64,000 nucleotides of DNA from Luteimonas sp. S4-F44 (GTDB taxonomy: Bacteria > Pseudomonadota > Gammaproteobacteria > Xanthomonadales > Xanthomonadaceae): NCBI RefSeq assembly GCF_022637415.1, contig NZ_CP093340.1, positions 682,001 to 746,000 of the forward strand, written 5' to 3'. The translations under genes and the position numbers were made by a program. A model generated the notes under the pieces. It was not told the origin of the DNA. It did not search any database and was given only the letters and a program-made list of their open reading frames with translations. This document shows, piece after piece, positions 1-64,000 of this stretch (the first letter of the stretch is position 1; every line of letters begins with the position of its first letter).

Positions 1-1478
<1,478 letters not shown>

Positions 1479-1498
1479 TCTCCTGCTGTCGATCTGCG

Positions 1499-1526
1499 AA
1501 AAGCCCGCCGAAAGGCGGGCTTTTTT
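1499..1526 (+). terminator. Rho-independent terminator of rpoD
   Basis: Perfect 9-bp stem AAGCCCGCC / GGCGGGCTT (1501-1509 and 1514-1522) with a GAAA tetraloop, followed by a T run. Because A residues precede the stem, it may also serve the convergent rpiA transcript. Confidence 0.93.
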
Positions 1527-1642
1527 GTGGTCGATCGCCGAAGTGCGGGAGGAGCCTGCGTTGGGGCAGGCGCTGCCCGTCCGAAGCGAACACCCGCTGC
1601 TGCCCGGTAAAGGCGCTTTTGGTGGGGGTGTGGCCGAGGACG

Positions 1643-2290
1643 TCAGAGCACCGTCGGCGTCGCGGTGCCGACGATGACGACGTCGGCCTTGCGACGCGCG
1701 AACAGACCGACGCTGACCACGCCCGGGATCTGGTTGAGCTGCGCTTCCAGGGCCACTGGGTCGGCGATCGACAGGCCGTGGATATCGAGTACCCAGTTGC
1801 CGTTGTCGGTACGCACCCCCTCGCGCCAGACCGGCTGGCCGCCAGTGGTCGCCAGAATCTCGCGAGCGACGAGGCTGCGGGCCATCGGAATGACCTCGAT
1901 CGGCAGCGGGAACGTGCCCAGCACCGGCACCTGCTTGGCCGGGTCGATGATGCAGACGAAGCGCTCGCTGGCCTCGGCGATGATCTTCTCGCGCGTCAGC
2001 GCGGCGCCACCGCCCTTGATCAGGTGCTTGTCCGGATCGCACTCGTCGGCGCCGTCCACGTACAACGACAGTGGGCCGGTGGCATTGAGGTCCAGCACCT
2101 CGATGCCGTGCTGGCGCAGGCGCTCGGTGCTTTGGTCCGAGCTCGACACCGCGCCGTCGATGCGGTGTTTGATCTTCGCCAGCGCGTCGATGAAGAACGC
2201 CACCGTCGAGCCGGTACCGACGCCGACGATCATGCCGTCCTCGACGTACTCGATCGCCTTTTCGCCGGCCAGCCGCTTGCCTTCGCTCAT
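1643..2290 (-). CDS. rpiA: Ribose-5-phosphate isomerase A
   Basis: Interconverts ribose 5-phosphate and ribulose 5-phosphate in the non-oxidative pentose phosphate pathway (cytosolic). The 215-residue length fits the RpiA family. Family motifs are visible: the phosphate-binding VGVGTGSTV near residue 20, the VDGADE segment with the two active-site aspartates, and [12 protein letters not shown] with the catalytic glutamate. The ATG at 2290 is chosen because it gives the usual N terminus ([12 protein letters not shown]); a much longer open frame upstream is only antisense space. The start overlaps the upstream EVE-domain gene by 4 bases (ATGA), so the two are translationally coupled. Genes fau, EVE and rpiA form one minus-strand operon behind the 6S RNA. 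Confidence 0.96.
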
Positions 2291-2766
2291 CGCTTCTTCT
2301 CCAGGGACGACAACAACTTCCATTGCGCGGCCGTGACCGGCAGCACGGACAGGCGCGCGCCCTTGCGGATCAGCGCGAACTCCTCGCCCAGCGCGTCCGC
2401 GTGTTCGCGGATCTCGCTCAGGGTGATGGGGTGGGCGAGCGTGCGCACATAGCGCACATCGACGAGAAACCAGCGCGGGGCTTCCTGGCTCGCCTTCTCG
2501 TCGTAGTACTTCGACGATGCGTCGAACTGCGTCGGATCGGGGTATGCGGTGCTGGCGACCTCGGCGATGCCGTAGATGCCGGGCACGGCCGCGTTGGAGT
2601 GATAGAAGAACACCCCATCGCCGATCCGCATGCCGTCGCGCATGAAGTTGCGCGCTTGGTAGTTGCGAACGCCGGTCCAGGGTTCGGTGCCGACGCGGGC
2701 GAGGTCGTCGATCGAGAAGTCTTCGGGCTCGGACTTCATCAGCCAATAGCGCTTGCGGGTGCTCAT
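2287..2766 (-). CDS. EVE domain-containing protein
   Basis: A 159-residue single-domain EVE protein beginning [20 protein letters not shown]. The K-S-E-P block and the following [17 protein letters not shown] are hallmarks of the family. EVE domains belong to the PUA-like superfamily and are thought to bind modified bases in RNA or DNA; the stand-alone bacterial protein has no firmly assigned role, so none is claimed here. It overlaps fau upstream and rpiA downstream by 4 bases each, which places it firmly in the fau-rpiA operon. No catalytic residues are recognisable. Confidence 0.9.
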
Positions 2767-3368
2767 CGCGTCTCGTCAGGCGGCGGGGGCGGGGGCGAGG
2801 ATGGAAACAGGGTCGCCGATTCGGTGCAGACCGCGTCGAGCGGCACGTCCCAGTCGGCGGCATCGAGTGCGTCGACCTGCTGCGAGGCGAAGGCGGCGCC
2901 GACCAGCATGGGCGGCGCGCCCTGCGCCCGGCGGAATGCGAAGCTGCGGTCGTACCAGCCGCCGCCCATGCCGAGGCGATGCCCCTGCGCGTCGAAACCG
3001 ACCAGCGGTGCGACGACCAGCGCCATCTCCCGCGCATCGAGCGCCGAGGCCGGCTCGACATTCGGTTCCGGAATGCCGTAGCGGTTGGTCACCAGCGCAT
3101 CGCCGGCGCGCCAGGGCGCGAAGCGCAGCATGTCGCCATGCAGCACCGGCAGGCAGTACACCAGGCCGGGCGGCAGGCGGAGTTGGAAGACGTGCAGACC
3201 GATCTCGCCGTCGCTGGCCCAGTAGCCGGCGACGTAGCCGGTGGCGGGCAGCGTGGGCAGCGCGAGCAACTGCGCCGCCAGGCCTTCGGCGGCGGCGATC
3301 CGCACTGCGGCCGGCAGCGCGCGGCGCTGGTCGCGCAGGCGGCGGCGGAGGGCAGGGCGGTCGGTCAT
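2763..3368 (-). CDS. fau: 5-formyltetrahydrofolate cyclo-ligase
   Basis: ATP-dependent conversion of 5-formyl-THF to 5,10-methenyl-THF, salvaging a stored folate form (family knowledge). 201 residues from the ATG at 3368 ([18 protein letters not shown]), which matches the usual basic N-terminal helix; an earlier in-frame ATG at 3437 would read into the 3' end of 6S RNA and is rejected. The nucleotide-binding loop [14 protein letters not shown] is present about 60 residues from the C terminus. It sits directly downstream of 6S RNA, as in many gammaproteobacteria where ygfA/fau is cotranscribed with ssrS. It overlaps the EVE gene by 4 bases. Confidence 0.94.
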
Positions 3369-3420
3369 GCGGCCGGACTCGTCGTCGAAGAAGCGCCGGC
3401 GACGCGGCAGGCGAAAAGAA

Positions 3421-3608
3421 ATACGTTCTCCGCACATGTCGATGCACGCGAAACGACCTTGAACCCGGGGTTCAAGTGGGAACGCCGGAATTCCTTTGGG
3501 CTTTCCGCTCGAGGGCGGATATGCACTCCCGGTTTTCCTGCATCCCCGGTGTCGTTATTAAGGGACAAGGCGAATGTTTTGCACGCTGTCGGACACGGCA
3601 GAGAACGC
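3421..3608 (-). ncRNA. ssrS: 6S RNA
   Basis: The roughly 190-nt region between zapA and fau on the minus strand has the 6S hallmarks. The ends pair (CGTTCTC near 3607-3601 with GAGAACG at 3430-3424), forming the terminal stem. Near the 3' end lies the conserved hairpin with TTGAACC and GGTTCAA arms that is also diagnostic in E. coli 6S, followed by a G-rich closing strand. Function by family: binds RNA polymerase-sigma70 as an open-promoter mimic and is released by product-RNA synthesis. Ends are set by the -10 box upstream and the closing stem, so they are accurate to a few bases. The zapA-ssrS-fau order supports the call. Confidence 0.9.
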
Positions 3609-3614
3609 AGGCGC

Positions 3615-3620
3615 AGTATA
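3615..3620 (-). promoter_or_regulatory. -10 box of the 6S RNA promoter
   Basis: TATACT on the minus strand, 6-7 bases before the first base of the terminal 6S stem. No good -35 hexamer is visible at 16-18 bases upstream. Confidence 0.7.
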
Positions 3621-3761
3621 GCGCCGCGACGCCGAAGCGCGCAGCCGTTCGTCGGCGAGCGGCGTCCTGCGATGGAACAAGTTCAGCCGCGTGGCGGCAA
3701 TGCGAAGAAGGCGGGCGTCGCGAATGCGCGGCGGTCGCGATCGGGCGCCGCGCGCCTGCGA

Positions 3762-4061
3762 TCAGAGCTCGGCTTCGAACGCGTCGAGCCGGCGATGCAG
3801 CGCCGCGATGGCCTCGGCGATCGCGCGGCCATCGCTGCCGCCGGTCTGGCGCAGTTGCAGCAGTTCGTGCGCGAAATTCAGCGCGGCGAGCACGGCGATG
3901 CGGTCGACGGCGGCCATGCGGTTGGCGCCGCGGATCTCGCGCATCTGGGTGTCGACCAGGCGCGCGGCCGCCGTCAGGCCGTCATGCTCGCCCGGCGCCA
4001 CGCCCACGGTGTACTCGCGGTCCAGCACGCGGACACTGACCGCTTCGCTGGCGCCGCTCAC
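3762..4061 (-). CDS. zapA: Cell division protein ZapA
   Basis: Cytosolic FtsZ-ring stabiliser that crosslinks FtsZ protofilaments (family knowledge). 99 residues: the N-terminal beta part with VSVRVLDREYTVGV (residues 8-21) typical of ZapA, then a long helix (NRMAAVDRIAVLAALNFAHE) that forms the dimer/tetramer coiled coil. The start overlaps the upstream coiled-coil gene by 4 bases, so the pair is cotranscribed and coupled. 6S RNA lies downstream on the same strand with its own -10 box. Confidence 0.94.
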   Translation of the reverse strand: MSGASEAVSVRVLDREYTVGVAPGEHDGLTAAARLVDTQMREIRGANRMAAVDRIAVLAALNFAHELLQLRQTGGSDGRAIAEAIAALHRRLDAFEAEL

Positions 4062-4279
4062 GTGTGCTGCTCCAGGGATTTGAGGCGCGCGATCATCGCT
4101 TCCACGCGCGAGCGCGCCTGTTCGTTCTTCGACACCAACTGGGCACGTTCGACGACGATGCTTTCCTGTTGCTGACGCAGGCTGCGGTTCTCGTCGCGCA
4201 GCAGACGGGCGCGCTCAATCAACGTCTCCACCCGCGCGGTCAGGCGGGCGAGTTGGGTGATGACGTCGGGCGTGTCCAT
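4058..4279 (-). CDS. ZapB-like small coiled-coil protein (TIGR02449 type)
   Basis: 73 residues that are almost entirely one amphipathic coiled coil with a Leu/Ile/Val heptad pattern (MDTPDVITQLARLTARVETL, then LLRDENRSLRQQQESI). This matches the small TIGR02449 family that sits immediately upstream of zapA in many gammaproteobacteria. A division role (Z-ring associated) is inferred from the ZapA coupling and ZapB-like architecture, not from a catalytic motif. The ATG at 4279 lies only 6 bases after a good -10 box, so the message may be leaderless. Confidence 0.85.
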   Translation of the reverse strand: MDTPDVITQLARLTARVETLIERARLLRDENRSLRQQQESIVVERAQLVSKNEQARSRVEAMIARLKSLEQHT

Positions 4280-4285
4280 GTCGGC

Positions 4286-4314
4286 ACGATAGGCAGCCCC
4301 CCCGTGCCGGTCAA
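4286..4314 (-). promoter_or_regulatory. Sigma70 promoter of the zapB-like/zapA operon
   Basis: TTGACC (4314-4309), 16-17 bp spacer, TATCGT (4291-4286) on the minus strand. The expected transcription start coincides with the ATG at 4279. Confidence 0.65.
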
Positions 4315-4324
4315 GGCGGGCGCC

Positions 4325-6520
4325 TTAGCCGTGGCTGTCTGCCAACGGGGCGGCGCCAGCGGGATGGGCGCGGACGAAGGCCAGGCACTGGGCCGGGGGC
4401 AGGGGCCGCGAGATCCAGTAGCCCTGCAGTTCATCGCAGTGGCGGTCGGTCAGGAAGCGTAGTTGGGCCTCCGTCTCCACACCCTCTGCGACGACCCGCA
4501 GCCCCAGCGCATGCGCCAGCGAGATGACCGTGGCGGTGATCGCGGCGTCCTCACGGTCGTCCGGCAGCCCGGCGACGAAGGCCTTGTCGATCTTGATCGT
4601 GGTGATCGGCAGCCGCTTGAGATAAGCCAGCGACGAGTAGCCAGTGCCGAAATCGTCGATTGCCAGCGACACCCCCATCGTGCGCAGGGCCTGCAAGCGC
4701 GCGGCGGCGTGCTCGGCGTCGGCCATCAGCACGCTTTCGGTCAGTTCCAGCTCCAACCCCTCGGGCGGGAAGCCGACCTCCTCCAGCACACGCCGCACGA
4801 CGCCGGGGAAATCGCCGCGCAGCAGTTGCAGCAGCGAGACGTTGACCGAGACCGCGATGTCGGCCAGCCCCTGGCGGCGCCACTCCAGCACGGTGCGGCA
4901 GGCCTCGCGCAGCACCCATTCACCGATTTCGTGGATCAGGCCGCTTTCTTCGGCGATCGGGATGAATTCGCTCGGTGGAATCTCGCCCAGCGTGGGGCTG
5001 TTCCAGCGCAGCAGCGCCTCGACGCAGGCAATGCCGCCCAGGGCCCTGGCGTGCCGCGGCTGCATGACCAGGCGCAGTTCGCCGCGGTCGAGCACCTCGC
5101 GCAGCGCGCCGGTCAGCGTGGTGCGCCGCCGGGCCGCGATGTCCATCGCATCGTCGTAGCGCTTGAAGGTCCGCCGCCCAGCGGCCTTGGCCTGGTACAT
5201 CGCGATGTCGGCCTGCTTGAGCAGTTCGATCGCGCCGCGCGCATGGTCGGGATAGACGCTGATGCCCAGCGACGGCGAGATCGTGATCTGCCGGCGATCG
5301 TCGATGCGCAGCGGTGCCTCGAAGGCATGGATGATCTCGCGCGCCATGCGGTCGGCGGCCTGCACCTCGTCGAGGTTCTCGATGACGATGGTGAACTCGT
5401 CGCCGCCCAGACGCGCCACGGTGTGGTGCATGCCGACCGTCTGCTGCACCCGGGTGGCGGCCGCGCACAGGATGCGGTCGCCGGCGGCGTGACCCAGCGA
5501 GTCGTTGATGTCCTTGAAGCGATCCAGGTCGAGAAACAGCACCGCGATGCGGTGGCCGTTGTCGCGAGCGCGCGCGATCGCGCGCGACAGGCGCTCCGAC
5601 AGCAGCGAGCGGTTGGGCAGGCTGGTGAGAGTGTCGAAGTTGGCCAGGTAACGCAGCTCCTGCTCGGCGCGCTTCTGGTGGGTGATGTCGTTGAGCACGA
5701 ACACGTGCAGGGGCTGGCCCATGTCGGCGTCGTAGACGGTCCGGCACTCGACGGCGGCGAGGAACTGCTCGCCGTCCTTGCGCCGCTGCCGCAACTCGCC
5801 GCTCCAGTGCCCGTGGCGCGCGGCCTCTTCGCGCAGGTGGCGGGACACATCCTCGCCATCGGGGTTGTCGTCGAGCAGCCGGGCGTCCTGGCCGAGCACT
5901 TCGCTCTCGGTATAGCCGGTCATGCGCAGGAAGGCGGGGTTGACCGAGACGTAGCGGAAGCCGGCATCGATGACCGCGACCGCTTCGCGCATGCTGCGCA
6001 GCACTTCGGCGGCGATTCGGTGTTCGCGCTCGGCCGCGCGGGTGCCGGTGATATCAAGTGCGGTGCCAGCGATGCGCAAGATTGCGCCGTCGCGGCCACG
6101 GGCGACCGCGCGGCCGCGCACGCGGACCCAGCGCCAGTCGCCGCCGTCGATCACGACGCGCAACTGAAGTTGCAACTGGCCTTCGCCATCGCCCGCGATG
6201 TAGCGCGCCAGCGCCTCGCGGGCGAGTGGGCGGTCCTCGGGGTGCAGCAGCGCATCGATCGGCATCACGTGTTCAACCGCGGCCTCGCCATGCGGGTCGG
6301 TCTCGCACACGGTGTGCCGGACCTCGCCGGACACCATGTCGTAGTCCCAGTCGCGCTCGCCTGTGGCCCACAGCGCCAGGTTCAGACGCGCCGCCCGCTC
6401 GTCCCGGGGGTAGGAGCGGGCCCGCCGGCGCTGCCGTCCGAGCGCCAGCACCGCGCACAGCACCAGCAATGCGGTCAGCAATGCAGTGACCGGAACGTGC
6501 AACGAACTGGGGACGATCAC
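4325..6520 (-). CDS. Membrane-anchored PAS-PAS-GGDEF-EAL protein (c-di-GMP turnover)
   Basis: 731 residues: one N-terminal membrane segment (about residues 9-27), then a PAS-like domain with its PAC tail (about 45-160), a second PAS (about 170-285), GGDEF (about 295-455) and EAL (about 475-715). The diguanylate cyclase signature is intact (RLGGDEF, residues 370-376), but the inhibitory RxxD I-site normally five residues upstream is replaced by VGMH. The phosphodiesterase side keeps EALLRW (501-506), ELTES, the DDFGTGYSS loop and VAEGVET. Both activities are therefore possible on sequence grounds; which dominates cannot be told. No periplasmic sensor domain is visible, so the PAS domains probably sense a cytosolic cue. 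It lies between two conserved housekeeping blocks and has no operon partner. Confidence 0.92.
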   Translation of the reverse strand: MIVPSSLHVPVTALLTALLVLCAVLALGRQRRRARSYPRDERAARLNLALWATGERDWDYDMVSGEVRHTVCETDPHGEAAVEHVMPIDALLHPEDRPLAREALARYIAGDGEGQLQLQLRVVIDGGDWRWVRVRGRAVARGRDGAILRIAGTALDITGTRAAEREHRIAAEVLRSMREAVAVIDAGFRYVSVNPAFLRMTGYTESEVLGQDARLLDDNPDGEDVSRHLREEAARHGHWSGELRQRRKDGEQFLAAVECRTVYDADMGQPLHVFVLNDITHQKRAEQELRYLANFDTLTSLPNRSLLSERLSRAIARARDNGHRIAVLFLDLDRFKDINDSLGHAAGDRILCAAATRVQQTVGMHHTVARLGGDEFTIVIENLDEVQAADRMAREIIHAFEAPLRIDDRRQITISPSLGISVYPDHARGAIELLKQADIAMYQAKAAGRRTFKRYDDAMDIAARRRTTLTGALREVLDRGELRLVMQPRHARALGGIACVEALLRWNSPTLGEIPPSEFIPIAEESGLIHEIGEWVLREACRTVLEWRRQGLADIAVSVNVSLLQLLRGDFPGVVRRVLEEVGFPPEGLELELTESVLMADAEHAAARLQALRTMGVSLAIDDFGTGYSSLAYLKRLPITTIKIDKAFVAGLPDDREDAAITATVISLAHALGLRVVAEGVETEAQLRFLTDRHCDELQGYWISRPLPPAQCLAFVRAHPAGAAPLADSHG

Positions 6521-6639
6521 GCGGACTCCGCGCCGGAGGGGCGGCGTCGAGTTTAGGCATCGCGCGGCCGGGACAACAAGCGCGGCGATGAGGGGACGAC
6601 GGCGCGGTTGCTACACTGCGCTGTCCGTCGCCGCCCTAC

Positions 6640-7200
6640 GTGAGTCCCGTGTCCGAACACCTGCCCAGTCCCGCCGAGATCGACGCCGAGACCGGCCGTC
6701 TGCAGCTGGCCATCGGCGCCAGCGAACTGCATGGAAGTCTCTGTGGATGGCTGGCGGGGGGCGGGGCATCGCGGGCCGATTGGCTGGCGCCGGTGCTCGC
6801 CGACGACACCCTGCCTGCCCCGGTGGCCGGTAGCGCGCTCGACCGGCTGCGCGAGGTCAGCGCGGCGCAACTGGAGGATCGCAGCTTCGGGTTCGCGCTC
6901 GTGCTGCCCGACGAGGATGCGCCGCTGTCGGTGCGCAGCGCGGCGCTGTTCGATTGGTGCCGCGGTTTTCTCGGCGGCTTCGGCCTGGCTGCGGGCGCGG
7001 CCCCGGGCCTGTCGGAGGAGGGGACCGAGGCTTTGGCCGATCTCGCGCGGCTCGCGGCGGCCGACGCGCAGGCCGATGCCGAGGACGACGATGCCGAAGA
7101 GGATGCGTTCGCCGAGATCGAGGAATTCGTCCGCGTGGCGGTGCTATTGCTGCACGGGGATGCGGCGCTGGGCCGGCGTCATCGCAACCGGTTGAACTGA
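6640..7200 (+). CDS. ygfB: YgfB/YecA family protein (UPF0149)
   Basis: 186 residues from a GTG start; a second GTG three codons on (VSEHLPS) is equally plausible. The family hallmark is the N-terminal S-E-L-H-G-x-L-C-G-x-L-x-G motif, seen here as ASELHGSLCGWLAGG near residue 27, followed by WCRGFLGGFG in the middle. The C-terminal part is strongly acidic. Its function is not settled. It stops one base before the pepP start, reproducing the classic ygfB-pepP pair, so the two are one transcript. Confidence 0.88.
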   Translation: MSPVSEHLPSPAEIDAETGRLQLAIGASELHGSLCGWLAGGGASRADWLAPVLADDTLPAPVAGSALDRLREVSAAQLEDRSFGFALVLPDEDAPLSVRSAALFDWCRGFLGGFGLAAGAAPGLSEEGTEALADLARLAAADAQADAEDDDAEEDAFAEIEEFVRVAVLLLHGDAALGRRHRNRLN

Positions 7201-7201
7201 C

Positions 7202-8524
7202 GTGGCCGACGCGATGTCCGTGGCCGCCTGCCAGAAGCGGCGGCGCCAGTTGATGCGGATGGCCGGCAACGACGCGATCGTGGTGGTGCCGTCGGCGCCC
7301 GAGCGCATCCGCAGCCGCGATACCCACTTTCCGTATCGTCAGGATTCCGATCTGTGGTATCTGACCGGGTTCGCCGAACCCGATGCGGTGCTGGTGCTGG
7401 TGCCCGGCCGCGTGCATGGCGAGGCGCTGCTGTTCTGCCGTGAGCGCGATACCGAGCGCGAAGCCTGGGATGGGCCGCGGGTCGGTCCCGAAGGCGCGGT
7501 GGATGCGCTGGGCGTGGATGATGCCTATCCGATCGACGATCTCGACGAGATCCTGCCCGGGCTGCTCGAGGGCAGGACCCGGGTGTACTACCACTTCGGG
7601 CGCGACACCGAATTCGATCTGCAGCTCATCGGCTGGCTCAACCGCGTGCGCGCGCAGGTCCGGCTGGGCGCGCAGCCGCCGCATGAGTTCCTCGAGCTCG
7701 GCCACCTGCTCGATGAGATGCGGCTGATCAAGACCGCCGACGAACTGAAGCTGATGCGCCGGGCGGCGAAGATCAGCGTCCAGGCGCATGCCGCGGCGAT
7801 GCGTGCGGCGCGGCCGGGCGTGCGCGAGTACGAGCTTCAGGCGGAGTTGGAGTACACGTTCCGCCGCCACGACGCGGTGCCGGCCTACGAGAGCATCGTC
7901 GGTGCGGGCGCCAACGCTTGCGTGCTGCACTACCGGGCCAATGCGGCGCAGGCGCGCGACGGCGATCTGGTGCTGATCGATGCGGGGGCGGAGTACCGCG
8001 GCTACGCCGCCGACATCACCCGAACGTTCCCGGTCAACGGTCGTTTCACCGCGGCGCAGCGCGCGCTGCACGAGGTCGTGGAGGCGGCGCAGCAGGCCGC
8101 GCTGAGCAAGGCGCAGCCCGGCCGGCCTTACGAGGCCGGGCACCACGCCGCGGTTGAGGCGCTGACCGAAGGCCTGCTGCGGCTGGGGCTGCTCAAGGGC
8201 CGCCTGGAGGCGTGCATCGCCGATGGCAGCTACAAGCGCTACTACCCGCACAAGACCGGGCATTGGTTGGGCCTGGATGTGCACGATGTCGGCGACTACC
8301 GCATCGAGGGCGAGTCGCGCCTGCTCGAGCCGGGCATGGTCTACACGATCGAGCCGGGGCTTTATGTGCCGGCCGACGACACGTCGGTCGATGTGAAGTG
8401 GCGCGGCATCGGCATCCGCACCGAGGACGACGTGCTGATCACCCGCGCCGGGCACGAGGTGCTCACTGCGGGCCTGGCCCGCACGGCCGACGAGATCGAG
8501 GCCTTCATGGCGCAGGCGCGTTAG
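7202..8524 (+). CDS. pepP: Xaa-Pro aminopeptidase (PepP)
   Basis: Cytosolic metallo-aminopeptidase releasing N-terminal residues ahead of proline. 440 residues from GTG 7202 (an ATG four codons later is an alternative). N-terminal creatinase-like domain, then the M24B pita-bread domain with all five di-manganese ligands: LIDAGAEYRGYAADITRTF supplies two Asp, HKTGHWLGLDVHDVG the His, YTIEPGLYV one Glu and GIGIRTEDDVLIT the last Glu. It directly follows ygfB. The ubiH-type genes that follow pepP in E. coli are absent; instead the convergent paralogue pepQ lies 120 bases away. Confidence 0.96.
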   Translation: MADAMSVAACQKRRRQLMRMAGNDAIVVVPSAPERIRSRDTHFPYRQDSDLWYLTGFAEPDAVLVLVPGRVHGEALLFCRERDTEREAWDGPRVGPEGAVDALGVDDAYPIDDLDEILPGLLEGRTRVYYHFGRDTEFDLQLIGWLNRVRAQVRLGAQPPHEFLELGHLLDEMRLIKTADELKLMRRAAKISVQAHAAAMRAARPGVREYELQAELEYTFRRHDAVPAYESIVGAGANACVLHYRANAAQARDGDLVLIDAGAEYRGYAADITRTFPVNGRFTAAQRALHEVVEAAQQAALSKAQPGRPYEAGHHAAVEALTEGLLRLGLLKGRLEACIADGSYKRYYPHKTGHWLGLDVHDVGDYRIEGESRLLEPGMVYTIEPGLYVPADDTSVDVKWRGIGIRTEDDVLITRAGHEVLTAGLARTADEIEAFMAQAR

Positions 8525-8602
8525 ACCTGCAAAGCCCTCCGCCGCACGTCGGGGGTGAGGGCGATCCGCTTGCGCGGCACTGCTGTGCGGGTCGACCGAA
8601 CG

Positions 8603-8621
8603 CCCGGCGCGCTGCGCCGGG
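8603..8621. terminator. Hairpin between convergent pepP and pepQ
   Basis: CCCGGCGC / GCGCCGGG stem with a 3-base loop midway between the two stop codons. No T run, so it is only a candidate bidirectional terminator. Confidence 0.45.
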
Positions 8622-8644
8622 TCGGACGGGTTGGGTGGGGGCGC

Positions 8645-9994
8645 TTACTTGGCCGACGCGTCCCACGCGTCGCGCGTGAGGTTGATCGGGGCATCGTCGG
8701 TGCACACCACGTTGTCCTCGATCCGGATGCCGCCATAGGGGCGGAACGCCTCGACCCGGTCCCAGTCGACCGCATCGCCCTTGCCCGCGGCCTTGAGGTC
8801 CTCGAGCAGCATGTCGACGAAGTACACACCCGGTTCGATCGTGACCACCATGCCCGGCGCCAGCGTGCGGGTCAGGCGCAGGTAGGGATGGCCGTCGGGC
8901 TTGGCGATGGTGCCGCCGGTCTCCGAGGCCGCAAAGCCGGCGACGTCGTGCACCTGCAGGCCGATGCCGTGGCCGATGCCGTGCGGGAAGAAGGCGGCGC
9001 TGACGCCGGTCTCCAGCGCTTCCTCGGGCGAGACGCGCAGCACGCCGAAGTCGCGCAGCACCCCCGACAGCGCCAGGTGCGCGTCCAGGTGCAACTGCTT
9101 GTAGTCGAAGCCGCTGCGGACCTGCGCGCACGTCGCGCGCTGCGCGCGGTCGACCGCGTCGATCATCGCCTGGAACTCGCTACCGGTGTCGTGCGCGTAG
9201 CTGCGGGTGATGTCGGCCGCGTAGCCGGCGTGGCTGGCGCCGGCGTCGATCAGGAAGCTGTGCACCGGGTCGGGCGCCAGCCGGCCCAACTCGGTGTAGT
9301 GCAGCACTGCGGCGTGCGTGTTGAGCGCGACGATGTTGTTGTACGGCAGCTCGTTGGCATCCTGGCCGGCGGCCTGACAGTAGGCCAAGTGGATACCGAA
9401 CTCGCTGGCGCCGGCGCGGAATGCGCGCTCGGCGGCCTGGTGGGCGCCGACGGCGATGCGCGTGGCTTCGCGCAGCATCGCGATCTCGTAGGGCGTCTTG
9501 AACGCGCGGTGGTAGTCGAGATGGTCGATCACCGCCTGCGGGTTGTTCGGACGGTAGGCGCCGTACTGGCCCAGCGCGCTCTGCGGCTCGCCGAGGATCG
9601 CGCAACGCGCGGCATTCTTGGGCAGGTGCTGCTGGGCGTCTTCCGGCTTGCGGATGACGACGATATCGAAGTGCGCCACCCAATAGCCCGAGGGCGCTTC
9701 GGGCACGACGTGCCAGTAGTCGCGCGGCTGCAGATAGATCAGCTTCGGCTTCGCGCCGGGCGTCACCACCAGCCAACTGCCCGGATTGCGGGTCAACGGC
9801 ACCCACGCCTTGAACTGCGGATTGACCGCGTACGGGTAGTCGCGGTCGTCGAAAACCTGGTAGTGCAGCGTGCCGCTGGGGATCACCAGGTGGTCGAGGC
9901 CGGCGCGCTCGAGCGCGGTGCGCGTGCGATCGGACAGCGTCGCGAGGTGGTCTGCGTAGAGGTCGGCAGCGGACAGCGCGGAAGTGGTGGACAT
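8645..9994 (-). CDS. pepQ: Xaa-Pro dipeptidase (PepQ)
   Basis: Hydrolyses X-Pro dipeptides; 449 residues from ATG 9994 (MSTTSALSAADLYADHLATL). The M24 metal ligands are complete: LIDAGASHAGYAADITRSY, PHGIGHGIGLQVHDV, VTIEPGVYFV and GGIRIEDNVV. The N-terminal domain contains the long WVPLTRNPGSWLVVTPGAKP segment typical of bacterial PepQ. A longer open frame upstream overlaps the end of hemW out of frame and is not used. It is convergent with pepP, so two proline-specific M24 peptidases of different specificity sit tail to tail. Confidence 0.95.
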   Translation of the reverse strand: MSTTSALSAADLYADHLATLSDRTRTALERAGLDHLVIPSGTLHYQVFDDRDYPYAVNPQFKAWVPLTRNPGSWLVVTPGAKPKLIYLQPRDYWHVVPEAPSGYWVAHFDIVVIRKPEDAQQHLPKNAARCAILGEPQSALGQYGAYRPNNPQAVIDHLDYHRAFKTPYEIAMLREATRIAVGAHQAAERAFRAGASEFGIHLAYCQAAGQDANELPYNNIVALNTHAAVLHYTELGRLAPDPVHSFLIDAGASHAGYAADITRSYAHDTGSEFQAMIDAVDRAQRATCAQVRSGFDYKQLHLDAHLALSGVLRDFGVLRVSPEEALETGVSAAFFPHGIGHGIGLQVHDVAGFAASETGGTIAKPDGHPYLRLTRTLAPGMVVTIEPGVYFVDMLLEDLKAAGKGDAVDWDRVEAFRPYGGIRIEDNVVCTDDAPINLTRDAWDASAK

Positions 9995-10076
9995 CTCGAT
10001 CCTGCGGGAAAAGCGTGAACGCCTATTCTGCCGCAAGCGGCCCGGGGCCTGGGGCGGGCGGGTCAGCCTTCCAGGA

Positions 10077-11231
10077 TCAGTCTTCCAGGAACAGCGACAC
10101 CACGTCGTTGGCGAAGCGGTGGCCGAGCGCGGTCGGCACGATGCGGGTGCCGTCGTCATGCAGCCAGCCGGCCTCGAATGCGGCCTGCAGCGGGGCGGCG
10201 ATCGCCGACGGCGGCAGGCCGGTGCAGGCCTCGAAGTCGTGCAGCGTGAAACCCTCGACCAGGCGCAGCGCGTTGAGCATGTACTCGAACGGCCGGCGCA
10301 CCTCGGCAATGCGCTCGTCGCCGCCGATCGAGGCCGGCGTGCCGGCGGTCGCCAGCCAGGCGGTGGGGTGCTTGTGCTTCCAGCGGCGCGCGATCGCCTG
10401 CTCGCTGCCCAGCGTGAGCTTGCCGTGGGCCCCAGCGCCGATGCCCAGGTAGTCGCCGAAGCGCCAGTAATTGAGGTTGTGGGCGCATTGCCGGCCGGGC
10501 CGCGCATAGGCCGAGATCTCGTACTGCGCGTAGCCCGCGTCGGCGAGCCGCGCCTGGCAGCGTTCCTGCATGTCCCATGCCAGGTCTTCGTCGGGCAGGT
10601 CCTGCGGCGGGCGTGCGGCGTAGACGGTGTTGGGTTCAAGCGTGAGCTGGTAGTGCGAGATGTGCGCCGGCGCCAGTGCAATCGCGCGCGCGATGTCGTC
10701 CTCGGCCATCGCCAGCGTCTGGCCCGGCAGCGCATACATCAGGTCCAGATTGACGTTGTCGAACCCCGCCTCGCGCGCCAGCGCGATCGCCGCCAGCGCC
10801 TGGGCGCTGTCGTGGATGCGGCCCAGGCGGTGCAGGCAGCCATCGTCGAAGCTCTGGATGCCGAAGCTGATCCGGTTCACACCGGCGCGGCGGTAGTCCT
10901 CGAAGCGGCCGTGCTCTGCGGTGCCGGGATTGGTCTCCAGGGTGATTTCCGCGCCCGGAGCGAAGCGCAGTCGCGACGAGGCGCCCTGCAGCAACCGGTC
11001 GATCGCGTCAGCCGGGAACAGGCTCGGCGTGCCGCCGCCGAAGAACACGCTGTGTACCGTGCGACCCCAGACCAGCGGCAGGTCCTGGTCGAGATCGGCC
11101 AGTAGCGCGTCGACGTAGGCATCGAACGGCAGCGCGCCACGTTGCTCGTGCGAGTTGAAGTCGCAGTACGGGCATTTGCGCACGCACCAGGGCAGGTGCA
11201 CGTACAACGACAGGGGCGGGGGGATCAGCAT
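10077..11231 (-). CDS. hemW: Radical SAM heme chaperone HemW
   Basis: Related to oxygen-independent coproporphyrinogen oxidase HemN but assigned to HemW (heme delivery). The cluster motif is CVRKCPYCDF, that is CX3CX2C followed by F where HemN has a further Cys, and the HNLNYW motif is present. The GGGTPSL SAM-binding stretch is near residue 70. 384 residues from ATG 11231 (MLIPPPLSLYVHLPWC); the frame extends 12 codons further upstream without support. Downstream of rdgB on the same strand (64 bases), as commonly seen for rdgB-hemW. Confidence 0.95.
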   Translation of the reverse strand: MLIPPPLSLYVHLPWCVRKCPYCDFNSHEQRGALPFDAYVDALLADLDQDLPLVWGRTVHSVFFGGGTPSLFPADAIDRLLQGASSRLRFAPGAEITLETNPGTAEHGRFEDYRRAGVNRISFGIQSFDDGCLHRLGRIHDSAQALAAIALAREAGFDNVNLDLMYALPGQTLAMAEDDIARAIALAPAHISHYQLTLEPNTVYAARPPQDLPDEDLAWDMQERCQARLADAGYAQYEISAYARPGRQCAHNLNYWRFGDYLGIGAGAHGKLTLGSEQAIARRWKHKHPTAWLATAGTPASIGGDERIAEVRRPFEYMLNALRLVEGFTLHDFEACTGLPPSAIAAPLQAAFEAGWLHDDGTRIVPTALGHRFANDVVSLFLED

Positions 11232-11295
11232 CGGCCGGAAGCGTGGAGGGGCCGGACGGCCCGGCACCAGGGGCGGGCAGGCCCGCCAGGAAGGA

Positions 11296-11910
11296 TCAAG
11301 ATGCCAGACCGGTCAGGCGCTGGCGCAGTGCCTGGAGCGCCCGGGCCCGGTGGCTGAGGCGGTTCTTGAGCTCGGGTGCCATCTCCGCGGCGGTCAGGCC
11401 GTGCTCGGGGTCGAGAAACACGGGGTTGTAGCCGAAACCGTGGTGGCCGCGCGCGCTGTCCAGGATGCGGCCTTCCCAGGCACCTTCTGCGATCAGCGGC
11501 TGCGGGTCGTCGGCATGGCGTAGCACCACGATCACCGCGTAGAAGCGTGCCGTGCGCCGGTCCTCGGGCACGTCGCGTAGCGCCTCGAGGAGCTTGGCGT
11601 TGTTGGCGGCGTCGTCGGTCGGCGTGCCGGCGTAGCGGGCGCTGTAGAGGCCGGGCGCGCCGCCGAGCGCATCGACGATCAGGCCCGAGTCGTCGGCCAG
11701 CGCGGGCAAGCCGGTGACGGCGCTGGCGTGGCGGGCCTTGATCAGCGCGTTCTCGACGAACGTGGTGCCGGTCTCGGGCACGTCGTCCACGCCCAGCGCG
11801 CGCTGGGCCACGATCTCCAACGGCAGGTCGGCGAGCATCGCCTGCAGTTCGGTCAGTTTGCCGGCATTGCCGCTGGCCAACACCAGGCGCGTGCGCGTGG
11901 ACGCGTCCAC
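11296..11910 (-). CDS. rdgB: XTP/dITP pyrophosphatase RdgB
   Basis: House-cleaning nucleotide pyrophosphatase that removes dITP/XTP. 204 residues if GTG 11910 is the start; that codon begins one base after the rph stop and gives the expected N terminus ending in the [12 protein letters not shown] motif. Catalytic/metal region: [21 protein letters not shown]-terminal [10 protein letters not shown] is the base-recognition block. The tight join to rph and the following hemW indicate an rph-rdgB-hemW operon, an arrangement common in proteobacteria. Confidence 0.95.
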
Positions 11911-11911
11911 G

Positions 11912-12640
11912 TCAGCCTGCCAGCGCCGCGCGCTGCAGCGCGACCAGTTCGGCCACGCCGGCCTCGGCCAGACCCAGCATCGCGTCCATCTCGGCGCGGC
12001 GGAACGCGTGGCCTTCGGCCGTGCCCTGGATCTCGATGAAGCCGCCACCATCGTTCATCACGACGTTCATGTCGGTGTCGCAGTCGCTGTCCTCGGCGTA
12101 ATCGAGGTCGAGCACCGGCACGCCACGATAGACGCCGACCGAGACCGCGGCGATCGCGCCGTGGACCGGGTCGCGGCTGAGCTCGCGGCGCGCCTGCAGC
12201 ACGCGGATCGCATCGACCAGCGCGACATAGGCGCCGGTGATCGCAGCGGTGCGGGTGCCGCCGTCGGCTTGCAGCACGTCGCAGTCGAGGGTGATCGTGC
12301 GTTCGCCCAGCGCGCGGCGATCGACACAGGCGCGCAGGCTGCGGCCGATCAGCCGCTGGATCTCCAGGGTCCGCCCACCTTGCTTGCCGCGCGCGGCTTC
12401 GCGGTCGTTGCGGGTGTTGGTGGCGCGCGGGAGCATGCCGTACTCGGCGGTGACCCAGCCCTCGCCCTTGCCGCGCAGGAACGCGGGCACGCGGTTCTCG
12501 ACGCTGGCGGTGCACAGCACACGCGTGTCGCCGAAGCTCACCAGCACCGACCCCTCGGCATGGCGGGTGAAGCCGCGCTCGAAGCGCACCTCGCGCAGTT
12601 GGTCGGGCGCGCGGCCGCTCGGGCGGGAAGAATCGGACAT
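11912..12640 (-). CDS. rph: Ribonuclease PH
   Basis: Phosphorolytic 3'-5' exoribonuclease that trims tRNA 3' ends. 242 residues from ATG 12640 ([20 protein letters not shown]); an in-frame ATG 17 codons earlier lacks support. Signature blocks are intact: [20 protein letters not shown], the phosphate-binding [15 protein letters not shown] and the metal-binding [17 protein letters not shown]. First gene of the rph-rdgB-hemW operon, divergent from yicC across 129 bases that contain both promoters. Confidence 0.97.
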
Positions 12641-12769
12641 GTCGGGTCGCTGCAGGAAAACGGGGGGCGATTCTAGCAGCCGGCCCGTCAACCCCGGCCC
12701 GCGCCGGCTCGGCGCCAGCGGCCTTCAGGCATACTGCCGCGCTCCATCGCGCTTGATTTCGGGACCGCC

Positions 12770-13630
12770 ATGATCCGCAGCATGACCGCCTTCGCCTCGG
12801 GCGAACGCACCACGCCCTGGGGCACGCTGAGCTGCGAGTTGCGCGCGGTCAACCACCGGTTCCTGGAACTGGGCACGCGGATGCCCGAAGAACTGCGGGC
12901 GCTGGAGCCGGTGCTGCGCGAGCGCATCGCCGCGCGCGTGTCGCGCGGCAAGCTGGATCTGGGCCTGCGCCTGCGCCCGGTCGAGGGCGGCGGCGAACTG
13001 CAGCTCAATCGCGCACTGCTCGACCAACTCGGGCAACTGGCGCAGGATCTGCGCGCCGGCTTTCCCGAACTGCGCGCCAGCCTGACCGAACTGCTGCAGT
13101 TCCCCGGCGTGCTGCAGTCGCGCGGTGTGGACCCGGCGGCATTGCAGGTCGAGGTCGTGGCCCTGCTCGACGAGGTGCTCGAGGGCTTCATCGCCGCGCG
13201 CGAGCGCGAGGGTGCCAAGCTCGTCGCCGCGACACTGGAGCGGGTCGACGGCATCGCCGCGATCGCCGCCCAGGTGCGCACGCTGATGCCGGCCATCCGT
13301 GAAGGCCAGCGCGCCAAGCTGCAGGCGCGGCTCGACGACCTGGCCCAGCCGGTCGATCCGGGGCGGATGGAACAGGAACTGGCGCTGTGGCTGCAGAAGC
13401 TCGACGTCGACGAAGAGCTCGACCGCCTCGACAGCCATGTCGACGAGATCCGCCGCGTGTTCGCGCAGCGCGAGCCCGTCGGCCGACGGCTGGATTTCCT
13501 GTTGCAGGAGTTCAACCGCGAAGCCAACACGCTCGGCTCAAAGTCGGTCGACAAGCGCAGCTCGCAGGCCGCGATCGAGTTGAAAGTGCTGATCGATCAG
13601 ATCCGCGAGCAGGTGCAGAACATCGAGTAG
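12770..13630 (+). CDS. yicC: YicC family endoribonuclease-type protein
   Basis: 286 residues starting MIRSMTAFASGERTTPWG, the invariant YicC N terminus, and ending with the DUF1732 block (GRRLDFLLQEFNREANTLGS, then an IELKVLIDQIREQVQNIE tail). E. coli YicC has been described as an RNase involved in small-RNA turnover (family knowledge). A CATACT -10-like box lies at 12730-12735. Divergent from rph, the standard arrangement. gmk, which usually follows yicC, is instead 9 kb away here; the intervening DNA is the toxin remnant and the TonB/ECF module, so the module probably entered a yicC-gmk junction (inference). Confidence 0.95.
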   Translation: MIRSMTAFASGERTTPWGTLSCELRAVNHRFLELGTRMPEELRALEPVLRERIAARVSRGKLDLGLRLRPVEGGGELQLNRALLDQLGQLAQDLRAGFPELRASLTELLQFPGVLQSRGVDPAALQVEVVALLDEVLEGFIAAREREGAKLVAATLERVDGIAAIAAQVRTLMPAIREGQRAKLQARLDDLAQPVDPGRMEQELALWLQKLDVDEELDRLDSHVDEIRRVFAQREPVGRRLDFLLQEFNREANTLGSKSVDKRSSQAAIELKVLIDQIREQVQNIE

Positions 13631-13667
13631 CGTTGCGGGAAGGTGTCATGCCGTCCCAAAGAGACCT

Positions 13668-14018
13668 ATGAATCCCTGTTCAACGTGTTTCTGCGGGCTG
13701 GAAAGCGCAGAGCTGCATATCGAGCGCGTCGCCGCTCGCGTGGCGGCGGGTGGCCACCATATCGCCGAGGGCAAGATCCGCGGTCGTTACGATTCGTCCA
13801 GGGCAAACCTGATCGCGCTGATGCCCTATCTGGCAACGCTGCGCGTTTACGACAACGGTCGACCGCCGGATGCCGACGGCTGCGTTGAACCGCTGCTCGT
13901 TTTGGACATGGGCCGCGAGGGCATTGGCTACCCAGTGACGCCCGAGGATCTGGCGCAAACCCCACAATGGGCGAAGGCGATCGTCATGGCCGCCTTGGAC
14001 GTACATTCGCCTGTCTGA
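13668..14018 (+). pseudogene. 5'-truncated zeta-toxin-like P-loop kinase remnant
   Basis: 116 codons that resemble only the C-terminal half of zeta-toxin/AAA-type kinases found in proteobacteria. Recognisable: GLESAELHIERVAARVAAGG, then HHIAEGKIRGRYDSSRANL, an LRVYDNG segment and a terminal TPQWAKAIVMAAL. The Walker A nucleotide-binding half that should precede this is missing: only 37 bases separate the fragment from the yicC stop, and the frame stays open back to there. It therefore cannot act as a kinase on its own. No antitoxin gene is adjacent. Call by recall of the family pattern; a homology search would confirm the truncation point. Confidence 0.6.
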
Positions 14019-14193
14019 GCGGATAGGCATTCACTCGGATGATGCCTTGCAGGGTGTCGTCTGTGGGGATAGCAAGGCGTGGGGCCGATCGTCGGGAAGT
14101 GGCCGGGCATGTGGGTCAACGTCGCCAGATTTGGCCGGCCTTCCATCCGATCGCTGGGGTTGCGATTGCGCCCGGTTCACACCGCGCCATGCC

Positions 14194-17166
14194 TCAGAAC
14201 CGCAGGCGCGCGCCGACCGAGTAGTAGCGCCCCAGCACGTCGTAGTAGGCCGAGAACGCCGATGAGGCGGGCGGGCCCTTGTCGAGCAGGTTGTTGATGT
14301 TGGCGTAGAGCTCCAGGTCCGAGTCGGCAAAGGCCGCAGTCCGCATGCTCATGCCCAGATCGAAGTAGGTGACGCTGCCGATGTGGTTGTTGACGATGTC
14401 GACGGCCGAGTTGTAGTTGCCCGACGAGATGTAGCGGGCCCGCAGGTTGGCACCGAAGGTATCGCCGCGATAGGCGAGGGTGTTGGTCACGCGCAGCCGC
14501 GGGATGCCGGGGCCGGAGAACGCCGAGCCCTGGGAGCCGACGTAACTCAGCTTGACCTCGCCATCGTCGGTGGTCAGCTCATTGATCCAGGTCGCCAGCG
14601 CGCGCCACTGCACCCGCCCACCGGCCGAGGGCACAAGCCGCGCAGCCGGAAACGTGTAGAGGATCTCGGCGTCGATGCCGTGGGTCTTGTACTGGGCGAG
14701 GTTGACCGGCGTGGAGCGGATCAGCTCGATGCTGCCGTTCGCATCCCGGGTGATGCGGCCGCACAGCACCTGATTGCCGCGGGCGCAGCGGTTGACCACT
14801 TCCTGCACGCCCAGCGACATGATCACGTCGTTGATGGTGATGTCGAAGTAGTCGATCGAGATATCCAGGCCTTCGGTGAACTGCGGCGTCCAGGCGATGC
14901 CGAAGGTCGTGGTGTCGGCCTCTTCCGGCGTCAGGCCAGGATTGCCGCCGCTGATGACCTGGGCCTGCACGGTCTGCCCGGTGATGGGATCGGCAACGTT
15001 GTTCCAGCCGGTCAGCGCGGTGGTGAACAGCTCGGTGAGGTTGGCCGAGCGGATGTCGCGTGAGCGCGTGGCGCGTGCACGCAGACCCGGCAGGAACTCG
15101 TTGGTCGCGCCGGCCTTCCAGGACCAGATCGAACCGGTGGTGTCATAGTCGCTGATCCGCGCGGCGGCATTGAATTCAAGCTTGTTGAAACCGGGCACGT
15201 CGCGCACGAGCGGCACCAGGATTTCGCCGAAGGCTTCTTTCACGCGGAAGGCGCCGAACATCGAGGCATGGCTGAACGAGCGGAACGCGCCGGCCGTGTC
15301 GAGCGCGCCCGCGGTGCTCCGCTGCCATTCCCGACGCGCTTCCACGCCGAGCGCGACCGAGACATCGCCTGCGGGCAGGGTCCACGGGTCGCCCTGCAGG
15401 CTCAGGCCGCCGGCATCGAGCTTGATCAGCGTTTCCTGCGTGGGCGCGCCGGTGACGTAGGCGATGGCCTCGGCCGACGGCGAACCGCTGCCGAACAGGT
15501 TGATCGGCACGCAGTCGGTGGTCGGATCGGTCAGGGCCACGCGGCAGATCGGCTGGCCGGTCGTGGGGTCGAGAACCGAATCGACCGCACGCGCGTAGTT
15601 GTCGCGCAGCAGGAAGCCGGGATTGCGCATGTCCTGGCGGTACTCGCCGTGCGTGTAGTACGAGCGCCACGTCCAGCCGGCACCGAGCGCGCCGTCGATC
15701 GCCAGCGTGGCTTCGGTGGTCTTGCGCTGGAAATCGATCGTCGCGTACGCGAAATCGGAATTGAACCGCCCCATCTGGAACGACGACTCGCCGGCCGCGG
15801 CCAGCGCATCGCGTACCGGTGTGGGCAGGAACGCGTTGTCGGCAGAGATCCGCAGGCGCGTGCTGCCGCGGTTGTGGTCGCCGAACCAAGGGTAATCGTT
15901 GTACATCCGCGAATGCCGGACATCGAGCGTGAGCCGGGTGTCGCCGGTCAGGTCGAAGTACGCGGTGCCCATCGTGCTGTAGCGCCGCTGCGGGGTGACC
16001 AGCGGGCTGAAGTGGTCCGCGCTCGGGCCATTGCCGCCGACCATCTGCGTGCCGCCGACCTCGAATGGACGCAACGACCCGTCCGGTTCGAAGGCCTGAC
16101 CGGCGAGCGCGCCCGACAGGATCAGGCCGCCATAGGCAGCGTCGGCGATCGACACGCCATGGGTGAGCACGAAACGGCCGTTGCCGTCAGGCAACGTCGC
16201 CCAGCCTGCGACGCCCGGCCGGCGCGATCTGGGCACCAGGCCATCGTTGTCGAGGAATTCGGCGCCCAGGACCAGGTGGCCGCGGCCACCGAAGAGCTCG
16301 CGACCGAAGGCCGCTTCGAAGCGCCGCTCGTTGGCGTCGCCGCGATCGGAGATACCGAACTGCGTGCCGAGCTTGGTGCCGACGAAGGTCCGGTCGATGG
16401 CGATGTTGACCACGCCGCTGACCGCGCCCGAGCCCCACGCAGCCGAGGCGCCGCCGGTGACGATGTCCGCGCCCTGCACCATGACCGAAGGAATGGTGTT
16501 GAGGTCGTTGGTGCTGGAGAAGCGGCGGCCGTCGATCAGCACCAGGGTGCGGTTGACGCCAAGCGCGCGCAGGTCGACCGGCGCCGAACCGGCGTCGGTG
16601 TTGGTGCCGGTGGTTTGCGGCGAAACACCGGCGCGGAACTGCGGCAGATCGTTCAGCGCCGCGGCGATATTGGGCCGTCCGCCGACAGCCAGGTCCTGCG
16701 CGCTCAAGCTCGTGGTCGGCGTGGGCGCGTCGAAACCGGGGCGGTCTAGCCGCGACGACGAGGCCCGGACCTGCACCGCGTCGAGATTGGTCGCCGGATT
16801 ACCGGAGGTGGCACTGACGGCCGCGCCGGGCGCCCCGGCGCTGTCCTCGGGCAGACGGATCAGGATCGAGCCCGCCTCTTCGGTGACGTCCAGCGACGTG
16901 CCGTCGAGCAAGGCCTCGAATGCAGCGCGCGGCTCGAGCAGGCCGCTGACGCCTTCGGTACGCAGGCCCCGGACCTGGCGCGCCGGGTAGATCGCATTGA
17001 CGTCGAACTGCCTGGCGAGCGCATCCAGCGCGTCGGCCAGATCGCCGGCGGCGACCTCCACCTGGCGGGGTTCGGCCGCGATCGCGATCGGGGCCGACAA
17101 GACCGACAGCGCGGCGAGGACGGCAGCGTGGATGAGGCTGGATCGCAGGCGGTTCGAACGTGGCAT
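14194..17166 (-). CDS. TonB-dependent receptor with N-terminal STN signalling domain
   Basis: 990-residue outer-membrane beta-barrel transporter/transducer. Signal peptide MPRSNRLRSSLIHAAVLAAL... ending near residue 30 (APIAIAA), then an STN domain (about 32-107, starting VEVAAGDLADALDALARQF) which in FecA-type receptors contacts a FecR protein. The plug carries RTLVLIDGRRF and GSGAVSGVVNIAID; the protein ends with the aromatic VGARLRF typical of barrel closure. Start at ATG 17166 follows the signal peptide and an AGGAC-type ribosome site. The gene has its own copy of the module promoter. Neighbours on the same strand are an amidase, an S9 peptidase, FecR-like and FecI-like regulators, so the ligand is probably peptide- or amide-like (inference). 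Confidence 0.93.
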   Translation of the reverse strand: MPRSNRLRSSLIHAAVLAALSVLSAPIAIAAEPRQVEVAAGDLADALDALARQFDVNAIYPARQVRGLRTEGVSGLLEPRAAFEALLDGTSLDVTEEAGSILIRLPEDSAGAPGAAVSATSGNPATNLDAVQVRASSSRLDRPGFDAPTPTTSLSAQDLAVGGRPNIAAALNDLPQFRAGVSPQTTGTNTDAGSAPVDLRALGVNRTLVLIDGRRFSSTNDLNTIPSVMVQGADIVTGGASAAWGSGAVSGVVNIAIDRTFVGTKLGTQFGISDRGDANERRFEAAFGRELFGGRGHLVLGAEFLDNDGLVPRSRRPGVAGWATLPDGNGRFVLTHGVSIADAAYGGLILSGALAGQAFEPDGSLRPFEVGGTQMVGGNGPSADHFSPLVTPQRRYSTMGTAYFDLTGDTRLTLDVRHSRMYNDYPWFGDHNRGSTRLRISADNAFLPTPVRDALAAAGESSFQMGRFNSDFAYATIDFQRKTTEATLAIDGALGAGWTWRSYYTHGEYRQDMRNPGFLLRDNYARAVDSVLDPTTGQPICRVALTDPTTDCVPINLFGSGSPSAEAIAYVTGAPTQETLIKLDAGGLSLQGDPWTLPAGDVSVALGVEARREWQRSTAGALDTAGAFRSFSHASMFGAFRVKEAFGEILVPLVRDVPGFNKLEFNAAARISDYDTTGSIWSWKAGATNEFLPGLRARATRSRDIRSANLTELFTTALTGWNNVADPITGQTVQAQVISGGNPGLTPEEADTTTFGIAWTPQFTEGLDISIDYFDITINDVIMSLGVQEVVNRCARGNQVLCGRITRDANGSIELIRSTPVNLAQYKTHGIDAEILYTFPAARLVPSAGGRVQWRALATWINELTTDDGEVKLSYVGSQGSAFSGPGIPRLRVTNTLAYRGDTFGANLRARYISSGNYNSAVDIVNNHIGSVTYFDLGMSMRTAAFADSDLELYANINNLLDKGPPASSAFSAYYDVLGRYYSVGARLRF

Positions 17167-17181
17167 GGCCGTCCTCGGGTT

Positions 17182-17233
17182 CGGCTCGAAGGTGGAGCCG
17201 CTGATTGGAATGTCGAGCGAGCGCGCGCTTTCC
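17182..17233 (-). promoter_or_regulatory. Module promoter copy A (GGAA-N13-TCGAC plus hairpin), upstream of the TonB receptor
   Basis: Minus strand: GGAA (17233-17230), 13 bases, TCGAC (17216-17212), then a 6-bp hairpin CGGCTC/GAGCCG (17200-17182) and a GAGGAC ribosome-site region before the ATG at 17166. Same order and spacing as copies B and C. It resembles an ECF-sigma promoter by its GGAA box; the exact -10 is uncertain. Confidence 0.65.
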
Positions 17234-17276
17234 AGCAACGCGCGTGCGGGCCCGATTCCGGGCCCAGCGATGAAGG

Positions 17277-18818
17277 TCAGGCGTCGGTGTTCAGTGCCGA
17301 TGGGCGCCGTGCGGCGATCCACGGCGAGGCCTGTTCGTAGGCATGCGCGACCTGCAGCACGGCCAGGTCGGCATGCGTGGGCCCGATGATCTGCAGGCCA
17401 AGTGGCAGGTCGTCGGGTCCGCCGAACCCGGCCGGTACCGCCAGCGCCGGCACGCCAGCCATCGTCGCCGGCAGCGTCACCTCCATCCAGCGGTGATAGC
17501 TGTCCATCGGCGTGCCGGCGATCTCGCGCGGCCAGTGCTGCTCGACATCGAACGGGAACACCTGCGCGGTCGGCAGCACCAGGAAGTCGAATTGCTCGAA
17601 CGCCTTGCGGAAGGCCTCGTAGATCCGCGTGCGTCCGGCCTGCGCATCGGCGATGCGTTCGGGCGTCAGCTGTTGGAAGCCCTCGACCTCCCACAGCGCC
17701 TCGGGTTTCATCAACGCGCGCTTGGCCGGGTCGGCGGCGTAGGCACGCAGGTCGTCGCCCACCGACAGGTGGCGCAGGGTCACGGCGGTGCGCCACATCG
17801 CCTCGGCCGGTTCGTCGAGCGTGGCCGCGTCCACGCGCATGCCGATGGTGCGGAACGCCGAGAGCGCGCGTTCGCAGGCCTCGAGCAGACCGGCCTCCAT
17901 CGGCAGCGCGCCGCCCAGGTCGCCGAGCCAGCCGATCCGCCGGCCGCTCCAGTCGCGGGCCAGCGGTTGGGTGAAGACCGCCGGGTCGTCCTTGAGCGAG
18001 AACGGTGCGCGGGGATCGGCGCCGGCCTGCACCGAGAGCATCAGCGCGAGGTCGGCCACGGTCCGCGCCATCGGCCCGGCGGTGGCGTAAGTCTGGCTGA
18101 AGACATCGCTCGATGGAGCGGACGGTACACGCCCGAACGACGGCCGGAAGCCGAACACGTTGTTCCAGCCAGCCGGATTGCGCAGCGAACCGCCGAAATC
18201 GCTGCCGTCGCCCAACGGCGTCATCCGCAGCGCGAGCGCCACAGCGCTGCCGCCCGAACTGCCGCCCGCCGATTTGCGCGGGTCGTAGGCGTTGCGGGTC
18301 ACGCCGAATATCGGGTTGTAGCTGTGCGAGCCGAGCGCGAATTCCGGTACGTTGGTCTTGCCGGTGAAGATCGCGCCGGCGTTGCGCATCCGCGACACCA
18401 CCAGCGAATCGGCCGCAGGCACGTTGTCGCGCAGCAGCGGCGAGCCTTGCGTGCTGCGCATGCCGCGCACTGGCGCGGTGTCCTTCACCGCGTGCGGAAA
18501 CCCGTGCAACGGCCCGTGGAAGCGGCCCTTCGCAGCGTCCTCGTCCTGCGCCGCGGCCTGGCGCAGCAGCAGCTCGGGATCGACCGACGAGACGATGGCG
18601 TTGAAGCGCGGATTGAGCGCCGACAGCCGTGCGAGGTAGGCGGTCATCGTCTCGCGCGCGGACACGCTGCGCTTGCGGATCGCTGCCGCAAGGTCCACGG
18701 CGGACAGGTCCAGCACGTCCTCGCTCGGTTGCGCGAACACCGCGCCGACGCCGCCCGCCGCATACGCCGCCGCGGCGGCGGCCCCCATCTTCAATGCCGT
18801 GCGCCGAGTCATCGGCAT
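17277..18818 (-). CDS. Tat-type exported amidase (amidase signature family)
   Basis: 513 residues. The N terminus MPMTRRTALKMGAAAAAAYA is a twin-arginine signal (RR then K before the hydrophobic run), predicting periplasmic export. The Ser-cisSer-Lys triad of amidase-signature enzymes is intact: Lys in PHAVKDTAP, cis-Ser in SAGGSSGGSAVALA and nucleophile Ser in SDFGGSLRNPAG. The family hydrolyses amide bonds of varied substrates; specificity cannot be read. Start is ATG 18818 or the ATG two codons on (18812). The latter overlaps the stop of a 9-codon upstream reading frame, suggesting translational coupling. It has promoter copy B and lies between the S9 peptidase and the receptor. An 18-base GC-rich hairpin (17248-17265) follows the stop. 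Confidence 0.92.
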   Translation of the reverse strand: MPMTRRTALKMGAAAAAAYAAGGVGAVFAQPSEDVLDLSAVDLAAAIRKRSVSARETMTAYLARLSALNPRFNAIVSSVDPELLLRQAAAQDEDAAKGRFHGPLHGFPHAVKDTAPVRGMRSTQGSPLLRDNVPAADSLVVSRMRNAGAIFTGKTNVPEFALGSHSYNPIFGVTRNAYDPRKSAGGSSGGSAVALALRMTPLGDGSDFGGSLRNPAGWNNVFGFRPSFGRVPSAPSSDVFSQTYATAGPMARTVADLALMLSVQAGADPRAPFSLKDDPAVFTQPLARDWSGRRIGWLGDLGGALPMEAGLLEACERALSAFRTIGMRVDAATLDEPAEAMWRTAVTLRHLSVGDDLRAYAADPAKRALMKPEALWEVEGFQQLTPERIADAQAGRTRIYEAFRKAFEQFDFLVLPTAQVFPFDVEQHWPREIAGTPMDSYHRWMEVTLPATMAGVPALAVPAGFGGPDDLPLGLQIIGPTHADLAVLQVAHAYEQASPWIAARRPSALNTDA

Positions 18819-18838
18819 GCAAGCCGCCCCTGGTTCAT
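18809..18838 (-). CDS. 9-codon upstream reading frame (possible leader) of the amidase gene
   Basis: ATG at 18838 opens a frame encoding MNQGRLACR and stops at a TGA overlapping the second amidase ATG (ATGA). The ATG sits exactly where the module's ribosome site (CGGGGAC) places the true start in copies A and C, so ribosomes probably initiate here and reach the amidase by coupling. Whether the peptide itself matters is unknown. Confidence 0.4.
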   Translation of the reverse strand: MNQGRLACR

Positions 18839-18853
18839 GTGCGTCCCCGTGCC

Positions 18854-18903
18854 CGGCCCGGAAGGGGCCGTTGGCTGTGGAGTCGAACGAGCGTGCGCTT
18901 TCC
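18854..18903 (-). promoter_or_regulatory. Module promoter copy B, upstream of the amidase
   Basis: Minus strand: GGAA (18903-18900), 13 bases, TCGAC (18886-18882), hairpin CGGCCC/GGGCCG (18870-18854), then CGGGGAC and ATG. GGAAAGCGC and GCTCG match copy A almost base for base. Confidence 0.65.
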
Positions 18904-18945
18904 GGCTATCGATCTGCGTGCGGGTGCATCGAGGCGGTGGTCGCG

Positions 18946-21036
18946 TTACAGATGGCGCTCGAGCCAGCCCAGCACGCGTTCGAGCACGTCGCGTTCCTGC
19001 TCGCGCGCCTCGAACCAGTGCGGGCCGCGCGGATAGCGCACCATCTCCACCGGCGTGCCGTTGACCTGCAGCGCGCGATGGAACTGTTCGCCCTGCGAGA
19101 TCGGCACGCGCCGGTCGTCTTCGCCATGCAGCACCAGCACTGGCACTGCGACGTTTTGCGCGCTGCGGATCGGCGAGTTGCGGTCGTAGAGGTCGCGCTG
19201 CTCGAGCACGTTGCCGAAGTAGCCAGGCAGATACTCGTAGGGCACGTCGGTGGTCAGCGCCATCACGGCGGTGTCGATGACCGCCGCGCCGACGATCGCG
19301 GTGCGGAAGCGGTCGCTGTGACCGACCGCCCAGGCCGACAGGTAGCCGCCGTAGCTCCAGCCGCCGATCGCCACGCGTTCCGGATCGGCGATGCCCTCGG
19401 CCTCGAGCGCGTCCAGCCCGTCGAGCACGTCCTGGAATGGGCCATCGCCCCAGTCGCCGCGCGCCAGCGAGGTGAAGTCGTCGCCTTGCCCGTAGGAGCC
19501 GCGCGGATTGGGCAGCAGCACCGCGTAGCCACGCATGGCAAGCGATTGCGCCCAGTCGTGCCAGGAGCCCAGCCAGCCCGACAGCCAGGCGTCGGCCGGC
19601 CCGCCGTGGGCCTGCACCAGGGTCGGCAGCAGCGTGCCCGGTCGCCAGTCGGGCGGCAGCACGAGCACGCCATGGATCGGCCGGCCATCGCGCGAGCTTG
19701 TCCAGACGCGGTCGCGAACCTGGCCCAGCGGCCAGGCGTGGACCTGCGGATTGGTGTCGGTCAGCCAGGTCACGCGGCCGCCGCCCAGGACCTCGGCCTT
19801 CGACAACGTGCCGACCTCGGGTGGCTGCTCGGCACGGCCATGGGCCAGCGCGACCCGGCCGTTGCGCGCCAGGCTCAGGCCGCGGACGGGCCCCTGCAGT
19901 TCGACCAGTTCCACGACCGCGCCGTCGCCCGGATCGACGGCCAGCAGATGCGGCCGCACGCCGCGCAGGCCGATCCCGACCAGCGTGCCGTCGTCGCGCC
20001 ACTGCAATGTGCGCAGCGTGCCGGGCCATGCCGTTGCGAGCGCGACGTGGGTGTCGCTGGCCGGGGCATAGACCCTGCGTGTGGCGGTGTGCCCGTGCGG
20101 GCCGAGCTGTCCGTACAGCAGCCGCGTGCCGTCGGGCGACCACGCCAGCGGCCCACCGGAGGCACGCGTGGTGACCGTGCCCAGCATGCCGCCGTCCTCG
20201 GCCGAGACCAGCACGACGCTCGAGCGGTACCACATGGCGCCGAGGCCGACCTCGTCGGAGACCCGCAGTGCGAAGCTGCGGCCGTCCGGCGACCAGGCCA
20301 GGTCCTGGACCTGCAGGTCCGACGGGGTCAGGGCCCGGGCATCGCGGCCGTTCGCATCGCTGACCCACAGCCGCGTGAACTGCGCATCGCGCCCGACCTC
20401 GACCGCATCGTCCTTGCGTGCGATCCGAGCAGCGCGTTCGGGCGAGGGCGGGTCGATCGCCAGATAGGCCAGGCGCGTGCCGTCGGCCGACCATGCGAAG
20501 GCGGTGACGTCGCCGGCCGAGGTGGTCAGGGGACGCGGTATCGCGCCGTCGGCGGTCGTGGTCCAGACCTGGCTCGATGCCCGCGGGGCCGTCGTGTCCT
20601 CGTCCGGCGCGGGGCGCGTGGACAGAAAGCTCAGGTGCGTGCCGTCGGGCGACCAGCGCGGCATCCGGTCGGCGGCGGTGTCTGGCGCGGCGAGTTCCAC
20701 TGGCGCGCTGCGGCCGTCGCTGGCCACGCGCCAGATGCGGCGCAGGTTCGAATCGCCCGCCGGGCGCGGCGTCTCCACCGTGTAGGCGATGGTGGCCCCG
20801 TCAGGACTGATCTGCGGATCGCCGACTTCCTTGAGGTCGACGACCTGCGCCGCGGATGGCACGCCATCGCGTGCCTGCAGCGGCAGCGCGCAGGCCATCG
20901 CGATGCAGGCGCCAGCCGAGGTGCGCAACACCAGCGCGCGCAGCAGCGATCGGGCGCCCCGCGTCGTGCGGCGCTGCTGGGTAATGGCGGCGCGCATGGC
21001 CCTGCGCCCGCCGCAGCGTGGTTCGAGTGTCGGCAT
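18946..21036 (-). CDS. Secreted S9 family (prolyl oligopeptidase-like) peptidase
   Basis: 696 residues. A long N-terminal region with a hydrophobic segment near residues 35-55 (LRTSAGACIAMACALPLQA) looks like a signal peptide after a basic stretch; the second Met (MRAAITQQ) may be the effective start. Residues about 70-430 form WD/beta-propeller repeats (several SPDGT/SADGTR blades); the C-terminal alpha/beta-hydrolase has the nucleophile in GGWSYGGYLSAW, the Asp in HGEDDRRVP and the His in RGPHWFE. Such enzymes cleave short peptides, releasing dipeptides or acyl-amino acids. Preceded by promoter copy C and placed just downstream of the fecR-like gene. Confidence 0.93.
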   Translation of the reverse strand: MPTLEPRCGGRRAMRAAITQQRRTTRGARSLLRALVLRTSAGACIAMACALPLQARDGVPSAAQVVDLKEVGDPQISPDGATIAYTVETPRPAGDSNLRRIWRVASDGRSAPVELAAPDTAADRMPRWSPDGTHLSFLSTRPAPDEDTTAPRASSQVWTTTADGAIPRPLTTSAGDVTAFAWSADGTRLAYLAIDPPSPERAARIARKDDAVEVGRDAQFTRLWVSDANGRDARALTPSDLQVQDLAWSPDGRSFALRVSDEVGLGAMWYRSSVVLVSAEDGGMLGTVTTRASGGPLAWSPDGTRLLYGQLGPHGHTATRRVYAPASDTHVALATAWPGTLRTLQWRDDGTLVGIGLRGVRPHLLAVDPGDGAVVELVELQGPVRGLSLARNGRVALAHGRAEQPPEVGTLSKAEVLGGGRVTWLTDTNPQVHAWPLGQVRDRVWTSSRDGRPIHGVLVLPPDWRPGTLLPTLVQAHGGPADAWLSGWLGSWHDWAQSLAMRGYAVLLPNPRGSYGQGDDFTSLARGDWGDGPFQDVLDGLDALEAEGIADPERVAIGGWSYGGYLSAWAVGHSDRFRTAIVGAAVIDTAVMALTTDVPYEYLPGYFGNVLEQRDLYDRNSPIRSAQNVAVPVLVLHGEDDRRVPISQGEQFHRALQVNGTPVEMVRYPRGPHWFEAREQERDVLERVLGWLERHL

Positions 21037-21053
21037 GGAATGTCCCCGTGTCA

Positions 21054-21105
21054 GGCCCGGACCGGGGCCGCCAGCTGATGAGGTCGAACGATCGCGGGGA
21101 TTCCG
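21054..21105 (-). promoter_or_regulatory. Module promoter copy C, upstream of the S9 peptidase
   Basis: Minus strand: GGAA (21105-21102), 13 bases, TCGAC (21088-21084), hairpin GGCCC/GGGCC (21069-21054), then ACGGGGAC and the ATG at 21036. Spacing equals copies A and B. Confidence 0.65.
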
Positions 21106-21133
21106 GTAAGTGGGGTCATGTCGGTCGCGCGCG

Positions 21134-22126
21134 TCACTGGCGCGTGGTCAGCACGATACGGTCGTCTTCGGCCCGGGCCTGGACCGGGAAGCCCTGCTGG
21201 ATCAGGCTCACGAATGCATCGAGTTCGGTGGCGCGGAAGATGCCGCCCACGCGCAGCGCGCCGACCGCCGGATCCTCGACGACCAGCTTGCGGGTGTTGT
21301 AGCGGTTGAACTCGGCGATCGCCTCGGCCATCGGCGTGTCGCGGAACACCAACTGACCGGTGCGCCAGCTCAGATCCTGGGCAAGCTCCACCGGCGAGCG
21401 CGCCCGCACCAGCACCGCGTCGCCCTGCGTGCGCGCCGCCATGCCTGCCTCCAGCAGCGGGGCCTGCAGCACTTTGTCGGGGCCGCCTGCGGTCTCGATC
21501 CGCACCCGGCCTTCGGTGACCACCACCTGCACGTCGTCGCCATCGCGCCGCACCGAGAACGCGGTGCCGACGGCGATGATCCGCGTGTCGCCCGCTTCGA
21601 CGACGAACGGCCGGGCCGGATCCTTGGCAACCTCGAAGAAGGCTTCGCCCTGGCGCAGGCGCACGCGTCGGTCGTCGCCGGCCATGTCGACGCGCAGGCG
21701 GCTGTCGGTGTTGAGCGTCAGCCGCGAGCCGTCCGGCAGCGCCACCGCCTCCAGTGCGCCGATACGGGTGGCGTAGACGTCGTCGCGCGACCAGGACAAC
21801 TGCACCAGCGCGGCCAGGCCGACAGCGCAGACCACGCCGGCCGCGACCGCCAGGCCGGGCAGGCGCCAGCGCCGCGCGCGCGCCGGGAGATCCGGCGACG
21901 GCGCGGCGCGCACCGGTTCCGGCGCGGCGCCTGCTGGCCCCAGCAGCGCCTGCAGCCGGCCCACTTCCTGCCAGGCGCCCTTGAAGCGGTAATAAGCCGC
22001 CCGATGGCCGACCGACTGTGCCAGCCAGGCCTCGAGCTCGGCGGCGTCGCGCTCGCTCCAGGGGCCGTTGTCCTGCCGCAGCAGCCAGGCCGCGGCGGCC
22101 TGTTCGTCGCGTTCCCTATCGCCCAT
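21134..22126 (-). CDS. FecR-like anti-sigma/transmembrane regulator
   Basis: 330 residues from ATG 22126 (MGDRERDEQAAAAWLLRQD). N-terminal DUF4880-type cytosolic part (WLAQSVGHRAAYYRFKGAWQ) binds the sigma factor in this family; one membrane helix follows (about 92-113, LPGLAVAAGVVCAVGLAALV); the periplasmic FecR domain contains VRLRQGEAFFEVAKDPARPF and a C-terminal STN-like lobe (FRDTPMAEAIAEFNRYNTRK) that would meet the receptor's STN domain. It overlaps the sigma gene by 11 bases, indicating coupled expression. Promoter copy C lies after it, separating it from the structural genes. Confidence 0.92.
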   Translation of the reverse strand: MGDRERDEQAAAAWLLRQDNGPWSERDAAELEAWLAQSVGHRAAYYRFKGAWQEVGRLQALLGPAGAAPEPVRAAPSPDLPARARRWRLPGLAVAAGVVCAVGLAALVQLSWSRDDVYATRIGALEAVALPDGSRLTLNTDSRLRVDMAGDDRRVRLRQGEAFFEVAKDPARPFVVEAGDTRIIAVGTAFSVRRDGDDVQVVVTEGRVRIETAGGPDKVLQAPLLEAGMAARTQGDAVLVRARSPVELAQDLSWRTGQLVFRDTPMAEAIAEFNRYNTRKLVVEDPAVGALRVGGIFRATELDAFVSLIQQGFPVQARAEDDRIVLTTRQ

Positions 22127-22685
22127 GACCCGTTGCCATCCTTGTCCACGTCTCCTCAGTGTCACGATGTTCGCCCGACTTGCCGTACAGCGCATCGGCC
22201 AGCAAGGCGATGCCGCGCATGAGGTGTTTTTCCACAGTCGCTTCGGCGATCCCCAAGCGGCGGGCGATCTCCTTTTGCGGAAGATCCTCGATCCGGCGCA
22301 TCCACACGACCTGGCGACAGCGCGGCGGCAGGCGCCGGAACAGGGTCGAGAGGCGGTGCATCTGTTCGCGACCGGCGGCGCGCCGCTCCGGCGACAGTTC
22401 GTCGATGAGGACGTTCAGGCTGTCCACGTCGGCCAGCAGGTCGAAGGCCACGATGCGCTCGCGGCGCACGCGGTCCACCAGCAGCTTGCGCGCCACATCG
22501 AACAGGAACGCCTTGGGCGAATGCGGACGTTGGCGCTCGGCGGCCAGCAGGACGCGGATGTAGATGTCGTGCCGGATGTCCTGCACTTCGTTGGGGTGCA
22601 CCCATTTGCGCGCCAGGAAGCGGACGAGCGCGGCCTCGTGAGGCAGGATCTCGCGCTGGAACCAGGTCTCCAATGCAGTGTCCAT
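22116..22685 (-). CDS. ECF sigma factor, FecI-like
   Basis: 189 residues, sigma-70 family group 4: region 2 (HEAALVRFLARKWVHPNEVQ, DIRHDIYIRVLLAAE) and region 4 (RLPPRCRQVVWMRRIEDLPQ, then KEIARRLGIAEATVEKHLMR), with no region 1 or 3. FecI-type sigmas are activated when a loaded TonB receptor signals through FecR. Overlap with the fecR-like gene and the downstream receptor support that role here. It probably recognises the repeated GGAA-N13-TCGAC element found before three genes of this cluster (inference). No copy of that element in the right orientation precedes the sigma gene itself. Confidence 0.93.
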   Translation of the reverse strand: MDTALETWFQREILPHEAALVRFLARKWVHPNEVQDIRHDIYIRVLLAAERQRPHSPKAFLFDVARKLLVDRVRRERIVAFDLLADVDSLNVLIDELSPERRAAGREQMHRLSTLFRRLPPRCRQVVWMRRIEDLPQKEIARRLGIAEATVEKHLMRGIALLADALYGKSGEHRDTEETWTRMATGHGR

Positions 22686-22758
22686 CGCGCCGCCGGTCCA
22701 CGCTCCCCGCGCGGTTCGTCTCCGACGCTATCCCATGCGCCGGGCAAAATCGATTGGA

Positions 22759-22780
22759 GGAACCCGCCCGCTCGTTCGAC
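22759..22780 (+). promoter_or_regulatory. Fourth copy of the module promoter core, pointing toward gmk
   Basis: Plus strand: GGAA (22759-22762), 13 bases, TCGAC (22776-22780). It shares GCTCGTTCGACTCC with copy B but lacks the hairpin and ribosome-site parts. It is oriented away from the sigma gene and toward gmk. Confidence 0.45.
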
Positions 22781-22934
22781 TCCGGCTCGAATGGCCGACC
22801 GGCGGGCGATGGGCGCGCCCTGGCCTGCGCCACGCGACGGGCCTGCGCGTAAAGCGGTACGATGCGCGGCCTTCCGGGCGCCGGAGCCAGGCGTGACCCA
22901 TCGCGAACCCGCACCCCAGACCGCTGCCACGCCC

Positions 22935-23552
22935 ATGCGCGGCACGCTGTTCATCGTCGCGGCGCCGTCGGGCGCCGGCAAGTCGAGCATCGTCAACGCC
23001 TGCCTGTCGCGCGATCCGGACATTGCATTGTCGATCTCGTTCACCTCGCGCGCGCCACGGCCGGGCGAGCGTCATGCCGAGCACTACCACTTCGTCGGCA
23101 AGGACACCTTCCAGCAAATGATCGAGGCGGGCGAGTTCTTCGAACACGCGCTGGTGCACGGCGACTGGAAGGGCACCGCCCGTCAGTCGGTGGAGCCGCA
23201 ACTGGCTGCCGGCAAGGACGTGCTGCTGGAGATCGACTGGCAGGGCGCGCGGCAGGTCCGGGCGCTGGTGCCCGAGGCGGTCAGCGTCTTCATCCTGCCG
23301 CCCTCGCGCGAGGCGCTCGATCAGCGCATGCGCAAGCGCGGCCAGGACAGCGAGGCGGTGATGGCCCAGCGCCTGGCGGCCGCGCAGGAGGAGATGTCAC
23401 ACTACGACGAGTTCGACTACCTGGTGGTCAACGAGGACTTCGACCGTGCGGTCGCCGAGATGTGCGCGATCTTCAGCGCCAGCCGCCTGCGCCGGGAGCG
23501 CCAGGCCGAGCGCCATGCCGGGCTGATCGCAAGGCTGCTGTCGGGGCATTGA
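22935..23552 (+). CDS. gmk: Guanylate kinase
   Basis: Phosphorylates GMP to GDP. 205 residues from ATG 22935 (MRGTLFIVAAPSGAGKSSIV); the P-loop APSGAGKS is at residues 10-17, the GMP-binding SFTSRAPRPGERHAEHYHF follows, and LLEIDWQGARQV is the central strand. The open frame runs far upstream, but the P-loop position fixes the start. A TACGAT -10-like box at 22858-22863 probably serves it, and the fourth module promoter lies further upstream. Head of the gmk-rpoZ-spoT block. Confidence 0.97.
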   Translation: MRGTLFIVAAPSGAGKSSIVNACLSRDPDIALSISFTSRAPRPGERHAEHYHFVGKDTFQQMIEAGEFFEHALVHGDWKGTARQSVEPQLAAGKDVLLEIDWQGARQVRALVPEAVSVFILPPSREALDQRMRKRGQDSEAVMAQRLAAAQEEMSHYDEFDYLVVNEDFDRAVAEMCAIFSASRLRRERQAERHAGLIARLLSGH

Positions 23553-23608
23553 TTGGCCGGTTTTACCGGCGCCGCGTGGCGCAAGTGATTGATTCGTTGA
23601 GGCGCGAC

Positions 23609-23637
23609 TTGCGTGGCGGGCCACCCGGCCGTATCAT
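23609..23637 (+). promoter_or_regulatory. Sigma70 promoter before rpoZ
   Basis: TTGCGT (23609-23614), 17-bp spacer, TATCAT (23632-23637), 54 bases before the rpoZ ATG. Confidence 0.6.
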
Positions 23638-23691
23638 GCTCGGCCCTTTTCCCCGAATTCGCGCGACCCGTGCCGGTCGCCGGGAGCCCGC

Positions 23692-23994
23692 ATGGCCCGC
23701 ATCACCGTAGAAGATTGCCTGGAAGTCGTCGACAACCGCTTCGAGCTGGTCATGATGGCCGCCAAGCGTGCGCGTCAGCTCGCCAATGGCGTCGACGCCC
23801 AGCTCGACAACAGCGAGAACGACGACAAGCCGACCGTCCTGGCGCTGCGCGAGATCGCCGCGCGCCGGATCGACCAGCCGTTCATCGACGCCGTCGACAA
23901 GTCCGAGCGCGAGCGCAAGGAGCGCGAGGCGCTGGAGTGGGCGGCTGCCGAAGTCGTCGCCGACGAAGACATGGCCAAGGGCGACGATCTGTGA
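23692..23994 (+). CDS. rpoZ: RNA polymerase omega subunit
   Basis: 100-residue omega subunit that assists beta' folding and forms a (p)ppGpp-binding site on RNA polymerase (family knowledge). Begins [20 protein letters not shown], the conserved N terminus, with [11 protein letters not shown] and [13 protein letters not shown] in place. The acidic tail is typical. Own promoter upstream and a hairpin downstream, yet it keeps the conserved place ahead of spoT. Confidence 0.97.
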
Positions 23995-24038
23995 TCGAGC
24001 CGCGCTGACGCGTTCCGCGTCGTGCAATGGTGAGTCGA

Positions 24039-24062
24039 CGGCCCCGCTTTCGAGCGGGGCCG
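24039..24062 (+). terminator. Hairpin terminator after rpoZ
   Basis: 10-bp stem CGGCCCCGCT / AGCGGGGCCG with a TTCG tetraloop, followed by a T-containing tail. Leaves spoT needing readthrough or its own promoter. Confidence 0.75.
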
Positions 24063-24158
24063 TTGCGTTTCGGCAGTCCCTTGCCGGTTCACGGTGAAGG
24101 GGCCCGCCCGCGGCGAGGCCCGGTTCACAAACGCCGACCTTGCCCGTAGGCTTCGAGG

Positions 24159-26330
24159 ATGACGCCCGCCCCTCCCGCCAGCCTCGTCACGCCGGATGTG
24201 TCCGGCGACGACGCGCTGCCCGATTACGTCCGCGACCTCGACCGCGCCGCGCTCTATCTGCCCGATGAGCAGCGCGCGCTGTTGCGCCGTGCATGGGAGG
24301 TCGGCGCGGCGGCGCACGCCGGGCAGATGCGCAAGTCCGGCGAGCCCTACATCACCCATCCGGTCGCAGTTGCCCGGGTGCTGGCCGAGCAGAAGGTCGA
24401 CGTCGAGACCCTGGTCGCGGCGATCCTGCACGACACCATCGAGGACACGCCGCTCACGCGCGAGCAACTGGCCGAACAGTTCGGCGAGCCGGTGGCCGAA
24501 CTCGTCGATGGCGTGACCAAGCTCGACAAGCTCAACTTCAGCAGCCGGCAGGAAGCCGATGCCGAGAGCTTCCGCAAGATGATGCTGGCGATGGCGCGCG
24601 ACCTGCGCGTGATCCTGATCAAGCTCGCCGACCGCCTGCACAACATGCGCACGCTCGGCGCGCAGCCAGGGCCGTCGCGCGAGCGTATCGCGCGCGAAAC
24701 CCTGGAGGTCTACGCGCCGATCGCCCAGCGGCTGGGCATGAACCGGATCAAGGCCGAATTGCAGGACCTGGGGTTCCATGCGCTGCATCCGATCCGCCAC
24801 ATGGTGCTCGAAAAGCGCATCCGCAATCAGCCGCTGGTGCGGCGCGAGGCGCTGGCGAGCATCGAGGCGCAACTGGCGCAGCGGCTGACCAGCGCCGGCC
24901 TGCAGTACCGGCTGGTGGGCCGGGTGAAGTCGCCCTGGAGCATCTACAACAAGATGCAGGCCGAGGGGAAAACCTTCACCCAGGTCATGGACGTGTTCGG
25001 CTACCGGATCATCGTCGGCAACGCCGCCGACTGTTACCACGCGCTGGGCATCGCGCACGCCGTGTTCAAGCCGCTGGACGGACGCTTCCGCGATTTCATC
25101 GCGATCCCCAAGGCCAACGGCTACCAGTCGCTGCACACCGTGCTGTTCGGGCCGTACGGCGCGCCGATCGAGGTGCAGATCCGGACCGAGGAGATGGACC
25201 TGATCGCCGAGCGCGGCATTGCCGCGCACTGGGCCTACAAGCACGGCGGCGAAGGCCCCAACAGCGCCCAGTCGCGCGCGCATTCGTGGATCGCCGGCCT
25301 GCTGGAATCCCAACGCACGACCGGCTCGTCGCTGGAATTCCTGGAAAACGTCAAGGTCGATCTGTTTCCCGACGAGGTCTACCTGTTCACGCCCAAGGGC
25401 GACATCATGTCGCTGCCGCGCAACTCGACCGCGCTCGACTTCGCCTACTCGGTGCACACCGACATCGGCAATCAGGCGGTCGCCGCGCGTGTGGACGGCA
25501 AGCTGGTGCCGCTGCGCACGCAGCTCGCCAGTGGTCAGCGCGTGGAGATCGTCACCGCCAAGTCCTCGATGCCGCGGCCGCAGTGGCTGGAGTTCGTGGC
25601 CACCGGCAAGGCCCGGACCGCGATCCGCGCTCAGCTCAAGCAACTGCAGCACGAGGACGCGGTGCAACTGGGCCACCGGATGCTCGACCGCGCGCTGGAG
25701 GGGCTGGGGACCTCGCTCGATCGGCTGCCGCAGGAGCGGCTCGACACGTACCTGTCCGAGGCGCGCTATCCGCGGCTCGAGGAACTGATGGCCGACATCG
25801 CGCTGGGCAACTGGATGCCCGCGCAGGTGGCGTCGGCCCTGGCGCAACACGATGCCGACGCCGAAGGCGATCGACCGACGGCGCGGGCCGGCGAGACGAT
25901 CCGGATCCGCGGCGACGAGCGCGGGGTCATCGCATTCGCCAACTGCTGCATGCCGATTCCCGGCGACGACATCATGGGCTACCACACCACCGGGCGCGGC
26001 ATCGTCGTGCATCGGCTCGACTGCCCCAACGTCGCCGAATTCCGCAAGTCGCCCGAGCGCTGGGTCGCGATCGACTGGGACCGCGAGGTCGTCGGCGACT
26101 ACAACGTTGCGCTGCGCATCGAGGTCGAGAACCACCCCGGCGTGCTGGCGCAGGTGGCCGCGGCGATCGCGCGCGCGCATTCCAATATCGACGGCGTCGA
26201 ATACCTCGAGCGCGACAGCACGGTCGCCGCGATCCGGTTTTCGATCGAGGTCAAGCACCGCAAGCACCTGGCCGACGTCATCCGTCGCACCCGCCGCCTG
26301 CCGGTCGTCCACGGCGTGCAGCGGATGTAG
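24159..26330 (+). CDS. spoT: Bifunctional (p)ppGpp synthetase/hydrolase SpoT
   Basis: 723 residues. The HD hydrolase domain is intact ([12 protein letters not shown], then HDTIED at residues 91-96). The synthetase domain carries [20 protein letters not shown]; the R-x-R/K-D form is the one seen in bifunctional enzymes, as opposed to E-x-D-D in RelA. TGS follows ([20 protein letters not shown]), then the Cys-containing [16 protein letters not shown] region and a C-terminal ACT domain ([20 protein letters not shown]). Sets basal alarmone levels during starvation and lipid or carbon stress. Between rpoZ and ridA, the usual order. Confidence 0.97.
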
Positions 26331-26404
26331 GCCGCGGCCGCCGCTGGGCGACCGCGCGCGGGCATCGCCCTACAATGGCAGGCTCTTCCACCGGAGTTTT
26401 CGCC

Positions 26405-26788
26405 ATGCCCCGCACGCCCATCAGCACCCAGGACGCGCCCGCCGCGATCGGCCCGTACTCCCAGGCCGTCCGCGCCGGCGACACCGTGTACTTCTCGGGG
26501 CAGATCCCGCTCGATCCGGCGACCGGCGAGATCGTCGAGGGCGACATCTCGGCGCAAGCGCGTCGCGCATTTGACAACCTCAAGGCCGTGGCCGAAGCGG
26601 CCGGCGGCAGCATGGCCGACATCGTGCGCGTGGGCCTGTACGTCACCGATCTGGGCGAGTTCGCACAGGTCAATGCGGTGATGGCCGATTACTTCGACGC
26701 GCCGTATCCCGCGCGCTCGACAATCGAAGTGCCGGCGCTGCCCAAGGGCGCGCGCTTCGAGGTCGACGCGGTGATGGTGCTCGCCTGA
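26405..26788 (+). CDS. ridA: RidA family reactive intermediate/imine deaminase
   Basis: 127 residues, trimeric enzyme hydrolysing 2-aminoacrylate and other reactive enamines/imines released by PLP enzymes. Signature [20 protein letters not shown] includes the substrate-binding Arg; the N terminus has [23 protein letters not shown] 26405 is preceded by a GGAG ribosome site and a TACAAT -10 box at 26371-26376. Lies between spoT and recG, as often found. Confidence 0.96.
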
Positions 26789-26807
26789 TCCCAGGCGTGC
26801 CGCGCAG

Positions 26808-28901
26808 ATGAGCAGGCCGGCGCTCGCCGCCGCCGGCGCCGCCTCGGTGTCGACGCTGCCCGGCGTCGGCCCGAAGGTCGCCGACAAGCTGGCCGCGCGC
26901 GGGTTGGCCACGGTTGGCGACCTGTGGCTGCACCTGCCGCGCCAGTACGAGGACCGGACCCGGGTCGTGCCGATCCGTTCACTGCGGAGCGGCGTGCCTG
27001 CCCAGGTGCAGGGCCAGGTCGAGGCGGTGGATCGCGCATTCCGCCGTCGTCCGATGCTCCGTGTCGCGATCGGCGACGGATCGGGGGCGACGCTGGTGCT
27101 GCGGTTTTTCCATTTCCGCGCCGCCCAACTGGCGCAGTTCGCGGTTGGCACGCAACTGTGCGTCTACGGCACCCCGCGACCGGGGCAGCACGGCCTGGAA
27201 ATCGTCCATCCCAGCTACCGGGTCGTCGGCGACGCCGCCGATCCGGTGGTCGAGGACGCGCTCGATCCGGTCTATCCGGCCATCGAGGGCATCGGACCGG
27301 CGACGCTGCGCCGCATGATCGGGCATGCGCTTGACCGCTTGCCCGACGGCGACGCGTTGGAACTGGTGCCGGCCGACCTGCTCGCCGGGCTCGCGTTGCC
27401 GACGTTGCACGAGGCGCTGCTGACGGTGCATCGCCCGCCGCCGGATGTGGACCTGGGCGCCTTGTTGTCCGGACGTCATCCGGCGCAGCGGCGGCTGGCG
27501 TTGGAGGAGATGCTGGCCCATCACCTGAGCCTGCGGCGGCAGCGGATTGCGCTGCAGGCGCATCGCGCGCCGGTGTTGCGACCCGGGCCGCTCGCGGCGG
27601 CGATGGAGGCCAGCCTGCCGTTCGCGCTGACCGGCGCGCAGCGCCGCGTGCATGCCGAGATCGTGCGCGATCTCGCACAGCCGCGTCCGATGCTGCGCCT
27701 GGTGCAGGGCGATGTGGGTAGCGGCAAGACCGTCGTCGCGGCGTTGGCCGCGCTTGCGGCGATCGACTCGGGCCGCCAGGCGGCGCTGATGGCGCCGACC
27801 GAGCTGCTGGCCGAGCAGCATTTCCGCAACCTGTCGACCTGGCTCACGCCGCTGGGCGTCCGCGTCGTCTGGCTGGCCGGCAAGGTCACCGGACGCGCGC
27901 GCGCGGCCGCCGCTGCGGACATCGCCGCCGGCGTCGCGCAACTGGTGGTCGGCACCCATGCGCTGATGCAGCAGGCGGTCGAGTTCCACGACCTGGCGCT
28001 GGCGATCATCGACGAGCAGCACCGCTTCGGCGTGCACCAGCGCCTGGCGCTGCGCGACAAGGGCGCGCAGGCGGGCAGCGTGCCGCATCAACTGGTGATG
28101 ACCGCCACGCCGATTCCACGCACATTGGCGATGGCGGCCTACGCCGATCTCGACGTCTCGGCGATCGACGAACTCCCGCCCGGGCGCACGCCGGTGAAGA
28201 CCGTGGTGCTCGGCGCCGGGCGACGCGCCGAATTGATCGACCGCGTGCGCGCCGCATGCGCGCAGGGCCGGCAGGCGTACTGGGTCTGCACGCTGATCGA
28301 CGAATCCGACGAAGTCGTCGCACAGGCCGCGCAGACGACGTTCGAGCAACTGTCCGCGGCATTGCCGGACCTGCGGATCGGCTTCGTGCACGGACGCCTG
28401 CGGGCCGCGGAGAAGCAGGCCGCGATGCGCGCATTCAAGGACGGCCACAGCGACCTGCTGGTCGCCACAACCGTGATCGAGGTCGGCGTGGACGTGCCCA
28501 ATGCGTCGTTGATGGTGATCGAGAACGCCGAGCGCCTGGGGCTGGCGCAGTTGCATCAGTTGCGTGGACGCGTCGGGCGCGGCAGCGCGGCGTCGAGCTG
28601 CGTGCTGCTGTATCAACCACCGCTCTCGCGCACTGCGCGCGAACGGCTCGACACGATGCGCACGACCGGCGACGGCTTCGTGATCGCCGAGAAAGACCTG
28701 GCATTGCGCGGGCCCGGCGAACTGCTGGGCACCCGCCAGACCGGCCTGGCCGAGTTCCGGCTCGCCGACCTGGCACGCGACGCGGATCTGCTGCCGGTCG
28801 TCCATCGCCTCGGCGAGGCGATGCTGCGGACCGATCCGCATCGAGCGGACCGATTGGTCGCGCGCTGGATCGGCGGCGCGGCGCGCTATGCGGCGGCATG
28901 A
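26808..28901 (+). CDS. recG: ATP-dependent DNA helicase RecG
   Basis: 697 residues; remodels stalled forks and branched DNA. Helix-hairpin start (VSTLPGVGPKVADKLAARGL), wedge/OB domain (about 60-160), helicase core with Walker A VQGDVGSGKTVVAALAA near residue 300, the DEQH box in IIDEQHRFGVHQR, motif V/VI with ATTVIEVGVDVPNA and QLRGRVGRG, and the TRG-type GPGELLGTRQTGL tail. Full length for the family. Starts 19 bases after ridA and is probably cotranscribed. Confidence 0.97.
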   Translation: MSRPALAAAGAASVSTLPGVGPKVADKLAARGLATVGDLWLHLPRQYEDRTRVVPIRSLRSGVPAQVQGQVEAVDRAFRRRPMLRVAIGDGSGATLVLRFFHFRAAQLAQFAVGTQLCVYGTPRPGQHGLEIVHPSYRVVGDAADPVVEDALDPVYPAIEGIGPATLRRMIGHALDRLPDGDALELVPADLLAGLALPTLHEALLTVHRPPPDVDLGALLSGRHPAQRRLALEEMLAHHLSLRRQRIALQAHRAPVLRPGPLAAAMEASLPFALTGAQRRVHAEIVRDLAQPRPMLRLVQGDVGSGKTVVAALAALAAIDSGRQAALMAPTELLAEQHFRNLSTWLTPLGVRVVWLAGKVTGRARAAAAADIAAGVAQLVVGTHALMQQAVEFHDLALAIIDEQHRFGVHQRLALRDKGAQAGSVPHQLVMTATPIPRTLAMAAYADLDVSAIDELPPGRTPVKTVVLGAGRRAELIDRVRAACAQGRQAYWVCTLIDESDEVVAQAAQTTFEQLSAALPDLRIGFVHGRLRAAEKQAAMRAFKDGHSDLLVATTVIEVGVDVPNASLMVIENAERLGLAQLHQLRGRVGRGSAASSCVLLYQPPLSRTARERLDTMRTTGDGFVIAEKDLALRGPGELLGTRQTGLAEFRLADLARDADLLPVVHRLGEAMLRTDPHRADRLVARWIGGAARYAAA

Positions 28902-29041
28902 CGCCCGATCTATGACGTGTGTCTCATTTTCCTATCGCAGTCAGCTGCATGAATAGCGCATCTTCATCCGGTCACCACTTCGCTGCGCAGTAGGGTGCCC
29001 ACGTACGCGGGGACTCAGCGTCGTAGATGGGGGGCTAGGGA

Positions 29042-29701
29042 ATGGCACTGTCGAAGGAATCGATCCGGGTTTATGCGGCCGACGAGCGGCCGATCGTGCT
29101 GGCCGGTATGCGCGCGGTGGTGCAGGCGCCCGATTCGGGTATGCAGCTGACCGGCGAGGCGACCAGTGGCCACACGTTGCTGTGGATGTTGCAGACGCGG
29201 TTCGACTGCGATGTCGTGGTCACCGATTTCTCGATGCAGGGGACCGATCCCTGCGCTGGAGACGGGCTTCGCTTGCTGGGACAGCTGAGGACGCACTTTC
29301 CTGGAATCGGCGTAGCGGTGTTCACCGAAGTCCGCAATCCGCCGCTGCTGCGTGCGATGCTCGAGTTGGGTGTACACGCAATCGTCGACAAATCCGGTGC
29401 GCTCGATGAGCTGCCGGCCGCGATCCGGTGCGCGGCAAGCGGGCGCCGCTATTTGAGCCGGGCCATCCAGCGGCTGCTCGACGCGGCGACCGGATGCGGA
29501 CGCGGTGCGCCGCTGTCGCGGCAGGAAGCGGAAGTCGTGCGCCTGTTCGCGAGCGGCAAGTCGGTCAGCGAGATCGCGCTGTCGTTCTCGCGCAGCGTCA
29601 AGACCGTCAGCAGACAGAAGAGCGACGCGATGCGCAAGCTCGGGCTCGAGAATCACAGTCAGTTGTACGCCTACGCACTGTCCGGCGGGTTGACGCGCTG
29701 A
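29042..29701 (+). CDS. RcsB-like LuxR-type response regulator
   Basis: 219 residues. Receiver domain with acidic pocket D14/E15, phospho-acceptor D62 (VVVTDFSMQG), T95 and K117; then a LuxR helix-turn-helix (about 155-215) with LSRQEAEVVRLFASGKSVSE and RSVKTVSRQKSDAMRKLGL. Spacing, the S-M-x-G after the Asp and the HTH are closest to RcsB among regulators I recognise. No histidine kinase lies in the window. The neighbour is a large YadA-like adhesin with a RcsB-box-like site in front, so it probably regulates surface attachment (inference). A TAGGAAAAT-like half site lies upstream on the opposite strand (28926-28934). Confidence 0.88.
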   Translation: MALSKESIRVYAADERPIVLAGMRAVVQAPDSGMQLTGEATSGHTLLWMLQTRFDCDVVVTDFSMQGTDPCAGDGLRLLGQLRTHFPGIGVAVFTEVRNPPLLRAMLELGVHAIVDKSGALDELPAAIRCAASGRRYLSRAIQRLLDAATGCGRGAPLSRQEAEVVRLFASGKSVSEIALSFSRSVKTVSRQKSDAMRKLGLENHSQLYAYALSGGLTR

Positions 29702-29718
29702 GCGAACGCACCGTGAAT

Positions 29719-29738
29719 CGAGCCGGACACGCGGCTCG
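29719..29738 (+). terminator. Hairpin after the RcsB-like gene
   Basis: CGAGCCG / CGGCTCG stem with a 6-base loop, 18 bases past the stop, with no T run. Candidate only. Confidence 0.4.
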
Positions 29739-29874
29739 GGGGTGCTGATCATGCTGAAGCGTTCTCGACAAGGCGCACCCGCACGCAGGTGGGCGTCGCG
29801 ATCGAGCGTGGGTGATCACGCGCCTGGAGCCGTGCTTGTTCGTCTGCGTCGCCGCGGCGATGGTGCCGAATTTT

Positions 29875-29888
29875 TAGGAATCGTCTGA
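29875..29888 (+). promoter_or_regulatory. RcsB-box-like operator upstream of the adhesin
   Basis: TAGGAATCGTCTGA matches 12 of 14 positions of the E. coli RcsB-box consensus as I recall it (KMRGAWTMWYCTGS). It also forms an inverted repeat GGAATC-N4-GATTCC with the next four bases. It lies 60 bases before the adhesin ATG. Consensus is from memory; binding by the adjacent regulator is inference. Confidence 0.55.
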
Positions 29889-29947
29889 TTCCAAACGTCA
29901 ACGCGGCGCTGTTCCCTTGTGCCCTCACGAACGAGAGGGGAAGCGGG

Positions 29948-32900
29948 ATGAACAAGGTCTTCTGCAGGATCTGGAACCGTGCGCTGGGTGCCTATGTCGT
30001 CGCCTCCGAGCTGGCTGACCGGCGCGTTCGCGACGGGCGCCGCGTGCGCGCCGTCGTCCTGGCGATCGCCTGTGTGCCGGCGATCGCGAGTGCAGCCACC
30101 CAGGAGCGGACGGTCGCGCCGTCAGCGGCGGATCCGGAGAAGATCGCCGAACTCGTCGAGCGTCACCTCAATGAGAACGAACGCGTGCTGGCAGGCGGTG
30201 CGTTGCCCGTCTGGTCGAACGCCGCGACAATCGGCCAGTCACGGGCGGTTTCCGGCGGCGTCTCGCCGATGGGCGTGATCGATCCGGGCGGCCTGACCGG
30301 CGGCACGTTGCCGGGGCTGGCGCAGCACCTGACCAACTTCTTGTTGCCGACCAACGACGGGTATCGCGCCTGCGGTCTGCTGGGCAATGGCACGCTGCTG
30401 CCTGACGAATGCCTGTCCATCGCGCGCGAGAACTTCAGCTACGCGTTCCGATCGTTCTCGGTACTCGGCGTCGACCTGCTGGTGGTCCCGGATGTGCTCG
30501 ATCTCAACGGCAACCGGCCGGCCGACCACACCACGATCATCGGCCGCGCCAGCTCGGGCAGCTACATCAACGTGCCGAATAGCAACTACGCCGGCCAGAA
30601 CAACGATGCCGACTGTCTGCTTTGCGTACCGGGCGTGGGCGGCACCTATGTCTGGGACACCTTGCCCGCGCAGGATTACCAGATCATCGTCGGTGACGGC
30701 GCCGGGGCGAACGGCTCCAACACGGTGGTGATGGGCACCAATGCCAGCCATACGCTGCCGCCGGTGTCGGCCAGTGATCTCGGCTGGAGCGGCGGTCCGG
30801 ACGGCAACTATGCCGCGCGCCTCGGCAATGCGGTGGTCATCGGCCATAACGCGGCAGGCACTGCGGACCGGCAGACGATCCTCGGCGCGAATGCCAGCTC
30901 TGTGCACGCCAACAGTGTGGCGCTGGGCGCCGATTCGGTGACCGTACGCGGCGCGCAGACCGGCTACATCGCACCGGGCCTTGCGGCAGCGCAGAATTCG
31001 GCGGGCGAGGTGTCGATCGGCACAGCGACTGCGGCCCGGCAACTGACCAATGTCGCGGCGGGCAGCGCGGCGACCGATGCGGTCAACGTCGCCCAGTTGC
31101 AGGGTGCGCTGGCCGATGTCGACGGCGTCGGCGAGTTCGCGGTCCGCTACGACGACGATGGCACCGGCGCACCCAACTTCGGCAGAGTCACCCTGGATGG
31201 CGCGGGCGGCACCGCGATCGGCAATGTCGCGGCGGGCGTCGCGGCCGATGAAGCGGTCAATGTCGGCCAACTGACGCCGGTGGTCGCGGCGCTTGGCGGC
31301 GGCGCCGGGATCGATCCGACGACCGGTGCGGTCACCGGCCCGGTGTACACGCTCGACGACGGCAGTGACACCGGCACAACGGTTGACTTCGGTGATGTGG
31401 GCTCGGCGCTGGACAATCTCGACGGGCGGACCGCGAGCAGTACCACGACGATCAACAACCTGCTCGACGGCACCGAAGGTCTGGTGCGGCAGGACCCCGC
31501 CACGCTAGTGGTGACGGTCGGCGGACAGACCGGCGGCGACGAAGTGAGCTTTGCGAACGCCGGCGGCGATGCGCGACGGCTGAGCGGGGTGGCCGCCGGC
31601 GTCGAGACGACGGATGCGGTGAACGTCGGGCAGTTGAGCGAGGTGACCGATCTGGTCGGCGATCTCGATGCGCTGGCGGTGCAGTACGACACCGACGCCG
31701 ACGGCAATCCGGACTACAGCCGGGTGACCCTGGCCGGCACCGGCGGCACAGCGATCGGCAATGTCGCGGCGGGCGAGGTCAGCGCGACGAGCACCGAGGC
31801 GATCAACGGTGCGCAGTTGTTCGGCGTCGCGGGGTCGGTCGCCGACCACTTGGGCGGCGGCGCGGGTGTCAACGCCGACGGCACGATCTCCGCACCGACC
31901 TACGTGATCCGCGGCGGCAACTACACCAATGTCGGTGATGCATTCGATGCAGTGGACGGCGCGTTCGACGACCTGGTCAACGATGTCGGCGACCTGGGGG
32001 CGACCGCGGTGCGCTACGACACTGATGCCGACGGCAATCCGGACTACAGCCGGGTCACGCTGGCCGGCACCGGTGGTACCGCGATCGGCAACGTCGCGGC
32101 GGGCGTCGCGGCCGACGAGGCGGTCAACGTCGGCCAGTTGACGCCAGTGGTGGCCGCCTTGGGTGGCGGCGCCGGGATCGACCCGACGACCGGTGCAGTG
32201 ACCGGTCCGGTATACACGCTCGACGACGGCAGTAACACGGGCACGACGACTGACTTCGGCGACGTCGGCTCGGCACTCGACAATCTCGACGGCCGGACCG
32301 CGAGCAACACCACGACGATCAACAACCTGCTCGACGGCACCGAAGGTCTGGTGCGGCAGGACCCCAGCACGCTGGTGATGACGGTCGGCGGCCAGACCGG
32401 CGGTGACGAGGTGAGCTTTGCGAATGTCGACGGCGGTGCGCGCCGGCTCAGTGGGGTGGCCGCCGGTGTCGAGGCGACGGACGCGGTGAACGTGAGCCAA
32501 TTGAGCGATGTCGTCGGCGATATCGACGATCTGGGCGCATCTGCGGTGCGCTACGACACCGATGCCGACGGCAATCCGGACTACAGCCGGGTGACCCTGG
32601 CTGGCACCGGCGGCACCGCGATCGGCAATGTTGCGGCGGGCGAGGTCAGTGCGACCAGCAGCGAGGCGATCAATGGCGCGCAACTGTTCGGCGTCGCAGG
32701 GTCGGTCGCCGACCACCTGGGCGGCGGCGCGGGTGTCAATGCCGATGGCACGATCTCCGCACCGACCTATGTGATCCGTGGCGGCAACTACACTAACGTC
32801 GGCGACGCGTTCGATGCAGTGGATGGTGCGTTCGATGATCTGGTCGTCGATGTCGGCGACCTGGGGGCAACCGCGGTGCGCTACGACACCGACGCCGACG

Positions 32901-34681
32901 GCAATCCGGACTACAGCCGGGTCACGCTGGCCGGCACCGGTGGTACCGCGATCGGCAACGTCGCCGCAGGCGTCGCGGCCGACGAGGCGGTCAACGTCGG
33001 CCAATTGACGCCAGTGGTGGCCGCCTTGGGCGGCGGCGCCGGGATCGATCCGACGACCGGTGCGGTGACCGGCCCGGTGTACACGCTCGACGACGGCAGC
33101 AACACCGGCACCACCGCCGACTTCGGCGATGTCGGCTCGGCACTCGACAATCTCGACGGCCGGACTGCGAGCAACACCACGACGATCAACAATCTGCTCG
33201 ACGGCACCGAAGGTCTGGTGCGGCAGGATCCGGACACGCTGGTGATGACGGTCGGCGGACAGACCGGCGGCGACGAGGTGAGCTTTGCGAATGTCGACGG
33301 CGATGCGCGGCGGCTCAGCGGCGTCGACGACGGCATCGACGATACCGATGCGGCGAATGTCCGCCAGTTGCGTGCGGTGGAAGGCCAGATTGGCGACCTG
33401 GACACGTTCGCGGTGCGCTACGACGCCGCGGACAGGGCGCAGATCACGCTGGGCGGAAGCGGCGGCACTGTGATCGACAACCTCGCGGCCGGGCAGGTCG
33501 CGGCCGGCAGCCTGCAGGCCATCAACGGCGGGCAGATGTTCGCGAGCATGTCGAGCATGGCGGCGATCTTCGGCGGCGGCGCCTCGGTCGATCCGTTCGG
33601 TGGCCTGGTCGCACCGGACTACATGATCCAGGGCACGTTCTACAACTCGGTGGGCGCTGCGCTGGCCGCGCTGGACACCGGCCTGACCCAGGTCAACACG
33701 CGCATCGATAACCTGCCGCCCGGCACCGGCGGAGGCGATCCGCTGGTGGTTGTGGATGGCGTGCGCGACGGAAGCGACGACGCAGCCGTGGATGGCCAAC
33801 GTGGGGTCGCGATCGGCAGCAATGCGTCCGCTGGCGGAGACTACGGTGTGGCCATCGGCGGCGACAGCTACGCGGCGGGCGGCAACGACACTGCGATCGG
33901 CGGCAATGCCAAGGTCTATGCCGACAACAGCACGGCGGTCGGTGCCAATGCCACGGTGCAGGCGACGGCGAGCGAAGCGGTCGCAGTGGGCGAGGGGACG
34001 TCGGTCGCGGCGACCGGTGGCACCGCGATCGGCCAGGGCGCGAGCGTGACCGATACCGCCCAGGGCGCGGTCGCGTTGGGCCAGGGCTCGGTTGCCGATC
34101 GTGCCGGCACGGTCTCGGTCGGCACTGCCGGCGGTGAGCGGCAGGTGGTCAATGTCGCGGCCGGCACCCAGGACACCGACGCGGTCAATGTGTCGCAGCT
34201 GCGCGCGTCCGAGCAGGGCACCGTGCGCTACGACACCAACCCCGACGGTAGCGCCAACCCGACCCAGATCACCCTCAATCGTGGCGGTGGCGAAGTGATG
34301 GTGCGCAATGTGCGGGCCGGCACCGCCGGTACCGACGCGGTTAACGTCAATCAGCTCAACGCGGGGATCGGCCGCGCGATCGGGGAGGCGAATGCCTACA
34401 CCGACATGCGGGTCGGGCAGATGCAGTCCGACATCTGGAAAATCGATCGCGGGTATCGCGCCGGCGTGGCAGCCGCCATGGCGGTCGCGGGCCTGCCGCA
34501 GGCCTATATGCCCGGCAAGAGCATGGTCGCAGCGGCAGTGAGCGGCTACGAGAGCGAGGCCGGACTCGCGGTCGGCATCACCACGATCTCGGAGGACGGT
34601 CGCCGGGTCTACAAGTTCAGCGGCACGACCAATACCGTCAACGATGTCGGCTTCACGATGGGTGCCGGCCTGCAGTGGTGA
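29948..34681 (+). CDS. YadA-like trimeric autotransporter adhesin
   Basis: 1577 residues, outer-membrane trimeric adhesin (type Vc). The N terminus MNKVFCRIWNRALGAYVVAS is an ESPR extension followed by a long signal peptide ending near ACVPAIASA (about residue 49). The body is Gly/Ala/Asp/Thr rich, with many neck motifs of the type DAVNVGQL and head-type GTAIG repeats; three near-identical 289-residue units fill residues about 420-1140. The C-terminal YadA anchor (about the last 80 residues, from KIDRGYRAGVAAAMAVAGLP) ends in the aromatic GLQW. Preceded by a GAGGGGAAG ribosome site and a RcsB-box-like operator. Binding target cannot be read. A GC-rich hairpin and an OmpA-domain wreck follow. 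Confidence 0.94.
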   Translation: MNKVFCRIWNRALGAYVVASELADRRVRDGRRVRAVVLAIACVPAIASAATQERTVAPSAADPEKIAELVERHLNENERVLAGGALPVWSNAATIGQSRAVSGGVSPMGVIDPGGLTGGTLPGLAQHLTNFLLPTNDGYRACGLLGNGTLLPDECLSIARENFSYAFRSFSVLGVDLLVVPDVLDLNGNRPADHTTIIGRASSGSYINVPNSNYAGQNNDADCLLCVPGVGGTYVWDTLPAQDYQIIVGDGAGANGSNTVVMGTNASHTLPPVSASDLGWSGGPDGNYAARLGNAVVIGHNAAGTADRQTILGANASSVHANSVALGADSVTVRGAQTGYIAPGLAAAQNSAGEVSIGTATAARQLTNVAAGSAATDAVNVAQLQGALADVDGVGEFAVRYDDDGTGAPNFGRVTLDGAGGTAIGNVAAGVAADEAVNVGQLTPVVAALGGGAGIDPTTGAVTGPVYTLDDGSDTGTTVDFGDVGSALDNLDGRTASSTTTINNLLDGTEGLVRQDPATLVVTVGGQTGGDEVSFANAGGDARRLSGVAAGVETTDAVNVGQLSEVTDLVGDLDALAVQYDTDADGNPDYSRVTLAGTGGTAIGNVAAGEVSATSTEAINGAQLFGVAGSVADHLGGGAGVNADGTISAPTYVIRGGNYTNVGDAFDAVDGAFDDLVNDVGDLGATAVRYDTDADGNPDYSRVTLAGTGGTAIGNVAAGVAADEAVNVGQLTPVVAALGGGAGIDPTTGAVTGPVYTLDDGSNTGTTTDFGDVGSALDNLDGRTASNTTTINNLLDGTEGLVRQDPSTLVMTVGGQTGGDEVSFANVDGGARRLSGVAAGVEATDAVNVSQLSDVVGDIDDLGASAVRYDTDADGNPDYSRVTLAGTGGTAIGNVAAGEVSATSSEAINGAQLFGVAGSVADHLGGGAGVNADGTISAPTYVIRGGNYTNVGDAFDAVDGAFDDLVVDVGDLGATAVRYDTDADGNPDYSRVTLAGTGGTAIGNVAAGVAADEAVNVGQLTPVVAALGGGAGIDPTTGAVTGPVYTLDDGSNTGTTADFGDVGSALDNLDGRTASNTTTINNLLDGTEGLVRQDPDTLVMTVGGQTGGDEVSFANVDGDARRLSGVDDGIDDTDAANVRQLRAVEGQIGDLDTFAVRYDAADRAQITLGGSGGTVIDNLAAGQVAAGSLQAINGGQMFASMSSMAAIFGGGASVDPFGGLVAPDYMIQGTFYNSVGAALAALDTGLTQVNTRIDNLPPGTGGGDPLVVVDGVRDGSDDAAVDGQRGVAIGSNASAGGDYGVAIGGDSYAAGGNDTAIGGNAKVYADNSTAVGANATVQATASEAVAVGEGTSVAATGGTAIGQGASVTDTAQGAVALGQGSVADRAGTVSVGTAGGERQVVNVAAGTQDTDAVNVSQLRASEQGTVRYDTNPDGSANPTQITLNRGGGEVMVRNVRAGTAGTDAVNVNQLNAGIGRAIGEANAYTDMRVGQMQSDIWKIDRGYRAGVAAAMAVAGLPQAYMPGKSMVAAAVSGYESEAGLAVGITTISEDGRRVYKFSGTTNTVNDVGFTMGAGLQW
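31214..33370 (+). repeat. 867-bp tandem in-frame repeats within the adhesin gene
   Basis: The string GCGATCGGCA followed by the same coding block recurs at 31214, 32081 and 32948, exactly 867 bp (289 codons) apart. Copies 1 and 2 are near identical over the full unit; copy 3 is close over its first part to about 33370 and then diverges into a related but distinct block. Synonymous differences are scattered, so the copies are not freshly duplicated but look homogenised. Confidence 0.9.
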
Positions 34682-34686
34682 TCGCA

Positions 34687-34712
34687 AGGGCCCCGTCCAC
34701 GGACGGGGCCCT
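34687..34712 (+). terminator. Hairpin after the adhesin gene
   Basis: Perfect 12-bp stem AGGGCCCCGTCC / GGACGGGGCCCT with a 2-base AC centre, 5 bases after the stop. No T run. Confidence 0.6.
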
Positions 34713-34734
34713 GTCCGGACAGGGGGACTACAAG

Positions 34735-35050
34735 CAGGAGACTTGCGCCCCCCGGTCGCGGCGAGGGGTGTCGACGAACGCATCGCGCTGTTGTCGGCGG
34801 AGACCACGTTCGCGTTCTCCAGTGCGGAATTGACGCCGCTGGGCCTGCACACGCTCGATGCGCGCATCGCGCGTGTCGGTGCCTTGGACGGTATTGAGGC
34901 GATCGAGATCGTGGGCGATGCCGATCCCGGTCGACGGCCGCGGGAGTCGCGAACCGATCTTTGCCTGTGACGGGCAGCGAGGGGCGGATGAGATCGCGTG
35001 CCTGGCCCCCGATCGGCGGGTCGAGATCCTGCTGCGGCAGCGCCGGCCCA
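34735..35050 (+). pseudogene. Decayed OmpA C-terminal domain gene
   Basis: Frame 3 encodes RIALLSAETTFAFSSAELTP and then GLHTLDARIARV and IVGDADP, the start of an OmpA-like peptidoglycan-binding domain (usually L-S-A-D-x-x-F-x-F-D-S-A-E-L and GHAD). Around 34930 the match jumps to frame 1, which reads GRGSREPIFACDGQRGADEI and CLAPDRRVEILL, the end of the same domain in Xanthomonadaceae OmpA proteins. About 35 residues between (the LSxxRA helix region) are missing, so there is both a deletion and a frameshift. No signal peptide or start remains upstream. It accounts for the 436-base stretch between the adhesin and the nucleoside hydrolase. Confidence 0.7.
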
Positions 35051-35117
35051 CCGCTGCGATCCCGTCGGCCGCGACGTCGTGGCTGGCCGTGCGCGGCTAC
35101 GATGGGGATAATGCGGC

Positions 35118-36056
35118 ATGGATGCCCGTATCCCTTTGCTGATCGATACCGACCCCGGGGTCGACGATGCCCTGGCCCTGCTGCTCGCGTTCAACGATCG
35201 CGCGCACGAGGTGGTCGGATTGACGATCGCGGCCGGCAACGTCGGCCTGCACCACACCACGGCCAATGCGTTGAAGCTGTGCGAGCTGGTCGGGCGCCCG
35301 GACGTGCCGGTCTATGCCGGCAGCGCCTCGCCGCTGCTGCACCCCGCGCCGGACGCGGCCTATGTGCACGGCAATGACGGCTTCGGCGACATCGGCTATG
35401 CGCCGGCATCGCACGGTCTGCAGGACGAGCATGCCGCCCTGGCGATCCTCCGGCTCTCGCATGTGCACGCCGGCAGCCTGGTGCTGGTGGCGTTGGGGCC
35501 GCTGACCAATATCGCGCTCGCGCTCAAGCTCGATCCGACGCTGCCCTCGCGGGTGGCGCGTTTCGTGACGATGGCCGGTGCGGTCACCGGACACGGCAAC
35601 ATCACCCCGAGCGCGGAGTTCAACGTCTACTTCGACCCCGAGGCGGCGAAGATCGTGTTCGACGCGTTCCCGGCGTTCGAACTTTCGGACTGGGAGGCCA
35701 CGGTGGCCCACGGCCTCCCGCACGACGACGTGTTGGCGTGGATGCAAGCGGGCGGCACGCGCGCGGACTTCTATGAGGCCATCTCGCGCAAGACGCGCGA
35801 GTGGTCGGCCGACCGTCGCGGCGACGAGTGGCACAGCGCGGATGCGCTGGCGATGGCCTGGGTGCTTGCGCCGGACGGCGTGCTGGAGACCGTCACTCGA
35901 CCGGTGGACGTGGTGCTCGACCATGGGCCCGCCCGCGGGGCGACGATCGTCGACTGGCAGCGCCAGCTCGGACGGCCGGACAATGCCACGATCCTGATGC
36001 GCTACGACCGCATGCGCTTCCACGCCCTGGTCCGCGAGGCGCTGCAGGCGGCTTGA
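35118..36056 (+). CDS. Nucleoside hydrolase (inosine-uridine preferring type)
   Basis: 312 residues; cleaves the N-glycosidic bond of ribonucleosides for base salvage. The Ca-binding signature LIDTDPGVDDALALLLAF is at residues 7-24, VALGPLTNIALAL in the middle, and the substrate-binding NITPSAEFNVYFDPEAAKIV about residue 160. C-terminal SADALAMAW supplies the further Asp. Purine versus pyrimidine preference cannot be told. It stands alone between the OmpA wreck and rpmE2. Confidence 0.93.
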   Translation: MDARIPLLIDTDPGVDDALALLLAFNDRAHEVVGLTIAAGNVGLHHTTANALKLCELVGRPDVPVYAGSASPLLHPAPDAAYVHGNDGFGDIGYAPASHGLQDEHAALAILRLSHVHAGSLVLVALGPLTNIALALKLDPTLPSRVARFVTMAGAVTGHGNITPSAEFNVYFDPEAAKIVFDAFPAFELSDWEATVAHGLPHDDVLAWMQAGGTRADFYEAISRKTREWSADRRGDEWHSADALAMAWVLAPDGVLETVTRPVDVVLDHGPARGATIVDWQRQLGRPDNATILMRYDRMRFHALVREALQAA

Positions 36057-36086
36057 GCCTGCCCTGGCGCCCGCCGACGGGTGCCC

Positions 36087-36116
36087 TTGCCGGGCGGGCC
36101 GGGCGCCGGCTATAAT
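36087..36116 (+). promoter_or_regulatory. Sigma70 promoter of rpmE2
   Basis: TTGCCG (36087-36092), 18-bp spacer, consensus TATAAT (36111-36116), 32 bases before the ATG. No Zur-box-like palindrome is seen. Confidence 0.75.
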
Positions 36117-36148
36117 GCCGCTCTTTCCCTGCGCAAACTGGTGCCGCC

Positions 36149-36400
36149 ATGAAGGCCGACATCCATCCGGATTACCGTGAAGTCGTGTTTCAGGACGTGA
36201 CTTCGGATTTCAAGTTCCTCACCCGCTCGACCCTCGCGGCCACCGCGAAGGAATCGATTCAGTGGGACGACGGCAACGAATACCCGCTGGTCAAGATCGA
36301 CGTGTCCTCGGCCACGCATCCGTTCTACACCGGCCAGAACAAGATCATCGACACCAGCGGTCGGGTCGATAAGTTCCGCAAGCGCTACGCGAAGCAGTAA
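36149..36400 (+). CDS. rpmE2: 50S ribosomal protein L31 type B
   Basis: 83 residues starting [20 protein letters not shown]. This is the zinc-independent paralogue: the CxxC pair of type A L31 is absent and there is no Cys at all. It has the type B insertion and the [11 protein letters not shown] block and basic tail. A strong consensus promoter suggests constitutive expression rather than zinc control. Whether a type A copy exists elsewhere is not visible. Confidence 0.96.
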
Positions 36401-36407
36401 CCGGATC

Positions 36408-36513
36408 GCGCGTCGCTCGTGCGACGCGCCCGGTGTGCGCAGGCGGCCGCCAGCTGGCGGCCGTCGCCGTTTGTGCACGACGCCCATTGCATCTCCGGTG
36501 CGGTGGGCGTCGT
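36408..36513 (+). other. Cluster of three inverted repeats between rpmE2 and gltA
   Basis: Three stems in 106 bases: GCGCGTCG/CGACGCGC (36408-36429), the perfect palindrome CGGCCGCCAGCTGGCGGCCG (36444-36463), and ACGACGCCCA/TGGGCGTCGT (36477-36486 with 36504-36513). The first probably ends rpmE2 transcripts; the role of the others is unknown. The rest of the gap to gltA holds its promoter. Confidence 0.6.
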
Positions 36514-36564
36514 CGTGTTCGATGTTCCCGCAACCCAGTGACCGCGTGTCGCGGGGGGCTATGC

Positions 36565-36570
36565 GATAAT
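36565..36570 (+). promoter_or_regulatory. Extended -10 box of gltA
   Basis: GATAAT preceded by TGC (extended -10 form), 75 bases before the GTG start. No convincing -35. Confidence 0.5.
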
Positions 36571-36645
36571 TGACGCGTTGCGGCACGCGCCGCGCCCGCC
36601 CCACCGGAGCCTTTCGCCGCTCCGGGAAACGAGGAGTCTTCTTCA

Positions 36646-37938
36646 GTGTCCGATACCAATTCCAAGCTCGAACAGGTCACGCTCGATGCCGCCGGCAAGT
36701 CGGTGACGCTGCCCGTCCTGCATGGCACGCTCGGCAATCCCTGCATCGACATCTCGAAGCTGCCGAAGGAAACGGGCTGCTTCACCTACGATTCCGGTTT
36801 CACCGCCACCGCCAGCTGCAAGTCCGCGATCACCTACATCGACGGCGACCAGGGCGTGCTGCTGTATCGCGGCTACCCGATCGAACAGCTCGCCGAACAT
36901 TCCAGCTTCCTGGAAGTGGCCTATCTGCTGATGAACGGCGAACTGCCGTCCAAGGACGAGTTCGGACGCTTCGAGCACGAGGTCACGCATCACACGATGA
37001 TGCACGAGTCGCTCAAGTGCTTCCTGCAGGGCTTCCGCCACGATGCGCATCCGATGGCGATGCTGGCCGCGTCGGTGGCCTCGATGTCGGCGTTCTACCA
37101 CGACACGCTGGACCTGCAGGATCCCGAGCAGCGTCGCCTCGCCGCGATCCGCCTGCTGGCCAAGATGCCGACGCTGGCCGCCGCTGCCTACCGCTATTCG
37201 ATCGGCTGGCCGATCCGTTACCCGCGCAATAGCCTGGGCTACGTCGATCGCTTCCTGCACATGATGTTCGAGGTGCCGAGCGAGCCGCTCGAGCTCAATC
37301 CCGTCGTCGCCAAGGCGATGGACCTGCTGTTCATCCTCCACGCCGACCACGAGCAGAACGCGTCGACCTCGACCGTGCGTCTGGTCGGCTCCACCGGCGC
37401 CAACCCCTACGCCTCGGTCGCGGCCGGTATCACCGCGCTCTGGGGTCCGGCGCACGGCGGCGCCAATGAAGCGGTGCTCAAGCAGCTGGCCGAGATCGGC
37501 GATGCGAAGAATGTCGAGAAGGCAGTCCTGCGCGCCAAGGACAAGAACGACCCGTTCCGTCTGATGGGCTTCGGCCACCGTGTCTACAAGAACTTCGATC
37601 CGCGCGCGAAGATCATCCGCGAGATGACCCACAAGGTGCTCGGTGAGCTGGGCATCGACGATCCGTTGCTGGAAGTGGCGATGAAGCTGGAAGAGGCCGC
37701 GCTCAAGGACGAGTACTTCGTCGAGCGCAAGCTCTACCCGAACGTCGATTTCTACAGCGGCATCATCTACAAGGCGCTGAAGATCCCGACCGAGATGTTC
37801 ACGGTGATGTTCGCCATCGGCCGCACCGCCGGCTGGGTGGCGCACTGGCTCGAGCAGCAGGTCGATCCGGAGGCCAAGATCGGTCGTCCGCGCCAGATCT
37901 ACACCGGCTACGACGTGCGCGACTACCGCAAGGACTGA
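36646..37938 (+). CDS. gltA: Citrate synthase (type II, hexameric type)
   Basis: Condenses acetyl-CoA with oxaloacetate, entry to the TCA cycle. 430 residues, the size of the Gram-negative NADH-sensitive class, with the N-terminal extension ([20 protein letters not shown]). Catalytic residues are visible: His in [10 protein letters not shown], His in [14 protein letters not shown] and Asp in [17 protein letters not shown] is also present. The start is GTG 36646, 10 bases after a GAGGAG ribosome site. Monocistronic, with a strong terminator downstream. Confidence 0.97.
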
Positions 37939-37960
37939 CGCGTCGCCGAACTGTGTTCAA

Positions 37961-37990
37961 AGAAGCCGCGGTCTCCCGCGGCTTCTTTTT
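37961..37990 (+). terminator. Rho-independent terminator of gltA
   Basis: 11-bp stem AGAAGCCGCGG / CCGCGGCTTCT with a TCTC loop and T run. The 215 bases after it hold nothing I recognise. Confidence 0.92.
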
Positions 37991-38205
37991 GGCTCGTCTC
38001 CCAGCTCGACTTCGGATAGGCAGCAGACTGCCAACCGGAGGCCGCTTTCCCCTCGGCAAGGCCGCTTCGCGGTCCGGCCACGCGAAGCATGCGTGCTCGC
38101 TCGGTTTTAACTCCCTTTGCGAACATGCAAGCAGAGCAGACGCACCCATGGCGCACTAGACGCGGCCATCGGCTGCTGCGATCGGGTTGCTTGTAAAGCG
38201 ACGCG

Positions 38206-38850
38206 CTAGATAGCGTCGTCGTGCCCGGCCGAGCCGACGGCGAGCAATTGGCGCAGTTGCGCCCCGGACACCCGGCGTATCGGCCGGTCGTCCTCGGCCC
38301 GGAGCGGCGCTTGGCGCAGCGCGTTGAGCGGCAGCACGGTCAGCTCGAAGGCCACGTCGCCGGCGTGGAAGGTCCAGCTTGGGCAATCCTCCCGGCGCGT
38401 GCGGTCGAGCCGGACGCGACGACTGCGCGCCTGCGCCGGAATGCGCTGGTCGACCAGGAAGCGTTGCACCGCATCGGCATCGTCGCTGTGCAGGTGCAGT
38501 TGCACCGGCGCCTGGGCATCGGCAGTGCCGTCGAGCACGCTGCCATGCAGGCGGGGCTGGAACGGCGCGAAGAACGTGAGCGCCTCCAGCGCGGCCTCGC
38601 GGCTGCGCCGCAGCGCGTCGGCATGCGCGGTGGGCGAGAACAGGCGGCGATACTCGCCCAGTGCCTGCTCGATCTCCTGGTCCTGCGGCAGTGACGCGTC
38701 GTCGTGGATGCCCAGTCGGCCGGCCGCCTTCAACCGGGCCTGGTGGATGTCGTGGATGCCGCCTTCGGCCATGAGCCGGGCGGCCTCGTGCGCCAGGCGA
38801 TAGCGACGTTCGCGGGTACGGGCCCCGGCATGCTGGCGTGCGCGATGCAT
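38206..38850 (-). CDS. Conserved hypothetical protein (nucleotidyltransferase-like UPF family)
   Basis: 214 residues, cytosolic, no membrane segment. N-terminal block YRLAHEAARLMAEGGIHDIH followed by ARLKAAGRLGIH resembles a family of proteobacterial proteins of unknown function whose members share A-A-R-L-M and the IEQALGEYRRLF segment. The central part has VQLHLHSDDADAVQRFLVDQ and a beta-rich end with ALRQAPLRAEDDRPIRRVSG. I know of no established function. It has no operon partner (mrcA starts beyond, same strand but upstream of nothing shared). Confidence 0.7.
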   Translation of the reverse strand: MHRARQHAGARTRERRYRLAHEAARLMAEGGIHDIHQARLKAAGRLGIHDDASLPQDQEIEQALGEYRRLFSPTAHADALRRSREAALEALTFFAPFQPRLHGSVLDGTADAQAPVQLHLHSDDADAVQRFLVDQRIPAQARSRRVRLDRTRREDCPSWTFHAGDVAFELTVLPLNALRQAPLRAEDDRPIRRVSGAQLRQLLAVGSAGHDDAI

Positions 38851-38961
38851 GCATGTTCCCCCGTGTCGATCGACGTCCCGACTCTACGCCTCCCCCCTCG
38901 ACGGTCAAGCCATCACGCCAGGGGGTGGCGCGATGGGTTCAGGCGTTGCAGGCCATTTCGA

Positions 38962-41523
38962 TCAGAAGATGTCGAACGCTTCCTCGGCCGGCACGTCGTC
39001 GATCCGCACATCGACCTCAGACGCCATCCGTTCCAGGTCCTCGGCCTTCACGTACTCGACGATGCCGCCGCCTTCGGCGCCTACCGGCATCAACCGCCCG
39101 CTGGCGGTGACCGAGACGCGCACCATGCCTTCCGGCGGGTCGTTGGGGGCCTCGGGTACGCCGTTCAGGGCCACCCGCATGAAGTCGATCCAGATCGGCA
39201 GCGCGGCGCGCCCGCCGTACTCGCGGTAGCCCAGCGAGCGGTTGTCGTCGCGCCCGACCCAGACCGAGGTCACCAGGTTACCGCCAAAGCCGGAGAACCA
39301 GGCATCGCGATGGTCGTTGGTCGAGCCGGTCTTGCCGCCCACGTCTTCGCGTTCGAGTACCCGCGCGGCGGTGCCGGTGCCGCGGCGCACGACATCGCGC
39401 ATCATCGAAACCATCTGGTAGGCCACGCGCTCATCGATTGCGCGCTCGGCCATGACCGGCGCCTGGCCGTCGGCGCGAACCTCGGGCTCGGGCGCGGCTT
39501 GCGCTGGTTCCGGCGCCTCGGTGACGGTGCGCTGGGCCGACGCGGGCCCGAGGTCGAAACCATCGATGACGTGCGAGGGCGCGGCGGGCTGGCCGGGGCG
39601 GCCGCCGTCGCCGCAGCCGCGGCACGCCAGCGCCGGATTCTCCTTGAACACCAGCGTGCCTTCGCGGTCGCGGACTTCGTCGATGAACCACGGGTTGACC
39701 CGGAAGCCGCCATTGGCGAATACCGCGTAGCCGCGAGTGACATCGAGCGGCGTCAACGACGGCGTGCCGAGCGCGATCGACAGGTTGGGCGGCAGTTGCG
39801 ATTCGTCGAAGCCGAAGTGGCTGATGTAGCGGCGCGCGTAATCCACGCCGATCATGTCGAGCAGGCGCACGGCGACCAGGTTGCGCGACTGTACCAGCGC
39901 CTCGCGCAGGCGCATCGGCCCGCGGAACTTGCCGTCTGAGTTCTGCGGGCGCCAGTCTTGCCCGCGGCGCATCCTGAACAGCACCGGCGCGTCGGGCACG
40001 ATCGAGGCGGGGTTGAAACCCTTCTCGAACGCCGCGGCGAAGATGAACGGCTTGAAGCTCGACCCGGGCTGGCGGCGCGACTGGGTGGTCCGGTTGAAGT
40101 TGCTGCCAGCGAAGCTGAACCCGCCGATCAGCGCGCGGATGGCGCCATTGTCGGGCTCCAGCGACACCAGCGTGGCCTGGCCGCGCGGCAACTGGTCGAG
40201 CTGCCAGCTCACCGTGGGCGGCGGCACCGGCGCTTCGGGATCGGCATTGGCGGCCACCTTGGCTGGGGTCTCGATCCGGCGCACCCGGGTGAGGTCGCCG
40301 CGCGTGAGCAGAGCGGACGGCGTACGCCCGGTCCAGCGGCTGCTGGCCGCGTCCAGCGTGACGGTGCTGCCGTCGGCAAGGACCACGTCGGCGGTGCCGT
40401 CGCCGCTGCGCAGCACCAGGGCCGGCAGCAGGCCGCCCTGCGGGGCGATGCCGCGCAGCCGGCGCGCGGCGGTCGCCGCGTCTTCGTCGGCCGCCAGTTC
40501 GAAGGTCTCGGCCGGCTTCACCCAGCCGTGGCGGTGGTCGTAGGTCATCAGCCCGTTGCGCACCGCCAGCTCAGCGGCGGCCTGCATCGTTGGGTCGATC
40601 GTCGTGGTGACGTGGTAGCCGCGAGTGAGCACGTCGCCGCCGTAGCGGGCGACCATCTCCAGGCGCACCATCTCGGCCACATAGGGCGCGTAGGCCTCGA
40701 TCGGCCGCTCGTGGGGGCTGGCATGCATCTCGACCGCGCGCGCGGCCGCCGATTCGGCCGGCGTGATGTAGCCCAGCTCCTGCATGCGCGCCAGCACGTA
40801 GACGTCGCGGCGCTCGCGCGCGCGCTCGGGGTTGCTGATCGGGTTGCCACTGGAGGGGAATTTGGGGATCGCGGCCAGCGAAGCCATTTCGTCCAGATCG
40901 AGCTCGGCCAGCGACTTGCCGTAATAGAACTCGGCCGCCGCGGCCACGCCGTAGGCGCGGTTGCCGAAGAAGCTCTTGTTCAGGTACAACTCGAAGATCT
41001 CGTCCTTGGTGAGATTCTGCTCCATCTTGCGCGCCAGCAGCATCTCGGCGAACTTGCGGGTGAAGCTGTACTCCGAGCTCAGGAAGAACTGCCGGGCGAC
41101 CTGCTGGGTGATTGTCGAGCCGCCGGGGACACGGCGGTCGTCGGTGGTCGCCAGCAGCCACAGCGCGCGGGCCACGCCGCGGTAGTCGATGCCGCCGTGC
41201 TGGTAGAAGCGCGCGTCCTCGGTGGCCAGGAATGCCTGCTTCAGGCGCTCGGGCACCTGGTCGATCTTGACCGGGTAGCGCCGCGTCTCGCCGAACAGCG
41301 CGATCAGCTTGCCGTCCCGGGAGTAGACGTACATCGGCTCCTGCATCTCGATGTCGCGCAGGGTCTCCACATCGGGCAGCTTGGAGGCCACGGCCGTGTA
41401 CAGGATGCCGGCGGCCACGGTGGCCAGGAGGGCCAACACCAGGCCCAGGATCAGGACCCAGCGCAGCAGGCGGCGGAAACGGGAGGCGCGGGGGCGGGGG
41501 GGCGACGCGGGATCGGGTCTCAT
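38962..41523 (-). CDS. mrcA: Penicillin-binding protein 1A (bifunctional)
   Basis: 853 residues. One membrane helix (about 20-42), then GT51 glycosyltransferase with catalytic [35 protein letters not shown] and the [20 protein letters not shown] block; an OB-like insert; and the transpeptidase with SxxK ([10 protein letters not shown]), SRN and KTG (GGKTGSTND). Polymerises and crosslinks peptidoglycan in the periplasm. Start choice: ATG 41523 gives a short basic cytosolic tail, but a TATACT box lies only 6 bases ahead, so either the message is leaderless or translation begins at the ATG at 41544. Divergent from pilMNOPQ, a conserved gammaproteobacterial arrangement. Confidence 0.95.
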
Positions 41524-41529
41524 CCGCGC

Positions 41530-41535
41530 AGTATA
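41530..41535 (-). promoter_or_regulatory. -10-like box overlapping the mrcA 5' end
   Basis: TATACT on the minus strand, 6 bases before ATG 41523. No clear -35 at the expected distance. Confidence 0.45.
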
Positions 41536-41561
41536 GGACGCCATCGCCGGCCGGTCTCTGA

Positions 41562-42769
<1,208 letters not shown>

Positions 42770-42770
<1 letters not shown>

Positions 42771-43375
42771 TGGCGCGGATCAACCTGCTGCCCTGGCGTG
42801 CCGAGCGGCGCCGGCAACGACAGAAGGAATTCATGGCGATGGCCGTGCTGGCGGCTGTGGCCGGCATCGTGCTGTGGCTGCTGGTGAACATGTACTACAA
42901 CGCGCAGCTCGACGGGCAGCACGCGCGCAACGCGTTCCTGCAACAGCAGATCGCCGAGCTCGATCGCGAGATCGTCGAGATCGACGGCCTCGACCGCCAG
43001 CGCACGCGATTGCTCGCGCGCAAGGCAGTGATCGAGGAGCTGCAGGGCAACCGTTCGCAGATGGTGCACCTGTTCGACCAGTTGGTGCGGACCATTCCTG
43101 ACGGCGTGCTGCTGACCTCGCTCAAGCAGGAAGGGCAGCTGTTGACGCTGGAGGGGCGCTCGCAGTCGAACGCGCGCGTGAGCACCTACATGCGTGCGCT
43201 CGAGGGCTCGGGCTGGATGACCAACCCGCAGTTGGCGGTCATCGAGGCCCGCGACGGCGTGCCGGGTCTCCCATACGCGTTCACGCTCAACGTCCAGCTC
43301 TCGACGCCAGCCGCCAAGGAGGCCGGCACAGCGACGCCTGCGCCCGCCGCATCCGCCCAGGAGGTTGCCCCGTGA
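42770..43375 (+). CDS. pilN: Type IV pilus alignment protein PilN
   Basis: 201 residues, bitopic inner-membrane protein. The cytosolic N terminus starts MARINLLPWRAERRRQRQKE, whose INLLPWR is the PilM-binding motif; a membrane helix (about 22-43) and a periplasmic coiled coil follow, then a ferredoxin-like fold. Its ATG shares one base with the pilM stop. The Ala/Pro-rich tail (about 180-201) is low complexity. Forms heterodimers with PilO. Confidence 0.95.
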
Positions 43376-44046
43376 GCCGCAAGAAGGTGTCGCTGCGCGA
43401 GCTCGACCTCAACAACGTCGGCGCCTGGCCACGCGAGTACCGCATCGGGACCTGCGTGGTCGTGGGCCTGCTGATCTTCGCACTGCTGTGGTGGGGGGTC
43501 ACCCGCGACAAGGGCAACGACCTGCGCACGCTGGAAGAACAGGAAGCCACACTGCGCAGCGACTTCGAGACCAAGCAGGGCAAGGCCGCCAACCTTGAAC
43601 CGCTCAAGCAGCAGCTCGCGCAGATGGAGCAGCAACTGCAGCAGATGCTGCGCCAGTTGCCGAGCAAGACCGAGATGCCGGACCTGATCACCGACATCTC
43701 GCAGACCGCGATCGCCACCGGCATCCAGAACGACCTGTTCCGGCCCGGCACCGAGGTGCCGCGCGAGTTCTACGCCGAGCAGCCGATCGCGCTGCGCATG
43801 GTCGGCACCTATCACCAGTTCGGCGCGTTCGTCAGCGGGGTCGCGTCCTTGCCGCGCGTGGTCATCATGACGATGCACGACATCTCGCTCAAACCCCGCG
43901 GCGACGACACTGGCGGACTGGCCGCCATCGGCCCCAACTCGGTGCTCGAACTCTCCGGCACGGTGAAGACCTACCGCTACCTCGACGAAGAGGAGACCGC
44001 GGCGCAGGAGCAGGCGGCCGCCGCCGCGACCGGGGAGACGCCCTGA
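43372..44046 (+). CDS. pilO: Type IV pilus alignment protein PilO
   Basis: 224 residues from GTG 43372, overlapping pilN by 4 bases. Short cytosolic part, membrane helix (about 26-44, GTCVVVGLLIFALLWWGV), a long coiled coil (about 50-95, rich in LEQQ-type repeats) and a periplasmic ferredoxin-like domain with ALRMVGTYHQFGAFVSGVA. Partner of PilN in the inner-membrane alignment complex. Ala/Gln-rich end. Confidence 0.95.
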   Translation: MSRKKVSLRELDLNNVGAWPREYRIGTCVVVGLLIFALLWWGVTRDKGNDLRTLEEQEATLRSDFETKQGKAANLEPLKQQLAQMEQQLQQMLRQLPSKTEMPDLITDISQTAIATGIQNDLFRPGTEVPREFYAEQPIALRMVGTYHQFGAFVSGVASLPRVVIMTMHDISLKPRGDDTGGLAAIGPNSVLELSGTVKTYRYLDEEETAAQEQAAAAATGETP

Positions 44047-44588
44047 TGGCCGCGATCGCCAAATCGATGTCCCGATTCGCGCTGGTGGCTGTGCTGGCCG
44101 TGCTCGCGGTCGGCTGTGGGCGCGACATCACCAGCGAGCCCGGCGGCGCGCCCAATCTCGAGGTCTGGGTCGACGAGGTCAAGCAGCGGCCCGCGCCGCC
44201 GCTCGAGCCGCTGCCGGTGATGCAGCAGTTCGAGACCTTCGAATACTCCGCCCAGGGCATCCGCGACCCCTTCAGCAACGCGTTCACCGACGTCGACAGC
44301 GGCAGCGGGTTGCGGCCGGACTCTAACCGTCGCAAAGAGATTACCGAGCAGTTCCCGCTCGACAGCATGTCGATGGTCGGCACCATGAACACCGGGGCCC
44401 GCATGCTCGGGCTGGTGCTGGCGCCCGACAAAGTGACCTACCGCATCGCGCCGGGAAACTACCTGGGGCAGAACGATGGCCGTGTCACATCGGTCTCCGA
44501 GAATCGTATCGAGCTCGTCGAGCTGGTGCCCGACGGTGCCGGCGGCTGGCTCGAACGCCCGGCCTCGCTCGCGCTGAATGAAAAATGA
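44046..44588 (+). CDS. pilP: Type IV pilus lipoprotein PilP
   Basis: 180 residues. Lipoprotein signal with lipobox LAVGC (Cys near residue 24). The mature protein contains YSAQGIRDPFSNAF and the beta-domain DSMSMVGTMNTG and APDKVTYRIAPGNYLGQNDG that contacts PilQ. Bridges PilNO to the secretin. ATG 44046 shares one base with the pilO stop. Confidence 0.95.
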   Translation: MAAIAKSMSRFALVAVLAVLAVGCGRDITSEPGGAPNLEVWVDEVKQRPAPPLEPLPVMQQFETFEYSAQGIRDPFSNAFTDVDSGSGLRPDSNRRKEITEQFPLDSMSMVGTMNTGARMLGLVLAPDKVTYRIAPGNYLGQNDGRVTSVSENRIELVELVPDGAGGWLERPASLALNEK

Positions 44589-44601
44589 TGAGGAAAGCAA
44601 G

Positions 44602-46497
44602 ATGACCGTGAGCAAAGCGGGAAGCCCGCGGGCCGCAGGGACGTCGGCGCTCCACGCCGGCGCATTCGGCCTGGCAATTGGCATGTTGGCGGCGTTCGGC
44701 GGCGTGCACGCCGCGCAGCCGGCCGTACCGGGATCGCTGCTGCCTGCGCTGCAGGCGTCGGCGGGGGCGGCGCATACCGGCGTTTCGGTGACCGATCTCG
44801 ATTTCAAGCGTGGAGACGGCGGCTCGGGCAAGCTGATTCTGCGCTTCGACGGCGAGGGCGCTGCCCCCGACCTGCGCACGCAGGATGGCAATGTCGTCAT
44901 CAACCTGGGGAGCACCACGTTGCCGGCGCAATTGCAGCGCCCGCTCAACGTCGTCGACTTCGCCACCCCGGTACAACGCATCGACGCGCGCCAGAGTGGC
45001 AACGGCGCGCAGGTCGTGCTCAGTGCCCGCGGTGACTTCGAGCCGATGGCCTACCAGAGCGGCCGCGACTACATCGTCGAGATCGTGCCGCGCGCAGCCT
45101 CGAGCGATCGCGCGGTCGGTGCGTCCACCGCCGCCGCGGCCATGGGCCAGGCCGCGACGACCGTCGCCGATGCGCGGGCCTACAGTGGCCGGCCGGTGAC
45201 GTTCAACTTCCAGGACGTGCCGGTGCGCACGGTGCTGCAGCTGATCGCCGACGAGTCCGACCTCAACATCGTTGCCAGCGACAGCGTCGCCGGCAACGTG
45301 ACCCTGCGCTTGCAGAACGTGCCGTGGGACCAGGCGCTGGATATCGTGCTGCAGGCCAAGTCGCTCGACAAGCGCCGCAGCGGCAATGTGGTCTGGGTCG
45401 CCCCGCAGAGCGAGATCGCCGCGTTCGAGCAGGCCAAGGAAGACGCGCGCCTGGCGATCGAAGAGCGTGCGGAGATGACCACCGAGTACATCCCGATCAG
45501 CTACGGCAATGCCGAGGACATCGCCAAGCTGCTGACCGAGGAAAGCAAGAACGGCATGGGCGCCAACGTCAACAACACCGGCGCCGGGACGTCGCAGCAG
45601 CGCGGCTTCCTGTCGGCGCGCGGCAGCCTGAGCTTCGACCGCCGCACCAACACGCTGCTGGTGATCGACATCCCCGCCCGCGTCAACGAGATCCGGCGCC
45701 TGGTGACTCTGCTCGACAAACCGGTCGACCAGGTGGTGATCGAGGCGCGTATCGTGATTGCGAACGAGTCGTTCGCGCGCGATCTCGGCGCCCGATTCGG
45801 CGTGTCCACGCGCAATCGCATCGACGATCGGGTCGATGTCGGCGGCACGCTACCTATTGCGCAGGATGGCTCTGTCGGTGTCCCGGGGGGCTTGAACGTG
45901 AACCTGCCGGTGACCGGTGGTGCGCCGTCGCTGGCGTTCACGATCCTGGGCAATACGATCAATTGGGCGGTCGAACTGCAGGCCCTGCAGACCGAGCAGC
46001 GCGGCGAGGTGATCTCCAATCCCCGCGTCGTCACCAGCAACCAGCGCGAGGCCACGATCAGCCAGGGCCAGGAGATCGGCTACCTCACCGTGACCGGCGG
46101 ACAGAGCAACAATGTGCCGACCGTGCAGTTCAAGGACGTGCTGCTGGAGCTGAAGGTCACGCCGACGATCACCAACGACGGCCGCGTGTTCCTGGCGATG
46201 GATATCAAGAAGGACGAGGTGATTGATACCGTCAGTTATCCAAATGTTGGAGAGGTGCCGCTGATCAGCAAGCGCAACGTGACCACGGCGGTGCTGATCG
46301 ATGATGGCCAGACGGTCGCGATCGGCGGCGTCTACGAGTTCGCCGACCGCGCTTCCTTGTCGAAGGTGCCATTCCTGGGCGACCTGCCGATCCTGGGTAA
46401 CCTGTTCAAGAGCCGCGGCCGCACCAAGGAAAAGGCCGAGTTGCTGATCTTCGTGACCCCGAAGGTCATGCGCGTCGCACAGCGCCCGATCGGCTGA
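44602..46497 (+). CDS. pilQ: Type IV pilus secretin PilQ
   Basis: Outer-membrane channel for the pilus; 631 residues from ATG 44602, which follows an AGGAAAG ribosome site. An ATG 8 codons earlier (44578) inside the pilP end is less likely. Signal peptide, one AMIN domain (about 55-140; many PilQ proteins have two), STN-like N0 (VTFNFQDVPVRTVLQLIADE), N1, and the secretin core with VEARIVIANE, QGQEIGYLTV and the C-terminal VPFLGDLPILGNLFKSR. A stop-proximal hairpin ends the operon. Confidence 0.95.
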   Translation: MTVSKAGSPRAAGTSALHAGAFGLAIGMLAAFGGVHAAQPAVPGSLLPALQASAGAAHTGVSVTDLDFKRGDGGSGKLILRFDGEGAAPDLRTQDGNVVINLGSTTLPAQLQRPLNVVDFATPVQRIDARQSGNGAQVVLSARGDFEPMAYQSGRDYIVEIVPRAASSDRAVGASTAAAAMGQAATTVADARAYSGRPVTFNFQDVPVRTVLQLIADESDLNIVASDSVAGNVTLRLQNVPWDQALDIVLQAKSLDKRRSGNVVWVAPQSEIAAFEQAKEDARLAIEERAEMTTEYIPISYGNAEDIAKLLTEESKNGMGANVNNTGAGTSQQRGFLSARGSLSFDRRTNTLLVIDIPARVNEIRRLVTLLDKPVDQVVIEARIVIANESFARDLGARFGVSTRNRIDDRVDVGGTLPIAQDGSVGVPGGLNVNLPVTGGAPSLAFTILGNTINWAVELQALQTEQRGEVISNPRVVTSNQREATISQGQEIGYLTVTGGQSNNVPTVQFKDVLLELKVTPTITNDGRVFLAMDIKKDEVIDTVSYPNVGEVPLISKRNVTTAVLIDDGQTVAIGGVYEFADRASLSKVPFLGDLPILGNLFKSRGRTKEKAELLIFVTPKVMRVAQRPIG

Positions 46498-46520
46498 TCG
46501 CCGACGCCTGGCGTGACGTC

Positions 46521-46545
46521 ACGGGGCCCGCGAGGGCCCCGTTTT
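46521..46545 (+). terminator. Rho-independent terminator after pilQ
   Basis: 9-bp stem ACGGGGCCC / GGGCCCCGT with a GCGA loop and TTTT. Confidence 0.85.
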
Positions 46546-46648
46546 CATGTCCGCCGGCTGACGCTCACCGAGACGCGGGTTGAACCCGGCCCCCCGGTTC
46601 GGGTCACACTGTCGAGCGGCGCAACGGGCGTCGGACACAGAGAACCCG

Positions 46649-47641
46649 ATGGAGCATGCGGTCGAACACCCGGGACATCTGCAGGCGCGGTTTGTCGCGC
46701 TGCGCGAGGCCCTGAGCGAGGAGATCGTCGGCCAGCCCGCGCTGGTCGACCGGTTGCTGGTGGCCTTGCTGGCCGATGGTCACCTGCTGGTGGAGGGCGC
46801 GCCGGGCCTGGCCAAGACCAGTGCGATCCGGGCGCTCGCGGCGCGGCTGGACGCCGATTTCGCACGGCTGCAGTTCACGCCCGACCTGCTGCCCGCCGAC
46901 CTGACCGGGACCGAGATTTGGCGTCCGCAGGATGGCCGGTTCGAGTTCCAGGCCGGCCCGATCTTCCATCCGCTGCTGCTCGCCGACGAGATCAACCGCG
47001 CGCCGGCGAAGGTCCAGTCCGCGCTGCTCGAGGCGATGGGCGAGCGCCAGGTGACGGTCGGTGGCCGGACCTACCCACTGCCCGATCCGTTCCTGGTCAT
47101 GGCCACGCAGAATCCGATCGAGCAGGAGGGCACGTTCCCGTTGCCCGAGGCGCAACTCGACCGGTTCCTGATGCATGTGCGCGTGGGCTATCCCGATGCG
47201 GGGGCCGAGGCGCGCATCCTGCAACTGGCGCGGGAGCGGGCGCTGGCCCAACTCGATGCGCGACCCGAGGCGGTCGAACGGATGCCGCTCGCGGCGCTGT
47301 TCGAAGCGCGTCGGGCGGTGCTCGCGCTGCATATGGCGCCGCCGGTGGAGCGCTATCTGGTCGAGTTGGTCCTGGCCTCGCGCGATGCCGCGCGCTACGA
47401 CGCCGCGCTTGCGGCGCGCATCGCCTGGGGCGCCAGTCCCCGCGGTTCGATTGCACTCGAGCGCTGCGCGCGGGCCGTGGCCTGGCTCGCCGGCCGCGAC
47501 TTCGTCACGCCCGACGACGTCCGCGCAGTGGCCCCGGACGTGCTGCGGCATCGCATCCTGCCCAGCTACGAGGCGACCGCCGAGGGCTGGGACGGCGAAC
47601 GCCTGGTGCAGGCCTTGCTCGACCGCGTCCCGTTGCCCTGA
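46649..47641 (+). CDS. MoxR family AAA+ ATPase
   Basis: 330 residues; chaperone-type AAA+ ATPase that acts with VWA-domain proteins. Walker A EGAPGLAKTS, Walker B LLLADEINRAP, sensor 1 ATQNPIEQEGTFPLPEAQLD and the C-terminal lid with RHRILPSYEA. ATG 46649 is used; the frame extends 23 codons upstream from a TTG without a ribosome site. First gene of a six-gene operon with DUF58, DUF4381, two VWA proteins and BatD, the standard MoxR-Bat set. The client is unknown; Bat systems are linked to envelope stress tolerance in other bacteria. Confidence 0.94.
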   Translation: MEHAVEHPGHLQARFVALREALSEEIVGQPALVDRLLVALLADGHLLVEGAPGLAKTSAIRALAARLDADFARLQFTPDLLPADLTGTEIWRPQDGRFEFQAGPIFHPLLLADEINRAPAKVQSALLEAMGERQVTVGGRTYPLPDPFLVMATQNPIEQEGTFPLPEAQLDRFLMHVRVGYPDAGAEARILQLARERALAQLDARPEAVERMPLAALFEARRAVLALHMAPPVERYLVELVLASRDAARYDAALAARIAWGASPRGSIALERCARAVAWLAGRDFVTPDDVRAVAPDVLRHRILPSYEATAEGWDGERLVQALLDRVPLP

Positions 47642-47660
47642 CGGTCGGGAGCGGACGGTT

Positions 47661-48596
47661 GTGATCGGGCAGTCGGCAACGCGGGACGCGGGCAGGGCGG
47701 CGGACACGGAGGCGGGCGTGCGCCCGGCGCTGGCCGAGCTCATCGCACTGCGCGCGAGCGCCACGCGGCAGGGCGCAGCCCGGCGCGCGCATGCGGGCGT
47801 GCGCCAGCAGGCGCCATCGCCGCTGCGCGGCCAGGGCATGGAATACGCCGAGTCGCGCGAGTACGTGGCCGGCGACGATGCGCGCCACATCGATTGGCGC
47901 GTCACCGCGCGCACCGGCCGGCCGCATACCAAGGCCTTTCAGACCGAGCGCGAGCGGCTGACCCTGCTCGTGGCCGACACCGCGCCGACGCTGTACGTGG
48001 GCAGCCGGGTGCGATTCAAGTCGGTCCAGGCGGCGCGTGCGGCGGCGGTCGCCGCCTGGGCGGCCGTCGCTGATGGCGATCGCATCGCGGCCCTGCGCGG
48101 CACGCATGACGAGGCGCCGGTGCCGCCGGCGTCCGGCAGTCGCGGCGCGCTGCGCGTGCTGCATGCGCTCGCGCGCTGGTATGCCGCGCCGCCTGCCGGG
48201 GATGCCGGGCTGGCGGTCGCACTCGACCACGCCGGGCGGCTGCTGCGGCCTGGCGCGCGGCTGCTGGTGCTGGCCGACGCCGCCAGCATCGCGACGGTGC
48301 CGGCGCAGCGCTGGCCGGCGCTGGCCGCGCACAATCAGGTGCTGGTGCTGATACTGACCGATCCGCTGGAGCAGGCACCGCCCCGCGCGCGGCTGCGCTT
48401 CTCCGCCGCGTCGGGACGGGTGGAGCTCGACCTGCGCGATGAGGCCCAGCATGCCCGCTGGCAAGCGGCGTTCACCGAGCCGGTCGCCCGCGCACAGGCG
48501 ACGCTGCGTGCGGCGCGCGTGCGTTGCGCGGTGCTCTCGAGCGAGATGCCGAGCGACGTGTGGTTACCGGCGTTCGGCCGGGCGAAGGTGACCTGA
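47661..48596 (+). CDS. DUF58 domain-containing protein
   Basis: 311 residues from GTG 47661. Carries the DUF58 signature YAESREYVAGDDARHIDWRV followed by HTKAFQTERE, then a VWA-like Rossmann domain (TLLVADTAPTLYVGSR and LLVLADAAS). Lacks the pair of N-terminal membrane helices many DUF58 proteins have, so it is probably cytosolic. 19 bases after moxR and one base before the DUF4381 gene. Biochemical role unknown. Confidence 0.9.
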   Translation: MIGQSATRDAGRAADTEAGVRPALAELIALRASATRQGAARRAHAGVRQQAPSPLRGQGMEYAESREYVAGDDARHIDWRVTARTGRPHTKAFQTERERLTLLVADTAPTLYVGSRVRFKSVQAARAAAVAAWAAVADGDRIAALRGTHDEAPVPPASGSRGALRVLHALARWYAAPPAGDAGLAVALDHAGRLLRPGARLLVLADAASIATVPAQRWPALAAHNQVLVLILTDPLEQAPPRARLRFSAASGRVELDLRDEAQHARWQAAFTEPVARAQATLRAARVRCAVLSSEMPSDVWLPAFGRAKVT

Positions 48597-48597
48597 C

Positions 48598-49056
48598 ATG
48601 GCGATGCCCGACCTGGTCCTGCGCGACATCCATGTGACCGCCGCCCCGGGCTGGTGGCCGCCGGCCCCAGGCTGGTGGTGGCTCGCCGCGGCGGTTGTGG
48701 CCGTGCTCGCCGGGGTGGCCGGCCTGCGCTGGCGGCGTGCACGCCGGCGCCGCGCTTGGGCGCGGCTGTTCGATGCCCAGATCGAGGCGGCAATCGATGC
48801 CCCGGCACGGATCGCCGCGATGTCGGCGCTGCTGCGCCGCGCGGCGCGGCGCGTGCGCGCGGATGCCGACCGGCTGCAGGGCGACGCCTGGCTGGCGTTC
48901 CTGGACGAAGGCGGTGACCCCCCTGTCTTCGTCGACGGCGTGGGCCGGCTGCTGCATGACGGCGGCTTCCGGCGGCACGTCGATGGCGACGCGCTCGATG
49001 CACTGCAGGCCGCCGCCCGCGCGCGTTTTCTGTCGTTGATGGCGGCGGGGCAATGA
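48598..49056 (+). CDS. DUF4381 domain-containing membrane protein
   Basis: 152 residues with the family start LVLRDIHVTAAPGWWPPAPG directly before a single membrane helix (about 26-45), followed by an arginine-rich cytosolic helix. It ends by a 4-base overlap (ATGA) with the next VWA gene. Conserved member of MoxR-Bat operons in gammaproteobacteria; function unknown. Confidence 0.88.
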   Translation: MAMPDLVLRDIHVTAAPGWWPPAPGWWWLAAAVVAVLAGVAGLRWRRARRRRAWARLFDAQIEAAIDAPARIAAMSALLRRAARRVRADADRLQGDAWLAFLDEGGDPPVFVDGVGRLLHDGGFRRHVDGDALDALQAAARARFLSLMAAGQ

Positions 49057-50072
49057 GTACCCCTGCGGCCATGGCGGGACTACTGTCGGCGTTCGCTTGG
49101 CCGTGGATGTTGCTGGCCGTGCCGTTGCCCTGGGCGCTGCGGCGCTGGTGGCCGCCGGTTCGCAGCGACGGCGATGCGCTGCGGGTGCCGTATGCCGGCC
49201 TCGAGTCGATCGCCACGTCGGCCGCGGGCCGCGGCAGCGCACGGGCGTCGTGGCTGTTGTGGTCGGCCTGGGCGTTGTTGTGCATCGCGGCGGCGCGCCC
49301 GCAGGGCGTCGGCCCTCCCGAGCATCCGCCGCGGACGGCGCGCGATCTGATGTTGGCGGTCGACCTGTCGGGCAGCATGAGCGAGGAGGACATGGTGATC
49401 GGGCGGCGCGCGGTCGACCGGCTCACGGCGGCCAAGGCGGTGATCGCCGACTTTCTGGAGCGGCGGGCTGGCGACCGGATCGGGCTGATCGTGTTCGGGC
49501 AGCGCGCCTACGCGGTCACGCCGATGACGTTCGATCGCGACAGCGTGCGTCAGCAGTTGGACCGGACCGTGGTCGGGCTGGCCGGGCGCGAGACTGCGAT
49601 CGGCGATGCGATCGCGCTGGCGGTGCGCCGGCTGCAGGACGGCGAAGGCGAACGCGTACTGGTGCTGCTGACCGACGGCGTCAGCAACGCCGGCGCGCTG
49701 CGCCCGCAGAAGGCAGCCGAACTGGCGCGCGACGCCGGATTGCGCGTGCACACCATCGCCTTCGGCAGCGACGAGGACGGCTTGCAGATGCTGGGCTTCC
49801 GCCTGCCCGATGGCGGCGAGCCGGCGATCGACGAGGCGGCGCTGCAGGCAATCGCCGATACGACCGGCGGCCGTGCCTTCCGGGCCCGCGACACCGAATC
49901 ACTGGCCGGGATCTATGCCGAGATTGACCGGCTCGAGCCGGTCGAGACGCCGGGACCGGCGCTGCGTGCGCGGGTGGAACGGTATCCGTGGCCGCTGGCC
50001 GCCGGCTGCGTGTTCCTGCTGCTGGCGCTGGTGCCGCGCGCTTGGCGGCTGCCGATGTGGGGGGCGCGATGA
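49053..50072 (+). CDS. VWA domain membrane protein (BatA-like)
   Basis: 339 residues. Two N-terminal membrane helices (about 10-29 and 65-82), a von Willebrand A domain with intact MIDAS (D104-x-S106-x-S108 in AVDLSGS), the Thr in GRETAIGDA and LLTDG, and a C-terminal membrane helix. Overlaps both neighbours by 4 bases. Presumed partner of the MoxR ATPase. Confidence 0.93.
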   Translation: MSTPAAMAGLLSAFAWPWMLLAVPLPWALRRWWPPVRSDGDALRVPYAGLESIATSAAGRGSARASWLLWSAWALLCIAAARPQGVGPPEHPPRTARDLMLAVDLSGSMSEEDMVIGRRAVDRLTAAKAVIADFLERRAGDRIGLIVFGQRAYAVTPMTFDRDSVRQQLDRTVVGLAGRETAIGDAIALAVRRLQDGEGERVLVLLTDGVSNAGALRPQKAAELARDAGLRVHTIAFGSDEDGLQMLGFRLPDGGEPAIDEAALQAIADTTGGRAFRARDTESLAGIYAEIDRLEPVETPGPALRARVERYPWPLAAGCVFLLLALVPRAWRLPMWGAR

Positions 50073-51814
50073 GCGGTGGCTGGCCCGACGTGGTCTTCAC
50101 CCGGCCGGCCTGGCTGTGGGCCTTGCTGGTGCTGCCAGTGCTGGCCGGTGTCTGGTGGGCGCGTCGGCGGGGCGAGGATGCCTGGCGACAGGCGGTCGAT
50201 CCACATCTGCTGCCGCACCTGCTCGAGCGCCGCCCCGGTGGGCGCGGGCTGCTGGCGCTGGCTGCGTGGCTGTGCGCGGGCCTGCTCGCGGTGTTGGCGC
50301 TGGCCGGCCCGGGCTGGCGCCAGGTCGACGTGCCGTTGGCGTCCGTCGCGGCGACGCCGCTGGTCGTCGCCCTGGACCTGTCGTCAGCGACGACGGCGAC
50401 CGACCTGCCGCCGTCGCGGCTGTTGCAGGCGCGGGCCAAACTCGCGCGCCTGCTCGCGCTGCGTCAGGGGCCGGTGGCGCTGCTGGCCTATGCTGACGAC
50501 GCCTACACGGTGGCGCCGCTGACCGACGATGCCGCAAATGTCGCGTTGTATCTCGATGCATTAGCGCCCGACATCATGCCGGTCGACGGCCAGCGCGCGG
50601 ATCGCGCGATCGAGCAGGCGACGCGGTTGTTGCGCCAGGGCGATGCGCTGCGCGGCGAGATCGTGCTGCTGACCGACGGCGCCAACCGGGCCGCGGTGCG
50701 CGAGGCCGCCGCCGCGGCGCGGATGGGCTATCGGGTCTCGGTGCTGGGCCTGGGCAGCGCGGACGGCGCGGCCTATCGCGATCGCGACGGCGCGCTGCGC
50801 CACGCCCGCCTGGATGCCGCCGCGCTGCAGGCCTTGGCGACCGCCGGTGGCGGGCGCTGGCATCGTTTGACCGCCGACGACGGCGATCTCGACGCGCTCG
50901 GGCTGCGCGAGGCCCACGCGGACGGGACCGGCGCTGCGGCCGACGGCGACGTGCGGACCCGGCGCATCGCCGATCAGGGTTACTGGCTGTTGCTGCCGTT
51001 GCTGGCGCTGGTCTTGCTGGCGTTCCGGCGTGGGGCCGCGGTCGCGGTGCTGGCGGTGGTGCTGGTCTGGCCGATCCTGCCGGCGCAGGCCGCGCAGCCG
51101 CCCGTTGGCACAGCCTGGCGGCGCGCCGACCAGATCGCCCACGCACAACTCGAGCAGGGCGCGGCGGCGTATCGCGACGGGCGCCACGAGGACGCATTGC
51201 GCGACTGGACCGGGCTGCCGGGCGCCGACGCCGCCTACAACCGCGGCAATGCGCTGGCGCGCCTGGGGCGGTTCGACGAGGCGATCGCCGCCTACGACGA
51301 CGCGCTGCGGTTGCAGCCGGATATGGCCGATGCGCAGGCCAATCGCGCCGCGGTCGATGCGGCGCGCCGCCGTCAGCCGCCGCCTGGTCCACGCGACGAT
51401 CCGCGCGCGCCGCCGCGCGACCAGCAGCGCCAGTCCGGACGACCGGATCCGGGTGAAGGCCGGACGGGCGACCGCGGCGCGCCGCAGCCTGCGCCCTCGT
51501 CCGACGGCGCGCCGCGCCCCGATGCGCCGCCTTCGCCCCCGGAGGCCGCCCCGCCCGCCGACGAGGCCGCCCAGCAGCGCACCGACCAGGCCATGCGCGA
51601 GCGCATGCAGCAGGCACTCGAAGACGCGGGCGAGGGCAGCCAGGCGCCCGGCGACGCCACGCCTGCCGACCGGCAAGACGCCGACGCGCACCGTGAGCGC
51701 GAGCAGGCCAACCAGGCCTGGCTGCGGCGGGTGCCCGACGATCCGGGCGGGCTGCTGCGGGCGCAGTTCCGGATCGAACATGAGCGGCGCCACGGCGCGG
51801 AGGCACGGCGATGA
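50069..51814 (+). CDS. VWA-TPR fusion membrane protein (BatB-BatC-like)
   Basis: 581 residues. Membrane helices at about 14-31 and 60-80, a VWA domain (about 95-275) whose MIDAS is degenerate (D103-L-S105-S-A107, third Ser replaced by Ala, in ALDLSSATT), another membrane pair near 310-350, then a periplasmic TPR pair (AYNRGNALARLGRFDEAIAA) and a long Pro/Asp/Arg-rich low-complexity tail. Fusion of BatB and BatC functions is common. Metal binding by the VWA is doubtful here, though LLTDG is kept. Overlaps BatA-like and BatD by 4 bases each. Confidence 0.9.
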   Translation: MSGGWPDVVFTRPAWLWALLVLPVLAGVWWARRRGEDAWRQAVDPHLLPHLLERRPGGRGLLALAAWLCAGLLAVLALAGPGWRQVDVPLASVAATPLVVALDLSSATTATDLPPSRLLQARAKLARLLALRQGPVALLAYADDAYTVAPLTDDAANVALYLDALAPDIMPVDGQRADRAIEQATRLLRQGDALRGEIVLLTDGANRAAVREAAAAARMGYRVSVLGLGSADGAAYRDRDGALRHARLDAAALQALATAGGGRWHRLTADDGDLDALGLREAHADGTGAAADGDVRTRRIADQGYWLLLPLLALVLLAFRRGAAVAVLAVVLVWPILPAQAAQPPVGTAWRRADQIAHAQLEQGAAAYRDGRHEDALRDWTGLPGADAAYNRGNALARLGRFDEAIAAYDDALRLQPDMADAQANRAAVDAARRRQPPPGPRDDPRAPPRDQQRQSGRPDPGEGRTGDRGAPQPAPSSDGAPRPDAPPSPPEAAPPADEAAQQRTDQAMRERMQQALEDAGEGSQAPGDATPADRQDADAHREREQANQAWLRRVPDDPGGLLRAQFRIEHERRHGAEARR

Positions 51815-53496
51815 GGACCGGACTGCGGATATGGCGTGGCGCCACGGTGCTGGTGGGGGTGCTGCTCGCCTGCATGGCCGGAAGCCTGCAGGCGGAGACC
51901 CGCGCCTGGCTGGACCGGGACTCGATCGCGCTGGGCGAGACCACCACGCTCAATGTCGAAACCGACGAAGCCGTCGCCGTGCCCGACTGGAGCGGGCTGG
52001 CTCGCGATTTCGAACTCAGCGGGCACACCAGCCGGCGCCAGGTCGAGATTCGCAATGGGCGCCAGATCGAGCGCGCGCTGTTCGGCGTGGCGCTGCGTCC
52101 GCGGCGCGAGGGCCAGTTGACCGTCCCACCCTTGCGGGTGGGTGGCGCGCGCACCGACGCCTTGTCGCTGACCGTCGGCCCTGCGCCGGTCCGATCGGCT
52201 CGCGACGGCGCGGCCGCGTTCGTCGAGGCCGAACTCGAGACTGACACGCCCTACGTGCAGCAGGCGGTCGGCTACACCCTGCGGCTGCACTACGCCGTGC
52301 CGCTGGTCTCGGGCCAGCTCGAGCAGCCCGAGCCTGAGGGGGCGTCGCTGCAGCGGATCGGCAACGACATCACCTACAGCCGCGAGTTCGAGGGCCGCCG
52401 TTACAACGTGGTCGAACGGCGCTTTCTGCTCGTGCCCGAGCGCAGCGGGCCGCTGACGATTCCCGGCGCGCGCTTCGAGGGGCGCGGCGCTGGCGGCGGC
52501 TTCTTCGACGATCTGTTCGATCGTGGACCGCGCCAACTGTCGGCCAACGGCCCGGTGACCGCGCTGTCGGTGCGCGCGATGCCCGGCAACGCGCCGCAGC
52601 CCTGGCTGCCGTTGCGGAACCTGGACCTGCGCTGGCTCGAGCAGCCCGAGCGCGGCCGCGCCGGGGCTGCGACCACGCTGACGCTGGAGGCGACCTTCGA
52701 TGGCGCGGTCGGCACGCAGTTGCCCGACATTACCTTGCCGACGCCCGACGGCGCGCAGGTACTGGCCGAACCGCCGCAGTACGACGAAAGCTTCGACGAG
52801 GGCCGTCCGCGGGTGCGCATGACCCGCCGCTTTTCGATCGTGCCGCGGGCTGCTGGTCCCTTGCAGGTGGCCGGCCCCCGCGTGGGATGGTGGGATGTCC
52901 GCGCAGGCGCCGCTCGGACCAGCGCGGCGCCGGATCTGCGTCTGGTGGTGGATCCGGGCGATGGCGACGCCGCCAATGCCGACGCCGACGCGCAGGCGGT
53001 GGCGACCACGTCGGGCGTGTCGGCCGTCGCTGGGGCGGATGGAGACGGCAGTCGCCTCTGGCCGTGGCTGGCGGCGCTGTTCGCGCTGCTGTGGCTGGCG
53101 ACCAGCGTCGTGGCCTGGCATGGGCTGCGACGCGCGCGCGCCGGAGCGCGGGGGCTGGTCGCCGCGGTGCCGGGCGCCGCGCCGGTGCCGAGGGCGCGGA
53201 TCGGCGGGCCGTCGCTGGCGACCGTGTTGCAGACCGGGGACCCGGCTGAGGTGGACGCGGCGCTGCGCGCGCTGATCAATCCGCCGGTGGCGGACCTGGA
53301 GGCCTTGCGGCGTGCGCTCGGCGATGCCGGCCAGCGCGACGCGCTCGCGCAGTGGCAGCGGGCGCGCTGGGGGGACGGCGATCTGGTGGCCGCGCGCGCC
53401 GCGCTGCGCCAGGCCTTCCGCGCCGGCGCGATCCGGGCCGGCGCGGCGCCCTCCGATGATGAGGCCGTGTTGCCGCCGCTCTATCCGCGACGCTGA
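51811..53496 (+). CDS. BatD family protein
   Basis: 561 residues. Signal peptide ending near residue 28 (ACMAGSLQA), immunoglobulin-like beta domains with ITYSREFEGRRYNVVERRF and the GPLTIPGARFEG block typical of BatD, then one membrane helix (about 412-432, LWPWLAALFALLWLATSVVA) and a cytosolic helical tail. Last gene of the moxR operon. Probably scaffolds the VWA proteins in the periplasm (inference). Confidence 0.9.
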   Translation: MRTGLRIWRGATVLVGVLLACMAGSLQAETRAWLDRDSIALGETTTLNVETDEAVAVPDWSGLARDFELSGHTSRRQVEIRNGRQIERALFGVALRPRREGQLTVPPLRVGGARTDALSLTVGPAPVRSARDGAAAFVEAELETDTPYVQQAVGYTLRLHYAVPLVSGQLEQPEPEGASLQRIGNDITYSREFEGRRYNVVERRFLLVPERSGPLTIPGARFEGRGAGGGFFDDLFDRGPRQLSANGPVTALSVRAMPGNAPQPWLPLRNLDLRWLEQPERGRAGAATTLTLEATFDGAVGTQLPDITLPTPDGAQVLAEPPQYDESFDEGRPRVRMTRRFSIVPRAAGPLQVAGPRVGWWDVRAGAARTSAAPDLRLVVDPGDGDAANADADAQAVATTSGVSAVAGADGDGSRLWPWLAALFALLWLATSVVAWHGLRRARAGARGLVAAVPGAAPVPRARIGGPSLATVLQTGDPAEVDAALRALINPPVADLEALRRALGDAGQRDALAQWQRARWGDGDLVAARAALRQAFRAGAIRAGAAPSDDEAVLPPLYPRR

Positions 53497-53543
53497 GGCG
53501 CGCTTCCTGCTAGCCTCCGCTGCTTTCCCGCAGCGATCACGCC

Positions 53544-54923
53544 ATGCCCCGTCCGCTCGCATCCTCCCGCGCTCGCCTGCCGCTGCACTGGAAGATCGCG
53601 ATCGGCTTTGCCGCCGGTCTGCTGCTCGGCATGCTCGCCCACTACACCGGCCTGTCGGCGTGGGCGCCGACCGATCCGGGTGCGGCCGCCTGCGCCGTCG
53701 CCGAGCCGGGCTGGCAGTGCCGGCCGCTGGTCGCGACGTTCGTGGCCTGGGTCACCGAACCGCTGGGCACCTTGTTCCTGAGCCTGATCTTCATGCTGAT
53801 CGTGCCGTTGCTGTTCTCGGCGCTGGTGGTCGGTGTGTCGGAGATGGGCGATGTCGCCTCGTTGGGGCGGATCGGCTGGCGCACGCTGGCCTGGACGATC
53901 GTGTTGTCGGGCCTGGCGGTGCTGCTGGGGCTGGTGATGGTCAACCTGTTCCGCCCCGGCGCGGGCGTCGATCCGGCGCTGGCCCAGCAATTGTTGGCCG
54001 AGAGCGCGCAGCGCACCGAGGCGATCGTCAGCGACAGTCGCAGCGGTGCCAAGGGCATGGAGATGCTGTTGTCGATCGTGCCGCAGAACGTGGTCGGCGC
54101 GGCATCGGACAACGCCAACATCCTGGCGCTGATGTTCTTCGCGCTGATGTTCGGTATCGGCATGGTGCTGACGAAGTCCGAGGCCGCGGCCGCGCTCAAG
54201 CGTGGCATCGAGGGCTTGTTCGACGTCTCGATGACACTGATCGGGCTGGTGATCCGGTTGGCGCCGATTGCGGTGTTCTGCTTCATGTTCAACCTGGCGG
54301 TGCTGTTCGGCTGGGACCTGCTCGTCCGCCTGGGTGCCTACGTCGCAGTGGTGGTCGGCGCGCTCGCATTGCACATGCTGGTGACTTATTCGCTGGCGCT
54401 GCGGCTGTTCGGCGGTTGGTCGCCGCTGGCGTTCTTCCGCGGCGCGCAGGAAGCGATGCTGATGTCGTTCTCGACCGCATCGAGCAATGCCACGCTGCCC
54501 ACGTCCCTGCGCGTGGCCGACGAGAGTCTCAAACTGCCGCGCAAGGTCTCGCGCTTCGTGCTGACGATCGGCGCGACCGCCAACCAGAACGGCACCGCGC
54601 TGTTCGAGGGCGTGACGGTGATCTTCCTGGCCCAGTTCTTCGGGGTCGATCTGTCGATCGGCCAGCAGGTGCTGGTGATGCTGGTCTGCATCCTGGGCGG
54701 GATCGGCACTGCCGGCGTCCCGTCGGGCTCGCTGCCGGTGGTGGCGCTGATCTGCACCATGGTCGGTGTGCCGGCCGAGGGCATCGGCCTGGTGTTGGGC
54801 GTCAACCACTTCCTGGACATGTGCCGCTCGACGGTCAATGTGACCGGTGATCTGGGCATCGCCGCGCTGGTCTCGCGTGGCGAGGTTGACGGGCCGGACG
54901 AGGCGACCCCGCCGCGCGCATAG
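53544..54923 (+). CDS. Dicarboxylate/amino acid:cation symporter (DAACS family)
   Basis: 459 residues, about eight membrane helices plus two re-entrant loops. Family motifs: the Ser-rich loop SFSTASSNATLPTSL, the TM7 motif GATANQNGTALFEG (variant of N-M-D-G-T), GTAGVPSGSLPVV and the TM8 substrate site VNHFLDMCRSTVNVTGD. The first loop has an unusual segment with two Cys (ACAVAEPGWQC). Substrate (glutamate/aspartate or C4-dicarboxylate) cannot be decided. Alone, convergent with dps. Confidence 0.92.
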   Translation: MPRPLASSRARLPLHWKIAIGFAAGLLLGMLAHYTGLSAWAPTDPGAAACAVAEPGWQCRPLVATFVAWVTEPLGTLFLSLIFMLIVPLLFSALVVGVSEMGDVASLGRIGWRTLAWTIVLSGLAVLLGLVMVNLFRPGAGVDPALAQQLLAESAQRTEAIVSDSRSGAKGMEMLLSIVPQNVVGAASDNANILALMFFALMFGIGMVLTKSEAAAALKRGIEGLFDVSMTLIGLVIRLAPIAVFCFMFNLAVLFGWDLLVRLGAYVAVVVGALALHMLVTYSLALRLFGGWSPLAFFRGAQEAMLMSFSTASSNATLPTSLRVADESLKLPRKVSRFVLTIGATANQNGTALFEGVTVIFLAQFFGVDLSIGQQVLVMLVCILGGIGTAGVPSGSLPVVALICTMVGVPAEGIGLVLGVNHFLDMCRSTVNVTGDLGIAALVSRGEVDGPDEATPPRA

Positions 54924-54973
54924 CGCGGCGGTGGGCGAAGATTGGCGCCCGGCGGGCGCTCCTCAGGCCTGCA

Positions 54974-54999
54974 CCGGCGCCGCGCAATCGCGGCGCCGG
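54974..54999. terminator. Bidirectional hairpin between the symporter gene and dps
   Basis: Perfect 11-bp stem CCGGCGCCGCG / CGCGGCGCCGG with a CAAT loop between convergent stops. Confidence 0.6.
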
Positions 55000-55019
55000 G
55001 CGAGTGACATGGATGACGG

Positions 55020-55592
55020 TTACTGCAGCAGCGACCGCAGCATCCAGGCGTTCTTCTCGTGGGTCTGCAGACGCTGCGTCAGCAGGTCCTCGGTCGGATC
55101 GTCGTCGGCATCGTCAGCGACTTCCAGTGCCTTGCGCGCGCTGCGGCAGACCGCTTCGTTGCCCAGTACCAGCTGGCGCACCATCTCGCGCCAGTCGGGC
55201 GACTTCTCCAGACCCGGCTCTTCCTTGATCGAGCTCAGCTCGATGAACTCGGCATAGGAGCCCGGCGCGTTGTAGCCCAGGGCGCGGATGCGCTCGGCGA
55301 TCTCGTCCAGCGCGTTCCACTGCTCGGTGTACTGGTCCTCGAACATCACGTGAAGCGCATTGAACATCGGGCCGGTGACGTTCCAATGGAAGTTATGGGT
55401 TTTCAGGTACAGCGTGTAGGCGTCGGCCAGGAACACCGACAGGTGCTGGGCGACCTGCTTGCGATCGGCGTCGCTGATCCCGATATCGATGGCCGGCGCG
55501 GTCGAGCGCGCATCGGGCGAGGCGATGGCGGGCGCCACCGACGAACGCTTCTGGCTGGACTTGGAAGCAGGTTTGGTTTTGGCCTTGGCCAT
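55020..55592 (-). CDS. dps: Dps family DNA-binding ferritin-like protein
   Basis: 190 residues from ATG 55592. A Lys/Ser/Ala-rich N-terminal tail (MAKAKTKPASKSSQKRSSVA) probably gives DNA binding; the ferritin-like body has the interface ferroxidase residues in LKTHNFHWNVTGP and HVMFEDQYTEQWNALDEIAE. The dodecamer stores iron and protects DNA from peroxide. The longer open frame upstream is antisense to hrpA and not used. Divergent from hrpA across about 90 bases. Confidence 0.95.
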   Translation of the reverse strand: MAKAKTKPASKSSQKRSSVAPAIASPDARSTAPAIDIGISDADRKQVAQHLSVFLADAYTLYLKTHNFHWNVTGPMFNALHVMFEDQYTEQWNALDEIAERIRALGYNAPGSYAEFIELSSIKEEPGLEKSPDWREMVRQLVLGNEAVCRSARKALEVADDADDDPTEDLLTQRLQTHEKNAWMLRSLLQ

Positions 55593-55680
55593 GGTCGACG
55601 ACTCCTGTGGGATGGGATTGCGGCCACAATACGCGGCCTTCGCGATCGATATGAGACTGGGAAGCGGATTCGCAAGCGTG

Positions 55681-58600
55681 ATGGAGTATTCCAGCGACAA
55701 CGAGGTGAATGCGGCGTTGAGCCGGGCGCGCGCGTCGGTCGATGCTGCCTGCTCGCGCGATCGCGGGCCGCTGCTGGGCCTGTGGGCGCGCTGGCGGCGC
55801 ACGCCCGGCGACCCGGCCGCGCGCGATGCGTTCGCAAACCGGCTGCAGGCCTCGCTCGCGCGGCGCGAGGCGCGGGCGCGCAAGCTGCCCCAGGCGGCGG
55901 TCGATCCGGTCCTGCCGATCGCCGGCAAGGCCGAGGAGATCGTCGCGCTGATCCAGGCGCACCAGGTCGTCGTGGTTGCCGGCGAGACCGGCTCGGGCAA
56001 AACCACCCAACTGCCCAAGCTATGCCTGGCGGCCGGTCGCGGCGCGGCGGGCATGATTGGCTGTACCCAGCCCCGGCGCATCGCCGCGCGCACCGTCGCC
56101 CGGCGCGTGGCCGAGGAGCTGCAGGTGCCGATCGGCGCTGCAGTGGGCTACCAGGTCCGTTTCAACGACAACATCGGCCCGGACACCGCGGTCAAGTTCA
56201 TGACCGACGGCATCCTGCTGGCGGAGATCGCCTCCGACCGCTGGCTCTCGGCCTACGACACCCTGATCGTCGACGAAGCGCACGAACGCAGCCTCAACAT
56301 CGATTTCCTGCTCGGCTACCTGAAGCAGTTGCTGGCTCGGCGACCGGACCTGAAGTTGATCGTCACCTCGGCGACCATCGACACCGCACGCTTCTCCGCC
56401 CATTTCGGCAACGCACCGGTCGTTGACGTCGAAGGCCGCGGCTACCCCGTCGAAGTCCGCTACCGCCCCCTCGGCGAAGAACCGGGGTCAGAGCCGAATA
56501 TCGCAGCAGCTGCGAACGGCGCGCCGCGCGGGCAGGGGAAAATCGACGCTGACCCCGGTGTTTCGGTGCTCGACGGCATTCTTGCGGCCTGCGACGAGAT
56601 CATGGCCGAGCGCGGGACCGGCGACACATTGATCTTCTTGCCGGGCGAGCGCGAAATCCGCGATGCGCACCAGGCGCTCGAGCGGCGCAAGTATCGGCAC
56701 ACCGAGATCCTGCCGCTGTATGCGCGCTTATCGGCGCGCGACCAGGATCGGGTGTTCAACCCGGGGCCGCTGCGCCGCATCGTGCTGGCGACCAACGTGG
56801 CCGAGACCTCCCTGACGGTGCCGCGGATCCACTACGTGGTCGATCCAGGGCTGGCGCGCGTCAAGCGCTACAGTCCGCGGCAGAAGCTCGATCGCCTGCA
56901 CATCGAACCGATCAGCCAGGCCAGCGCCGATCAGCGCAAGGGCCGCTGTGGACGCATCGCGCCGGGCGTGTGCTACCGCCTGTTCTCTGAGGCGGATTTC
57001 GCCTCACGGCCGCGCTTCACCGATCCGGAGATCCGGCGCGCGGCGCTCGCCGGCGTGATCCTGCGCATGCTGTCGCTGGGCTTGGGCGGGGATGGCGAAC
57101 CGCGTGCGCGGCGCGGCCGTCGAGGCGGCGACGCGCCGCCACCGGCGTTGGATCCGATCGCCGATTTTCCATTCGTCGAGCCGCCCGATCTGCGCGCGGT
57201 TGCCGACGGCTGGCAGCAGCTGACCGAGCTGGGCGCGATCGACGACGGCCGGCGATTGACGGCGCACGGCCGCACGATGGCGCGGTTGCCGATCGACGCG
57301 AAGCTGGCGCGCATGCTGGTCGCGGCGAACCAGCACGGCTGCCTGCACGAGATGCTCGCGATCGCATCGTTTCTGGGCATCCAGGACCCGCGCGAGCGAC
57401 CGGCCGACCAGCGCGCCGCGGCCGACGCCGCACATGCGACGTTCGCCGACCCGCGCTCGGAATTCGTCGGCATCGTCCGGCTCTGGGACGCGTACCGGCA
57501 GGCGCATGCGGACCTGACCCAGTCGCAGCTGCGCAAATGGTGCGAGCGGCACTTTCTCGGGTTCCTGCGGATGCGCGAGTGGCGCGAACTGCATCGGCAG
57601 CTCAAGTTGCAGTGCGAGGACCTGGGCTGGTCGGTGGAGACCTCGGTCGTCTCGCAGGCGTCGGCCGGGGACGAGACCGAGAACGCGCGGGCGCGCGGGC
57701 AGGCGGCCATGCGCGCGCACGTGGCCTTGCACCGTGCGTTGCTCGCCGGGCTGCCCACGCAGATCGGCCATCGCGCCGATCCGGCTGGCGGGGGACGCCA
57801 TTCGGGGCAGTACGAAGGGCCACGTGGGCGTCGGTTCCAGTTGTTTCCCGGCTCGCCGCTGGCGAAGAAGCCGCCGCCGTGGGTGTTGTCGGCGACGCTG
57901 CTCGACACCGAAAAGGTCTGGGCGCTGACCAATGCCGCGATCGAACCGGACTGGGTGATTGCCGAGCTTGATCACCTGCTCTCGCGACGTCATCACGACC
58001 CGCGCTGGTCGCGCGCGCAGGGGCGGGTGATCGGCAGCGAGCAGATCTCCTTGTTCGGTCTGGTGCTCGCGCCCAAGAAGCCGGTGGACTACGGACGGCT
58101 GTATCCCGATCAGGCGCGTGCGCTGTTCCTGCGCGACGGTCTGGCGACCGGCGAGATCGACCTGCGCGCGGGATTTCTCGAACGCAACCTGCGCACGCTG
58201 GCGCAGGCGCGCGAGGAGGAGGCCAAGCTGCGGCGCAGCGGGCTGGTCGTCGACGAGGACTGGATGGCGCAGTGGTACGCGCAACGCATTCCGTCCGACG
58301 TGCTCTCGTCCCAGGCGCTGGACGCTTGGTATCGCAAGGCGCCGGAAGCGGCCAAACGCGCACTCGAGTGGTGCCGCGACGACCTGTTGGTTGCAGACGG
58401 CGTCGATGCCGATCTGTTCCCGGCGTTCATCGCGCTCGGCGACGCGCGGCTCGCGGTGTCGTACCGGTTCGAGCCGGGCGCGCCCGACGATGGCATGACG
58501 GTGTCGGTGCCGCTGCACCTGCTCAACGCGATCGACCCCGCGCGGCTGTCGTGGCTGGCGCCGGGATTCGTCGAGGACAAGGCGGCGGCGCTGATCCGCA

Positions 58601-59808
58601 GCCTGCCCAAGGCGCTGCGCCGCAATTTCGTGCCGGCGCCTGACTTCGCACGCGCGTTCGCCCAGGCCTGGCGCGACGGCGATGCGGATACCTTCGCCGG
58701 TACGTTGGCGCGCTTCTTGAAAAAGCTTGGCGGCGTGGAGATCGCGGCCACGGACTTCGACGAGACCGCGCTCGAGCCGCATCTGCGGGCGAACCTGCGC
58801 CTGGTTGACGTCGGCCGCGACCGCAAGGCACGCACCGTGCTGGCCGAATCTCGCGACCTTGAGGCGCTGCGCGCCCGCTTCGGTGCGCAGGCCGCGCGTG
58901 CATTCGCCGCCAATGTCGCCGATGGGCTGCAGCAGCGCGGCTTGACGGCATTCCCGGACAAGCCAGTGCCGGTGTCAATCGCCGGGGCCGGCGGACTGCC
59001 GGCGTATCCGGCACTGCAGGACGATGGCGACAGCGTGTCGCTGGCCGTCCATGCCGACCCGGCGCAGGCGCGGCGTCTGCACCCGCAGGGCGTGCGCCGC
59101 CTGCTGCGCATCGCACTTGCCGAGCGTGTGCGCCAGGCGCGCAAGCAACTGCCGGTGGCCCCGAAGACCGCGCTGTTGTATGCGGCCATCGAAGCATTGG
59201 CGCCGCGTGCGGCCGACCGGCCGGGTGATCGGCTGCGTGAGGATCTGGTCGAGGGCGCGCTCGCCGCGTTGCTCGATGACGACCTGGAGACGATTCGCGA
59301 CGCCGACGCGTTCGCCGCGCATCGCGACACGATCGGCAAGGCCCTGTTCGGCGAGGCGATGGCACGACTGCAGCGTGCCGAGACGATTCTCGACCTGGTT
59401 GCCGAGATCCGCGGACGACTGGATTCGAAGCTGATGGGGTGGGCGCGCGCGAACCTCGACGACATGCAGGCGCAACTCGCGGCGCTGGTGCCACCCGGTT
59501 TCCTGCGCGATGTGCCAGCGGCGGCATTGGCCGAGTATCCGCGCTGGCTGCGCGCACTGTCGCTGCGCGCAGAGCGCGCATTACGCGACCCCCAACGCGA
59601 TCAGCAGCGCATGCTCGATGTCAAACCGTTCGTCGACGCACTGCACGATGCCGGCGCTCGCGGTCTGGCCGATGACGCGCAATGGCAAGGGCTGCGCTGG
59701 GAGATCGAAGAACTGCGCGTTTCGCTGTTCGCGCAGGAACTCGGCGCCAAGGGCGGCGTGTCGGCGAAAAAGCTCGCGACCCGGGTCGCGGCGTTGCGCG
59801 CGGCCTGA
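55681..59808 (+). CDS. hrpA: ATP-dependent RNA helicase HrpA
   Basis: 1375 residues, DEAH-box helicase. Walker A AGETGSGKTTQL, DEAH in IVDEAHERSLNI, SATIDT, QRKGRCGRIAPGVCYRLF, the HA2/OB region and the long DUF3418 C-terminal domain typical of HrpA. In E. coli it resolves collided ribosomes (family knowledge). Start: ATG 55681 or 55651, both after the dps start; the shorter is used. Unusual: a 79-bp REP-like element lies in frame (56481-56559), adding about 26 residues (EEPGSEPNIAAAANGAPR...) between SVLDGI and the helicase strand. The frame is otherwise intact. Confidence 0.93.
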   Translation: MEYSSDNEVNAALSRARASVDAACSRDRGPLLGLWARWRRTPGDPAARDAFANRLQASLARREARARKLPQAAVDPVLPIAGKAEEIVALIQAHQVVVVAGETGSGKTTQLPKLCLAAGRGAAGMIGCTQPRRIAARTVARRVAEELQVPIGAAVGYQVRFNDNIGPDTAVKFMTDGILLAEIASDRWLSAYDTLIVDEAHERSLNIDFLLGYLKQLLARRPDLKLIVTSATIDTARFSAHFGNAPVVDVEGRGYPVEVRYRPLGEEPGSEPNIAAAANGAPRGQGKIDADPGVSVLDGILAACDEIMAERGTGDTLIFLPGEREIRDAHQALERRKYRHTEILPLYARLSARDQDRVFNPGPLRRIVLATNVAETSLTVPRIHYVVDPGLARVKRYSPRQKLDRLHIEPISQASADQRKGRCGRIAPGVCYRLFSEADFASRPRFTDPEIRRAALAGVILRMLSLGLGGDGEPRARRGRRGGDAPPPALDPIADFPFVEPPDLRAVADGWQQLTELGAIDDGRRLTAHGRTMARLPIDAKLARMLVAANQHGCLHEMLAIASFLGIQDPRERPADQRAAADAAHATFADPRSEFVGIVRLWDAYRQAHADLTQSQLRKWCERHFLGFLRMREWRELHRQLKLQCEDLGWSVETSVVSQASAGDETENARARGQAAMRAHVALHRALLAGLPTQIGHRADPAGGGRHSGQYEGPRGRRFQLFPGSPLAKKPPPWVLSATLLDTEKVWALTNAAIEPDWVIAELDHLLSRRHHDPRWSRAQGRVIGSEQISLFGLVLAPKKPVDYGRLYPDQARALFLRDGLATGEIDLRAGFLERNLRTLAQAREEEAKLRRSGLVVDEDWMAQWYAQRIPSDVLSSQALDAWYRKAPEAAKRALEWCRDDLLVADGVDADLFPAFIALGDARLAVSYRFEPGAPDDGMTVSVPLHLLNAIDPARLSWLAPGFVEDKAAALIRSLPKALRRNFVPAPDFARAFAQAWRDGDADTFAGTLARFLKKLGGVEIAATDFDETALEPHLRANLRLVDVGRDRKARTVLAESRDLEALRARFGAQAARAFAANVADGLQQRGLTAFPDKPVPVSIAGAGGLPAYPALQDDGDSVSLAVHADPAQARRLHPQGVRRLLRIALAERVRQARKQLPVAPKTALLYAAIEALAPRAADRPGDRLREDLVEGALAALLDDDLETIRDADAFAAHRDTIGKALFGEAMARLQRAETILDLVAEIRGRLDSKLMGWARANLDDMQAQLAALVPPGFLRDVPAAALAEYPRWLRALSLRAERALRDPQRDQQRMLDVKPFVDALHDAGARGLADDAQWQGLRWEIEELRVSLFAQELGAKGGVSAKKLATRVAALRAA
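56481..56559 (+). repeat. REP-like palindromic element inside hrpA
   Basis: 79 bp bounded by perfect 11-bp inverted ends ACCGGGGTCAG / CTGACCCCGGT, with an inner hairpin GCAGC-A-GCTGC. The right half reversed reads ACCGGGGTCAGCGTCGATTT, which I recall as the form of REP-type repeats widespread in Xanthomonadaceae. It interrupts a conserved helicase without breaking the frame. Confidence 0.7.
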
Positions 59809-59930
59809 ATCTGCGCGGCGCAAGCGTCCGATTTCCCCACGGCTTTCCGGCGTGATGGGTTGGGCGCCGCGGCGCGCGGTAGCAGCCGCGTTAGCGCGTG
59901 CGACGATGGCCCTGGCCATTCGCAGACGGC

Positions 59931-60395
59931 TCACCTCTCGGGCACAGCCTCGGGATGCCGGGCCCACCAGCGCGTGTGATCACTCAACTGCTCCGCCGGG
60001 CCTGTCCGCAGTGGATGGGCGACGAGCCGGCGAACGTGGTCTGCCAAGTCCTCGTCGCGGCGCAGCCGCCGATCCGTGAACCCGGCCTGCCAGATCGAAC
60101 CGGCGCCGCGGGCGTGGCCGCGGATCGCGCGGGCGGTCTGCGACTTGAACGTCTGCACGACCTGGCCGAGCATCGGGACGCGCAGTTCGAACAGCCAGTG
60201 CACCCGGTCAGGCATCAGCACCCAGGCTTCGGAGCGCAGCCAACCCTGCCGCTCGCAGGTCTCGATCTCATGGCGCGCGATCCGGGCGTAGAGCGGGTCG
60301 CGCAGCCAGGGCACGCGGCCGTAGGTGACCGCGGTGACCACGTAGTACGCGCCTTGTGTGGAGCGCGGGAGCGGTTGGGGCCGTGGACTGGGCAT
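59931..60395 (-). CDS. RAYT-like (REP-associated tyrosine transposase) protein, catalytic residues lost
   Basis: 154 residues from ATG 60395 (an ATG 10 codons earlier is possible). Y1-transposase fold of the REP-associated class: YYVVTAVTYGRVPWLRD, then WVLMPDRVHWLFEL and IWQAGFTDRRLRRDEDLA. In active members the HUH motif reads H-x-H at MPDHxH; here the first His is Arg64. The catalytic Tyr in the Y-I-V-A-N-P block is replaced by Arg123 (RLVAHP). The metal site and nucleophile are therefore both missing, while the frame is intact, so it is a non-catalytic or decaying copy. It lies 120 bases downstream of hrpA on the opposite strand, 3.4 kb from the REP-like element. The 231 bases upstream hold nothing I recognise. 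Confidence 0.8.
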   Translation of the reverse strand: MPSPRPQPLPRSTQGAYYVVTAVTYGRVPWLRDPLYARIARHEIETCERQGWLRSEAWVLMPDRVHWLFELRVPMLGQVVQTFKSQTARAIRGHARGAGSIWQAGFTDRRLRRDEDLADHVRRLVAHPLRTGPAEQLSDHTRWWARHPEAVPER

Positions 60396-60626
60396 GCCGA
60401 CAGCGTGCCTCGCACGCCGCGACACGCGAATCGGGCATCCCCCGCCCAGCGCTTAGGAAGATGCCGCGTGGCGAGGGCGGGAACTTCCCGGTCACTGCAC
60501 GCAGGCGGACGCGGGGCACTGGCTGTACCGCGCTCGAGCTCCCGGTGGCGTCGCAGACGGCGGTGTGCGCTCGCGGGTCCGGTCAAGCGCCGCGCGCTGC
60601 GCACAGCGTCGCCGGGCGCGGCGTGC

Positions 60627-61157
60627 TCAGCGCACGCGCTCGACCTTGGCCTGTGTGTTGTAGCCGTCGACCTTCAGCCACCAGGCGCCGAGCATGCCGG
60701 GGCGGATGCGCACGCCGACATCGGTGCCGCGGGCGCCCGAGAGCGTCGCGCCGTCGATCTGGCGCCAGACCTGGCCATTGGCGAGGGTGTATTGCCGGCC
60801 GCTGGCGAAGCCCTGGAAGGCGCCGACGATCGTGCTCTCGATCGGCTCGCGTGCCGGCGCCTGTGCAGGCAGCCCGGTGGCGGCGGAGGCGGCCTCGCGG
60901 CGGCCTTCCTCGCGGGCCTGCGCGATCCGCGCCTCGACATCGGTGCCGCCACCCACCGCAGCAGCGGCGGCCGGCGCACCGGCCTGGCGGGCCAGCCACG
61001 CATTGAGCCGATCGAGCTCGGCGTCGTCGAGCTTGCCCAGACCGGCGGCGCGAAACTCCGCGGCGCTCATCCGATCCTCGATCCGGGGCTGCTGTGCGAA
61101 CGCGGGCAGGGCGGCCGCCAGCGCGGTGGCGATCAGGACGCAGTGGAATGCACGCAT
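60627..61157 (-). CDS. Secreted protein of unknown function
   Basis: 176 residues with a clear signal peptide (MRAFHCVLIATALAAALPAF, cleavage near AFAQ). The mature part has an acidic-helical segment (FRAAGLGKLDDAELDRLNAW), an Ala-rich linker and a small beta domain with FASGRQYTLANGQVWRQIDG and a C-terminal WWLKVDGYNTQAKVERV. Similar proteins occur next to relA in related genera as far as I recall, but no role is known. TACACT -10-like box about 28-33 bases ahead. Divergent from relA. Confidence 0.8.
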   Translation of the reverse strand: MRAFHCVLIATALAAALPAFAQQPRIEDRMSAAEFRAAGLGKLDDAELDRLNAWLARQAGAPAAAAAVGGGTDVEARIAQAREEGRREAASAATGLPAQAPAREPIESTIVGAFQGFASGRQYTLANGQVWRQIDGATLSGARGTDVGVRIRPGMLGAWWLKVDGYNTQAKVERVR

Positions 61158-61221
61158 GCTCTGTTCCTCGGACGGGGTCGCGGGCTAGTGTAGACGCTCC
61201 TGCGACCGTCCTGATCACATC

Positions 61222-63378
61222 ATGTCCGAGCCTGCCGGCCCACTGCCGGATCGCCTGCTGGCGCTGCCTTCCACGGCGGTGCTCGGGCCGGCCCTGCGCG
61301 CGGCCTTGCGGGAGGCGGCCGTCGCGGCCGAGGTTGTGGCCGAGTGCGACGAGGCCGTGCTGCAGGACACGCTGGCGTCGCTGGCGCTGCTGGGCGCCGA
61401 TGGCGACGTGGTCGCCGCGGCGATTGCCGATGCGGTACCGGCCTGGCGTGAGCCGCTGCGCACCCGCGTGCCGGCGCTGGTGCCGCTGCTCGACGGTCTG
61501 CGCGCCGCGCATCAGGTCTGGTCGCTGCATGCCGAACACGTCGGCAGCGGTAACCCCGAGGGCCTGCGCCGGCTGTTACTGGCGCTGGTGCGCGATCTGC
61601 GCGTGGTGCTCGTGTTACTGGCCCGGCAACTTGCGCAGATGCGCGCGGCGGTGCGCGCCGACGAACCGACCCGGCGGGCGCTGGCGCTGCTCACGCGCGA
61701 CATCCATGCGCCGCTCGCCAACCGACTGGGCATCTGGCAACTGAAGTGGGAGCTCGAGGACCTGGCGTTCCGCTATCTGCAGCCCGAGACCTACCGCCGC
61801 ATCGCCGGCCTGCTCGACGACAAGCGCGCCGGCCGCGAGCGCTACATCGAGCAGGTGCGCTCGCAACTGGGCGAAGCGCTTGCCGCGCAGGACGTACACG
61901 CCGACGTCGCCGGCCGACCCAAGCACATCTACAGCATCTGGCGGAAGATGCAGAAAAAGCAGGTGCCGATCGGTGAGCTCTACGACCTGCGCGCGGTGCG
62001 CGTGCTGGTCGACGATGTGCCGGCCTGCTATGCGGCGCTGGGCGTGGTGCACGCCCTGTGGACGCCGATCCCCAGCGAGTTCGACGACTACATCGCCCGG
62101 CCCAAGAACAACGATTACCGCTCGCTGCACACCGCAGTCGTCGGGCCGGAAGGCAAGACGCTGGAGGTGCAGATCCGCACGCGCGAGATGCACGAGGCCT
62201 CCGAACTGGGCGTGGCCGCGCACTGGCGCTACAAGGAGACCGGCGGCTCGCAGCGCGCGCCGGCCGGCAGCGCCGCGCTCGAGCGCCGGATCGAGTGGAT
62301 GCGGCGGCTGCTCGAATCGCATACCGACGCCGGACGGGCCGAGGGCCTGGCCGATGCGTTCGACACTGAACTGGTCGAGGACCGGGTCTTCGTGCTGACG
62401 CCCAAGGGCGAGATCATCGATCTGCCGCAGGGCGCGACGCCGCTCGATTTCGCCTACCACGTGCACACGATGGTTGGGCACCGCTGCCGCGGCGCGAAGG
62501 TCGACGGCCGCATCGTGCCGCTCGATACCGTGCTGCGGACTGGCGAGCGCGTCGAGATCCTCACCGCCAAGCTGCCGTCGCCACGGCGCGACTGGTTGGT
62601 CGCGGCCAATGGCTTTCTGGCAAGCCCGCGCTCGCGCGAGAAGGTGCGCAACTGGTTCCACAAGCTCGATCGTGAGCGCAACGTGCAGGCCGGCCGCGAA
62701 CTGCTGGAGCGCGATCTGCGCCGTTTGAGTCTGCTGCAGGCCGACCTGGCGCCGGTGCTGTCGCGCTTCAACGCGAGCAGCGTGGACGATCTCTACGTGT
62801 TGGTCGCGCTCGGCGATGTGGGGCCGAACCAGATCGGCCGCGCGTTGCTGGAGATCGAGCGCGAACGTCACGCGCCTGCACAAGACGATGCGCCCACATT
62901 GCCGCTGCGCCGGCCACGTCGCGCGCCCAAGGCGGCCGATTCGAGTTTCCGGGTGGTCGGCGTGGACAACCTGCTGGTCCAGGTCGCCCGCTGCTGCCGC
63001 CCGGTCCCGGGTGAACCGATTGCCGGCTACCTCACCCGCGCGCGGGGCGTGAGCGTACATCGTCGCGACTGCCCGTCGTTCCTGCGGTTGTCGGCGGGCC
63101 AGCCGCAACGGGTGCTGCCGGTCGAGTGGGGCGAGCAGCGCGGCGGCCACGAGTCGGATGTCGTCGTCGAGGCGGTCGATCGCCGACATCTACTCAAGGA
63201 CCTGAGCAACCTGATCGCCCAGGAGGACGTGCACGTACTGGCGATCCAGAGCGAGCACCACCGGCTCTCGCGCGTGCAATTGCGGCTGCGCCTGCGGGTC
63301 TCGGACTACGGCCAGCTGGCACGGCTGCTGGGCAAGCTCGACAGCGTGCCCGGCGTGGAGCTGGCGCGGCGGGCGTGA
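61222..63378 (+). CDS. relA: GTP pyrophosphokinase RelA
   Basis: 718 residues, ribosome-associated (p)ppGpp synthetase. The N-terminal HD region is degenerate: no HDxxED pair, so no hydrolase activity is expected. The synthetase has the monofunctional E-F-D-D motif (about residue 287, PSEFDDYIARPKNNDYRSLH), TGS (LTPKGEIIDLPQGATPLDFA), the Cys-pair zinc region (VQVARCCRPVPGEPIAGYL) and a C-terminal ACT/RRM domain. Responds to uncharged tRNA on ribosomes. Contrast with spoT in the same window. Confidence 0.97.
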   Translation: MSEPAGPLPDRLLALPSTAVLGPALRAALREAAVAAEVVAECDEAVLQDTLASLALLGADGDVVAAAIADAVPAWREPLRTRVPALVPLLDGLRAAHQVWSLHAEHVGSGNPEGLRRLLLALVRDLRVVLVLLARQLAQMRAAVRADEPTRRALALLTRDIHAPLANRLGIWQLKWELEDLAFRYLQPETYRRIAGLLDDKRAGRERYIEQVRSQLGEALAAQDVHADVAGRPKHIYSIWRKMQKKQVPIGELYDLRAVRVLVDDVPACYAALGVVHALWTPIPSEFDDYIARPKNNDYRSLHTAVVGPEGKTLEVQIRTREMHEASELGVAAHWRYKETGGSQRAPAGSAALERRIEWMRRLLESHTDAGRAEGLADAFDTELVEDRVFVLTPKGEIIDLPQGATPLDFAYHVHTMVGHRCRGAKVDGRIVPLDTVLRTGERVEILTAKLPSPRRDWLVAANGFLASPRSREKVRNWFHKLDRERNVQAGRELLERDLRRLSLLQADLAPVLSRFNASSVDDLYVLVALGDVGPNQIGRALLEIERERHAPAQDDAPTLPLRRPRRAPKAADSSFRVVGVDNLLVQVARCCRPVPGEPIAGYLTRARGVSVHRRDCPSFLRLSAGQPQRVLPVEWGEQRGGHESDVVVEAVDRRHLLKDLSNLIAQEDVHVLAIQSEHHRLSRVQLRLRLRVSDYGQLARLLGKLDSVPGVELARRA

Positions 63379-63424
63379 ACGATCGCGACACCGGTGTTCA
63401 GCTTGATCTCGCATACTGCGCGGC

Positions 63425-64000
63425 GTGAACGGCGACGATCTCTCCAACGGACCTGCGCCCGCCCGGCGCCTGGCCGCCCGCCCGTGGCGCGCGCTTTCGG
63501 CCGACGCGCCCTGGTGGCGCGGCTGGCCAGGGCTCACGCTGGCGGCGTGCATCGGCCTGGCGCTGTTGGTGTTCGGCGTCCGTGTGCTGGTTGTCGACCG
63601 GTTGTGGCCCGAGACGCGAGTGCAGGCGCTGCTCGACGATGCCGCCCAGGCGGTCGCGGAGGGGCGCCTGGACGCCGGTGACGGCAGTGGCGCGCGGCAG
63701 CTGTTCGAGGCCGCGCAGGCGCTCGATCCCGACGATGTGCGTCCCCGCGCTGGGTTGTCGCAGGTCGCGGACGCCGCGCTGGTCCAGGCCCGCGCCGCCG
63801 TCGAGGCGCGGCGCTTCGACACCGCACGGGGCGCGCTCAAGCTGGCTCAGGACCTGTCCGCGCCGCGCGACGCGATCGAGGCCTTGGACGCGCGGCTGCG
63901 CGCGCTCGAGGCCGGGGGGGCGGCGCCGGAGGTACTGTTGCGCCAGGCCCAGGCGGCGCAGGCGCTGGGGCGGCTCGATGCCGGGCCCGATGCGGCGCTG
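63425..64000 (+). CDS. Membrane-anchored protein with helical repeats (3' truncated by window)
   Basis: GTG 63425 opens a frame that stays open to the window end (192 codons). N-terminal 38 residues are cytosolic and Trp/Arg rich, then one membrane helix (about 40-60, TLAACIGLALLVFGVRVLVV), then an Ala/Leu/Arg-rich helical part with TPR-like periodicity (ARQLFEAAQALDPDDVRPRA, AAVEARRFDTARGALKLA). Start 46 bases after relA, same strand. No function can be named. Confidence 0.75.
   Translation, partial: MNGDDLSNGPAPARRLAARPWRALSADAPWWRGWPGLTLAACIGLALLVFGVRVLVVDRLWPETRVQALLDDAAQAVAEGRLDAGDGSGARQLFEAAQALDPDDVRPRAGLSQVADAALVQARAAVEARRFDTARGALKLAQDLSAPRDAIEALDARLRALEAGGAAPEVLLRQAQAAQALGRLDAGPDAAL

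Follow-up and report, generated by a model that had tools for sequence, protein, structure and literature searches.

A FecI-type locus of Luteimonas sp. S4-F44 with a predicted sigma promoter at each of three target genes and signs of cassette copying in a related species

The FecI–FecR–FecA system of E. coli is among the closest described counterparts of the locus analysed here, with which it shares the order of ECF sigma factor, FecR and receptor, a receptor promoter directly after fecR, and TCGTTCGAC in the fecA leader. According to the portions of a review drawn on here, a single FecI promoter serves fecABCDE and is controlled by Fur. In the parts of the respective reports used, sigma factor, regulator and receptor of a Stenotrophomonas FecI-like system are said to form a single operon (PMC12772443), and the sorT promoter of S. 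meliloti depends on the sigma factor RpoE4 and has a start found by two methods (PMC6180224). These comparisons draw on parts of PMC9249621, PMC6180224, PMC12772443, PMC1790865 and PMC5493296. The literature searched yielded no paper on FecI with TCGTTCG and, among the matches listed, no co-mention of cyanophycinase with FecI; for a Luteimonas ECF sigma/TonB-dependent system and for a 5′-UTR hairpin with a TonB receptor in Xanthomonas, only unrelated work was found.

The window, a 64,000-nt stretch of the Luteimonas sp. S4-F44 genome (NZ_CP093340.1, 682,001–746,000), carries on its minus strand a gene for a FecI-like ECF sigma factor of 189 aa (22116..22685). In profile searches its Sigma70_r2 and Sigma70_r4_2 regions were above the cut-off and region 3 was unmatched, which is the ECF architecture. 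Adjacent to it lies the gene of a FecR-type anti-sigma factor/regulator (21134..22195, ORF taken from the first ATG; FecR 1e-22, DUF4880 1e-8, FecR_C below the cut-off), the genome's only FecR match at E 0.001, an arrangement characteristic of FecI-type signalling. There follow, also on the minus strand, an S9 (prolyl-oligopeptidase family) peptidase (18946..21036; Peptidase_S9 3.5e-51), an amidase-signature enzyme (17277..18818; Amidase 1.4e-94) and a TonB-dependent receptor of 990 aa (14194..17166). Barrel and plug of the receptor exceeded the cut-off; its N-terminal STN-like domain scored below it (E 2.6e-4, 21.2 bits vs a cut-off of 28.4), and residues 22–175 align to the ferripyoverdine receptor 5odw (E 3.2e-7). 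The locus is a FecI–FecR–TonB-receptor system. It differs from that of E. coli, whose FecI is 25% identical to the window's sigma factor, in that three genes each have a site of their own, most with hairpins, and in that hydrolases take the place of the iron uptake genes. Upstream of the sigma gene, the best Fur-box match was 9/19, against a shuffle mean of 9.1 (consensus from the part of PMC1790865 used), and none of the four upstream regions contains a Fur-like box, so iron/Fur control was rejected.

Clusters of the lasso-peptide isopeptidase AtxE2 likewise carry an S9 peptidase beside a TonB receptor and FecIR. The best NCBIfam match of the window's S9 protein, NF033523, reached 176.3 bits against a cut-off of 400, and identity with AtxE2 was rejected for this reason; the closest solved chains are those of other S9 peptidases, with AtxE2 a weaker match.

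The initial annotation had reported GGAA-N13-TCGAC upstream of three minus-strand genes, and the pattern is indeed exact upstream of the receptor (17212–17233), the amidase (18882–18903) and the S9 peptidase (21083–21104). It had also stated that its regulon reading would fall if the pattern were common genome-wide without relation to TonB or hydrolase genes. Taken literally, half of this applies, as the 3.69 Mb genome contains 114 exact matches to the short form, compared with 23 for a reversed-pattern control, and the short form was rejected as a regulon marker; a looser version, GGAAN{11,15}TCGAC, occurs five times in the window against 2.4 expected, a count reached by 11 of 100 shuffles. 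The longer form, however, is specific to the locus. All three exact genome copies of GGAAN9TCGTTCGAC lie there (amidase, peptidase and a fourth site), and one mismatch adds the receptor site and four sites elsewhere in the genome. With up to three mismatches, TTRCCGGAA-N9-TCGYTCGAC gives four matches in the window versus 0.21 expected, a number reached by none of 100 shuffles. In the sequences compared, this longer element, rather than GGAA-N13-TCGAC, is the conserved core. The predicted sigma promoters are, on the minus strand, TTGCTGGAA-N9-TCGCTCGAC for the receptor gene (17212..17238, one mismatch), TAGCCGGAA-N9-TCGTTCGAC for the amidase gene (18882..18908, one mismatch) and TTACCGGAA-N9-TCGTTCGAC for the S9 peptidase gene (21083..21109, no mismatch). 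The receptor site has a counterpart at the same position in genomes G665, G687 and G255, in which the amidase site is also present. The fourth site, TTGGAGGAA-N9-TCGTTCGAC (22754..22780, plus strand, two mismatches), lies upstream of the sigma gene in inverted orientation, pointing away from it toward a guanylate-kinase-like gene. No sigma-70 promoters were found between 17000 and 23000.

Across the family, a homologous promoter, GGGATT-N8-TCGTTCGTC, was found at 63 sites in 61 of 297 genomes (reversed control, 0), 58 of them at a fecR–receptor junction. Fifty-six lie 1,046–1,612 nt downstream of a sigma gene (Fisher p = 2e-34, uncorrected for relatedness), two more are at fecR–receptor junctions, and five are away from FecI loci. 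A logo of 38 loci shows two boxes and nothing conserved further upstream; two conserved boxes at fixed spacing and linked to a sigma gene are what an ECF promoter would present. These family loci resemble that of the window in having a homologous sigma factor (41–55% identical), promoter, hairpin and inverted site, and they usually have one receptor site and one divergent site, whereas the window has three direct sites and lacks the divergent enzyme. The inverted site precedes the sigma gene in 35 of 48 loci, compared with 1 of 48 for a site on the same strand, and a divergent cyanophycinase-like (S51-type) gene occupies this place in 39 of 48. Modules are present at both receptors in two Steroidobacteraceae loci. 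In nine distant FecI-like loci of the class (L176–L184, ~27–35% identical, 3.1–3.5 kb each), TCG[TC]TCG[AT]C was absent. The occurrence of the motif upstream of genes in both orientations would also suit an operator of another regulator; we regard this as very improbable, since the motif is non-palindromic, has fixed spacing and tracks the sigma gene across genomes, and in 28 loci an actual divergent gene follows the inverted copy.

Within the genus, a search of 52 Luteimonas genomes with the long motif (at most one mismatch) placed 12 of 13 matches at the locus, with four genomes contributing three genes each, and the motif is absent from genomes without the locus, barring one stray match. 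The comparison with related genomes supports the interpretation given in the initial annotation, including one promoter per gene rather than a single operon: the promoter follows the sigma gene through the family, and the sites are kept in four Luteimonas genomes. The cluster genes are, however, on the same strand with gaps of 97, 127 and 110 nt, and no intrinsic terminators were found between them (17000–23000 scanned), so read-through is possible. The operon described for Stenotrophomonas, likened here by the description in the part of the report used (PMC12772443), also speaks against separate promoters. The shared strand, short gaps and lack of terminators would agree with one operon of the three genes and fecIR in which the repeated sites would be no more than inactive remnants of duplication. 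We consider that improbable, as four genomes keep the sites while the spacers change. In L. suaedae, moreover, gene order differs and the peptidase gene has another place in the cluster, yet every gene, including the relocated one, retains its own site.

L. suaedae also offers a view of how separate promoters may have arisen. At two of its sites the 3′ end of fecR is present in additional copies, and the promoter therefore appears to have been duplicated together with the end of fecR. A 98-nt fecR 3′-end repeat occurs three times, with 69% and 84% identity to the reference copy, and a repeat of 68 nt occurs twice (85%). The modules of L. suaedae share 93% identity with one another, compared with 77% for orthologous modules of L. 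suaedae and the window genome. In comparisons of closer species, identity is higher for orthologous modules (89%) than for paralogous ones (77%), and the copying signal consequently rests on L. suaedae; by eye, no fecR-tail trace was seen before the amidase and receptor genes of the window. These patterns suggest that one gene after another acquired a copy of the switch, which would have put new enzymes under one signal.

The ECF-type promoter with a shared 5′-UTR hairpin envisaged by the initial annotation is supported by the adjacent ECF sigma and fecR genes, the near confinement of the long motif to locus-bearing genomes and the position of the hairpin, which starts 10–15 nt past the box in 33 of 38 family loci. 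The predicted hairpins, all on the minus strand, are CGGCTC/GAGCCG with a 7-nt loop for the receptor gene (17182..17200), CGGCCC/GGGCCG with a 5-nt loop for the amidase gene (18854..18870) and GGCCC/GGGCC with a 6-nt loop for the S9 peptidase gene (21054..21069). Their spacing, said to be identical, is nearly but not exactly so, beginning 11, 11 and 13 nt past TCGAC, respectively. Family-wide, stems of 5 bp or more occur in 35 of 38 loci, where shuffles would give 21.1, and the mean folding z is −0.97 (n = 39) versus +0.07 in 195 control windows. The excess in the window's clade is barely above chance (10 of 14 against 6.5 expected, with 11 of 14 for the upstream control), and the S9 modules of G687 and G255 have no 5-bp stem; in this clade the hairpin is weaker and less constant than the promoter. 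Compensatory changes (GGCGC/GCGCC, GGTGC/GCACC and GGCAC/GTGCC; CGGC/GCCG to CGGT/ACCG) and the poorer pairing of slid stem registers give modest covariation support; of five covariation measures computed on a 13-row alignment, two were not above shuffles (reached by 135 and 463 of 500). RNAalifold predicted zero pairs from the sequence-only family alignment. A family RNA model found one of the window's three modules (S9, E 0.008; the other two not at E 1) and nothing at E 0.01 in the window's genome. Rfam gave no match over the gathering score in 12 loci (147,371 bases), and its five sub-threshold matches in window positions 14000–24000 were none of them at the hairpins. That the hairpin is a functionless by-product of G+C-rich 5′ UTRs, the promoter alone mattering, would account for the small excess in the window's clade, the lack of consensus pairs in the sequence-only alignment and the two stemless Luteimonas modules. 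The fixed position, the compensatory changes and the poorer pairing in slid registers argue against it, and we hold this reading to be unlikely.

We infer that transcription starts just past TCGAC, a register to which E. coli fecA is the counter-example. There, TCGTTCGAC is followed by TCATAGC. According to the text of the review, the Fur box spans −36 to −17, and transcription drops strongly when bases downstream of the start are mutated; counted from that box, the start would fall a few bases before TCGTTCGAC. TCGTTCGAC thus apparently lies downstream of the reported fecA start. Transferred to the window, this would put the start before TCGTTCGAC, which would then act as a downstream element at the very beginning of the transcript, and would make the upstream box the −10 element. 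Among four loci that come nearest to E. coli FecI, one (L188, 42% identical) matches TCG[TC]TCG[AT]C with one mismatch; it has TCGTTCGAT, which speaks for such a register. The 38 loci, however, lack a third conserved box upstream. In addition, the sorT promoter of RpoE4 (ECF26), which resembles those analysed here, has GGGAATTTT...CGTC, which by our count of the portion used lies ~10 nt before the mapped start (PMC6180224); its spacing is ~2–3 nt longer, again by our count, and its sigma factor belongs to another group. We therefore regard the E. coli-like register as rather unlikely.

Given the conserved sequences, their linkage to the sigma gene and the duplicated fecR tails observed in L. 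suaedae, we propose a cell-surface-signalling regulon of the FecI type, most likely for periplasmic peptide or amide breakdown, with one sigma promoter per gene and a copied cassette, and consider this reading probable. The receptor would sense a ligand, FecR would pass the signal on to the ECF sigma factor, and the latter would initiate transcription separately at the receptor, amidase and S9 peptidase genes. Each gene would carry a cassette of TTRCCGGAA-N9-TCGYTCGAC, in most cases a hairpin near the mRNA 5′ end, a Shine-Dalgarno sequence and a start codon, the hairpin most likely protecting the 5′ end and keeping the ribosome site open. The cassette may descend from the fecR–receptor junction of an older, family-wide system whose cyanophycinase-like enzyme has a divergent promoter; in the window's clade this enzyme would have been lost, and the peptidase and amidase recruited by cassette copying. 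More tentatively, and with the odds somewhat against it, the promoter, hairpin and ribosome site may form a portable cassette of one FecI-type sigma lineage, including a previously undescribed 5′-UTR RNA hairpin, that was copied by duplication of the fecR–receptor junction and recruited new hydrolases to a regulon for peptide scavenging that was originally related to cyanophycin; in view of the shared TCGTTCGAC box, the E. coli fecA register may also need shifting. The locus would show, at the sequence level, how a sigma factor of cell-surface signalling that has one or two targets gains more, namely by copying of the receptor promoter with its leader. It supplies a consensus motif for a large group of FecI-like systems in the family, ties that group to cyanophycinase-like enzymes rather than to iron, and makes the old ‘downstream region’ puzzle of the fecA promoter directly testable.

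Two smaller features concern the 5′ ends of the genes. By eye, the N-terminus of the amidase (TRRTALK) resembles a Tat signal and that of the S9 peptidase an export signal. The purine-rich ribosome site followed by ATG reported by the initial annotation is present as GAGGAC or GGGGAC, but the ATG of the amidase module opens a leader ORF instead of the amidase. This ORF of nine codons (MNQGRLACR*; 18809..18838, minus strand) overlaps the amidase ATG at 18818, and its frame, read by eye, is kept in all three other loci.

The cluster is transcribed on the minus strand in the order ECF sigma factor (22116..22685), FecR (21134..22195; the single FecR match at E 0.001 in this one-contig, 3.69 Mb genome), S9 peptidase (18946..21036), amidase (17277..18818) and TonB-dependent receptor (14194..17166). 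The composite of GGAA-N13-TCGAC, hairpin, purine-rich site and ATG described in the initial annotation is indeed present 5′ of the peptidase, amidase and receptor genes. Its reading as an ECF-sigma regulon with one promoter per gene is supported, with a correction to the motif length, a tentative transcription register and the addition of a fourth, divergent site and an amidase leader ORF. In the genome-wide pattern search, the bare GGAA-N13-TCGAC was common and is not special (114 exact copies vs 23 for the reversed pattern), whereas the extended form is special: GGAAN9TCGTTCGAC has 3 exact copies, all at this locus (amidase, peptidase and the fourth site, close to the sigma gene). The receptor site differs from it by 1 mismatch, as do 4 further sites elsewhere in the genome. 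Within the window, TTRCCGGAA-N9-TCGYTCGAC with up to 3 mismatches gave 4 matches vs 0.21 expected. Allowing at most 1 mismatch, 13 matches were found in 52 genus genomes, 12 of them at the sigma-FecR-receptor locus, three each in the window genome, G665, Luteimonas sp. RC10 and L. suaedae, plus a single stray match in G674. Judged by the sigma gene, RC10 and L. suaedae are the closest named relatives (98% and 84%). A match with 3 mismatches also lies near the end of the Steroidobacteraceae locus L054 (19942-19968 (+)). The ATG of the amidase module opens a 9-codon ORF, MNQGRLACR* (18809-18838 (-)), with its stop just within the amidase gene; by eye, this layout recurs in G665, RC10 and L. suaedae, and the leader ORF suggests possible translational coupling.

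NCBI assigns Luteimonas to the Lysobacteraceae, named Xanthomonadaceae in much of the literature. Sigma homologues at E 1e-38 gave 99 matches in 90 of 297 family genomes. We compared 44 loci (40 fetched family loci, L092 from the family, L091 from another family of the order and two from Steroidobacteraceae), of which L125 ends before the receptor, leaving 43. TCGTTCGTC is exact in 30 of these 43 and has at most one change in 36. The logo and stem count use 38 loci; L135, L150 and L162 are misses with no credible box, and the Steroidobacteraceae loci L053 and L054 were grouped with the window's clade. In the logo, GGGGATTT and TCGTTCGTC stand a constant distance apart, and nothing else is conserved within 75 nt upstream. 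A blind search for GGGATT-N8-TCGTTCGTC returned 63 sites in 61 of the 297 genomes (reversed pattern, 0), 56 of them 1,046-1,612 nt downstream of the sigma gene on the same strand. Sigma gene and site co-occur in 58 genomes, the sigma gene stands alone in 32, the site alone in 3 and neither is found in 204, kinship being ignored in these counts. The remaining 7 sites comprise 2 at fecR-receptor junctions (G202; G016, on a separate contig) and 5 elsewhere. In G202 (L190 241-754), the sigma gene is apparently split across two frames, and the receptor promoter and hairpin are present. One of these 5, an exact copy at L192 2953-2975 (-), lies about 50 nt 5′ of an elongation-factor-Tu-like gene, named by eye from its N-terminus, and this site lacks a stable hairpin. 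At L177, a distant FecI-like locus in another family, an amidase-signature gene (2172-3494; 28% identity) adjoins the sigma gene and the motif is absent.

The register of the promoter was considered against E. coli K-12 fecA, which carries TTCTCGTTCGACTCATAGC ahead of its Shine-Dalgarno sequence and is identical, letter for letter, to the window box across TCGTTCGAC (L163 6217-6225 (-)). In the fecA leader, TCGTTCGAC sits between the classical -10 and the start codon. Counted from the A+T-rich Fur-like stretch, the fecA transcription start would fall a few bases 5′ of TCGTTCGAC. This allows two readings. The box may be a downstream element common to FecI promoters; alternatively, the assignment in E. 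coli may need to move downstream by one box, so that TTGTCC becomes the -35 and the -10 lies within TCGTTCGAC. The S. meliloti RpoE4-dependent sorT promoter, whose start has been mapped, favours CGTC as -10 (PMC6180224). For the family's promoters we lean towards the shifted assignment as the probable one.

Downstream of the promoter, a stem of at least 5 bp is found in 35 of the 38 loci vs 21.1 expected in shuffles (upstream control, 22/38), and starts 10-15 nt past the box in 33 of these 35. Mean folding z was -0.97 for 39 sequences (the 38 loci and L054) vs +0.07 for 195 control windows, and pairing is maintained where the stem sequences vary. When 46 matches, including at least 6 off-site ones, were aligned by fitting to the model, pairing held in 75.9% of cells and did not exceed 43.4% in slid registers; 4 of 500 shuffles reached the covariation score. 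Aligned by sequence only, 13 modules from the window's clade and Steroidobacteraceae (without the L. suaedae peptidase module) had 96.2% of cells paired and a covariation score reached by 0/500 shuffles; the rows are closely related and 2 of 5 measures were no higher than in shuffles. RNAalifold found no structure in the sequence-only family alignment, and no Rfam family matched the hairpin. The window's clade shows the stem in only 10 of its 14 modules vs 6.5 expected (upstream control, 11/14); the peptidase modules of L. suaedae and RC10 lack a 5-bp stem, as do the two Steroidobacteraceae modules, which show 4 bp by eye. A covariance model built on the family was matched 12 times across 11 of the 61 relatives, with 10 matches falling at FecR-receptor loci; among the window's three modules it matched the peptidase module alone.

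The gene order in L. suaedae is peptidase, sigma, FecR, amidase and receptor, with a separate site at peptidase, amidase and receptor. This locus contains a 98-nt repeat in three copies, two of them 69% and 84% identical to the reference copy, and a 68-nt repeat in two copies (85%). In our alignment the reference copy spans the end of the real fecR and the copies ahead of the peptidase and receptor genes are extra, so we read the promoter as having been duplicated along with part of fecR. Over 27 nt, identity is 93% among the three modules within L. suaedae but 77% between the window genome's modules and their L. suaedae orthologues; the closer pair of the window genome and G665 shows the opposite pattern (orthologous 89%, paralogous 77%). 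This suggests recent copying or conversion of modules in the L. suaedae line. In the Steroidobacteraceae, the first receptor bears the module in both Peristeroidobacter soli and a Steroidobacter MAG (sigma identity 69% and 72%), and the second receptor's module has 3 mismatches in the MAG and was read by eye in Peristeroidobacter.

The fourth site, TTGGAGGAA-N9-TCGTTCGAC (22754-22780 (+)), is oriented away from the sigma gene. An inverted GGAW-N9-TCGTTCGWC scoring at least 11/13 occurs 44-175 nt 5′ of the sigma gene in 35 of 48 loci, vs 1/48 on the same strand and 52/960 random windows. Inverted copies read TTGSAGGAW and direct copies mostly TTRCCGGAA (22754-22780 (+); L054 9321-9347, 7762-7788; L053 8465-8491); those of Steroidobacteraceae run antisense into upstream genes. 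A divergent S51-type gene adjoins the sigma gene in 39 of the 48 loci (for example L091 8070-9083 (-)), and the inverted site is present in 28 of these and in 7 of the 9 that lack the gene (L150, L156, L162, both Steroidobacteraceae loci, the window and the three relatives sharing its locus). A gene that by eye appears guanylate-kinase-like now stands at the fourth site. Because relatives carry both the inverted site and the divergent gene, which the window's clade lacks, the fourth site looks like a remnant of a putative divergent promoter whose gene was lost.

All 10 sampled divergent-gene proteins matched Peptidase_S51. For four searched against NCBIfam, cyanophycinase was best or second-best, under the cut-off (92-106 vs 126.6 bits); one of the four, from L092, carries a fused beta-aspartyl peptidase-like domain. 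Every solved relative found for the L091 protein is a cyanophycinase. The best NCBIfam match of the S9 protein, the AtxE2 lasso isopeptidase family, fell far under the cut-off and was rejected. X. campestris fecI has a Fur-like box (PMC1790865), in contrast to the window cluster, where none was found in four upstream regions. The relatives' cyanophycinase-like enzymes and the window's peptidase and amidase both point to a putative role in peptide or amide scavenging. By eye, the N-termini of the peptidase and amidase resemble export signals.
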